Assembly (NCBI GenBank): GCA_017616445.1
Contig: JAFZYE010000029.1
Location: 1 to 37,958 of the forward strand
Origin: Bacteroidaceae bacterium
Lineage (GTDB): Bacteria > Bacteroidota > Bacteroidia > Bacteroidales > Bacteroidaceae
DNA length: 37,958 nucleotides
Direction: 5' to 3'
The position numbers were made by a program, and so were the translations under genes. Every line of letters starts with the position of its first letter. Position 1 is the first letter of the stretch. The notes below the pieces were generated by a model that worked only from the letters and a program-made list of their open reading frames with translations, made no database searches and had not been told where the DNA came from. Positions 1 to 37,958 of the stretch are shown here, piece after piece.

Positions 1-33
1 AACTCTTAATTCTTAATTCTTAATTCTTAACTT
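1..33. repeat. Heptanucleotide array (TTAATTC type)
   Basis: About four and a half imperfect 7-bp units (TTAATTC/TTAACTC) in tandem. The array lies downstream of a minus-strand -7 box at 45-52, so it would be in the 5' leader of a gene left of the window. Confidence 0.75.
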
Positions 34-44
34 CTTTGACGCTG

Positions 45-52
45 CAAAGGTA
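45..52 (-). promoter_or_regulatory. Bacteroidota -7 promoter box, minus strand
   Basis: The reverse complement reads TACCTTTG, matching TAnnTTTG. It points left, to a gene starting outside the window, and is divergent to the promoter at 160-167. Confidence 0.5.
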
Positions 53-124
53 CGTCATTTTTTAAAGATAGCATTAGGAAAATGCATAATTTATAGAGGA
101 TTTTTCCCTAAAAACGAAAATAAA

Positions 125-152
125 TATGCATTATGCATTATGAATTATGAAT
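125..152. repeat. Heptanucleotide array (TATGCAT/TATGAAT)
   Basis: Four exact-length units, two TATGCAT then two TATGAAT. The array ends 7 bp before the -7 box of the lipoprotein gene and so occupies its -33 region. Confidence 0.75.
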
Positions 153-159
153 TATTTTA

Positions 160-167
160 TACCTTTG
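160..167 (+). promoter_or_regulatory. -7 promoter box for the lipoprotein operon
   Basis: TACCTTTG fits TAnnTTTG, 28 nt before the ATG at 195. It makes an upstream in-frame ATG at 147 unlikely because that codon would precede transcription start. Confidence 0.65.
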
Positions 168-194
168 CGGCACTTACAATCAAAACAAAACGAA

Positions 195-530
195 ATGAAG
201 AAATTAATACCATTAGTTGCAATCATGTCTCTTTCCGCTTGCACATCCAACGAACCATCAGTAGGCGAGAAAGAAGCAGCTATCTACCGAGAGTATGCAG
301 AGAAAGTAAAGGCCGCACAATCGATTGAGGACATTGCCCAGATCGAGAACGAGTCAGGATTCGAAGAACGTATTGCAGAACTTGTTCCAGAGTGGCGTGC
401 ACTTATCAACGGAACAGACTCGAGTGCCTACTATGCAGAACAGGCTAAGACACAAGGTGCGAAAGATTCATTGAAGGTACTTACAGAAACCAAACTGGCG
501 GAGTTTATCAAAAGCATCAAGTTTGAGTGA
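195..530 (+). CDS. Small predicted lipoprotein, unknown function
   Basis: A 111-residue protein. The N-terminus has two Lys, a hydrophobic run and a lipobox LSAC with Cys16, so export and lipidation by signal peptidase II are likely. The mature part is polar, rich in Glu, Ala and Lys, and probably helical; I do not recognise a named domain. The start at 195 is chosen because it puts the lipobox at a normal distance and follows the -7 box at 160. The stop lies 2 nt before the ATG of the EamA transporter, so the two are probably cotranscribed. No function is assigned. Confidence 0.75.
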   Translation: MKKLIPLVAIMSLSACTSNEPSVGEKEAAIYREYAEKVKAAQSIEDIAQIENESGFEERIAELVPEWRALINGTDSSAYYAEQAKTQGAKDSLKVLTETKLAEFIKSIKFE

Positions 531-532
531 CC

Positions 533-1453
533 ATGTCATTCATAGGCGAACTCATATCGATTGGAGTTGCATTCTCGTGGACGGCTACCGCATTGCTCAG
601 CGAGTTTGGGTCAAAACGATTGGGCAACCTCTCGCTCAATGTGTTGCGTATGTCGCTCGCATTGGTGTTCTCGCTTGTGCTGTTCCTCGTGGTTACTGGA
701 AGTCCGCTGCCTGCTGGGGTTTCTACGGAAGCCTGTGGTTGGATGCTATTGTCAGGATTGGTGGGATATGTCATTGGTGACTTCTGTCTCTTTCAGTGTT
801 ATATTATCATCGGTTCTCGCTTCGGACAGCTATTCATGACCCTCGCCCCCTTGTCTGCTGCATTGATGGCATGGGTGACGTTAGGGCAGGAGTTGACATT
901 AGTGAGTCTCTTGGCAATGTTGATAACACTCTCTGGTATTGCCATATCTATCCTCGGGCGCGGCGAACATCATCGTTTGTCGCTCAACCTTCCGCTCTCT
1001 GGAGTGCTTTTCGCTATAGGAGCAGCCGTTTGTCAGGGTGTGGGGTTGGTGCTCAGTAAGATTGGTATGAACCATTTTGAACCTGTAGCAAGTACACCTG
1101 AGTGGCTTATCCCTTTCAACGCCAACTTTATCCGCTGTATTGCAGGCATCATCGGTTTTTCGGCATTGTTGTTCATGCGTAAGGGGGTCAAACCGCTGGG
1201 CAAGGCTCTGCACGATCGCAAAGGTCTCATCGTTGCCATAGCCACCACAATCTTTGGTCCTTTCGTCGGAGTGGGGTTCTCGCTCATGGCGGTACAATAC
1301 ACGGCGGCCGGCATAGCTTCCACCCTTATGGCGATGACACCCATCATCATCCTGTTGCCCTCTTATTGGCTTTTCCATGAACGCATCACATGGCGGGCTG
1401 TCTTCGGTGCTATCATCTCTGTCATAGGGGTGAGTTTGTTTTTCTTAGGATAA
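533..1453 (+). CDS. EamA/DMT-family membrane transporter
   Basis: A 306-residue, very hydrophobic protein with the two-fold repeat of the drug/metabolite transporter superfamily: one EamA half at about residues 5-140 and a second at about 155-305, giving around ten membrane helices. Family members export or import small metabolites such as amino acids or nucleosides; the substrate cannot be read from sequence. ATG 533 is preferred to an in-frame GTG at 527 that overlaps the previous stop. The GH43 gene follows after 13 nt, so this is probably the second gene of a lipoprotein-transporter-GH43-GH9 unit. Confidence 0.85.
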   Translation: MSFIGELISIGVAFSWTATALLSEFGSKRLGNLSLNVLRMSLALVFSLVLFLVVTGSPLPAGVSTEACGWMLLSGLVGYVIGDFCLFQCYIIIGSRFGQLFMTLAPLSAALMAWVTLGQELTLVSLLAMLITLSGIAISILGRGEHHRLSLNLPLSGVLFAIGAAVCQGVGLVLSKIGMNHFEPVASTPEWLIPFNANFIRCIAGIIGFSALLFMRKGVKPLGKALHDRKGLIVAIATTIFGPFVGVGFSLMAVQYTAAGIASTLMAMTPIIILLPSYWLFHERITWRAVFGAIISVIGVSLFFLG

Positions 1454-1466
1454 AAACTATTACGAT

Positions 1467-2459
1467 ATGAGAATTACACTATCAATCATCCTCTTTACGA
1501 TTTCCTTGCTTGGCGTGCAGGCACAGCGAGGTTTTATGGTACGTAAAGATATACCGACAGATTCTATTCGTCTGAGCGACCCAGCTGTTCTGGCCGATAA
1601 GAAGACAGGGATGTACTACATGACAGGTACAGGTGGCATGATGTGGCGCAGCCGCGATCTGAACCTGTGGGAAGGCTCGTACCGTGTTACGGAATTCGAA
1701 GCCGACTCTTGGATGGGGCCTCGTCCGATGATATGGGCAGCCGAGTTGCACCAGACGGGCGATGGCTGGTACTACTACTTTGCGACCTTCACCAACCAAG
1801 CAGTGAAGATTGATACCGTACGTGGTAATGTCATCGAGCGGCGAGCCTCTCAAGTGCTTCGTGCAGACAACCCTATGGGACCATATCGTGCGTTCGGCGA
1901 TGCTACCTATCTACCAGCAGACCGCCCTACCCTCGATGGGACCTTTTGGCGCGACACCGATGGCAAACCCTATCTGGTATTCTGTGGAGAGTGGCTCCAG
2001 AATTGGAATGGCACCATTGAGCGAATAGAACTGAAGCCCGACCTAAGCGGTACCGTTGGTGAACCGAAAGTACTTTTCCGAGCCAGCGATTCACCTTGGA
2101 GCCGTGAGCGGAACGATAAGGGAGAAGTGACCTGGAACAAAGTGACCGACGGCCCCTATCTCTTCCGCACGGCTACAGGCCGATTGGGTATGCTTTGGAC
2201 CTCATGGGTATTCGATGTTTACACCCAAGGTGTGGCATATAGTAAGAGTGGAACGCTCGACGGACCATGGGTGCAGGAACCCAACCCAATCACACCTCCT
2301 GGTTATGGACATTCGATGTTGTTCCAACGTTTCGATGGTCAATGGATGATGTCTGTCCACTTTCACCAGAAAGACAGTCGTGGCCGTACCATTCGCACCC
2401 CTCATTTCTTTGAGGTCGACCTAAGCGGAGATAAACTGGTAGTAAAACAGAAAAAATGA
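1467..2459 (+). CDS. Secreted glycoside hydrolase family 43 protein
   Basis: A 330-residue protein with a signal peptide predicted to be cut after VQA, leaving Gln20 at the N-terminus. The rest is a five-bladed beta-propeller of GH43 type. The usual catalytic base is Asp38 (SDPAV), the pKa-modulating Asp is probably Asp157 (LDGTF), and a WAPELH-like motif is present as WAAELH at 90-95. At the segment where GH43 enzymes normally have the acid Glu (EGP or EAP), this protein has Asp228 (TDGP). Family 43 acts on arabinan, xylan or galactan side chains; the substrate here is not predictable. The GH9 gene follows after 32 nt, suggesting joint polysaccharide breakdown. Confidence 0.82.
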   Translation: MRITLSIILFTISLLGVQAQRGFMVRKDIPTDSIRLSDPAVLADKKTGMYYMTGTGGMMWRSRDLNLWEGSYRVTEFEADSWMGPRPMIWAAELHQTGDGWYYYFATFTNQAVKIDTVRGNVIERRASQVLRADNPMGPYRAFGDATYLPADRPTLDGTFWRDTDGKPYLVFCGEWLQNWNGTIERIELKPDLSGTVGEPKVLFRASDSPWSRERNDKGEVTWNKVTDGPYLFRTATGRLGMLWTSWVFDVYTQGVAYSKSGTLDGPWVQEPNPITPPGYGHSMLFQRFDGQWMMSVHFHQKDSRGRTIRTPHFFEVDLSGDKLVVKQKK

Positions 2460-2491
2460 AAACTTATTAAGTTAAGAATAAGAATAAAACG

Positions 2492-5059
2492 ATGATAAAA
2501 AGAATTTTGTTTTTGATGGTGCTGACAGGAGCTGCTGTAGTGGCTCAGGCACAGGAGGGAGTGCAGATACGCCGTAATCAGGTGGGCTGCTATCCTCAAC
2601 AGGAGAAAGTCATTGTAGTGGAGGGTGTGAACCCTACTGGCATCCTGAAGGTGAAAACGCCCAAGGGTAAGACCATCCAGCCGAAGAGCATACGCGAGGC
2701 GCTGTCGCCTCTGTCGCAGAAAGTGCGTTATGTGGTGGATCTTGGCGACTTGACATCTACAGGCAACTACCAAGTGAGTGTGGGGAAGGAAACATGCACA
2801 TTGCGTGTGAGTGAGCAGCCCTACCACGACATTGCAAAGGCTTCGCTACGTCTGTTCTACCTCATTCGCTCTGGTGTGCCCATCACAATGGGTGGAGTGT
2901 ATAACCGCCCATTAGGCCATCCCGACACGCAGGTGCTGGTGCATCCCTCTGCTGCATCCGAGGGGCGTCCGGCAGGAACGGTCATCAGTTCGCCTTATGG
3001 TTGGTACGATGCAGGCGACTATAATAAATATGTGGTGAACTCCGCCTTTAGCATCGGACTGATGTTTGCCGTTTATGAACAATGGCCTGACTACTTCGCA
3101 CAACTCAAGACAGATATTCCTGAGAGCACGAACCATACACCCGACATCCTCGACGAGATGATGTTCAACCTCAAGTGGTTCCTTACGATGCAAGACCCTG
3201 CTGACGGGGGTGTGTATCATAAATTGACAACTCCTAACTTCGAGGGATTCATCATGCCTACGGAATGCAAGCAGCAGCGCTATGTAGTGGCGAAGAGCAC
3301 AACAGCAACACTTGATTTTGCGGCTGTGATGGCCGATGCAGCACGTCTATTCAGGGCATACGAGACCGACTATCCAGGCTTTACCGCCCAGGCAACCACG
3401 ATGGCAGAGCGGGCGTACGAGTGGGCAAAGCAGAACCCTCGTGCAATGTACAACCAGAACCAGCTTCGTGACCCCGCTGTCAGCACGGGTACCTATAGCG
3501 ATTTCAACACTCGCGATGAATTTTTCTGGGCCGCATCTGCACTCTATCGCCTGACGGGCAAGCAGCAGTATATGGATGAAGCCCAGCAATACATGCCACA
3601 GCAGTTCACCACCCCTTCGTGGGGCAACGTATCGGCTCTTGGTGTGTTCGAGTGGCTCGCAGCCAAGCCTCAAAGCCCCCTGACCCCCGGATGGGGGAAT
3701 AGGTCCAATTCCCAACTTCAATCTCTCAATTCTTCAATTCTTCAATTATTAAATGCTTACTGCGACCGCGCGATACAGGGAGTGGACGAGTCGTCGTTCC
3801 AGTCCCCCTATGGCAACAGCGCACGCGATTTCGGCTGGGGCTGTCTGGCTGAGCATTGTTGTTGTCAGGCGATGGCTTTGCTCTATGCCGATAAGATACA
3901 GGGAACGAAGAAGTACCGTAAATATGCATTGCAGAATGCCGACTATCTGCTGGGACGTAACGCAACGGGGTACTGCTATGTGACAGGCTTTGGCGACCGT
4001 AGTCCGATGCATCCTCATCATCGCATCAGTTCGGCTGATGGCGTTGAGGCTCCTTTCCCAGGAATGCTCGTAGGAGGTCCGAATCCAGGTCAGCAGGACA
4101 AGCGCGACATGAAGACCGCCGTCTATCCTTCGAACGTGCCCGACGAGTCGTATATCGACGATGAGGAGTCGTATGCCTCCAACGAGATTGCCATCAACTG
4201 GAACGCCTCGCTTGTAGCCTTCCTTTGCTGGCTCGATGCACTCGACAAGTACGACAATCCTGTTGTGCTGAAGAGTGGCGATGTCACGATGACCATCGAC
4301 ACCCAGCAAGGAGGAAAGGTATTGTCGCTCAAACATGGCGAACGAGAAATCATCTCACAATTACAACGTCCTGAGTGGTTTGGCAGCACGTTCTGGACAA
4401 GTCCGCAGCGCGAGTGGAACTGGCCTCCTGTGCAGGAGTTCGACAAGCAAGCCTATACCATCGAGCAACGCGATGCCAACCGGCTCACAATTAGCAGTAT
4501 TATATCCCAACGATTGGGATTGCGGGTTGGGAAAGACTTCTCTGTTGGCAAGAACGGTAGCTTTGTCGTCACCTATTCCATCAAGAACGAAGGCAGCCAA
4601 CCGCGTAGTGTGGCACCATGGGAAATCACTCGTGTGGTCAACAACGACGGCATTATCTTCTTCGATGCACCCATCGACAGCATCTGGCCAGCCGACCTCA
4701 TGACTTTCCTTCACCTGAAGGAAGCTGGAGGAGCTTGGTACAAAACTGATGAAGCACCACAGAACCGCAAGGTCAACGCCAACGCACGTGGATGGTTGGC
4801 CTATAGTGCCGACGGCCTGCTGCTCGTGAAGCAGTTCCCCGACCTCAAGGCAGGCGAAGCAGCCCCAGGCGAAGCCGAGGTGCAGGTGTATGTCAACCAA
4901 GGCAAGACCTACATCGAACTCGAGAGCCAAGGAGCCTACACCCTCCTTCAGCCAGGCGAACAACTCACATGGACTGTCCGCTGGTATCTTCTTCCCACGA
5001 ACGAGCCACCAGCACCGTCCCCAGCACTTATGAAACAAGTGAAACGTTTAGTACGCTAA
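2492..5059 (+). CDS. GH9 glycosidase with C-terminal DUF4380-like domain
   Basis: An 855-residue exported protein (signal cut after AQA, then Gln21). Residues about 22-110 form the Ig-like N-terminal domain common in GH9 enzymes. The (alpha/alpha)6 GH9 domain follows, with the DAGD motif (Asp173, Asp176), the HPHHR motif at 507-511 and the acid Glu565 in NEIAINWN. This predicts an inverting beta-glucanase or related activity. Residues about 590-845 are an additional beta-rich, mutarotase-like domain that resembles DUF4380, not a usual GH9 carbohydrate-binding module. A loop near residues 393-420 looks like inserted repeat DNA. Its partner is the GH43 enzyme just upstream. No SusC/SusD pair is present. 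Confidence 0.88.
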   Translation: MIKRILFLMVLTGAAVVAQAQEGVQIRRNQVGCYPQQEKVIVVEGVNPTGILKVKTPKGKTIQPKSIREALSPLSQKVRYVVDLGDLTSTGNYQVSVGKETCTLRVSEQPYHDIAKASLRLFYLIRSGVPITMGGVYNRPLGHPDTQVLVHPSAASEGRPAGTVISSPYGWYDAGDYNKYVVNSAFSIGLMFAVYEQWPDYFAQLKTDIPESTNHTPDILDEMMFNLKWFLTMQDPADGGVYHKLTTPNFEGFIMPTECKQQRYVVAKSTTATLDFAAVMADAARLFRAYETDYPGFTAQATTMAERAYEWAKQNPRAMYNQNQLRDPAVSTGTYSDFNTRDEFFWAASALYRLTGKQQYMDEAQQYMPQQFTTPSWGNVSALGVFEWLAAKPQSPLTPGWGNRSNSQLQSLNSSILQLLNAYCDRAIQGVDESSFQSPYGNSARDFGWGCLAEHCCCQAMALLYADKIQGTKKYRKYALQNADYLLGRNATGYCYVTGFGDRSPMHPHHRISSADGVEAPFPGMLVGGPNPGQQDKRDMKTAVYPSNVPDESYIDDEESYASNEIAINWNASLVAFLCWLDALDKYDNPVVLKSGDVTMTIDTQQGGKVLSLKHGEREIISQLQRPEWFGSTFWTSPQREWNWPPVQEFDKQAYTIEQRDANRLTISSIISQRLGLRVGKDFSVGKNGSFVVTYSIKNEGSQPRSVAPWEITRVVNNDGIIFFDAPIDSIWPADLMTFLHLKEAGGAWYKTDEAPQNRKVNANARGWLAYSADGLLLVKQFPDLKAGEAAPGEAEVQVYVNQGKTYIELESQGAYTLLQPGEQLTWTVRWYLLPTNEPPAPSPALMKQVKRLVR
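3671..3751. repeat. In-frame repeat insertion inside the GH9 gene
   Basis: A GC-rich CCCCC...GGGGG segment (about 3675-3696) is followed by a low-complexity tract of 8-bp units like CAATTCTT (about 3715-3751). Both resemble intergenic repeats elsewhere in the window. They are translated as a Pro/Gly then Ser/Gln/Leu-rich loop of about 28 residues. Confidence 0.6.
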
Positions 5060-5150
5060 CAACAAAGACATTTTTACGTCTTCCTTCAGCCATCAGACTT
5101 CTTACATCATCAGTTAGATGTCACTCTCCTGTCCCCTGTGGCAAACGAAA

Positions 5151-5246
5151 GCCTCAACGAGGCGACATATCTCAGGATAGGGTGTGAACCCTATCTATAT
5201 GAGCACACCCTACCCCACAGCCCTGAATGGGCGACAGAGTATTATA
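5151..5246 (+). repeat. Solo REP-hairpin-REP element
   Basis: It has three parts. REP palindrome one is GCCTC-aac-GAGGC at 5151-5163, followed by GACATAT. A hairpin GATAGGGT-gtga-ACCCTATC lies at 5176-5195. REP palindrome two is GCCC-tgaat-GGGC at 5220-5232, followed by GACAGAGTATTATA. The offsets between parts (25 and 44 nt) match the elements on both sides of the transposase at 18836 within one base. It looks like a non-autonomous copy. Confidence 0.75.
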
Positions 5247-5248
5247 GA

Positions 5249-5278
5249 AAACGGACAAGGAGCAATCCCTGTCCGTTT
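5249..5278. terminator. Bidirectional terminator-like hairpin
   Basis: A 9-bp stem AAACGGACA/TGTCCGTTT is extended inside by GG/CC around the loop AGCAAT. Flanking T-rich sequence occurs on both strands. It could end the GH9 operon on the plus strand or a short minus-strand transcript from the -7 box at 5457-5464. Confidence 0.55.
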
Positions 5279-5450
5279 CTGTTGTTTAATGGTGGAGTAT
5301 GTCACTCACCTGTCCCTGTGGCACATTCCTTCATCCAATTTACTTTCAACATTAAATATTCTCTTGTACATAAGGCCTCTAAATCTGTGTGTTTTATTCC
5401 CGATTTTTATATAAAATTCGAGAGTACGTTTCCGAAATTCACAATTATTT
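5250..5450 (-). ncRNA. Candidate short minus-strand transcript
   Basis: A minus-strand TATCTTTG box at 5457-5464 faces left and the terminator-like hairpin at 5249-5278 lies about 190 nt downstream. Between them only a 21-codon reading frame is open. This could be a small RNA or the relic of a lost gene; nothing identifies an RNA family. Confidence 0.22.
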
Positions 5451-5456
5451 ACGGTG

Positions 5457-5464
5457 CAAAGATA
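5457..5464 (-). promoter_or_regulatory. -7 promoter box, minus strand, no gene behind it
   Basis: The reverse complement reads TATCTTTG followed by GCACC. No coding gene lies on the minus strand before the end of the GH9 gene at 5059. Confidence 0.4.
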
Positions 5465-5725
5465 GATGTATTTATTGGATTTGATTTGCACTGTTTTTAT
5501 CTTGACTGTGATGCGAGGCCGTAGGCTGTTCGGAGGTATCGGACTAAGGGCTGTTAAGCTTGCTTATGACAGTCCTGAGAACGATGAGTTCGGACTGATG
5601 CTCATAGAGCATGTATCACAGGCAAGTATTTTTAATATTTTTGTTTTTTCTCCGTAGGACTTTTTTATCTTTAAACTAAACACAGATTTTACCTGTGAGC
5701 CCAAAAAACTACTAACTCCTAACAC
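5465..5725. other. Gene-free spacer
   Basis: I see no supported gene. A short open stretch around 5466-5657 has no start-site signal and no recognisable similarity. A small palindrome ATGCTC-ata-GAGCAT lies at 5598-5612. From about 5708 a CTAACTCCTAAC tract resembles the heptamer arrays. Confidence 0.5.
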
Positions 5726-5818
5726 CTAATTGCATAAAAATCTCACGTTCGACAATAAAAACAAGCTTTTTTGTGCTCACTTAATCGATTTTATCCTAAC
5801 TTTTTTGTAACTTTGCAG
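5726..5818 (+). repeat. 93-bp promoter repeat, copy 1
   Basis: By eye this block is base-for-base identical to the reverse complement of 37708-37800. It contains the -7 box TAACTTTG at 5808-5815 and ends three bases after it. Sequence on either side differs between the two copies. Confidence 0.9.
5808..5815 (+). promoter_or_regulatory. -7 promoter box for the methyltransferase gene
   Basis: TAACTTTG fits TAnnTTTG, 27 nt before ATG 5842. A clear TTTG at the -33 position was not found, but the whole 93-bp upstream block is duplicated. Confidence 0.65.
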
Positions 5819-5841
5819 GCTGAAACACAAGTAAGTGAACT

Positions 5842-6747
5842 ATGAATCAGAAATACAGCTACTATCTGTTGCACGCCAAAATCGATGAGATGGCGAAGTT
5901 CCTGAACCTCGATAAGATTATCAAGGGCGAGAAGAACTCGTTGGAACAAATACGCTCCTACTACAACATCAACGCATGGGCATACAGGCATTTCCATTCA
6001 CAGGACGGCTTCTTGCACTTCCGGATTTCCCAGAACGGCTGCTTTACCGATGAGGATGCTTATTATCAGCCCGATACGGTTGCCAAGTATATCAAGCCGG
6101 GTGGAAAGGTGATGGAGCTGGGATTCGGACAGGGTGCCAATCTGCTGTATCTGGCTCATTGCTTTCCTGACGTACAATTCATTGGGGTTGACCTGTCGCC
6201 TCTGAAGCGAAAGGATGTTCCAAAGAATATCACGACATACCAGCAGGACTATAGCAGCCTGTCACAGTTTGACGACAACTCGATAGATGTGGTGTATGCG
6301 TTCGAAACCATCGTGCACAATGCCGATAAGGAGAAGATTTATCGTGAGATCTGTCGTGTGCTGAAACCTGGAGGTGCCGTTATTGTCTTCGACTATGCCC
6401 TGAAGGATGAGTACGAGACATTCGACGACCATGTTCAGACAGTCATTGCCCTGATTTCAAAAGGTGGTGCTGCTGCGATGATAGAGTCGTTAGAGGCGCT
6501 GAATAGCCATTTCACCAACAGCGGTCTGGTCATCGAGAAATGTGTCGACCATACACGTGCCGTATTGCCCGACCTGAAACGTCTGGAGCGCAAGGCGGCA
6601 AAGATTCTGCGGCGCAAGATGCTGGCACGGCTGATGTTCTGGTTGCTGCCCGATCAGTTTGTCTCAAACATCATTCTCGGCTACCTTGGCTATGATTTCG
6701 GAAACTCCGAAGTCGGGTCGTATCGGGAGTGGATTGTGAGGAAATAG
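5842..6747 (+). CDS. SAM-dependent methyltransferase, class I
   Basis: A 301-residue cytosolic protein. The central Rossmann domain has motif I ELGFGQGAN (residues about 92-100), an acidic GVDLSP strand end, a DVVYAFETIVH segment and RVLKPGG, which is typical of methyltransferase fold families 11 and 25. It should transfer a methyl group from S-adenosylmethionine to a small molecule or lipid; the acceptor is unknown. A basic segment around residues 245-265 (many Arg and Lys) followed by a hydrophobic C-terminus could touch membrane. It is transcribed from the 93-bp promoter repeat, and tyrS follows 98 nt later. Confidence 0.8.
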   Translation: MNQKYSYYLLHAKIDEMAKFLNLDKIIKGEKNSLEQIRSYYNINAWAYRHFHSQDGFLHFRISQNGCFTDEDAYYQPDTVAKYIKPGGKVMELGFGQGANLLYLAHCFPDVQFIGVDLSPLKRKDVPKNITTYQQDYSSLSQFDDNSIDVVYAFETIVHNADKEKIYREICRVLKPGGAVIVFDYALKDEYETFDDHVQTVIALISKGGAAAMIESLEALNSHFTNSGLVIEKCVDHTRAVLPDLKRLERKAAKILRRKMLARLMFWLLPDQFVSNIILGYLGYDFGNSEVGSYREWIVRK

Positions 6748-6748
6748 C

Positions 6749-6850
6749 CAATAGGACCTGAGACAAATAGGGCCAATGAGGCTAATAAGCCTAATAAGCC
6801 CAATGAGAATGATAAATCGATAATTGTCAAATAGTAAATAAGAATATGTC
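6749..6850 (+). repeat. Repeat-built leader of tyrS
   Basis: The spacer is made of GCCAATAGG/GCCTAATAA-like units and then an AT-rich leader. Bases 6822-6850, ending in the first codons of tyrS, are identical to 8434-8462 in front of gpmI. The shared 29 bp includes the A-rich presumed ribosome-binding region AATAAGAATATG. Confidence 0.7.
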
Positions 6851-8144
6851 TAAGAATTTTGTAAAAGAACTTGAGTGGCGTGGTATGATCCACCAGATGA
6901 TGCCAGGCACTGAAGAACTGCTCGAGAAGGAGCAGGTGACGGCTTATCTGGGTATCGACCCGACTGCGGATTCGCTGCACATCGGACACTTGTGTGGTGT
7001 GATGATGTTGCGTCATTTCCAGCGTTGCGGACATAAGCCGCTGGCACTCATCGGTGGTGCTACAGGTATGATTGGTGACCCTTCTGGTAAGAGTCAGGAG
7101 CGTAATCTGTTGGATGAAGCTACGTTGCGTCACAACGTGGAATGCATCAAGGCTCAGTTGAGTAAGTTCCTCGATTTCGAGAGCGATGCACCCAACAAGG
7201 CTGAATTGGTGAACAACTACGACTGGATGAAGAACTTCACGTTCCTCGATTTTGCACGCGATATTGGTAAGCACATCACAGTGAACTACATGATGGCGAA
7301 GGAGAGTGTGCAGAAGCGTCTGAACGGTGAAGCTCGCGACGGACTTTCATTCACTGAGTTCACCTACCAGTTGCTCCAGGGCTACGATTTCCTCTACCTC
7401 AACGAACACAAGAACTGCAAGCTGCAGTTGGGTGGTGCAGACCAATGGGGTAACATCACAACGGGTTCGGAGCTGATTCGCCGTATCAACGGCAACGAGT
7501 GTTTCGCACTCACTTGTCCGCTGGTGACGAAGGCTGACGGTACGAAGTTCGGTAAGACAGAGAAGGGTAACATCTGGTTGAATCGCGAATACACCTCACC
7601 TTATATCTTCTATCAGTTCTGGATGAACACCAGCGACGAAGATGCAAAGCGTTATATCAAGATCTTCACGTCGTTGGAGAAGGAAGAGATCGACGCACTC
7701 ATCGCAGAGCAGGATCAAGACCCAGGTATGCGTGTGCTGCAGAAGCGTCTGGCGAAGGAACTGACCATCATGGTACATTCAGAAGAGGACTACAACATGG
7801 CCGTAGAAGCATCGAACATTCTGTTCGGTAAGGCTACGAAGGATGCACTCCTCAAGCTCGACGAGCGTACCCTCCTCGATGTGTTCGACGGTGTGCCTCA
7901 CTACAACATTTCGAAGGATGAGTTGGCAGCAGGCATCAAGGCAGTGGACCTCTGTGCTGAGAAGACAGACATCTTCCCTTCAAAGGGTGAGATGCGTAAG
8001 ATGACCCAGGGTGGCGGTGTGAGCATCAACAAGGAAAAGCTCACCCAGTTTGACCAGGTGCTGACAACAGCCGACCTCATCGACGACAAGTATCTGCTGG
8101 TACAGAAAGGTAAGAAAAACTACTATCTGCTGATTGCGGAGTAA
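6846..8144 (+). CDS. tyrS: Tyrosyl-tRNA synthetase
   Basis: A 432-residue class Ic aminoacyl-tRNA synthetase that charges tRNA-Tyr with tyrosine. The class I signature HIGH is at residues 45-48 and the KMSKS loop appears as KFGKT at 234-238. The tyrosine-pocket motif GGADQWGN precedes it, and an S4-like RNA-binding domain occupies about 365-425 ([14 protein letters not shown] region). Length and motif order match the bacterial TyrS1 family. No TAnnTTTG box is visible in the 98-nt spacer, so it may be read through from the methyltransferase gene. Confidence 0.97.
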
Positions 8145-8457
8145 AAGACCCACCCCCGTCCCCTCCCTCTATGGAGGGGAGGATAAAGTTGATAGTTGAA
8201 AGTTCAAAGTTTATAGTCAGTTGAAAGAGTTGAAAGTTAAGAGTTTTTTGAAGTAAGAGGTAAGAAGTAAGAGATAAAAATGCGATTAAGCGAGTGCAAA
8301 GTCAAATGTATTTGAACTATGCCGAGCGAGAGCATTTTGGACGAAGTCAAAGTTCGATGGTGTATACATCCTATGGTGTTCTCTCACCTCTCACCACTCA
8401 CCTCTCACCACTAAATCAAAATTGTAAATCGTAAATTGTCAAATAGTAAATAAGAAT
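8145..8457. other. Repeat-filled spacer between tyrS and gpmI
   Basis: No gene is supported. In order it holds a GC-rich hairpin (8160-8179), AAAGTTC/GTTGAAAG-like heptamer sequence (about 8187-8275), a segment around 8280-8350 containing AAGCGAGTGCAAAG, a CTCTCACCTCTCACC array (about 8381-8412), and the leader 8434-8462 shared with tyrS. Confidence 0.6.
8160..8179. terminator. GC-rich hairpin after tyrS
   Basis: A perfect 7-bp stem CCCCTCC/GGAGGGG around a CTCTAT loop, 15 nt after the tyrS stop. There is no T tract, so it may be a dispersed GC-rich repeat and not a classical terminator. Confidence 0.45.
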
Positions 8458-9975
8458 ATGTCAAAGAAAGCATTATTAATGATTCTCGACGGATGGGGAA
8501 TCGGCGACAAGACAAAGGGAGATGTTATCTATTCCACTCCGACTCCATATATGGATTATCTGAACGCTACCTATCCAAATTCACAGTTACAGGCTTCAGG
8601 CGAAAACGTTGGTCTGCCTGACGGCCAGATGGGAAACTCAGAGGTAGGACACCTCAACATCGGTGCTGGACGTATCGTGTACCAGGACCTCGTGAAGATC
8701 AACCGTGCATGCAAGGACGGTTCCATCATGAAGAACCCTGAAATCATAAGCGCATACGAATATGCACAGAAGACAGGCAAGAGCGTTCACTTGATGGGTC
8801 TGACCTCAAACGGAGGTGTACACAGCTCACTCGACCACGTATTCACCCTCTGCGACATCAGCAAGGCATACGGCATCAAGAACACCTACATCCACTGTTT
8901 CATGGACGGACGTGATACCGACCCAAAGAGCGGTAAGGGCTTCATAGAGCAGCTCACAGCGAAGGGCAAGGAGACTGGTTGCGAAATCGCCAGCATCATC
9001 GGCCGCTTCTATGCAATGGACCGTGACAAGCGTTGGGAGCGTATCAAGATTGCATACGACCTCCTCATCAAGGGCGAGGGCAAGCAGGCTACCGATATGG
9101 TACAGGCCATGCAGGAGAGCTATGATGAAAACGTGACAGACGAGTTCATCCTCCCTATAAACAACGCCAACATCGACGGTACCATCAAGGAAGGCGATGT
9201 CATCATCTTCTACAACTACCGCAACGACCGCGCAAAGGAATTGACCATCGTACTCACCCAGCAGGATATGCCTGAGCAGGGAATGAACACCATTCCTGAA
9301 CTGCAGTACTACTGCATGACTCCATACGATGCATCATTCACAGGTGTACACATCCTCTTCCCAAAGGAGAACGTAGAGAACACCCTGGGCGAATACATCT
9401 CATCAAAAGGTCTGAAGCAGCTGCACACAGCCGAGACAGAGAAATACGCACACGTCACCTTCTTCTTCAACGGAGGACGTGAGACCCCATACGAAGGCGA
9501 GGAGCGCATCCTGGTGGCATCACCAAAGGTAGCTACCTACGACCTCAAGCCAGAGATGAGCGCTTACGAGGTGAAGGACAAGCTTGTGGCAGCACTGAAG
9601 GAAGACAAGTACGACTTCGTGGTTGTGAACTTCGCTAATGGCGATATGGTAGGCCACACAGGTATCTACGAGGCCGTAGAGAAGGCAGTGAAGGCTGTTG
9701 ATGAGTGTGTGAAGGAAGTTGTCGAGACCGCAAAGGCAGTTGGCTACGAGACCATCATCATTGCCGACCACGGTAATGCTGACAACGAAATCAACAGCGA
9801 CGGCACACCCAACACAGCACACTCGCTCAACCCTGTGCCATTCATCTATGTCACAGAAAACAAGAATGCGAAAGTGGAGAATGGTGTGTTAGCCGATGTG
9901 GCTCCATCCATCCTGCACATCATGGGCCTGCCTCAGCCAGCTGAGATGACAGGAAAAGACTTGATTAAGGATTAA
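8458..9975 (+). CDS. gpmI: 2,3-bisphosphoglycerate-independent phosphoglycerate mutase
   Basis: A 505-residue glycolytic enzyme that interconverts 3- and 2-phosphoglycerate in the cytosol using two Mn ions. The alkaline-phosphatase-like metal site starts with Asp11 (LDGWG); the phosphorylated Ser is Ser61 in GNSEVGH, and the C-terminal metal motif ADHGN (Asp437, His438) is present. Length and motif order match the bacterial iPGM family. The leader is the repeat shared with tyrS. A GC-rich hairpin follows before the next gene. Confidence 0.97.
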
Positions 9976-9985
9976 GAAGCCTGAC

Positions 9986-10021
9986 CCACTCCCTGGCCCC
10001 CACTCTTGGGCAGGGGAGTGG
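9986..10021. repeat. GC-rich hairpin between gpmI and the DUF5686 gene
   Basis: Arms CCACTCCC and GGGAGTGG pair perfectly and the stem continues inside with GCCC/GGGC. It ends 10 nt before ATG 10032, so it may act as a gpmI terminator, cover the ribosome-binding region of the next gene, or both. Its sequence resembles the other GC-rich palindromes in the window. Confidence 0.55.
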
Positions 10022-10031
10022 TTACTTTAAT

Positions 10032-12575
10032 ATGAAACACTCCTTATTATATACACTATCGATTCTGTTCGTATTGTTCGCCATTCCAGTACATGCTCAG
10101 TTTCATGGAAAGGTGATTGATGCCGGTACGGGTGAACCTGTGCCTTTTGCCATCGTGAAATATGTAGGAACATCAATCGGACAGCAAGCGGATCTTGACG
10201 GTAATTTTCAGGTGGGTATCTATAGCGACCACAACAAGCTGGAGGTTTCAAGCCTCGGATATAAGCCTGTTATTGTCACAGTCAACGCTTCGCAAAAGGT
10301 AATTCACAGTACCATTAAGCTGTACTCAGACGAAATCCTGCTCAGTGAAGTCGTTGTGAAGAGCACGAAAAAGCGCTATAGCAGGAAGAACAACCCTGCT
10401 GTGGATCTGATGAGGAAGGTGATTGCCAACAAACACAGGAGTGACATCAAAGAGAAAGACTACTATCATTTTGACAAATATGAGAAACACACGTTCTCGT
10501 ACAACGACGTAGAGAAGAGTTCGCTCGCTGAAGTATGTCCTGAGACAGGTAAGCTGATTATTCCTATCATGGTGGACGAGACCACTTCGATGGAGAATTA
10601 TCGCAAAAGCCCCAAGGCAACCAAGACCACCATCACAGGTAAACGTAGCGATGGATTCAACGCCATGTTGACTTCGGGTGATATGGTGACAGAGTGGGTA
10701 AAGGACATCTTTACGGAAGTGGACATCTATAAAGATAATGTGCGGTTGCTCCAGCATCCGTTCATCAGCCCTATATCTACCTCAGAGGCAATAGCGTTCT
10801 ATCATTATTACATCCAAGACACGATTGAGGTGAACGGCGAACGGTGCATCGATGTTGTGTTTACACCTAACAACAAGCAGGACTTCGGCTTCTCTGGCCA
10901 TCTGTTTATCACAGACGATGCAGAGAATCAGGTGAAGCGGTCCGTGCTGAACATCCCAGAAAAAGGAGGCGTGAACTATGTGGATAACCTGTTGGTCATC
11001 CAGGACTTCATGACCTTACCTACAGGTGAGCGTGTACTTGAGAACGACAATATGATCGTGGAAATGAGCGGCTTGTACGGCATGCTGAATATGGCTTGCC
11101 AACGCTACACCCACTACAGCAACTATAGCTTTGAGCCGATTACTGACAAGAAGGCATTCCGCTATACACAAGTGAAGGATATACAACCCGATGCCGAATT
11201 CAAGGACTCCACTTACTGGGCAGCAGTACGACCTGTCAAGCTGTCTGAGACAGAAAGCAACTTAGGTCGCTCAGTAGATAAAATCAACGAAGATCTGGGT
11301 AGTTTCTGGAAGTATCTCCTCACGGCAGTCGTAGAGAACTCCATCGAGTTGACACCTCAGCCTAACAAACTCGACTTCATCCCGTTGAACGCTATCGTAT
11401 CGCACAACGACATCGATGGAATGCGCTTCCAAGGGAGCCTACAAACCACAGGAAATCTCAATCCCCACCTCTTTGCCCGCGGTTACTATGCATACGGATT
11501 GAAGGATAAGAAATCGAAATATAGAGCAGAATTGGAGTACTCGTTCAACCGTAAGAAATACATGGTTCACGAGTTCCCTCATCGCTCATTGACCGTATCG
11601 TACATGTACGATGACATGTCGCCAGTCGATAAATTTTCGGCAACAGGAAAGAACAACGTCTTTAGTTCGTTCAATACCAGCAAGGTGGACCAGATGATGT
11701 ATGTCAACGACTTCACGACGACATTCAGATACGAAACGAAGAATTTCCTTACATGGACTGTCGCACTCGACCAAGCCAAGTTTACACCAGCAGGAAAACT
11801 CGTCTATCAGCGCAACAGCGATGGTGCTATCCTTCCCAACTTGAAGACGGCTGACATCAAGATAGGTCTGCGATATGCTCCACGCGAGAAGTTCATCCTG
11901 ACCAAGCAACAACGTCTGAGAATCAATCGCGATGCTCTGGAAACAACCCTCGAGCATACCATCGGCTTCGATGGATTCCTCGGAGGACAATATCGCTACA
12001 ACACTACCGAAGCGACAATATTCAAGAAATTCTGGCTCCCAGGTGCCTGCGGATATATTGAGGCTTATCTGAGAGGAGGTATCCAGTGGAACAAAGTGCC
12101 GTTCCCGATGCTTTTCATTCCATCGTCAAACATGTCGTACTTCATTCAGTTCGACCGCTGGTCGTTCAACCTGCTCCGTAATATGGAGTTCCTAAACGAC
12201 CGCTATGTGACGCTCACCCTGAACTGGAGTCTCGACGGAAAAGTATTCAACCGCATCCCTCTGCTGAAGAAACTCAAGTGGAGAGAGAGTCTCGGTTTCA
12301 AGATGTTGTACGGAAAACTGTCAGATAAAAACAACCCATATTTGAACCCCAACGATGATGTATTGTTCCGCTTCCCAACACGCGACGGACAGCCAACTTC
12401 TTTTGTGATGGGCAATACACCTTACATGGAGTTCTCAGTAGGAATCAGCAATATCTTCAAAATCCTGAAGGTACAATACGTCCGCAGACTTAACTACCTT
12501 GATCTTCCTACCGCACCAGGCGGCGACAAAATCAAGAAAAACGGTGTCAGGTTTGCATTGGAATTCAAGTTCTGA
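10032..12575 (+). CDS. DUF5686 outer-membrane protein with carboxypeptidase-regulatory-like domain
   Basis: An 847-residue exported protein (signal cut after VHA, leaving Gln). Residues about 24-105 form the carboxypeptidase-D regulatory-like beta-sandwich that precedes many Bacteroidota outer-membrane proteins (GKVIDAGTGEPVPFA, LSSLGY-type motif). The remainder matches the DUF5686 family: a periplasmic region then a C-terminal part of alternating beta strands ending in aromatic Phe, as in an outer-membrane barrel. There is no TonB box and no SusD partner, so it is not a typical nutrient receptor. Function is unknown. A hairpin lies just before the start codon. Confidence 0.82.
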   Translation: MKHSLLYTLSILFVLFAIPVHAQFHGKVIDAGTGEPVPFAIVKYVGTSIGQQADLDGNFQVGIYSDHNKLEVSSLGYKPVIVTVNASQKVIHSTIKLYSDEILLSEVVVKSTKKRYSRKNNPAVDLMRKVIANKHRSDIKEKDYYHFDKYEKHTFSYNDVEKSSLAEVCPETGKLIIPIMVDETTSMENYRKSPKATKTTITGKRSDGFNAMLTSGDMVTEWVKDIFTEVDIYKDNVRLLQHPFISPISTSEAIAFYHYYIQDTIEVNGERCIDVVFTPNNKQDFGFSGHLFITDDAENQVKRSVLNIPEKGGVNYVDNLLVIQDFMTLPTGERVLENDNMIVEMSGLYGMLNMACQRYTHYSNYSFEPITDKKAFRYTQVKDIQPDAEFKDSTYWAAVRPVKLSETESNLGRSVDKINEDLGSFWKYLLTAVVENSIELTPQPNKLDFIPLNAIVSHNDIDGMRFQGSLQTTGNLNPHLFARGYYAYGLKDKKSKYRAELEYSFNRKKYMVHEFPHRSLTVSYMYDDMSPVDKFSATGKNNVFSSFNTSKVDQMMYVNDFTTTFRYETKNFLTWTVALDQAKFTPAGKLVYQRNSDGAILPNLKTADIKIGLRYAPREKFILTKQQRLRINRDALETTLEHTIGFDGFLGGQYRYNTTEATIFKKFWLPGACGYIEAYLRGGIQWNKVPFPMLFIPSSNMSYFIQFDRWSFNLLRNMEFLNDRYVTLTLNWSLDGKVFNRIPLLKKLKWRESLGFKMLYGKLSDKNNPYLNPNDDVLFRFPTRDGQPTSFVMGNTPYMEFSVGISNIFKILKVQYVRRLNYLDLPTAPGGDKIKKNGVRFALEFKF

Positions 12576-12595
12576 TTCCAGTTTCTTTCAGACTT

Positions 12596-12718
12596 TTAGA
12601 AAATGTTGTAGCCGCTGAAATACATGAAGGCAGCTACAATAGCTATCACCACGATGGCGAGAACGACGTTCAGCCACATGAATGAGCGGTTCTGGCGGTA
12701 TAGTTTACTGTTACGCAT
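12596..12718 (-). CDS. 40-residue single-span membrane protein
   Basis: A short frame on the minus strand encodes a basic N-terminus (RNSKLYRQNRS), one hydrophobic segment at about residues 14-34, and a short tail ending YNIF. The frame is clean, has an ATG with A-rich sequence nearby, and lies 105 nt downstream of the S41 protease gene on the same strand, so it may be its operon partner. The spacer is filled with heptamer repeats. No family is recognised. The alternative is a chance frame, but the basic head plus long transmembrane run argues for a real small protein. Confidence 0.55.
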   Translation of the reverse strand: MRNSKLYRQNRSFMWLNVVLAIVVIAIVAAFMYFSGYNIF

Positions 12719-12721
12719 ATT

Positions 12722-12822
12722 GAGGGTTCAAAGTTCCAAAGTTCAAGGTTCAAAGTTCCAAGTTCAAAGTTCCAAGTTCAAAGTCAATTAATTATGCATT
12801 ATGCATTCTTCATTATGCATTA
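12722..12822. repeat. AAAGTTC and TATGCAT heptamer arrays
   Basis: About 12725-12788 is a run of AAAGTTC/AAAGTTCC units, followed by TATGCAT-type units at about 12793-12822. Together they fill the whole spacer between the S41 gene and the small membrane-protein gene. Confidence 0.7.
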
Positions 12823-12823
12823 T

Positions 12824-14464
12824 CTAAAATTCTGCAAGGATTTTCTTATACGCAGCCTTATCGGCAAGAATCTCTTGCGCCTTCTGCAAATCCAAATCGT
12901 CCTTGAGGGCTTCCTGCACAGAACCTGACTCATAGAAATAGCGTTTGATGATCTCGAGCGCAATCAGCTGGCGAATATCCTTGGCATGATGGTCTATCTC
13001 TTTTGACAGGTTGTGTGTCAGTTTCTTTTCGAGTGCCTCAAACTCAGCCTTTGCATCTTCGTAGTATCCCTCGAACTCAGCCACTTTCTTCAGGTCGTCC
13101 AGACGTTTCTCACTGAGGCGGTCGTACTTGAAGTCGCTATCGATCACCATCTGCTTGAAGTCCTCGAAGTCAGCATCTGTCAGCTTGAATTCTGCTACGG
13201 AAGCGGGTGCAGGATGTGTCTGGAAATACTTTGTGCCATACTGGATGAGCACATCATCGTTGGCGAGATAATAGACAATGTTCTGCATCGTGTCGTGCTT
13301 CACTTCGATGTCGGGCATGATACCCTTACCGCTCTTCACGATTCGCCCGTTGCGTGTCTTGAACTCTTCATCACGAGTGGTATTGCTGTTGTTGGTCTTC
13401 TCGCGTCGCTGCTTGTAGTCGATTTCCTGAATGCATCGTCCACTTGGGATGTAGTACTTGGCAGTCGTCAGTTTCAGGTCGCCATTATACGGCAACTCGC
13501 GTATCGATTGCACGAGTCCTTTGCCGTAAGTGCGTGAGCCCACGATAACCGCACGATCCAAATCCTGGAGGCTACCTGCCACAATCTCGGAGGCAGATGC
13601 GGAACTGTTGCTCACCAACACCACCATCGGAATCTCCTCGTCGAGCGGTTGGTCGTTCGTCTTGTAGGTTTGGTTGCCCCCTTCCACCTTTCCTCGTGTT
13701 TCCACGATGGTCAGTCCCTTGGGTACGAAGAGGTTGACGATGCGTACAGCCTGATCGAGTGCACCACCAGGATTGCCTCTGAGGTCGAAGATGAGGTTTT
13801 GTGCTCCTTGTTCCTTCAACGAGATGACGGCTTTGCGCACATAGCCGTAGCAGTCGTTGGTGAACTGACTGAGGTTGATATAGCCGCTGTTGCCCACCAT
13901 TCCATAATAAGGTATAGCAGGCAGTTTGATGCTCTGACGGGTGATTTTCACCTCACGCGGTTTGCTCTCGTTGGGACGCTGGAACTTCAGCACGAACGTG
14001 GTGCCTGGTTCGCCTCTCAGCAAGTCGCTCACTTCCGGTGTGCCCATCCCTTTCAGGTCGTGGTCGTCAATCTTCAGCAGCACGTCACCTGCCTGCAGTC
14101 CGACAGTTGCAGCAGGCATACCTTCGTAAGGTTCCGCGATGATGACGGTTGAGTCCTTCATCATGCGGATAAGGCTACCGATACCACCATACTTCGCCTG
14201 TGTCATCATCTTCAGATCGCTCTGATCTTCTTCAGGAAAGTATTCTGTGTAGGGGTCGAGCGAATGGAGCATCGCATCGATACCTACCTTGATGACCTTA
14301 TCTGCATCGAGGGTATCGACATAGAACGCATCGAGGTTTCTGTAGATGTTGTGAAAAACGTCCAGATTCTTCAAGACACTGAAGGTCCGGTCGTTCTGTG
14401 CGTTCAAGCTGACGAAAGCCGTACCGACCATCATCAGAAGATATGTAATAAATGTTCGTTTCAT
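12824..14464 (-). CDS. S41 family C-terminal processing peptidase
   Basis: A 546-residue secreted protease (signal cut after LNA, then Gln23). Order: N-terminal helical region, PDZ domain at about 85-175 that recognises substrate C-termini, then the S41 core. The Ser/Lys catalytic pair is Ser288 (SASASE) and Lys315 (YGKGLVQ), with Gln319. A helical C-terminal region rich in Lys and Glu follows. Family members trim or degrade periplasmic proteins. Its -7 box is only 4 nt before the ATG, which predicts a leaderless or nearly leaderless mRNA. The 40-residue membrane-protein gene follows on the same strand. Confidence 0.92.
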   Translation of the reverse strand: MKRTFITYLLMMVGTAFVSLNAQNDRTFSVLKNLDVFHNIYRNLDAFYVDTLDADKVIKVGIDAMLHSLDPYTEYFPEEDQSDLKMMTQAKYGGIGSLIRMMKDSTVIIAEPYEGMPAATVGLQAGDVLLKIDDHDLKGMGTPEVSDLLRGEPGTTFVLKFQRPNESKPREVKITRQSIKLPAIPYYGMVGNSGYINLSQFTNDCYGYVRKAVISLKEQGAQNLIFDLRGNPGGALDQAVRIVNLFVPKGLTIVETRGKVEGGNQTYKTNDQPLDEEIPMVVLVSNSSASASEIVAGSLQDLDRAVIVGSRTYGKGLVQSIRELPYNGDLKLTTAKYYIPSGRCIQEIDYKQRREKTNNSNTTRDEEFKTRNGRIVKSGKGIMPDIEVKHDTMQNIVYYLANDDVLIQYGTKYFQTHPAPASVAEFKLTDADFEDFKQMVIDSDFKYDRLSEKRLDDLKKVAEFEGYYEDAKAEFEALEKKLTHNLSKEIDHHAKDIRQLIALEIIKRYFYESGSVQEALKDDLDLQKAQEILADKAAYKKILAEF

Positions 14465-14530
14465 GATGCAAAGATAGGAAAAAATAATGTAAAATGTAGA
14501 ATGTAGAATGTAAAAATGAAGAAAACTCCT
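14462..14530 (-). repeat. Promoter cassette of the S41 gene (copy shared with ribF)
   Basis: Read on the minus strand this roughly 70-bp block runs AGGAG, TTTTCTTCATTTT, four TACATTC/T heptamers (14485-14512), ATTTTTTCC, the -7 box and CATCATG. The block before ribF (23285-23354) differs at only four or so positions. Confidence 0.85.
14469..14476 (-). promoter_or_regulatory. -7 promoter box for the S41 gene
   Basis: The reverse complement reads TATCTTTG. The last G is five bases before the A of the ATG, so transcription would begin at or next to the start codon. Confidence 0.65.
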
Positions 14531-14569
14531 AACTCTTAACTCTTAACTCTTAACTTTTTTGTATCTTTG
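14529..14569 (+). promoter_or_regulatory. Heptamer array plus -7 box for the alpha/beta hydrolase gene
   Basis: Four TTAACTC-type heptamers (14529-14556) run directly into TTTTG and the -7 box TATCTTTG (14562-14569), 43 nt before ATG 14613. The same arrangement stands in front of ychF. Confidence 0.7.
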
Positions 14570-14612
14570 CGCAAAATGAGCGTTCATTATTAACTTATAA
14601 AACAACAAACTT

Positions 14613-15527
14613 ATGAAAACAAAGCTATTTTTTGCTCTATTGCTCGTCTTCTCATTGAAGGCCGGCTCAATCTTTGCACAATCTAATGGTACCGTTCTTG
14701 AAGATGGCGGTTCAGGTCCTTACAAAGCAATCATGACTGAGGTCGCAGGTTTCGCAGAGCACACAGTGTTCGCACCAAAGGACCTTTCTAAGTTTAACGC
14801 AAAGAATCCTCTTCCTGTCCTCGTATGGGGTAATGGCGGATGTGCCAATTCACCACGTGGACACGAGAAGTTCTTGAACGAAATTGCATCATACGGATAT
14901 ATTGTTCTTGCTACCGGTACCATGCCAAAGGAGGGTGCACCTCGTGGTATGGGAGGCATGGGTGGCGGAAGCCAGTCACGTGCTGAACAGCAGGTAGAAT
15001 CGATGGATTGGGCTTTCGCACAGAATGCAGACAAGAACAGTCCTTACTATCAGAAAATCGACACCAAGCATATCTGTGTATCAGGTATGTCTTGCGGTGG
15101 CTTACAGGCACTCGTTAACTGCTTTGATCAGCGTGTCACTTCTATCATGATTTGCAACAGCGGTTTGCTCAACTCAGGTGGCGGCTCTATGATGGGCGGT
15201 ATGCCAAGCGTGCCAAAGGAGAAGTTGCAGGACATCCATTGCCCAATCATCTACATCCTTGGTGGTGAGTCAGACATCGCTTACGCAAACGGTATGGATG
15301 ACTTCAAGCGTATCGAGAAACAGCCAGCTATCGCTGTGAACCTCCCAGTAGGTCATGGTGGCACATACTCTCAGCCTAATGGTGGCGAGTTCGCTATCGT
15401 AGCTCGCGCATGGCTCGACTGGCAATTGAAGGGTGACAAGGAAGCATCCAAGATGTTTGTTGGCGACAAGCCAGCTATCCTCCAGCGTAAAGACTGGACA
15501 ATCGAAAAAAATGCTAAAGTGAAATGA
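14613..15527 (+). CDS. Secreted alpha/beta hydrolase
   Basis: A 304-residue exported protein (signal cut after IFA, then Gln23). The alpha/beta-hydrolase fold resembles the chlorophyllase/dienelactone-hydrolase-like group: a VWGNGGC oxyanion-strand motif, nucleophile Ser160 in GMSCGG, then probable Asp221 (GGESD) and His248 (VGHGG). An esterase or lipase-like role in the periplasm or outside the cell is likely; the substrate is unknown. A Gly/Met-rich loop near residues 110-120 and another near 190 are unusual. The stop overlaps the next start (ATGA), so it is translationally coupled to the C26-M19 fusion. Confidence 0.82.
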   Translation: MKTKLFFALLLVFSLKAGSIFAQSNGTVLEDGGSGPYKAIMTEVAGFAEHTVFAPKDLSKFNAKNPLPVLVWGNGGCANSPRGHEKFLNEIASYGYIVLATGTMPKEGAPRGMGGMGGGSQSRAEQQVESMDWAFAQNADKNSPYYQKIDTKHICVSGMSCGGLQALVNCFDQRVTSIMICNSGLLNSGGGSMMGGMPSVPKEKLQDIHCPIIYILGGESDIAYANGMDDFKRIEKQPAIAVNLPVGHGGTYSQPNGGEFAIVARAWLDWQLKGDKEASKMFVGDKPAILQRKDWTIEKNAKVK

Positions 15528-17284
15528 ACAAAACGGAAGGCTTTGATTGGAAAGGAATATATGACGGCATGAATGCAGTAAGTCCGTCTGGTTCTAATCG
15601 GCCGATTATTGGAATTACAGGTAACCTACGCGACCAAACCTGTACACTGGCAGAGGGGTATTACCGCTCGGTGTTGATGGTAGGTGGTGTACCTGTAGTG
15701 ATTCCTCCATACGAACAGACTGCGTTGCTCGCGGATCAGTTGGATGGACTTGATGCCATCATCTTCAGCGGTGGTGGTGATATCAATCCACTCTACTTGG
15801 GAGAGCAGCCCGTTCGTGAACTCCATAGCGTAACCCCTATACGTGACCAGCAGGAGCTCCTGCTGGCACGTATGGCTTACGACCGTCAGATACCTATGCT
15901 GGGCATCTGCAAAGGCATTCAGATTATCGCAGCGGCAATGGGCGGGACACTCTACCAGGACATCAACACCCAGCTGTCGACAGTGAATATCAAGCATAGT
16001 CAGGACCTGGATCGTGGGACAGCATCGCATACCGTCAGCATCGAGCCCGACACCTTATTATATAATATGTTCGGAGCAGAGCTGGCAGTCAACTCGTTCC
16101 ATCATCAAGCAGTACGTGAGGCGCCACAAGGTTTCAAGGTGACGGCCATGAGTCCTGACGGGGTGATTGAGGCCATCGAATCAACGGAGTTCAAGTCAAT
16201 CATCGGTGTTCAATGGCATCCAGAGTGCTTCTGCCTGAATGGAGACGAATGCATGATGCCATTATTCGAGTGGTTGGTAGCCGAGGCCGCATCCTTCCGC
16301 AAGGCCAAACAGCTCCACTCACAAATCCTTTCGCTCGATTCCCATTGCGACACCCCTATGTTCTTCGATCAGGGAATCAATTTTCAGAGCCGCGACCCTA
16401 AGATACTTGTCGACCTGCATAAGATGACAGAAGGGCATCTTGATGCCAGCATCATGGTGGCGTACCTCAAACAGGAGGCGCGCAACGATGCCGCATTAGC
16501 TGCTGCTACCCAGAAGGCCAATCATATACTGGATGAGATAGAAGCAATGGTGGCGAAGTCGCCCGACTTGTCTGCCATCGCTTATACTCCAGACGACCTT
16601 TATCGTAACAAGCGCGAGGGACGTAAGTCCATCATGCTGGGCATAGAGAACGGATACGCAATTGGAAAAGATATAAGCAACGTGGAACGCTTCCGCAAAC
16701 GTGGGGTGGTGTATATGACGCTCTGCCATAATGGGGATAACGACATCTGCGACTCTGCCAAGGGGAATGCTGAGCATGGCGGAGTCAGTCAGTTTGGCGA
16801 AAAGGTCATCCACGAGATGAATCGCGTAGGTATGATGGTCGACCTTTCTCATGCTAGCGAGAAGAGTTTCTATGATGCCATCGATATCAGCAGCACCCCC
16901 ATCGTGTGCAGTCACTCATCGGCTCGTGCCTTGTGTGACCATCCACGCGACCTGACGGACGACCAGCTACGTCGATTGGCTCAGTGTGGAGGAGTGGCAC
17001 AGGTAACCTTCTACGATGGTTTCCTGAAGAAAGATGGTGGAGCTACCATCATCGATGCAGTCAATCATCTCAACCACATGGTCGACATCATGGGCATAGA
17101 ACATGTAGGTATCGGAACGGACTTCGACGGTGATGGAGGAGTACCTGGTGTTGCATCAGCCAGTGAGTTAATCAACTTCACACGCCAGTTGCTCAAGCAG
17201 CGCTATAGTGATCACGACATAGAACTCATCTGGGGAGCAAACTTCCTCAGAGTGATGAAATTAATTCAGAATCAGAATGCATAA
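15524..17284 (+). CDS. Fusion: C26 glutamine-amidotransferase-like hydrolase plus M19 dipeptidase
   Basis: A 586-residue two-enzyme protein without an obvious signal peptide. Residues about 20-255 form a class I glutamine-amidotransferase fold of the PuuD/gamma-glutamyl hydrolase type, with nucleophile Cys129 (GICKG) and His232/Glu234 (QWHPE). Residues about 265-580 are a membrane-dipeptidase-type M19 domain with the zinc ligands His274 and Asp276 (HCD), Glu375, His443 and His464. Each half appears complete. The likely job is stepwise hydrolysis of gamma-glutamyl compounds and the released dipeptides. It overlaps both neighbours, the hydrolase (4 nt) and the glutaminyl cyclase (8 nt). A reading-frame error fusing two genes is unlikely as there is no internal start or stop. 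Confidence 0.88.
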   Translation: MNKTEGFDWKGIYDGMNAVSPSGSNRPIIGITGNLRDQTCTLAEGYYRSVLMVGGVPVVIPPYEQTALLADQLDGLDAIIFSGGGDINPLYLGEQPVRELHSVTPIRDQQELLLARMAYDRQIPMLGICKGIQIIAAAMGGTLYQDINTQLSTVNIKHSQDLDRGTASHTVSIEPDTLLYNMFGAELAVNSFHHQAVREAPQGFKVTAMSPDGVIEAIESTEFKSIIGVQWHPECFCLNGDECMMPLFEWLVAEAASFRKAKQLHSQILSLDSHCDTPMFFDQGINFQSRDPKILVDLHKMTEGHLDASIMVAYLKQEARNDAALAAATQKANHILDEIEAMVAKSPDLSAIAYTPDDLYRNKREGRKSIMLGIENGYAIGKDISNVERFRKRGVVYMTLCHNGDNDICDSAKGNAEHGGVSQFGEKVIHEMNRVGMMVDLSHASEKSFYDAIDISSTPIVCSHSSARALCDHPRDLTDDQLRRLAQCGGVAQVTFYDGFLKKDGGATIIDAVNHLNHMVDIMGIEHVGIGTDFDGDGGVPGVASASELINFTRQLLKQRYSDHDIELIWGANFLRVMKLIQNQNA

Positions 17285-18269
17285 ATTATCTTTAAACTTT
17301 AAACTCACAACTATAAACTTTATAGGTGCCATCCTATTTGCTTCGTGCGTAGGGGGTACCAAGTCTCCGGAAACAGCATACGAACAGCAGTCGCCCGACT
17401 TCTGTGTGGACAGCGCATACCTATATGTAGCAGCGCAATGTGCGTTCGGACCTCGTGTCATGAACTCTGCGGCTCATGACTTTTGTGCAGCTTATATTGC
17501 AGAAAAGTTCGAGGAGTTTGGAGCCTCAGTCGTCAATCAGGATGCAGAGGGTACACTCTACGATGGAACCAAGGTGCAGATGCGCAATATCGTTGCCTCA
17601 TACGGTTTAGACAATCCTGTACGTATCATCGTATGCTCACATTGGGATTCACGTCCTTGGGCCGATCACGATGCGAATGCAGACAACCACCATACCCCTA
17701 TCGATGGAGCCAATGATGGAGCCAGCGGAGTGGGAGCCATGTTGGAGATGGCACGTCAGATTCAGCAGAAAGCACCTAATGTAGGTGTTGACTTCATCTG
17801 TTTCGATGCAGAAGACTGCGGTACACCAGAGTGGGACGATAATGGTGAAGACCACTCCTATACTTGGTGTCTGGGTTCCCAATACTGGGCAGGGAAGCAC
17901 CACGTAGATGGCTATACGGCACGATATGGTATCTTGCTCGATATGATCGGTGGTAGCAACTGTGTGTTTGAGAAGGAAGCTTACTCGATGGCATACGCAC
18001 CCAGCGTAGTTGACAAAGTGTGGTCGAAAGCCATCCGATTGGGATATGGCGACTTATTCAAAAATGCAAATGGTGGAGGTATCACAGATGACCATGTACA
18101 GGTGAATATGTCAGGTATCCCTTGTATTGACATCATCGCTCGTGATGCGAATGAAAACTCCTTCTGCAAGACCTGGCACACGGTGAACGACAATGTCGGT
18201 AATATCAACAAACAAACACTCAAAGCTGTCGGACAGACGGTTCTGGAGGTAATCTATACAGAAAACTGA
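17277..18269 (+). CDS. Type II glutaminyl cyclase, M28-like lipoprotein
   Basis: A 330-residue protein that should cyclise N-terminal glutamine to pyroglutamate. The signal ends in a lipobox FASC with Cys24, so membrane anchoring in the periplasm is expected. The single-zinc M28-like core shows HWDSRPWADHD (from His122), probable zinc ligands Asp147 (NDGAS), Glu179 (DAEDC) and His301 (TWHTV), all typical of bacterial type II cyclases such as that of Porphyromonas. The start overlaps the fusion gene by 8 nt. Bases 17292-17319, encoding part of the signal peptide, are a heptamer array. It is a natural partner of the Gln-starting exported proteins in this window. Confidence 0.9.
   Translation: MHKLSLNFKLTTINFIGAILFASCVGGTKSPETAYEQQSPDFCVDSAYLYVAAQCAFGPRVMNSAAHDFCAAYIAEKFEEFGASVVNQDAEGTLYDGTKVQMRNIVASYGLDNPVRIIVCSHWDSRPWADHDANADNHHTPIDGANDGASGVGAMLEMARQIQQKAPNVGVDFICFDAEDCGTPEWDDNGEDHSYTWCLGSQYWAGKHHVDGYTARYGILLDMIGGSNCVFEKEAYSMAYAPSVVDKVWSKAIRLGYGDLFKNANGGGITDDHVQVNMSGIPCIDIIARDANENSFCKTWHTVNDNVGNINKQTLKAVGQTVLEVIYTEN
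17292..17319 (+). repeat. Heptamer array inside the glutaminyl-cyclase signal peptide
   Basis: Four 7-bp units (TTAAACT twice, CACAACT, ATAAACT) are translated in frame. Only the third unit has its TAA position in reading phase, and there the bases are ACA instead of TAA. Confidence 0.75.
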
Positions 18270-18297
18270 AGAATTGAAAGATTGAAGATTTGTAAAA

Positions 18298-18732
18298 ATG
18301 ACAATAGAAGAAATACAGCAAGAGATTATTGAAGAGTTCAGCGGTTTTGATGACTGGATGGACAAGTATCAGCTACTGATCGATATAGGTGGCGAGCAGG
18401 AAACGTTACCAGAACAATACAAGACAGAGAAAAACCTTATTGACGGTTGCCAGAGCCGTGTGTGGTTGCAAGCCGACTATATTGATGGTAAGATTCACTT
18501 CCAAGCAGAGAGTGATGCCCTCATCGTCAAAGGCATCGTCACCTTATTAATTCGCGTATTGTCCGACCATACGCCTGACGAAATTCTCGAAGCCGATCTT
18601 CATTTCATCAATGATATCGGTCTCACCGAACACCTATCGCCCACCCGCTCTAATGGCCTTCTCGCCATGTTGAAGCAGATGAAATTGTATGCAATGGCAT
18701 TCAAAGCAAGTAGCCCCAAAGGAACGGAATAA
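18298..18732 (+). CDS. sufE: SufE-family cysteine desulfurase sulfur acceptor
   Basis: A 144-residue cytosolic protein. SufE takes persulfide sulfur from the desulfurase SufS for iron-sulfur cluster assembly. The acceptor residue is Cys51 in DGCQSRVW, followed by the usual beta strands (KIHFQAESDALIVKGIV) and C-terminal helices. The start is 28 nt after the glutaminyl-cyclase stop. The last residues (SSPKGTE) are encoded by a degenerate REP unit of the neighbouring mobile element, which also supplies the stop, so the native C-terminus was probably replaced or extended. No suf operon surrounds it. Confidence 0.9.
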   Translation: MTIEEIQQEIIEEFSGFDDWMDKYQLLIDIGGEQETLPEQYKTEKNLIDGCQSRVWLQADYIDGKIHFQAESDALIVKGIVTLLIRVLSDHTPDEILEADLHFINDIGLTEHLSPTRSNGLLAMLKQMKLYAMAFKASSPKGTE

Positions 18733-18834
18733 TATGAAGCGCCAAAGGTGCGAAATAATAAAGGATAGGGTGTTAACCCTATCATGAAATACAACCTCCA
18801 ACTACAGCCCCAAAGGGGCGACATATTATTATAT
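18712..18834 (+). repeat. REP-hairpin-REP element on the left of the transposase
   Basis: A degenerate REP overlaps the sufE end (about 18712-18736). Then comes GCGCC-aaa-GGTGC (18739-18751), the hairpin GATAGGGT-gtta-ACCCTATC (18764-18783), and the perfect palindrome GCCCC-aaa-GGGGC (18807-18819) followed by GACATATTATTATAT, which directly abuts the transposase ATG. Confidence 0.85.
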
Positions 18835-18835
18835 C

Positions 18836-19288
18836 ATGCCCCAATCTTTATCCAAATTATACATTCATCTTGTGTTTTCTACAAAAGGCAGAACGGACAC
18901 CTTGCCTAAAGCCCACCTAATGGAGGTTCATGCATATATGGCTCAAATACTTAATAGCAATAATTGCAAAGCCATATCTGTTGGTGGTACCTCTAACCAT
19001 GTGCATTTGCTTTTTATCTTATCACGCACCAATTCATTGGCTGATATTGTCCGACTCATAAAAAGTAATTCTGCAAAATGGATAAACGAACACAATGGGC
19101 TATTGAATCAGTTTTGTTGGCAAGATGGATATGGAGCTTTCAGTGTAAGCCAGTCGCAAGTACAAAAGGTTGTGGATTACATCAAGAACCAAGAAACGCA
19201 TCATTATAAAAAGTCCTTTATGGAAGAGTATAAGCAATTATTAGATGCGCATGGAATTGGTTATGATGAGAAATATATGTGGGATTAG
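18836..19288 (+). CDS. Y1/HUH transposase, IS200-like or REP-associated (RAYT type)
   Basis: A 150-residue single-domain transposase. The HUH metal motif is His55-Val-His57 (NHVHLLF) and the catalytic tyrosine is probably Tyr115 (VVDYIKNQ), so it would cut single-stranded DNA at hairpins through a 5'-phosphotyrosine link. There is no accessory TnpB gene. It is flanked by two copies, in inverted orientation, of the REP-hairpin-REP element, which fits a REP-associated transposase better than classical IS200 with its non-inverted ends. The frame is intact. Codon and base use is more AT-rich than the adjoining housekeeping genes, consistent with acquisition. Confidence 0.88.
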   Translation: MPQSLSKLYIHLVFSTKGRTDTLPKAHLMEVHAYMAQILNSNNCKAISVGGTSNHVHLLFILSRTNSLADIVRLIKSNSAKWINEHNGLLNQFCWQDGYGAFSVSQSQVQKVVDYIKNQETHHYKKSFMEEYKQLLDAHGIGYDEKYMWD

Positions 19289-19290
19289 GT

Positions 19291-19385
19291 TTAATATTAT
19301 GTCGCCCCTTTGGGGCTATAGAGAGAAGAGCGCCTTTAACAGATAGGGCTTTGCCCTATCCTAATCTATATCGCCCCTTTGGGGC
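19291..19385 (-). repeat. REP-hairpin-REP element on the right of the transposase
   Basis: Mirror image of the left element: GCCCC-ttt-GGGGC (19304-19316) preceded by TAATATTATGTC, hairpin GATAGGGC-ttt-GCCCTATC (19342-19360), and GCCCC-ttt-GGGGC (19373-19385). Read backwards the offsets between parts are 25 and 44 nt, like the other two copies. Confidence 0.85.
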
Positions 19386-19423
19386 TTCTATGAATCCATT
19401 TCAATAAAAAAAACGGAATCATT

Positions 19424-19449
19424 TGTAACAAATCTCTAATAAACCTCGT
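19424..19449 (+). promoter_or_regulatory. Candidate ECF-sigma promoter of the DUF4252 operon
   Basis: TGTAAC at 19424-19429 is separated by 17 nt from CGT at 19447-19449, the AAC...CGT pattern used by many ECF sigma factors. No TAnnTTTG box lies here. The third gene of the operon encodes an ECF sigma, so autoregulation is suggested. Confidence 0.5.
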
Positions 19450-19456
19450 TTGTACA

Positions 19457-19474
19457 ATTAGAAGGACTTCTAAT
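19457..19474. promoter_or_regulatory. Palindrome at the predicted transcription start
   Basis: ATTAGAAG-ga-CTTCTAAT, two perfect 8-bp arms with a 2-nt centre, about 33 nt before ATG 19507. The tight centre fits a dimeric protein-binding site better than an RNA hairpin. Confidence 0.45.
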
Positions 19475-19506
19475 CAAACGGATTATTAACAAACAAAATC
19501 AAAAGA

Positions 19507-20028
19507 ATGATGTATAACAAAGTATTTAATGGAGTGAAGGGTGTAATGATTGTAGCTATGCTGTTTATGTTATCAGCAACAGCATTTGCACAAAAGGCAC
19601 AACTGGAGAAATTGTCAGAGATAAAAGGCGTGCAGTATCAGCATTTTGACAAGAATGCCATGCAACAAGCGATGGACAATGATTTTGATCTCGAATTAGG
19701 AGACTTTTCGCTTATTCCTGAGGGTAAGAAAGGTGATATCCTGAAAAAATTAGATGAGATATATGTGCTGACAACAGAAGAAAAGAGTGCGGGCAAGAAA
19801 TTGAGTAAAGGTGCTCGTAAGATCCTCAAAGGTAAAGAGTTTACTTCTATGCTGAATTTAGGTGGTGATGAAGGTGGGCGTGTGCAAATCTGTACAGCAG
19901 AAGAAAACGGCAAGAAAGTCTTAGCCATACTTGTAAACAGCGATGATGATGAAACGGTATTTATTATCCTGAAAGGCACTATCGATATGAGCAAGTTGAG
20001 TGAAGGAATGATTTCAAATGTTATGTAA
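19507..20028 (+). CDS. DUF4252 exported protein 1
   Basis: A 173-residue protein with a signal peptide cut after AFA, then Gln. The mature part matches the DUF4252 family by pattern (KLSEIKGVQYQHFDK near the start; VLAILVNSDDDETVFIILKG before the end), a Bacteroidota periplasmic family of unknown function. It is the first gene of the ECF operon, and a second DUF4252 gene closes it. ATG 19507 is followed directly by another ATG at 19510; either could be used. The REP element ends 121 nt upstream. Confidence 0.75.
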   Translation: MMYNKVFNGVKGVMIVAMLFMLSATAFAQKAQLEKLSEIKGVQYQHFDKNAMQQAMDNDFDLELGDFSLIPEGKKGDILKKLDEIYVLTTEEKSAGKKLSKGARKILKGKEFTSMLNLGGDEGGRVQICTAEENGKKVLAILVNSDDDETVFIILKGTIDMSKLSEGMISNVM

Positions 20029-20042
20029 AATTAAAAGATTGA

Positions 20043-20843
20043 ATGAGTATGAAACAGATTATTTTTAGCCTTTTGGCTTTCACAGTTTGTCTTTTGCCTT
20101 TGCAGGCACAGACTGCAGCCAAGCTGATAGAGAAGTATAGGAAGTTGCCAAATGCTACGTACATGGATACAAGCAAGGAGACCCTGAAGTCCTATGATGA
20201 GATTCCAGATTATGCATTGACGGAAGAGGAACGTACCCAGATGAAGAAGAACTTCAAGATGAGCGAGACGGTACAGATTGAAAAATGCGATGAAGAGCAG
20301 TTGGCTCAAATCGACAAGGACCTCAAGGCACTCAAAGGGTACGAGCTGTTATTTACGACCAACAAGAATGGAGGTTCGGACGAAGACGCGAATGTTTTTC
20401 AGCAAATGATGTCTGATATGTGGAATCCCACAATCAAACTGAAATGCTACGGCAAAGTGAAAGGCAATATGGTCAGCGATATTCTGATGCGAATTGATAT
20501 GTGGGACACTGTGGCTTTGATGCATCTTGACTCAAAACTTGAAAAGGATTTTCTGATGAAGACCCTCATGGAGCAAGAAGGCTTCGGCATTAAGGTAGAT
20601 AGTGACAGTGAGGATGTGGATATGAAAGATGCGCTGGAAGAGGTGAAGAAAGGAAATGTCCTCATCGTCATTAACGGTCAGGAATATCCAGATCTTCATT
20701 CAACATCAGAAGCATCTGAATACATGGAGGCTCATGATATCAGTTTTAATCACGAGGATTGGTATGTGGGAAGTATAGTGAAGGAGAAATTCCCTAATAC
20801 AGACAAGGCAGTGGTTATTGAGTTTTCACGGACAGAGAAGTAG
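20043..20843 (+). CDS. Exported protein of the ECF-sigma operon, unknown
   Basis: A 266-residue protein with a signal peptide cut after LQA, then Gln. The mature part is acidic and rich in Lys, Glu and Met, with a LTEEERTQMKKNF helix and a GNVLIVINGQEYPDLHS strand-loop segment. I do not recognise a named domain with confidence. ATG at 20049 is an alternative start two codons later. It lies 14 nt after DUF4252 protein 1 and 3 nt before the sigma gene, so it is in the same transcript and is probably a cell-envelope component tied to the sigma response. Confidence 0.7.
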   Translation: MSMKQIIFSLLAFTVCLLPLQAQTAAKLIEKYRKLPNATYMDTSKETLKSYDEIPDYALTEEERTQMKKNFKMSETVQIEKCDEEQLAQIDKDLKALKGYELLFTTNKNGGSDEDANVFQQMMSDMWNPTIKLKCYGKVKGNMVSDILMRIDMWDTVALMHLDSKLEKDFLMKTLMEQEGFGIKVDSDSEDVDMKDALEEVKKGNVLIVINGQEYPDLHSTSEASEYMEAHDISFNHEDWYVGSIVKEKFPNTDKAVVIEFSRTEK

Positions 20844-20846
20844 CGA

Positions 20847-21329
20847 ATGACGGCTCAGGAGTTTAAGCAACGGTTCATGCCCTTTCATCGGCTGCTCTAT
20901 CGGGTAGCTTATCATACGACGGGCAACCAGCAGGATGCGGAAGACCTGCTTCAGGATACGTACCTGAAGTTATGGCAGAAACGCGACGACCTGCCACCCG
21001 ACGCACAGACCGAGGCTTATCTCATCACCCTCATGCGCAACCTCTATCGCGACCAACGACGCCTGAAATCCAATATCGTCCATGAGACCTACGAGCCAGA
21101 TAAATCATACGAGCCTTATGAGGCGGAGGAAGAGGTCTTGGACAATCGAGCGGAACTGCAAGAGTTGATAGAAAAATTGCCCGACAAGCAACGAGCGGTC
21201 ATGAAAGCCCACATCGTGGAGGACAAGACTTACGAGGAGATAGAACGCGATACAGGCCTCTCGAACGGAAACATCAGAGTAATCATTTCAAGAGCAAAGC
21301 AAACAATCATCAAGTTATGGAAAGACTAA
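20847..21329 (+). CDS. ECF-type RNA polymerase sigma factor
   Basis: A 160-residue sigma-70 family protein with only the two ECF domains. Region 2 is at about residues 8-75 (DAEDLLQDTYLKLW; LITLMRNLYRDQ) and region 4 at about 105-157, a helix-turn-helix of the form DKTYEEIERDTG...NIRVIISRAKQ. It should direct RNA polymerase to envelope-response promoters, likely including TGTAAC-N17-CGT in front of this operon. Its stop overlaps the next gene by 13 nt, the usual arrangement with an anti-sigma partner. Confidence 0.92.
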   Translation: MTAQEFKQRFMPFHRLLYRVAYHTTGNQQDAEDLLQDTYLKLWQKRDDLPPDAQTEAYLITLMRNLYRDQRRLKSNIVHETYEPDKSYEPYEAEEEVLDNRAELQELIEKLPDKQRAVMKAHIVEDKTYEEIERDTGLSNGNIRVIISRAKQTIIKLWKD

Positions 21330-21721
21330 ATATCAACGAACTGAATATAAAAGAACTGGAGCGAATCCCTATCCCAGAGGGACTGGAAGAGCGGCTCTCT
21401 GCCAAGATAGACGAGTGGGATGCTGCATCTCGCACAGTTGCCATCCAAACTCCCCCTAAAGGGGGTTGGGGGGTCTTTGCTCTCGCAGCTTCTTTCATTC
21501 TAGTTTGCGGAATTGGTTTGTACTTTGCACTTGCCTCTACTAACAAAGGAACAATCGATACCTACGATGACCCAGAGATTGCCAGCTTGGAAGCCCAGAA
21601 AGCATTACAGTTGTTGGCAACCAATCTCAACAAAGGAATGGCTCAATATGAAGCAGCCAATGCGAAGGGTCGTCAGGCAGAAGAAATATTATACAAACAG
21701 CTAACGAAAATTAATAATTAA
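21317..21721 (+). CDS. Single-span membrane protein, probable anti-sigma factor
   Basis: A 134-residue protein with a cytosolic N-terminal segment of about 50 residues, one hydrophobic segment near residues 54-73, and an outer Ala/Gln/Lys-rich helical tail. Size, topology and 13-nt overlap with the ECF sigma gene point to an anti-sigma regulator, though no zinc-finger motif (HxxxCxxC) is present. Just before the membrane segment is TPPKGGWGV, encoded by a GC-rich dispersed repeat (21449-21475) inserted in frame. The DUF4252 gene follows after 1 nt. Confidence 0.72.
   Translation: MERLNINELNIKELERIPIPEGLEERLSAKIDEWDAASRTVAIQTPPKGGWGVFALAASFILVCGIGLYFALASTNKGTIDTYDDPEIASLEAQKALQLLATNLNKGMAQYEAANAKGRQAEEILYKQLTKINN
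21449..21475. repeat. GC-rich palindromic repeat inside the anti-sigma gene
   Basis: CCCCC-taaa-GGGGG (about 21452-21465) followed by TTGGGGGGTC, translated in frame as TPPKGGWGV directly before the transmembrane segment. Confidence 0.65.
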
Positions 21722-21722
21722 T

Positions 21723-22211
21723 ATGAGAAAGAATATTTCACGAACGCTGATATTTGCACTCATCATGTTGCTCGGCACTTTTGCAGCAAACGCACAAGTC
21801 AAATCGTTAGAGAAATATGCCGATATGAAGAATGTGACCTACGTCTACATCTCGAAAGCGATGTTAGGAATGGCACAAAAGGCAACTACCCCGTCTGTTC
21901 CAGGCATGGAAATGAAAAAAGTGATGCCAAAACTGTCTGGCATCCAAATCATCTCATCCGAGAATAAGACAACCAGTTCCAAGATGAAAGCCGATGTGGC
22001 TGACATCATCAAGAAAGAGAAGTACGAAGTGTTGATGCAAGTGGACGATGATGGTGAGAAAGTGCGTATCTATCACCATGAGGGTAAGACGCAATCAGCA
22101 ATCATCATGATTACAGAAGCTGATCATGAGTTGGGCATCATTGCCTTCTCAGGTAAGTTCAGCCTTAACGACGTGAAGGGTATGGTTGACGTGTCGGGAG
22201 ATGATGACTAA
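21723..22211 (+). CDS. DUF4252 exported protein 2
   Basis: A 162-residue protein with a signal peptide cut after ANA, then Gln. It shares with protein 1 the N-terminal LEKYADMKNVTYVYISK pattern and the C-terminal SAIIMITEADHELGIIAFSGKF strands, as expected for DUF4252. It is the last gene of the ECF operon. The C-terminus is an acidic GDDD. A short TTAACTC/TTAATTC array (22224-22244) lies between it and the convergent GH43 gene. Function is unknown. Confidence 0.75.
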   Translation: MRKNISRTLIFALIMLLGTFAANAQVKSLEKYADMKNVTYVYISKAMLGMAQKATTPSVPGMEMKKVMPKLSGIQIISSENKTTSSKMKADVADIIKKEKYEVLMQVDDDGEKVRIYHHEGKTQSAIIMITEADHELGIIAFSGKFSLNDVKGMVDVSGDDD

Positions 22212-22237
22212 CGGCTCTGTTTCTTAACTCTTAATTC

Positions 22238-23221
22238 TTAACTTTTCACTTCTCGCCACTCTCCTGTCTTGAAGTTGATTTCAAACTGCTCACGATAGGT
22301 GAAATCGCACTTGCCATCCTTGAACGTGATGGGGAAGATGATGGTCTTGGAGCGAGGCAGATCAGGATCCATCCAACGATCACCTACATACAGGTAGGTG
22401 GTCGTTTTCGTTCCTTTGATGGTCAGAATAGATGCTGCCTGGGTGTCATAGGCGATATTGTCGCCAATATTTTCCAATTGGCTCCATCCTTCTGTCAGGT
22501 TTCTTGTCCACGAAAGCTTACACTGATTGGGGTTCCATCCTGTACATGCAGAGGAAAGCATGTAGTAGATACCGTCGACCTTCACGATGGCTGGGGCTTC
22601 GCGTGCCTGACGCTTGAACAGCTGGGTACATTCTACAGCACTCAGATAGTCGTCTGCTAGACGGAAGAACCCTAAATGCTGATTCTCCTCAATGGTAGAG
22701 ATGAACCAAGCTGTGCCGTCATCATCGACAAACACGTTACAGTCACGGCTCTTGATACCCAACGGGCGCTCGCCTGCATGGAATTTGTAAGGCCCCGTAA
22801 TCTTGTCGGCATAGAACACACCTGCTTCGCTGGCTCCGTAGTTGCTGCCCTCCCAATGACACCATACCACAAACTGCTTTGTCTTCTTGCAATACATCAG
22901 TTTGGGACGCTCAATGAAGCGACTACGTCCCAGATCGCTGTGCGTCACACCATTTTCAATAATCTTACCTTCGAACTTCCATGTCTGCAGGTCTTTCGAA
23001 GAGTACATGTTTACGTCAGGGTTCCATGAGCGACTGCGGTCTTCGCCAATCATATACCAAGTGTCGCCCATCTGCAGAAATCCGGCTCCATGTGCTTGTA
23101 CAACCTTTCCTTCAGTATCATACCACAAGTCACCATTCTTAATGGTTACCCAATCACCTTTCTTTGCAAACGCCATGCTTGCCATACATAGCATGACGAT
23201 GAGTGCTTTCGTTCTGTTCAT
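22238..23221 (-). CDS. GH43 (subfamily 24-like) probable exo-beta-1,3-galactanase
   Basis: A 327-residue exported beta-propeller protein. The signal ends AFA followed by Lys, the only signal-peptidase-I protein here without Gln at that place. Motifs match the galactan 1,3-beta-galactosidase branch of GH43: AHGAGFL at 43-49, IERPK with Glu104, the acid Glu208 in REAPA, and Gln261 in YDTQAAS where this branch uses Gln in place of the base Asp. It would release galactose from beta-1,3-galactan such as arabinogalactan backbones. It has its own -7 box at 23246-23253 and no carbohydrate-binding module. Confidence 0.8.
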   Translation of the reverse strand: MNRTKALIVMLCMASMAFAKKGDWVTIKNGDLWYDTEGKVVQAHGAGFLQMGDTWYMIGEDRSRSWNPDVNMYSSKDLQTWKFEGKIIENGVTHSDLGRSRFIERPKLMYCKKTKQFVVWCHWEGSNYGASEAGVFYADKITGPYKFHAGERPLGIKSRDCNVFVDDDGTAWFISTIEENQHLGFFRLADDYLSAVECTQLFKRQAREAPAIVKVDGIYYMLSSACTGWNPNQCKLSWTRNLTEGWSQLENIGDNIAYDTQAASILTIKGTKTTTYLYVGDRWMDPDLPRSKTIIFPITFKDGKCDFTYREQFEINFKTGEWREVKS

Positions 23222-23245
23222 TGTCTTTATGGTTTAGATTTGGTG

Positions 23246-23253
23246 CAAAAATA
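23246..23253 (-). promoter_or_regulatory. -7 promoter box for the GH43 galactanase gene
   Basis: The reverse complement reads TATTTTTG followed by CACC, 24 nt before the ATG at 23221. A GTTAGGA array (23261-23288) lies immediately upstream. Confidence 0.55.
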
Positions 23254-23260
23254 CACAAAA

Positions 23261-23288
23261 GTTAGGAGTTAGGAGTTAGGAGTTAGGA
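23261..23288. repeat. GTTAGGA heptamer array
   Basis: Four perfect GTTAGGA units between the divergent GH43 and ribF genes. The same four-unit array occurs at 25732-25759 between the DUF4835 gene and ychF. Confidence 0.8.
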
Positions 23289-23354
23289 GTTTTTCTTCAT
23301 TTTTACATTTTACATTCTACATTTTACATTATTTTTTCCTAATTTTGCATCATG
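23285..23354 (+). repeat. Promoter cassette of ribF (copy shared with the S41 gene)
   Basis: It runs AGGAG, TTTTTCTTCATTTT, four TACATTT/C heptamers (23304-23331), ATTTTTTCC, the -7 box and CATCATG. It is nearly identical to the minus-strand block 14462-14530. A third relative with seven heptamers lies at 26940-27007. Confidence 0.85.
23340..23347 (+). promoter_or_regulatory. -7 promoter box for ribF
   Basis: TAATTTTG fits TAnnTTTG. Its last G is five bases before the A of ATG 23352, so a leaderless transcript is predicted. Confidence 0.6.
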
Positions 23355-24305
23355 AAAGTAGCAACGATAGGATTTTTCGACGGAGTACACAAAGGACACC
23401 AGTTTCTCATCCGGCAAGTGGTGGAGGAGGCTGAACGTATCGGTGGTACGTCTGTTTGTGTGACATTTGCCAATCATCCTCGTAGTGTGGTGGAGCAGAT
23501 GAAGCATGAGAGGATGGAGGTGAGAGGTGATAGGTTAGAGATTAAGTTGCTAACGACCCAAGACGAGAAAGTGAAATTGTTGAAGCAAATGGGCATTCAA
23601 GAGGTATCGCTTTTGGAGTTCACTCCCGAAATCGCGATGATGAGTGCTTACGATTTCATGAAGCAAGTGTTGAAGCAGAAGATGGATGTGGGCGTGTTGG
23701 TCATCGGGTACGACCATCGATTTGGCCACAACCGTTCAGAAGGGTTCGACGATTATGTTCGCTATGGGAAAGAAATCGGTATTCAGATTGTACAGGCAAA
23801 GGCTTATGCAGAGAATCATATTACGGTCAGTTCGTCCTTGATTCGTGAGACGTTGCTGCAAGGAAGTGTGGCAGAAAGCCGAAAGCTGTTGGGATATGAT
23901 TATTTCCTGGAAGGAATCGTGGTGAATGGTTTCAAGGTAGGCAGACGCATTGGATATCCCACAGCAAATATCGAAGTGGCACCAGACAAGCTCATTCCCT
24001 GTGATGGTGTGTATGCGGTGCGGGTAGAGGTAAGAGGTGAGAGGTTAGAGGTAAGAGGTGAGAAGTTAGAGGTAAGAGGTGAGATAGAAGGTATGCTGAA
24101 TATTGGATGGCGGCCTACTTTCAATGGGAATAAACGTACCATCGAGGTGAACCTATTCGATTTCGAGGGGAATATCTATAGTGAACATATCACCATCCAC
24201 TTTGTCGACTTCCTGCGTCCAGAGCAACGATTTGCTTCCCCAGAAGCCTTGACTCAGCAATTGGCGATAGATGAACAAAAAGCAAGAGAAATCCTAAATG
24301 ATTAA
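23352..24305 (+). CDS. ribF: Bifunctional riboflavin kinase/FAD synthetase
   Basis: A 317-residue cytosolic enzyme that makes FMN and then FAD. The N-terminal adenylyltransferase domain starts at once with TIGFFDGVHKGH (residues about 5-16) and has GYDHRFGHNR and ISSSL-type (VSSSLIRETL) motifs. The C-terminal kinase domain has GRRIGYPTAN and the closing EQRFAS segment. Two segments do not belong to the family: HERMEVRGDRLE near residues 52-63 and the seven-residue repeat EVRGERL/EVRGEKL near 226-244. Both are encoded by heptamer DNA arrays in frame. The start gives a minimal but complete N-terminus. The next gene overlaps by 8 nt. Confidence 0.93.
   Translation: MKVATIGFFDGVHKGHQFLIRQVVEEAERIGGTSVCVTFANHPRSVVEQMKHERMEVRGDRLEIKLLTTQDEKVKLLKQMGIQEVSLLEFTPEIAMMSAYDFMKQVLKQKMDVGVLVIGYDHRFGHNRSEGFDDYVRYGKEIGIQIVQAKAYAENHITVSSSLIRETLLQGSVAESRKLLGYDYFLEGIVVNGFKVGRRIGYPTANIEVAPDKLIPCDGVYAVRVEVRGERLEVRGEKLEVRGEIEGMLNIGWRPTFNGNKRTIEVNLFDFEGNIYSEHITIHFVDFLRPEQRFASPEALTQQLAIDEQKAREILND
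23511..23538 (+). repeat. In-frame heptamer array in the ribF adenylyltransferase domain
   Basis: Four AGGTGAG-type units. The two TGA triplets lie out of phase; the one unit in phase reads TTA. Confidence 0.7.
24027..24082 (+). repeat. In-frame heptamer array in the ribF kinase domain
   Basis: Eight exact-length GAGGTNA units arranged as a 21-bp super-repeat (TAA, TGA, TTA endings), encoding the peptide repeat EVRGERL. Units three and six are the only ones whose last three bases are in reading phase and both read TTA. Confidence 0.85.
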
Positions 24306-24789
24306 GCGTTTCTTTCATCGATACGGTTTTGGCATCCAGTCGCCTTGGGCTTATTCGCTTGTGCGCAATGTGCTGTTCGAACCCTTACGCTATTATGCCT
24401 TCGATGATTTGCGTCAGAAGTATCCGAATCTTAGCCGTAAAGAGCGCAAGCGCAATGAGCAATTGTTTCGGATTGTCAACCATTTCAAACCAAAAGCCGT
24501 AGAGATTGTGGGGAATGCAGATGAAGCTACACGAGATTACCTCTCACCTTCCGCTTCCCACCCCTCCCCTCACCTTGTCTATTACATTGCTCCTTCTGCT
24601 CCTGTTCATTCCGTTCCTACGAACTATGCTGACGGAACGGTGATCGTGGTGGACGATATCCGTAAATCAAATATAGCTGTTTGGGGGCAGCTGACGAACA
24701 ATCATCAGGCTACGGCCATATTCGAGATGGGATATCGAGGCATGATCGTCATAGATCCTAAGCGGATTCGTCAAACCTACACACTTTGA
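24298..24789 (+). CDS. Shortened SAM-methyltransferase-like protein
   Basis: A 163-residue protein. The N-terminus (HRYGFGIQSPWAYSLVRNVL) matches the opening of a Bacteroidota class I methyltransferase-like family that is usually about 240-270 residues. A Rossmann-like pattern remains (KAVEIVGNADEATRDYL, TVIVVDDIRKS, GMIVIDPKR), but the Gly-rich SAM loop is poor, so it may not bind SAM. A Pro/Ser/His-rich segment near residues 82-92 could be repeat-derived (ACCTCTCACCTT). The start overlaps ribF by 8 nt, indicating coupling. Whether it is an active enzyme is doubtful. Confidence 0.65.
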   Translation: MIKRFFHRYGFGIQSPWAYSLVRNVLFEPLRYYAFDDLRQKYPNLSRKERKRNEQLFRIVNHFKPKAVEIVGNADEATRDYLSPSASHPSPHLVYYIAPSAPVHSVPTNYADGTVIVVDDIRKSNIAVWGQLTNNHQATAIFEMGYRGMIVIDPKRIRQTYTL

Positions 24790-24798
24790 ACGTAACTA

Positions 24799-25698
24799 TT
24801 ATTTCTGGATTTTCTTCCACTCCATATTCTGGGAAGCATTGATTTTGAGGAGGGTCTCATAGACGGCCTCCTTCTCTTTGGCGTTGCCGTGTCCTCGATA
24901 GATATTTACCAGTTCGTCGCGTTTGTAGTCGGTAAATATCTGTGGAAGCAAGCTGAGCGGTTTGCTGTCGTACGCCTCTTTGAGCAGTTCGATGGATTCT
25001 GTGATGGCTGTTCGACCACGATCCACGTTGCTCGCCATCTCGTCAAGACCCTGACGATGGTACTTATACATCATCTCTCTGAAAGGTTCCATCGAAGTCT
25101 CCATATAGTCGTTGATGATAGCGTGACGGTTTTTGTTGTTACCAAATGCTTTCCATCCTGGTTCAGACAGGGCTTGTGCGTTGTTCACGATGCTTTCAAC
25201 CATGTGAAGGATATCTGTTCCGCCCTTTGGAGAAAAGGTGTCGAGATCGAGCCCTATGAACAGATAGGCATAGTAGGCAAGCAATGCCGTGAGATTGTTG
25301 TCCATATTCGTCTCGTTGAATTCCAGAGGTTCATGTTCAACATAGTCAAAACTGATTTCTGTATCACGGCGTGAGAACACAGTGGTGTTGTATGAAGCAT
25401 TATATACCGGACGGGTCACCTGAAACTGTAGTTCACCAGTGAAATGGTTGTTGTCTGGCTTGTATTGTTTGATGGTGAAGTTCATCGTACAGTTCACACG
25501 TTCCTCCTTACCGTATTGCAAGTCCGTCCATGCCCGATTGTTCATGAACGCAGCTATTTCCTTTTCCAGCGTCTCAAAGATACCGTTGTTCGTACCCTGA
25601 ACCTGTGAATGGTTGATGCGAACGGTGCAATTCAGCTCCTGTGCCTTCATCGAGAGACACTGTAGCATAGCAACGAGAATGAATACCAAATACTTCAT
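24799..25698 (-). CDS. DUF4835 exported protein
   Basis: A 299-residue protein (signal cut after MKA, then Gln). The pattern ELNCTVRINHSQVQGTN at the mature start, the beta-rich first half (FTGELQFQVTRPVYNASYNT), and the helical second half (LDTFSPKGG, GRTAITESIELL) match the Bacteroidota DUF4835 family. The family is envelope-located and has been discussed in connection with gliding and type IX secretion; I cannot assign that role here. The start at 25698 is chosen over upstream in-frame codons because the -7 box TAACTTTG at 25717-25724 would lie inside a longer frame. Confidence 0.78.
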   Translation of the reverse strand: MKYLVFILVAMLQCLSMKAQELNCTVRINHSQVQGTNNGIFETLEKEIAAFMNNRAWTDLQYGKEERVNCTMNFTIKQYKPDNNHFTGELQFQVTRPVYNASYNTTVFSRRDTEISFDYVEHEPLEFNETNMDNNLTALLAYYAYLFIGLDLDTFSPKGGTDILHMVESIVNNAQALSEPGWKAFGNNKNRHAIINDYMETSMEPFREMMYKYHRQGLDEMASNVDRGRTAITESIELLKEAYDSKPLSLLPQIFTDYKRDELVNIYRGHGNAKEKEAVYETLLKINASQNMEWKKIQK

Positions 25699-25716
25699 GT
25701 GACATCTTATTTGCTG

Positions 25717-25724
25717 CAAAGTTA
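25717..25724 (-). promoter_or_regulatory. -7 promoter box for the DUF4835 gene
   Basis: The reverse complement reads TAACTTTG followed by CAGC, 18 nt before the ATG at 25698. Confidence 0.6.
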
Positions 25725-25731
25725 AGAAAAA

Positions 25732-25803
25732 GTTAGGAGTTAGGAGTTAGGAGTTAGGAGTTTTTGGTGTTTTTCTTAATTCTTAACTCTTAATTCTTAA
25801 TTT
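25732..25803. repeat. Heptamer arrays between DUF4835 and ychF
   Basis: Four GTTAGGA units (25732-25759), a T-rich gap, then four TTAATTC/TTAACTC units (25776-25803) that run into the ychF promoter. Confidence 0.8.
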
Positions 25804-25808
25804 TTTTG

Positions 25809-25816
25809 TATCTTTG
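25809..25816 (+). promoter_or_regulatory. -7 promoter box for ychF
   Basis: TATCTTTG fits TAnnTTTG, 20 nt before ATG 25837. The context TTTTTTTGTATCTTTGCGC is almost the same as in front of the hydrolase gene at 14613. Confidence 0.7.
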
Positions 25817-25836
25817 CGCTGTAATAAAAAATAACT

Positions 25837-26940
25837 ATGGCATTAAAAGCAGGAATCGTTGGATTGCCAAATGTGGGCAAGTCAACTCTTTTCAATTGTT
25901 TGTCGAGCGCAAAGGCGCAGGCGGCAAACTTCCCCTTCTGTACGATTGACGCACAGATGGGACAGATTTCAGTACCTGACGAACGACTCACCAAGTTGGC
26001 AGAGATAGTCCATCCTGGACGTATCGTGCCTGCCACATGCGACATCGTGGATATCGCTGGATTGGTGAAGGGCGCCAGCCAAGGTGAAGGATTGGGTAAT
26101 CAATTCTTGGGTAACATACGCGAGTGTGACGCAATCATTCATGTGTTGCGTTGTTTCGATAATGGTAACATCGTGCATGTCGATGGAAGTGTGAACCCCG
26201 TGAGAGACAAGGAGGTAATCGACACTGAGCTTCAGTTGAAGGACTTGGAGACTGTGGAGTCGCGTATCAAACGCGTGGAGAAACAGGCCAATGTGGGTGG
26301 TGACAAGATGGCGAAAGTGGAACTGGGATTATTGCTCCGTTATAAGGAGGCCTTGGAACAGGGCAAAAGTGCACGAGTAGTAGAATTGGAGAACGCAGAG
26401 GAAGAGACTGTAGCGAAACAGATGTTTCTGCTGACCACCAAACCAGTGCTGTATGTCTGCAATGTGGATGACCAGAGTGCAAAGGAAGGCAACCAATATG
26501 TGGATGCTGTGCGCGAGGCCATCAAGGGCGAGGATGCCCAGTTGCTTATTATCTCTGCCCAGACAGAAGCTGACATCGCTGAGCTGGAGAGCTACGAGGA
26601 GAAGCAGATGTTTTTGGAAGATATGGGTCTGGAGGAGAGCGGATGCAACCGACTGATCAAGGCCATCTATGCTCTGCTTAACTTGCAGACCTTCATCACA
26701 GCCGGACCGATGGAGGTGAAGGCATGGACGTTCCGCAAGGGATGGAAGGCTCCCCAATGTGCAGGTGTGATTCATACCGACTTCGAGAAAGGGTTCATCC
26801 GTGCCGAGGTCATCAAGTATGAGGACTACATGAAGTATGGTTCGGAAGCTGCTGTTCGTGAAGCTGGAAAGTTGGGCGTAGAAGGAAAAGACTATGTGGT
26901 GCAGGATGGCGACATCATGCATTTCCGATTTAATGTATAA
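25837..26940 (+). CDS. ychF: Redox-regulated ATPase/GTPase YchF
   Basis: A 367-residue OBG-family P-loop NTPase that associates with ribosomes. The P-loop GLPNVGKST is at residues 9-17, the switch II motif DIAGLVKGAS is present, and the base-recognition region reads CNVDD, in line with the ATP preference of YchF. A coiled-coil insert at about 125-185 and a C-terminal TGS domain (about 280-365, TFRKGWKAPQCAGVIHTDFE) complete the family layout. Its stop is followed directly by the repeat cassette in front of lgt. Confidence 0.95.
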   Translation: MALKAGIVGLPNVGKSTLFNCLSSAKAQAANFPFCTIDAQMGQISVPDERLTKLAEIVHPGRIVPATCDIVDIAGLVKGASQGEGLGNQFLGNIRECDAIIHVLRCFDNGNIVHVDGSVNPVRDKEVIDTELQLKDLETVESRIKRVEKQANVGGDKMAKVELGLLLRYKEALEQGKSARVVELENAEEETVAKQMFLLTTKPVLYVCNVDDQSAKEGNQYVDAVREAIKGEDAQLLIISAQTEADIAELESYEEKQMFLEDMGLEESGCNRLIKAIYALLNLQTFITAGPMEVKAWTFRKGWKAPQCAGVIHTDFEKGFIRAEVIKYEDYMKYGSEAAVREAGKLGVEGKDYVVQDGDIMHFRFNV

Positions 26941-27007
26941 GGAGTTTTTCTTCATTTTTACATTCTACATTTTACATTCTACATTCTACATTCTACATTT
27001 TACATTA
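26940..27007 (+). repeat. Seven-unit TACATTC array before lgt
   Basis: It begins like the cassettes at the S41 and ribF genes (AGGAGTTTTTCTTCATTTTT) but has seven heptamers (26959-27007) against four, and the -7 box is replaced by TTCATTATGAATT, which contains the lgt start. Confidence 0.8.
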
Positions 27008-27013
27008 TTCATT

Positions 27014-27925
27014 ATGAATTATCTGTTTATCGATTGGCAGCCTCACGTTGAGGCGTTTCAGATTGGTTCGTTCAGCGTCAGATGGTATGCGCTGTTTTGG
27101 GCCATCGGATTGGTTGCTGCCTATTACATCGTGAAGAATCTGTACAAGCATCAGGGAATTTCGCTCGATAAGTTCGATCCGCTGTTCCTCTATTGCTTCT
27201 TTGGCATCCTGATAGGTGCACGATTGGGGCATTGTCTGTTCTACGAGCCTGAGTATTATCTGGGGAGTACGAACGGGATAATAGAGATGTTTCTGCCAAT
27301 AAAGATACTGCCCGATGGGAGCTGGAAGTTTCATGGCTACGCAGGATTGGCCAGTCATGGTGGTGCTATCGGCTGTTTCTTTGCGATGCTGATTTACTCC
27401 AAGCGCAATTTTGTCAGGTTTACGACAGTGCTTGATAACGTGTGTATTGCCACTCCACTGACTGCTTTTTGCATCCGTATGGGTAACCTGATGAACTCGG
27501 AAATCATTGGTAGCCAGACAGATGTTCCTTGGGCTTTCTTGTTCCACACGAACGAGTCGATGGTGGGCGGTGCTGTCGTTCCACGTCACCCAGCACAGCT
27601 CTATGAGGCAATCGCCTATTTCATCATCTTCATCGTGCTGCTGCTTGTCTATTGGCGACTCAACCGCTACGGAATACGTTCGGGTGCAGGAACTGGGTTG
27701 TACTTCGGATTGTGTCTGACGTTGATATTCACGTTCCGTTTCTTCGTGGAGTTTATCAAGAAGGAACAGGTGGATTTCGAGAAAGGCATGGCGCTCGATA
27801 TGGGACAATTGCTGAGCATACCTTTTATCATCGCAGGTGCCTGGTTCACCATACGCGGTATACGGTTATTTAAGAAGTACCTAAACGATCACGAATCATA
27901 TCTCAACGATTATGCCAACCAGTAA
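27014..27925 (+). CDS. lgt: Prolipoprotein diacylglyceryl transferase
   Basis: A 303-residue inner-membrane enzyme that transfers diacylglycerol to the lipobox Cys of prolipoproteins, needed for the lipoproteins in this window. It has about seven membrane spans. Family motifs are IGARLGHCLFYEP, the HGYAGLASHGGAIG segment and the signature RMGNLMNSEIIG. The reading frame is open upstream through the heptamer array to ATG 26933, but the homologous N-terminus (MNYLFIDWQPHVEAFQIG) begins at 27014. No -7 box is visible, so read-through from ychF is likely. The next gene overlaps by 14 nt. Confidence 0.94.
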   Translation: MNYLFIDWQPHVEAFQIGSFSVRWYALFWAIGLVAAYYIVKNLYKHQGISLDKFDPLFLYCFFGILIGARLGHCLFYEPEYYLGSTNGIIEMFLPIKILPDGSWKFHGYAGLASHGGAIGCFFAMLIYSKRNFVRFTTVLDNVCIATPLTAFCIRMGNLMNSEIIGSQTDVPWAFLFHTNESMVGGAVVPRHPAQLYEAIAYFIIFIVLLLVYWRLNRYGIRSGAGTGLYFGLCLTLIFTFRFFVEFIKKEQVDFEKGMALDMGQLLSIPFIIAGAWFTIRGIRLFKKYLNDHESYLNDYANQ

Positions 27926-30080
27926 ATCACACAAAGGTATTGTTGCTACCATCATCATCCTCATCGTGCTGCTACTTGGTGCAGGAGGATGGATTTGGTA
28001 TAGCTGCTCAAACAAAGACGAGAAGATCGACTTGGAGAACTACACCCCTGTGGAGGAGTTCAAACCAGCATTTGAGGCGCTTAGCAAAGAGCCGGAGCCT
28101 CAGTACGATATTGAGGAAACGGTGCGTCTGCTGAATGGGTTGGAAGTTGCACAGAATCAGTCAGACGACTTCTTTTCGTTCCTTGAGTTTATGGCTAAGC
28201 AGGACTACAGCAAGGTGCCTGCAGATGTGTTGGAGGCGAAGAAGAAACTGCTGCCTATCTTGCAGAAGATGTTCGAGTTGCAGAAGGAATACGATGAGTT
28301 GGACGACATCTGGATGTTGGCCCGTAGTGCTACCAGCGGAGCTACCAACTTTGCGGAGAATGCCAACCCGATTGCAGTCATCTCCACCATCTTCTCTGGC
28401 GATCCGTTGTCGGCTGTGGGTATCAACAAAAACCTTGCAGAAGCCAAGACTGCGGCCTTTGAGCAGTATGAAAAAGACCAGAAGTTGAAGGAATCGCTGA
28501 AAAAAGAGATAGAGGAAGTGCGCATGTCGTACATCGACTACCTCTCAGAGTATGCACCTGTCTATTTCAAGTATATGAACGAATGGGATAAGCTCTGTCT
28601 GGATCGTGACAAAGCCTATCTCGATATCTATGCAGGACGTTCGAAGGATGCGTATAACGCCATAGAGAAGGTGCTCGACAAATATCCGACCAATCGTGAG
28701 GCATTACTGCTGAAAGCGTTATCGTTGATTCAGATGGCTGACACCAAAGGACCAGTCAACACCTTACAACCATCGGACATCGAGCTCGATTCGCTGCCCA
28801 AAGAGAATCCAAACGACAAACTGCTGACTCAGGCATACGCCATCTTGGAGGATTATACGGAGTTGTATCCTAACCGTAGTGCTCCTGCTTTAGTGCTGAA
28901 GGGATTAATCAACCTGAAGGAAGGCAACGAGTCGAAGGCGATGTCGTATTTCGATCAGGCAAGTGTGGAATACCCACGTCAGGCAGCAGCGCTGACTGAT
29001 TTGCTGGATTCATACAAGAACCGTTCGTATCTCAACAAGTCGAGCGAAGGCAAGTATCTCCTCAAACTCTATCGTAGTACGATGGAAGGCTACGGAATGT
29101 TCAGTCCTAACCTGTTGAAAGCAAAATACTATGCACAACAGGGCGACCTCGATGAGAGCAAGGAGGAAATCTTCAATCATTTCTACCGTCGTGGAAACCA
29201 AGGTGTTTATGACTGTCTGCTCAGCGACATGCAGTATTGTGAGGAGAACATGTACAGCATCTTCAAGCAGCTGCTCATGGAGCAGTCGTTCATCGACGTG
29301 AGTGTGGAGCCTACGACTGACTGGTTGGTCAGCAAGAACGACGACGAGGTGAAGGTCATCATCAACAACCGTAGTGATGTCGACTTGGAGAATGTGCGTA
29401 TCTTCTTGTGTCTCCATTACACAGATATGTACAAGGACGAGTACGATGTGGTGAAATGCCCGTCAATCAACATCATCAAGCATCACGACAAGACGGAGAT
29501 TGGTGTGGTGAAGCTTACCTACGAAGACAAGAAGTATGACGACATCACCCATATCCGTGCGATTGCGATGACTGACGATAAGATTTGCTGGATAGACAAT
29601 GTGGATTATAAATATGTTCATGCCTACGAGGCATCGAAAGCAAGCGCAAAAGCCAAAAAGCAGAACCAGAGCCGTCGTGAGGAGTTCCTTGGTGCTTTCA
29701 ATGTCACCAGTGAATCGCTGCTTTCGACCATCAGTTCGGGCATCAAGATCTACAGCAATATCAAGAATGGCGACAAGAGCATCTGGGATAGTGTGACGGA
29801 TATCTGGAAAGGTGACGACAAGAAACTGAAGATTGAGTTGCCTCGTATCCTCACCTTAATCGACCCTGTATTCTCACTCCACCAGCTGAAAGATAAAGAC
29901 AATGCTGTATTGCCGAAAGAAAGCTACTTGGCTGGTAGTACTATCCGACTGAAGTTCGACTACGAACCCAAGAACGGCGACATCATTCCGCTGTACATCT
30001 ACAGCGACTATGTATCGTTCAAGGTGACGATAGAGTTTAAGGACGGAAAGGCTGAAATCCAAAAGATAGAACTCGTATAA
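27912..30080 (+). CDS. Membrane-anchored TPR-like repeat protein
   Basis: A 722-residue protein with one N-terminal membrane span at about residues 9-31 and a large, mainly helical body. TPR-like pairs appear at about 235-265 (DAYNAIEKVLDKYPTNREAL) and 300-365 (YAILEDYTELYPNRSAPALVLKG; KAMSYFDQASVEYPRQ). The last third is beta-rich (VKVIINNRSDVDLENVRIFLCLHY) and could be an immunoglobulin-like fold. It overlaps lgt by 14 nt. It is probably an envelope scaffold; no enzyme motif is seen and no specific family is recognised. Confidence 0.72.
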   Translation: MPTSKSHKGIVATIIILIVLLLGAGGWIWYSCSNKDEKIDLENYTPVEEFKPAFEALSKEPEPQYDIEETVRLLNGLEVAQNQSDDFFSFLEFMAKQDYSKVPADVLEAKKKLLPILQKMFELQKEYDELDDIWMLARSATSGATNFAENANPIAVISTIFSGDPLSAVGINKNLAEAKTAAFEQYEKDQKLKESLKKEIEEVRMSYIDYLSEYAPVYFKYMNEWDKLCLDRDKAYLDIYAGRSKDAYNAIEKVLDKYPTNREALLLKALSLIQMADTKGPVNTLQPSDIELDSLPKENPNDKLLTQAYAILEDYTELYPNRSAPALVLKGLINLKEGNESKAMSYFDQASVEYPRQAAALTDLLDSYKNRSYLNKSSEGKYLLKLYRSTMEGYGMFSPNLLKAKYYAQQGDLDESKEEIFNHFYRRGNQGVYDCLLSDMQYCEENMYSIFKQLLMEQSFIDVSVEPTTDWLVSKNDDEVKVIINNRSDVDLENVRIFLCLHYTDMYKDEYDVVKCPSINIIKHHDKTEIGVVKLTYEDKKYDDITHIRAIAMTDDKICWIDNVDYKYVHAYEASKASAKAKKQNQSRREEFLGAFNVTSESLLSTISSGIKIYSNIKNGDKSIWDSVTDIWKGDDKKLKIELPRILTLIDPVFSLHQLKDKDNAVLPKESYLAGSTIRLKFDYEPKNGDIIPLYIYSDYVSFKVTIEFKDGKAEIQKIELV

Positions 30081-30100
30081 CTCAATAAAATCAAATCCTT

Positions 30101-31735
30101 ATGAAAATGATAACCGCAGCAATTGGCTGCATCTTGCTTATGACTGCTTGTGTATCGAACAAGTCCCCTTTAAAGGGGGGTGAGGGTGATGTCACCCAAG
30201 GTAATCCGTTCCTGCCGCTATGGGAACATATTCCTGATGGAGAACCATACGTATTTGAAGACCCAGACAATCCTGGGAAGTACCGTGTGTATGTCTATGG
30301 GTCACACGACGACTTGATTACCGAATACTGCGGTCGTGACCAAGTGGTGTGGTCTGCACCCGTTGAAGACCTTACCCAATGGCGCTACGATGGTGAGATT
30401 TTCAGTGTGAAGAAAAATGCGAAGGGCGAACTGCTCAATCCAGAAGGAAAGGGTGATGTGCTTTATGCTCCTGATGTGACGCTCGTAGTCGCTGCTGACG
30501 GTACCAAGACCTATTACCTCTATCCCAACAACCAGGCAGGAGGTCGTAATGGTATGATTGCGAAGAGCAGCCGTCCTGACGGACCGTTCGAGGTATGCAA
30601 CTGGAATCAGAACAATCCTTATATCACAGACGGTGTGTTGGCATTCGACCCAGCAGTCTTTGTTGACGATGATGGACGCATCTATGGCTATTGGGGATTC
30701 GAGCGCTCATTCGCAGCAGAATTGGATCCTGCAACGATGGCAACCGTGAAACCTGGTACACAGATTGTAGAGGATATGGTATCAGGACGTTACGACGACG
30801 GTATCTTCAGTTTCTTCGAGGCTTCGTCTATTCGCAAAATCAAAGATAAATATGTATTTATCTATAGCCGCTTCACCAAGGATGGTGAGTTTGGGCTTCC
30901 TATCTCTAATTATACCCTCGCATACGCTTACAGCGACAACCCGTTAGGACCTTGGACGTACGGAGGAACCATCATCGATGCTCGCGGACGTGAGACCGAT
31001 GAGGCTGGCAACGTGATTGCATCAGCTTGTATCGACGGAAACACCCACGGTTCAATCTGCGAAATCAACGGACAATGGTACGTATTCTATCACCGTCAGA
31101 CAGGAACAGACGAATATGCACGTCAGGCAATGGTAGCTCCTATCACCGTTAATGTAGAGGAAGGACCTGGTGGAAAGGTAGAGATTTCAGAAGGAGAATA
31201 TACTTCGGAAGGTTTCGCCTTGAACGGTCTCAATCCGTTCGAGCGCCATTCAGCAGGTATTGCCTGCTGGTACACAGGTCCCAAGCCTGCTATTCATGAA
31301 TGGCCAAACAACACGTTCTTTGGCTCCTACCCAGCTGCGACCTACGGTACGGATGATAAGTTCGATGCACCATACGACCTGCGTAACAACACCAACCCGA
31401 TTGTCAACAATACCGATGGTTCTATCGTGGGTTATAAGTACTTCAACTTTGAAGCCGCTCGCGACCGCAAGGACTTGACCTTGGTACTGAATTTGGTTCC
31501 AGAGGGTATTGATGGAACGATTGAAATCATGGCTGGACGTCCTTGGACATCGCAAGGAGGACAACTGCTCGGAACCATCGAGTTGAAGGCAGACATGCCA
31601 AAGGAGGTGAAGGAACTGTCGGCAGTCCTTTCGTCGGACGTCAAGCTCGAAGGCAAGACGGCCATCTTCTTTAAATTCTCTTCGGAAACAAAGGAGAAGT
31701 CACTCTGTACACTTTTGGACTTCTGCTTCAAATAG
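30101..31735 (+). CDS. GH43 lipoprotein with C-terminal carbohydrate-binding-like domain
   Basis: A 544-residue surface-type lipoprotein: lipobox MTAC with Cys17. The following linker (SPLKGGEGD, residues 22-30) comes from an in-frame GC-rich palindrome. The GH43 propeller covers about 38-385, with probable base Asp46 (IPDGEP), a modulating Asp in LAFDPAVFVDDDG and the acid Glu in FFEASS. The C-terminal part (about 400-544) is a beta-sandwich, likely CBM6-type (GTIEIMAGRPW...GTIELKADMP). Likely activity is arabinofuranosidase or xylosidase on plant polysaccharides. It lies 20 nt after the TPR-like gene. Confidence 0.85.
   Translation: MKMITAAIGCILLMTACVSNKSPLKGGEGDVTQGNPFLPLWEHIPDGEPYVFEDPDNPGKYRVYVYGSHDDLITEYCGRDQVVWSAPVEDLTQWRYDGEIFSVKKNAKGELLNPEGKGDVLYAPDVTLVVAADGTKTYYLYPNNQAGGRNGMIAKSSRPDGPFEVCNWNQNNPYITDGVLAFDPAVFVDDDGRIYGYWGFERSFAAELDPATMATVKPGTQIVEDMVSGRYDDGIFSFFEASSIRKIKDKYVFIYSRFTKDGEFGLPISNYTLAYAYSDNPLGPWTYGGTIIDARGRETDEAGNVIASACIDGNTHGSICEINGQWYVFYHRQTGTDEYARQAMVAPITVNVEEGPGGKVEISEGEYTSEGFALNGLNPFERHSAGIACWYTGPKPAIHEWPNNTFFGSYPAATYGTDDKFDAPYDLRNNTNPIVNNTDGSIVGYKYFNFEAARDRKDLTLVLNLVPEGIDGTIEIMAGRPWTSQGGQLLGTIELKADMPKEVKELSAVLSSDVKLEGKTAIFFKFSSETKEKSLCTLLDFCFK
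30165..30178. repeat. GC-rich palindrome inside the GH43 lipoprotein gene
   Basis: CCCCTTT/AAAGGGG is a perfect 14-bp palindrome followed by GGTGAGGG, translated in frame as SPLKGGEG immediately after the lipidation site. Confidence 0.7.
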
Positions 31736-31742
31736 GTGGTGT

Positions 31743-32162
31743 TTATTTGCGTCGTTCCCCGACAATGAGGAACACCTCATCTTTCAAGGCGTCAGGAAGC
31801 TCTATGGCGCGTAGCTGAAGGCTTCGCACCCATCCTGCAACCTCGTACTCCTTCATAGTGTAGAGTACTTCACGGAATTCTTCAACAGCTTCATCTGTAT
31901 AGTCGGATGAAGCTGTTCCTTTATAGCGGTCGAGCTCCTCGTCGTTATAATACTCAATCTGTTTGCTGACAGCAGCCAGCAGACTGTCTTTCTCGCATAC
32001 CTCATGCTGACCGCAACACTCCATATCTTCTATCTGCTTGATAGAAGGCAACTCGGTGATTTCACCACGTTCAAGTTTCTTCTTGAGCGAACGGTTGCGG
32101 ATGTAGCCGAGTACAAATGCGACGGCTCCGAGGGCAAAGAGGCTGATTATGAGATAGAGCAT
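31743..32162 (-). CDS. Small membrane-anchored protein of the aroA operon
   Basis: A 139-residue protein with one N-terminal hydrophobic span (about residues 2-20) followed by a basic stretch (RNRSLKKKLERGE) and a soluble helical domain. A Cys cluster CCGQHEVC near residues 49-56 might bind metal. The start at 32162 puts the span at the N-terminus and overlaps the aroA stop by 16 nt; a longer in-frame start at 32195 would add a charged leader. Similar small proteins follow aroA in related genomes as I recall, but no function is known to me. Confidence 0.68.
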   Translation of the reverse strand: MLYLIISLFALGAVAFVLGYIRNRSLKKKLERGEITELPSIKQIEDMECCGQHEVCEKDSLLAAVSKQIEYYNDEELDRYKGTASSDYTDEAVEEFREVLYTMKEYEVAGWVRSLQLRAIELPDALKDEVFLIVGERRK

Positions 32163-33367
32163 AGTTGGAATCCGATTTTCTCGAGGTCTGACCAATAAGT
32201 GGGATATGACTTACTCACGACATCAGGGTCTTCGATGGTGATTTCACCCAGGCGTATGGCACAGGGCGCAAAGGCCATCGCCATGCGGTGGTCGTGGTAG
32301 GTGGCAATACTGAATGAGGGCTGTTGGGGAGTTTGGGTACCATCCCAGGCAAGCGAGTCATCCGTTGCTTCCAGCACGAAGCCCATCTTTGCCAATTCGG
32401 TCTGCAAGGCGCTGATACGATCTGTCTCCTTGATGCGTAGCGTACGAAGACCCGTAAAGTGGAAAGGTACTGCGTTCATGCAACAGGTGACAACCAGCGT
32501 CTGAACCAAATCAGGGCAGTCCTCGAAGTTATACACAAACGGCTCCTGCTTCGTCTGCTGTTCGTGCAGGAGTTGGAATATCCGGTCACACACCTTATCG
32601 CCTTGGATGCTATCCATGACGAGCGACTGCAGATGAAAGGCTGAAGGCTGAAGATTGGCAATCGAAGCTATCTCGTACCAGTAGGATGCAGCTGTCCAGT
32701 CGGCCTCGATGGTGATTGCGTCGGCTGAGCGATTGCAGTTGTAGCCATGCGCTACTTTGATGGTTCGTTCGTCCGTCCATTCCACCGTTGCGCCAAACTG
32801 CCGCATGAGTTCCATCGTTATATATAAATAAGGTGTAGACACCAGCTGGCCTTCCAGTTTCAGGGTCAAGCCCTCCTGCATCGTAGGCGCAATCATCAGC
32901 AGAGCAGAGATGAATTGGGAGCTGACTCCTCCGTTCATCGTGAGACTGCCGCCTCGCAACGCCTGGTTTCCTGTGATTCGCAGCGGAGGAAATCCATCCT
33001 TCCCTACATAGTCAATCGTGGCACCAAGCGACCTCAGCGCATCCACCAAGATGCCAATCGGACGTTCCTGCAAGCGCTGTGTGCCCGTAATCGTTCGAGT
33101 GCCTGCTGTGACAGCCAGATAAGCTGTACCAAAACGCATCGCTGTTCCTGCTGCACATACATCTACCGTATCGTCATCACGTAGGAGCATCTCTGCGACC
33201 ACCCGAATGTCGTCGCATAAATCGCCAAGCGGCTGACGTAACACCTTTGTAGGCTCAATACCGTTGAGTGCAGAAAGAATGAGTACACGATTGGCTATAC
33301 TCTTGGAGGGAGGTAGTCCAATCGTGCACTGTTGGATTGTTTTCGGTGCTGTTACTCTCAGTCTCAT
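32147..33367 (-). CDS. aroA: 3-phosphoshikimate 1-carboxyvinyltransferase (EPSP synthase)
   Basis: A 406-residue shikimate-pathway enzyme that joins phosphoenolpyruvate and shikimate 3-phosphate. Recognisable are LPPSKSIANR with the substrate Lys near residue 21, GTAMRF in the first domain, and RIKETDRISAL with the paired DHRMAMAF near the end. Length is slightly short, as in the Bacteroidota type. A stretch near residues 236-246 (LQPSAFHLQ) is coded by CTTCAGCCTTCAGCC, which resembles a small repeat. Its ATG overlaps the purA stop by 1 nt (TGATG). Confidence 0.95.
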   Translation of the reverse strand: MRLRVTAPKTIQQCTIGLPPSKSIANRVLILSALNGIEPTKVLRQPLGDLCDDIRVVAEMLLRDDDTVDVCAAGTAMRFGTAYLAVTAGTRTITGTQRLQERPIGILVDALRSLGATIDYVGKDGFPPLRITGNQALRGGSLTMNGGVSSQFISALLMIAPTMQEGLTLKLEGQLVSTPYLYITMELMRQFGATVEWTDERTIKVAHGYNCNRSADAITIEADWTAASYWYEIASIANLQPSAFHLQSLVMDSIQGDKVCDRIFQLLHEQQTKQEPFVYNFEDCPDLVQTLVVTCCMNAVPFHFTGLRTLRIKETDRISALQTELAKMGFVLEATDDSLAWDGTQTPQQPSFSIATYHDHRMAMAFAPCAIRLGEITIEDPDVVSKSYPTYWSDLEKIGFQLCSIS

Positions 33368-34632
33368 CAGCCTCTTACGATGGTCTGTTCGCGGTCAGGA
33401 CCTACTGAGATAATGGCAATCGGAGTCTCGAGTTGCTGCTCAAGGAATTCGATATAGTCCTTGAATGCCTGTGGGAACTGGGCTTCTGACGTACAAGCTG
33501 TGAGGTCTTCCTTCCATCCTGGCATCTCTACATATACAGGTTCTATGCCTTCGCTGATGTCGTATGGGAAGTAATCGACGATATGTCCGTTCTGGTTGTA
33601 AGCCACGCAGGCCTTGATGGTTTCGAAGTCATCGAGTACATCGCTCTTCATCATAATCAGTTTGGTGACACCATTCACCATGATGGCATACTTGAGGGCA
33701 ACCAGGTCGATCCATCCGCAACGGCGCTCACGACCTGTCACAGCTCCGTATTCGTGTCCAATCGCACGAATCTTACTGCCTGTCTCGTCGAAGAGTTCTG
33801 TTGGGAATGGTCCGGCACCTACGCGTGTGCAGTATGCCTTGATGATGCCATACACATCTCCAATCTTGTTAGGGCCAAGTCCGAGACCTGTACATGCACC
33901 AGCACAGATGGTGTTGCTGGAGGTGACGAACGGATATGAACCGAAGTCAACATCGAGCATCGTGCCTTGAGCACCTTCACAGAGGATGGATTTGCCTTCT
34001 TTCAGCAGACGGTTCACCTCGTGCTCGCTGTCTACGAGTTCAAACAGACGCATGTATTCGATACCCTCCATCCAGTGCTTCTCGATGTCTGTGATGTCGT
34101 AGTCCGTATAGTTGAGGGCACGCAGCATCTCCTCATGACGAGCCTTGTGAGCGGCATACTTCTCTTCGAAGTTGTCGAGGATGTCACCTACACGAAGTCC
34201 GTTACGGCTGATCTTGTCGGTATAGGTCGGACCAATACCTTTTCCTGTTGTTCCTACCTTGTTCTTTCCCTTTGCAGCTTCATTGGCTGCATCGAGCAGA
34301 CGGTGGGTAGGCATAATCAGGTGGGCCTTCTTAGAGATATGCAGACGGCTCTTCAGTTCGTGTCCTGACTTCTCCAGTTCCTTTGCCTCATCCATGAAGA
34401 GGTCTGGAGCGAGTACCACACCATTACCGATGATATTTACCTTGTCGCCTTGAAAAATACCTGAAGGGATTGAGCGGAGCACATATTTCTGTCCTTCAAA
34501 CTCGAGGGTGTGTCCGGCATTAGGACCTCCCTGAAAACGTGCCACTACGTCGTATTTCGGAGTCAGCACATCTACCACTTTTCCTTTTCCTTCGTCTCCC
34601 CATTGGAGACCCAATAGAACATCTACTTTCAT
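33367..34632 (-). CDS. purA: Adenylosuccinate synthetase
   Basis: A 421-residue enzyme of AMP synthesis that couples IMP to aspartate using GTP. The P-loop GDEGKGK (residues about 13-19) and the GPNAGHT segment with the catalytic His are at the N-terminus; GTTGKGIGPTY and the C-terminal GTP-base loop SVGPDR are present. It belongs to the run of overlapping genes Fur-purA-aroA: its ATG overlaps the Fur stop by 4 nt. Confidence 0.96.
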   Translation of the reverse strand: MKVDVLLGLQWGDEGKGKVVDVLTPKYDVVARFQGGPNAGHTLEFEGQKYVLRSIPSGIFQGDKVNIIGNGVVLAPDLFMDEAKELEKSGHELKSRLHISKKAHLIMPTHRLLDAANEAAKGKNKVGTTGKGIGPTYTDKISRNGLRVGDILDNFEEKYAAHKARHEEMLRALNYTDYDITDIEKHWMEGIEYMRLFELVDSEHEVNRLLKEGKSILCEGAQGTMLDVDFGSYPFVTSSNTICAGACTGLGLGPNKIGDVYGIIKAYCTRVGAGPFPTELFDETGSKIRAIGHEYGAVTGRERRCGWIDLVALKYAIMVNGVTKLIMMKSDVLDDFETIKACVAYNQNGHIVDYFPYDISEGIEPVYVEMPGWKEDLTACTSEAQFPQAFKDYIEFLEQQLETPIAIISVGPDREQTIVRG

Positions 34633-35111
34633 TTTTGTTTATTTTTTTGTTTTCGTTTCTCGCGGTTTATTTTTGCTTGACATTTTGCACAGATTCCATA
34701 TATCATGACTGAGCAGTTGGTCATCTTGAATTTCTTGTATCTCTTCAGGCCCAGAAACGCTGCGATGCTTGGATCCTTGAACTCGAACAATTGGTTGCAG
34801 ATGGTACAGCACATGTTGTGATGTGTCTGTGTTTGCACGCATGCTTCGTATTCCATCCCTTCGTTGCCGTTCGAGCGCTTGATGACGAGTCCTGCTTTGA
34901 AGAACAGCTCTAAGCTGTTGTACACCGTCACTCGTGTCACGCGATACTCGTCTTGCAGATACTCCCATACCATGTCGACAGTGAACGGGGTGTTCACCGA
35001 ATAGACGATTTCCAGTATCTTCTGCCGCTCAGGGGTGTTCCTGAGTCCTTTCAGTTTGATATAGTTGTGCAGTATCTGTTGGGCTTCAGCAAGCCGGGTA
35101 TTCTCGATCAT
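34629..35111 (-). CDS. Fur-family metalloregulator
   Basis: A 160-residue transcription regulator. The winged helix at about residues 10-85 has the family pattern TPERQKILEIV and VTRVTVYNSLELF. The C-terminal dimer domain has THHNMCCTIC and the second zinc pair GICAKC, as in Fur/Zur/PerR proteins with structural zinc. The usual HHHxxxC stretch is shortened to HHNMC, so metal type cannot be told. The tail is very basic (REKRKQKNKQK). It overlaps the AlkD-like gene by 26 nt and purA by 4 nt, an unusual place for a regulator, in the middle of a housekeeping operon. Confidence 0.88.
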   Translation of the reverse strand: MIENTRLAEAQQILHNYIKLKGLRNTPERQKILEIVYSVNTPFTVDMVWEYLQDEYRVTRVTVYNSLELFFKAGLVIKRSNGNEGMEYEACVQTQTHHNMCCTICNQLFEFKDPSIAAFLGLKRYKKFKMTNCSVMIYGICAKCQAKINREKRKQKNKQK

Positions 35112-35640
35112 ATTTTTCGTCTAATAATCCAATCAGGTTGTTGGCCAACCTTCTGACGTTCATATCCGTGCTTTCACACATCGACTGTGCCTGGTCATAC
35201 AGCTCTTCTACCGACCGCTCCTGTATCTCCCGTTGCCGCACGATGTGATAGATGGTGCTCAGTCCGCACAGCTGTCTGATGGCGTTGTCGGAGGCTATCC
35301 AGCAGAATGCCTGACTGGTAGCATATGGGAGGTGCTGAAACAGATGGAGGCTCACAATCTGAGCGATTTCTGCTGTATGGATGCTCTCAACCCAGATGTC
35401 GGCCAGTTCCTCGCAGAACGTCTCTGTGGGCTGGATGAGTGCAGCCAGAATCTTGCATTCCCTCACCGACTCCTTCCACAGTGCCTGTGCCAGTTCGTGG
35501 TTCTTACCGAATTCCGCTGCTATCGCTTGCAGTCGCGGCAGTTCTACGCCCCAGTTCACGCGATAGTCATCAGTCCGTCTCATCGCAGCCGATGCTACCC
35601 CGTTCATGCTGGCATGCAGCTCCTTCTTAATTATTGACAA
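35086..35640 (-). CDS. AlkD-like HEAT-repeat DNA alkylation repair family protein
   Basis: About 184 residues, all-helical, matching the DNA alkylation repair (HEAT-like) family. The opening HASMNGVASAAMRR and VNWGVELPRLQAIAAEFGKN is characteristic, as is ECKILAALIQP. Such proteins hold alkylated DNA and may excise bases; catalytic residues of true AlkD are not clear here. The start is uncertain: TTG at 35640 gives the family-like N-terminus, ATG 35607 would cut the first helix, and ATG 35688 or 35706 would lie deep in the M49 gene. It overlaps both neighbours. Confidence 0.75.
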   Translation of the reverse strand: MSIIKKELHASMNGVASAAMRRTDDYRVNWGVELPRLQAIAAEFGKNHELAQALWKESVRECKILAALIQPTETFCEELADIWVESIHTAEIAQIVSLHLFQHLPYATSQAFCWIASDNAIRQLCGLSTIYHIVRQREIQERSVEELYDQAQSMCESTDMNVRRLANNLIGLLDEKYDREYPAC

Positions 35641-37669
35641 GAGGGAGGGTACTGTAGTCTCTGCTGTATCTGAGCATTTGGTCGGCATAACTCTCTGTAT
35701 AGTCAACTGTCACGTCTGTGATGTTTCCGTCTTTGTCCTTCACCAGTGAATAGACAGGATTGATGAATCCCTTGTAAGGAGCCAGGTCGAGTTTGTTGTA
35801 ACGCTCCAGCACCTCTTTGTGGAGGGTCCGGTCAACCTTCACTCCATAGTTCTCCACCAAGTCCTTTGCGGCCTTGTAGTCGCCTGTACTTCTGATGCGC
35901 TGCACTTCCTTCAGCAGTTCGCCGAACAGGTTGCGCAGTTTCTTGTAGTCGTTGATTCTCACGTAGGTCTTGCCGTCGCGATTCACCATCACCACCGTCT
36001 TGTCTTTCTCGCCTTTCTCCAGACACCAGTGTGCGATGAGCGAACGGTTGCGCATGTGGGCTTCCTCGATGTTCTTACCTGACTGGATACGTACCAGCTG
36101 GGTTATTAGGCCGTTCATCATGTATTCATAATACCCGGCTTCATAAGCCTTTTTGTTAGGCATCATGTCCAGTTCCACCATCTTGGGGTCTGCCAGATAA
36201 TAGAGCGCAAACAAGTCGGCACGAGCCTCCTCGATGGTCATTGCGTATGCCTTCAGGTCTTCCTCATCCACGCCCGGCATCATCTTGCCCGATCCGTGTC
36301 CCAGACACTCGTGCAGGTCTGTGTGGATGTCGTCCGTCAAGTCCGAGTAATCGTTGAGCAAGTCTATCTCGTGCTGTGTGAAACAGAACTCGTTTCTCAT
36401 GCCGCTACCTGCTGCCTTGTTGTAGGCTTTAGTCAGGTTGCCGATGGTCACCGATTTGCTTCCATGCTCTTTGCGAATCCAGTTCGAGTTAGGCAGGTTG
36501 ATACCGATGGCAGTCGATGGGAACAGGTCGCCACCCAGCATGGCAGCTGTGATGACCTTCGCAGAGATACCCTTCACGTTCTCTTTCTTGAATTGAGGGT
36601 CAACTGGCGAATGGTCCTCGAACCACTGGGCGTTCTGGCTCAGGCACTCTGTACGTTTGGTGGCCTCGATGTCCTTGAAGTTCACAATCGACTCCCACGA
36701 GCATTTCAGTCCCAGCGGGTCGCCGTAGCACTCGATGAATCCGTTCACGAAATCCACCAGCGTAGCTGTGTTCTCCACCCATGCGATGCTGTATTGGTCG
36801 AACGTAGTCAGGTCGCCCGTCTTGTAATAATCCACCAGCTTGTCAATCACCTCGCGCTGCTGCTCATCCTCAGCATAAGGACGTGCCTGTTCCAGACATT
36901 CGATGATTTTCGTGATGGCCTCACCATACAACGTCGAGGCAGTCCATCGCTTCTCGACAATCTCTCCGTTGGGCAGTTTCACCAGACGGCTGTTCATACC
37001 GAACATCACCGGATGCTCCTTGTCCTCCCACTCAGCCCTTTGCTGCTCATAGAAACGCTCTACCTCCTCTTGGGTCACCCCGTCGTAGTAGTTGTTGGCA
37101 GATGTCAGAATGAGGTCCTGACCCTCTGTCAGGTTCACACGCTTATGCATCAACGTGAAGTCGAACATCACCTTGCAGATCTCGTCCAGGTCGATTTCCT
37201 GCGCCAGTTCGGGTGATATGCATTTCGCCCATTGCTCACGGAACCAAAGTTCGCTGAATTCAGGCTCGAACTTATCCGTCGCATAGTGATGATGGATGCC
37301 GTTTGAGAACCACACCCGTTTCAGGTACACCTCCAAATCCTTGAAGTCCTCAGAGTTGCGGTCAACGTTCTCAGATTGATAGATGGTCTCCAGCACCTTA
37401 CGGATGCGCAGGTTGTAGCGCCCGTTCTGGTCGTACAAGATGTCACGCCCATACAGCGCTGCCTCGCTCAGATAGTAAATCAGCAGCTTCTGGTTCAAAC
37501 TCAACTGCTCGAAGCCCTCCACCTTGTAGCGCAGCATCTGCAAGTCAGCAAACCGTTCGTTGGCATATTCAAACGTGTCATCCACTTCCTCGTTCTTCGG
37601 AGATGTACATGACACCATCGTTAATGCTGTGATAGCCATAAGTCCTAAAAATCTATTTAACTGTTTCAC
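35627..37669 (-). CDS. Dipeptidyl peptidase III, family M49, lipoprotein
   Basis: A 680-residue zinc peptidase that removes dipeptides from the N-terminus of short peptides. The zinc motif is HECLGH at 453-458, with the third ligand probably Glu481 in EEARAD. A signal ending in lipobox MVSC (Cys21) anchors it to a membrane, so it acts in the periplasm. Length fits the Bacteroidota M49 group, shorter than eukaryotic forms. It is first in an operon of overlapping genes with AlkD-like, Fur, purA and aroA. The promoter is the 93-bp repeat shared with the methyltransferase gene at 5842. Confidence 0.94.
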   Translation of the reverse strand: MKQLNRFLGLMAITALTMVSCTSPKNEEVDDTFEYANERFADLQMLRYKVEGFEQLSLNQKLLIYYLSEAALYGRDILYDQNGRYNLRIRKVLETIYQSENVDRNSEDFKDLEVYLKRVWFSNGIHHHYATDKFEPEFSELWFREQWAKCISPELAQEIDLDEICKVMFDFTLMHKRVNLTEGQDLILTSANNYYDGVTQEEVERFYEQQRAEWEDKEHPVMFGMNSRLVKLPNGEIVEKRWTASTLYGEAITKIIECLEQARPYAEDEQQREVIDKLVDYYKTGDLTTFDQYSIAWVENTATLVDFVNGFIECYGDPLGLKCSWESIVNFKDIEATKRTECLSQNAQWFEDHSPVDPQFKKENVKGISAKVITAAMLGGDLFPSTAIGINLPNSNWIRKEHGSKSVTIGNLTKAYNKAAGSGMRNEFCFTQHEIDLLNDYSDLTDDIHTDLHECLGHGSGKMMPGVDEEDLKAYAMTIEEARADLFALYYLADPKMVELDMMPNKKAYEAGYYEYMMNGLITQLVRIQSGKNIEEAHMRNRSLIAHWCLEKGEKDKTVVMVNRDGKTYVRINDYKKLRNLFGELLKEVQRIRSTGDYKAAKDLVENYGVKVDRTLHKEVLERYNKLDLAPYKGFINPVYSLVKDKDGNITDVTVDYTESYADQMLRYSRDYSTLPLVNN

Positions 37670-37707
37670 CTTCTTTTTGGTTTTCTGATTGATTGATATG
37701 AAATTTA

Positions 37708-37800
37708 CTGCAAAGTTACAAAAAAGTTAGGATAAAATCGATTAAGTGAGCACAAAAAAGCTTGTTTTTATTGTCGAACGTGAGATTTTTATGCAATTAG
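37708..37800 (-). repeat. 93-bp promoter repeat, copy 2
   Basis: The reverse complement is identical by eye to 5726-5818. It ends 38 nt before the M49 start and contains its -7 box. Confidence 0.9.
37711..37718 (-). promoter_or_regulatory. -7 promoter box for the M49 operon
   Basis: The reverse complement reads TAACTTTG, 41 nt before the ATG at 37669. Confidence 0.65.
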
Positions 37801-37820
37801 TTGATAGTTGAGAGTCAAGA

Positions 37821-37850
37821 AAAGGCTGGCGAATGAATCGTCCAGCCTTT
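37821..37850 (-). terminator. Terminator-like hairpin
   Basis: A 9-bp stem AAAGGCTGG/CCAGCCTTT closes over about 12 nt. Read on the minus strand it is followed by a T-rich TTTTCTTG, so it may end a minus-strand gene entering from the right edge. Confidence 0.55.
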
Positions 37851-37851
37851 A

Positions 37852-37870
37852 ACATTCTACATTTTACATT
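37852..37870. repeat. Short TACATT heptamer array
   Basis: About two and a half units of the TACATTC/TACATTT family also seen before the S41, ribF and lgt genes. Confidence 0.55.
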
Positions 37871-37897
37871 GCCCTCTGGGCTACAGGTCGCAGACCG

Positions 37898-37957
37898 TTA
37901 GAGCAAGCCACATGATTGCAGCGCAGATGTTCCGAGTAGTGCGCCAAGCACCGTGAT
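37898..37957 (-). CDS. Possible 3' end of a very small protein gene (truncated by the window)
   Basis: On the minus strand one frame ends in ITVLGALLGTSALQSCGLL and a stop. This hydrophobic, Cys-near-the-end tail resembles the small Bacteroidales proteins called smalltalk, and a terminator-like hairpin follows 48 nt later. Only about 19 codons are visible and other frames are open too, so this is weak. Confidence 0.25.
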   Translation of the reverse strand: MTVLGALLGTSALQSCGLL

Positions 37958-37958
37958 G

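Follow-up and report, generated by a model that had tools for sequence, protein, structure and literature searches.

Introduction

In IS608, the two end hairpins have one polarity. Enzymes of the IS200/IS605 group (TnpAY1 subclass 1.1) choose their single-strand cleavage sites via guide sequences 5' to each end palindrome, as set out in the searchable text of PMC8266576. For subclass 1.2, whose signature is Y---Q--HH, the corresponding text of Quentin et al. 2018 (PMC6006769) gives 'no' in the REP column and describes the proteins as present in few copies, as confined mostly to Cyanobacteria and Bacteroidetes, and as generally lacking typical IS200 end structures. In REPtrons, which carry GTAG REPs, REPINs and BIMEs, a Y1 gene for a class-2 TnpAREP/RAYT enzyme lies between inverted, dispersed palindromic repeats that track the gene. 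RAYTs are defined by inverted flanking REPs in the searchable text of PMC2817692, and are reported there only in gammaproteobacteria. Both GTAG and CGTC REPs are described in the open text of Di Nocera et al. 2013 (PMC3733652), where the CGTC-tagged REPs are short palindromes with a 5' tag, 8-9-bp stems and 4-5-nt loops, have Bacteroidetes among their hosts and are given no transposase. The Rfam family RF01687 (Acido-Lenti-1) is treated by Rfam and in the searchable text of Weinberg 2010 (PMC2864571) as an RNA of Acidobacteria and Lentisphaerae; that text lists the motif with a 'y' under RNA and names no transposase. Within the text open to search, PMC10059132 lists multiple Acido-Lenti-1 copies in a Vibrio, and in PMC13298647 copies that follow two Tannerella proteases downstream are interpreted as possible regulators.

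Here, we compare these systems with a Bacteroidaceae locus in which a Y1 gene, like that of a REPtron, stands between inverted copies of a dispersed repeat. This kind of REPtron-like locus is not described in the searchable open-licence literature, where we found no report that connects such an element with subclass 1.2 or with RF01687.

A Y1 transposase gene stands between inverted tripartite elements

The window, by which we mean the whole stretch of 37,958 nucleotides that was analysed, is one entire contig (C65) of a 2.38-Mb, 81-contig assembly (G000) that is 70% complete. Its transposase gene sits between two inverted copies of an element, both directed at the gene. Each element consists of REP1 (a 5-bp palindrome), ~12 nt, an 8-bp hairpin, ~23-29 nt and REP2, which has the same polarity as REP1. 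The features are given below, with scores from R1, a covariance model built from nine elements of the window's family (alignment A5, 3-nt loops).

18298..18732, sufE open reading frame
18713..18725, + strand, decayed extra REP palindrome GCCCCAAAGGAAC in the final sufE codons
18737..18825, + strand, left tripartite element (REP1-hairpin-REP2), directed at the gene; R1 58.2 bits, outside the training set
18739..18751, + strand, REP1 of the left element, GCGCC AAA GGTGC, with one G-T pair
18764..18783, + strand, central 8-bp hairpin of the left element, GATAGGGT-GTTA-ACCCTATC
18807..18819, + strand, REP2 of the left element; start codon 16 nt downstream
18836..19288, + strand, Y1 HUH transposase gene, 150 aa, with NHVH and YIKNQETHH motifs
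19298..19387, - strand, right tripartite element, inverted and directed at the gene; R1 79.8 bits, a member of the R1 training set
19304..19316, - strand, REP2 of the right element
19342..19360, - strand, central hairpin of the right element
19373..19385, - strand, REP1 of the right element
5149..5238, + strand, solitary tripartite element elsewhere in the window; R1 52.7 bits, outside the training set

The original prediction had described a palindrome, an 8-bp GATAGGG hairpin and a second palindrome on each side of the gene in opposite orientations. These are present at 18739-18819 and 19304-19385, the proposed internal offsets of 25 and about 44 nt hold in both flanks, and the separate hairpin between the palindromes is in each case the central 8-bp one. 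It had also stated that the two palindromes of each element are direct, unlike inverted REPs, and they do have the same polarity within the unit. As perfect 5-bp palindromes are symmetrical, this shared polarity rests on the tag that follows both, which is GA(C/A/T)A-like and common to REP1 and REP2. Folding z-scores of the two gene flanks range from -2.1 to -3.2.

The transposase carries an IS200-type signature

The transposase open reading frame scored 93 bits against Pfam Y1_Tnp and 68.3 bits against NCBIfam transpos_IS200, above the cut-off of 55 for IS200-type proteins; NCBIfam REP_Tyr_transpos gave 27 bits, under its cut-off of 80. The enzyme has the Y---Q--HH signature of subclass 1.2, and resembles that subclass also in its WQ motif, its ~150 aa, its low copy number in the window's family and its Bacteroidetes host. 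Its HUH motif is NHVH as against the published DH[IV]H of subclass 1.2; since both N and D occur at the first position of this motif among 27 homologues (alignment A1), we treat NHVH as within-family variation. H55, H57, W95, Y115, Q119, H122 and H123 are invariant in these 27 rows. Where class-2 TnpAREP/RAYT proteins have the NP-type Y motif (Y...NP), the window enzyme has YIKNQETHH instead. A profile of 48 relatives (A3) matched eight Protein Data Bank sequences (E<=0.01). Each is named transposase; they include ISHp608 and 2xm3, which we take to be ISDra2, and no TnpAREP entry was seen among the eight. By its subclass 1.2 signature the enzyme is IS200-like, as opposed to a classical class-2 RAYT; our claim is to that signature, read from the protein sequence, and not to proven membership of the subclass.

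The whole assembly, 70% complete, gave one Y1_Tnp match, the 18836-19288 gene, and no multicopy, near-identical gene-bearing element of the IS200/IS605 kind was found in it. The locus resembles IS200/IS605 in its IS200-type Y1 HUH enzyme, in feet 5' to each palindrome that would correspond to guide sequences, and in a pair of hairpins with one polarity; it differs in that two complete three-hairpin units, inverted relative to each other, enclose the gene. Among 301 genomes of the window's family, a homologue was detected in 40 with the single protein as query (E<=1e-10) and in 46 with profile A1 (E<=1e-5). Over all the genomes surveyed, inside and outside this family, the gene is not always single-copy, with up to 12 matches in one genome. 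The sufE neighbour is found beside the gene in genome G021 as well as in the window.

Dispersed copies in the source genome

A search of the assembly with the pattern GGATAGGG-N(2-8)-CCCTATC returned 12 occurrences, and the reversed control pattern none. Both palindromes stand at similar offsets in 10 of the 12 copies, with ~12 nt between REP1 and the hairpin and 23-29 nt between the hairpin and REP2; the remaining two are one with a decayed REP2 (L032) and one on contig C57 truncated by the contig end. The element stems of the assembly vary by paired changes (GCCCC/GGGGC, ACCCC/GGGGT, GCCTC/GAGGC, GCACC/GGTGC). R1 gave 13 matches in this genome among 14 candidates scored. The original prediction had proposed a genome-wide count and had named a lack of further copies as grounds for rejection; 12-13 dispersed copies were found.

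As with class-2 RAYT genes, the gene thus lies between inverted repeats that are found elsewhere in the genome. The REPs of REPINs form inverted pairs, and such a pair is the dispersed unit there; here REP1 and REP2 are direct and parted by a third, unrelated hairpin. Inverted pairs of whole tripartite units do occur. At the 5149 copy, comparison of the window with G021 gave no aligned synteny.

Elements accompany the gene in the window's family

Many orthologues have flanks with the same layout and other stems, for example GCCCTGAAAGGGC / CCCAGGGCATCGCCCTGGG / GCCCTGAAAGGGC in G017. We fetched 30 family loci, six of which (L036, L040, L045, L047, L048 and L060) had supplied the R1 training rows; these A5 rows were mostly picked for perfect pairing, which makes A5 pair counts circular. 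An R1 match (E<=0.01) lies within 500 nt of the gene in 24 of the 30 loci, and none within that distance in L053, L054, L056, L057, L058 and L065. The nearest element points inward on 43 sides (23 left, 20 right) and outward on one left and one right side, and 20 loci have inward elements on both sides.

Across the 301 family genomes, R1 matches occur in 32 of the 46 gene-bearing and 37 of the 255 gene-free genomes (both 32, gene only 14, R1 only 37, neither 218; p=1e-13), and RF01687 gave both 20, gene only 26, RF01687 only 29 and neither 226 (p=1.2e-6); the Fisher tests, here and below, ignore the relatedness of the genomes, so that their p-values are too small. The genomes counted include incomplete MAGs, and the gene threshold is E<=1e-5 in this family and 1e-15 in the phylum of locus L154 below. 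Per-genome RF01687 and R1 counts are "at least" values in both family surveys, in that phylum and in the set of 48 genomes described below. The proposal that element copies follow the transposase, compared here between species, holds in that presence tracks the gene, but elements persist in genomes where no gene was detected: this is the case for 37 of the 69 element-bearing family genomes, and 14 of the 46 gene-bearing ones have no R1 match. Four family genomes (G064, G244, G274 and G285) have at least 14 elements and no detected transposase gene. Since G064 is 99% complete, elements can persist after the gene is lost or depend on a different enzyme.

The association extends to other phyla

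Cross-phylum loci were collected with a DNA pattern for YIxNQxEHH, using G/C-ending codons, in genome contigs. This gave 76 loci, whose titles include Verrucomicrobia, Planctomycetes, Kiritimatiellae, Acidobacteria, Bacteroidota and others; as the loci were chosen by this motif, its invariance in A3 is no evidence. Under a strict definition, 25 of the 64 loci with enough flank have an inward element within 350 nt on one side or both, nine of them on both; the flanks contain outward matches too, 11 on the left and 8 on the right. An element of any orientation was present in one of 617 windows more than 1.5 kb away in the same loci, and none of 384 flanks shuffled in two-base steps carries a strict element. 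R1 gave 138 matches at E<=0.01 over the 76 loci, with at least one within 500 nt of the gene in 49 and none within that distance in 27. The nearest match points inward in 62 cases (36 left, 26 right) and outward in 11 (5 left, 6 right); 30 left and 29 right sides have no match. Among 56 fully covered loci, 16 have inward elements on both sides. The density of R1 matches in these loci is 1.11 per kb close to the gene, as against 0.056 per kb elsewhere. Two Cytophagales plasmid records carry the gene; inward elements flank it in Persicobacter sp. JZB09, and an R1 search of the Bernardetia sp. plasmid record returned no element. The original prediction of a distinct Bacteroidota REP-transposase system is supported by the dispersed copies, by presence that tracks the gene and by the direct REPs within an element, but the system is not confined to Bacteroidota.

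A set of 49 loci with one strict element each, 14 of them from the window's family, was used to describe the element. REP1-hairpin spacing is 11-14 nt (limits set at 11-14) and hairpin-REP2 spacing 17-28 nt (limits set at 17-30). Most loops read GAA, AAA, GGA or AAC, and REP1 comes with 25 different stems. REP2 is followed by the weak consensus G-A-C-A-(G/C)-A, at 38-67% per position. The GT[AG]G foot of class-2 REPs does not appear as a consensus, and no GTAG consensus precedes REP1 in the 49 loci. On the complementary strand, REP1 and REP2 have similar, TGTC-like 5' feet. Many REP2 copies are preceded by TGTC on that strand, and TGTC is a CGTC variant listed in the searchable text of PMC3733652; in contrast to the CGTC REPs described there, the palindromes here have 5-bp stems, mostly 3-nt loops and an associated transposase gene. 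In 150 aligned R1 matches (A6), 98.7% of positions that should pair do so and both-side changes occur at all 18 pairs, counts that lean towards the model as R1 selected the rows. The A6 covariation score is 0.549; shuffles give 0.147, and slid partners no more than 0.092.

Rfam RF01687 covers the hairpin and REP1

The RF01687 model consists of an 8-bp stem, a 12-nt linker and a 5-bp stem with a 3-nt loop, the same parts as the central hairpin and REP1. Judged by this predicted structure, RF01687 corresponds to the hairpin plus REP1 of the tripartite DNA element; REP2 lies outside the Rfam model. In the window, the right element matches at 19342-19386 on the + strand with 37.7 bits, passing the gathering threshold of 37, and the left element at 18738-18783 on the - strand with 34.9 bits, under it. 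One further copy (L025) exceeds the gathering score. The RF01687 consensus used as an exact pattern over genome contigs gave no matches.

Both Acidobacteria-titled loci have RF01687 above threshold beside the gene. L154 has matches of 48.5 bits just upstream and 34.4 bits downstream, pointing inward. L136 has four matches of 38.4-39.4 bits, of which the nearest two point outward and the farther two inward. In L123 (Thermoanaerobaculum, which we take to be Acidobacteriota), sub-threshold matches of 30.8 bits lie on both sides and point outward. The polarity of near-gene copies is therefore not universal, as L136 and L123 show.

RF01687 matches occur in 18 of 20 gene-bearing genomes, with up to 109 copies, these 20 having been picked mostly because elements had already been seen there. 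Of 48 further genomes, which account for 50 of the remaining 56 loci, 35 match RF01687 and 25 pass its cut-off, giving matches in 53 of the 68 genomes behind 70 of the 76 loci. None of 14 named control genomes passes the cut-off; Haloferax volcanii matches below it. Among 199 genomes of L154's phylum, 46 carry the gene, 38 of them with RF01687 and 8 without it; of the 153 gene-free genomes, 12 have RF01687 and 141 do not (p=1.7e-22, with the same limit on the Fisher test).

Arrangement of copies within genomes

Among the 150 R1 matches listed for the window's family, neighbours no more than 150 nt apart are arranged -> <- 16 times, with gaps of 12-51 nt, <- -> never and in the same direction seven times; five of these seven overlap with a shared REP. 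Equal gaps in G120/G148 and G089/G176 suggest that ancestral sites in common are included in the count of dimers. In G563, nine of the 12 listed close RF01687 pairs face each other with REP1 and three the other way.

G117 has 18 copies in 16 stretches, most spanning REP1 to just past REP2. They share a near-identical core with two main spacer types and lie in different flanks. A contig end truncates one copy, REP2 is altered in another, and in the copy upstream of the gene a REP1-type palindrome replaces REP2. Several flanks have other simple repeats in common, and at least two copies have the same left flank. GTAG stands at the edge of the G117 copies and is not general. Between the upstream element and the transposase gene of this genome (L187, 397-456) are four tandem 12-nt repeats, AAACCACGTATA. 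The element of G301 is embedded in a longer repeat, which suggests that the mobile unit there may be larger. This longer repeat (L226-L243) has a CTAGTTTC...GAAACTAG hairpin at one edge.

In G443 and G485, whose longer aligned blocks are 91-96% identical, clusters occur at homologous places and array sizes differ; neither a clean empty site nor a transposition event was found between the two. A 9-kb segment of G443 bounded by elements (L212, C1 232,874-241,948) is missing in the compared stretch of G485, an outcome that recombination between elements could leave.

Discussion

We consider this to be, quite probably, a REPtron-like locus whose class-1 (IS200-like) TnpA works on miniature ssDNA elements that have their two ends in direct orientation. 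The proposed substrate is the ~80-115-bp tripartite element, in which REP1 and REP2 are equivalent, have similar feet and bracket the central hairpin. The IS200-like affinity of the enzyme and the same polarity of REP1 and REP2 favour a two-end, one-strand reaction on the tripartite unit. On the model of IS200/IS605 TnpA with its left and right hairpins, TnpA would treat REP1 and REP2 as the ends of a minimal element, recognising both on the same single strand, such as the lagging-strand template. It would cleave beside them with Tyr115 and re-join or copy the element elsewhere, and the central hairpin may bring the element ends together. Near-identical dispersed copies suggest that the element is mobile. 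Acido-Lenti-1 is best read as the DNA of such an element rather than as an sRNA. Subclass 1.2 has been published without a REP; here a candidate repeat is assigned to proteins bearing its signature, in further phyla too. For a transposase subclass described as having no substrate, the locus offers one. It also offers a way to explain an orphan Rfam 'sRNA' family, namely as DNA of a mobile type, and gives an intermediate between REP systems and insertion sequences of the IS200 type that can be put to the test. Should this reading be right, automatic Acido-Lenti-1 ncRNA calls need another label.

A wider reading, which is possible and which we hold with some doubt, is that the elements form a phylum-spanning class of ssDNA mini-transposons between IS200/IS605 and REPtrons, with direct ends and a new architectural central hairpin. 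The head-to-head dimers of the window's family would then be gene-less derivatives of the -> gene <- arrangement, and Acido-Lenti-1 one half. REP1 and REP2 would be the left and right ends of an ssDNA transposon that ranks among the smallest complete ones. The part of this reading that concerns dimers is weakened by the REP1-facing pairs of G563 and by L136 and L123, where the nearest copies point outward.

The enzyme might instead have been domesticated for a host task, such as replication-fork or chromosome processing or gene regulation, with the spread of elements ancient or a rare by-product. The one gene in the assembly, the sufE neighbourhood in G021 and the homologous element places in G443 and G485 would fit such a role. 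We think it unlikely: in G117 and G301 near-identical copies stand at different places, and gene-bearing genomes range from 0-3 to 109 copies, both of which look like amplification. It is very unlikely that the Y1 gene inserted into an unrelated transposon whose terminal repeats are the elements: genomes with elements and no detected gene, and the longer repeat of G301, are compatible with this, but many phyla show the association, with stems that differ and an orientation that is mostly inward. It is highly improbable that Acido-Lenti-1, together with the flanking hairpins, is a structured non-coding RNA that adjoins a transposase gene by accident. Rfam curates the family as an sRNA, the searchable text of Weinberg 2010 marks it as RNA, and the paired changes would fit an RNA too; against this, the elements bracket the gene as mirror images on opposite strands, occur as head-to-head pairs and track the transposase gene.

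Ordinary intrinsic terminators unrelated to the transposase, which the original prediction had named as its other possible undoing, are scarcely credible as the identity of the flanks and were rejected as the main explanation: there are two terminator-like sites, in the left flank on the - strand (two in 18600-19600 against 0.8 in shuffles), but the right flank has none. Three hairpins with a fixed spacing, copies dispersed through the genome and an association with a gene are not what terminators show, and the cross-phylum association contradicts this reading.

Smaller observations were made beside the elements. A second dispersed hairpin, ACGGACAAGG...CC(C/T)TGTCCGT-like, adjoins the REP2 side of several elements, at 5251-5276 in the window and on contigs C44, C54 and C77 of G000 (L025, L029 and L005); it is possibly a terminator or another repeat family. 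In the window, the final sufE codons at 18709-18732 (...SSPKGTE*) are built from the decayed REP palindrome, and, read by eye, sufE ends differently in G021 (L037), where the palindrome is intact and the end longer. It seems that the remnant of an element was turned into sufE coding sequence.
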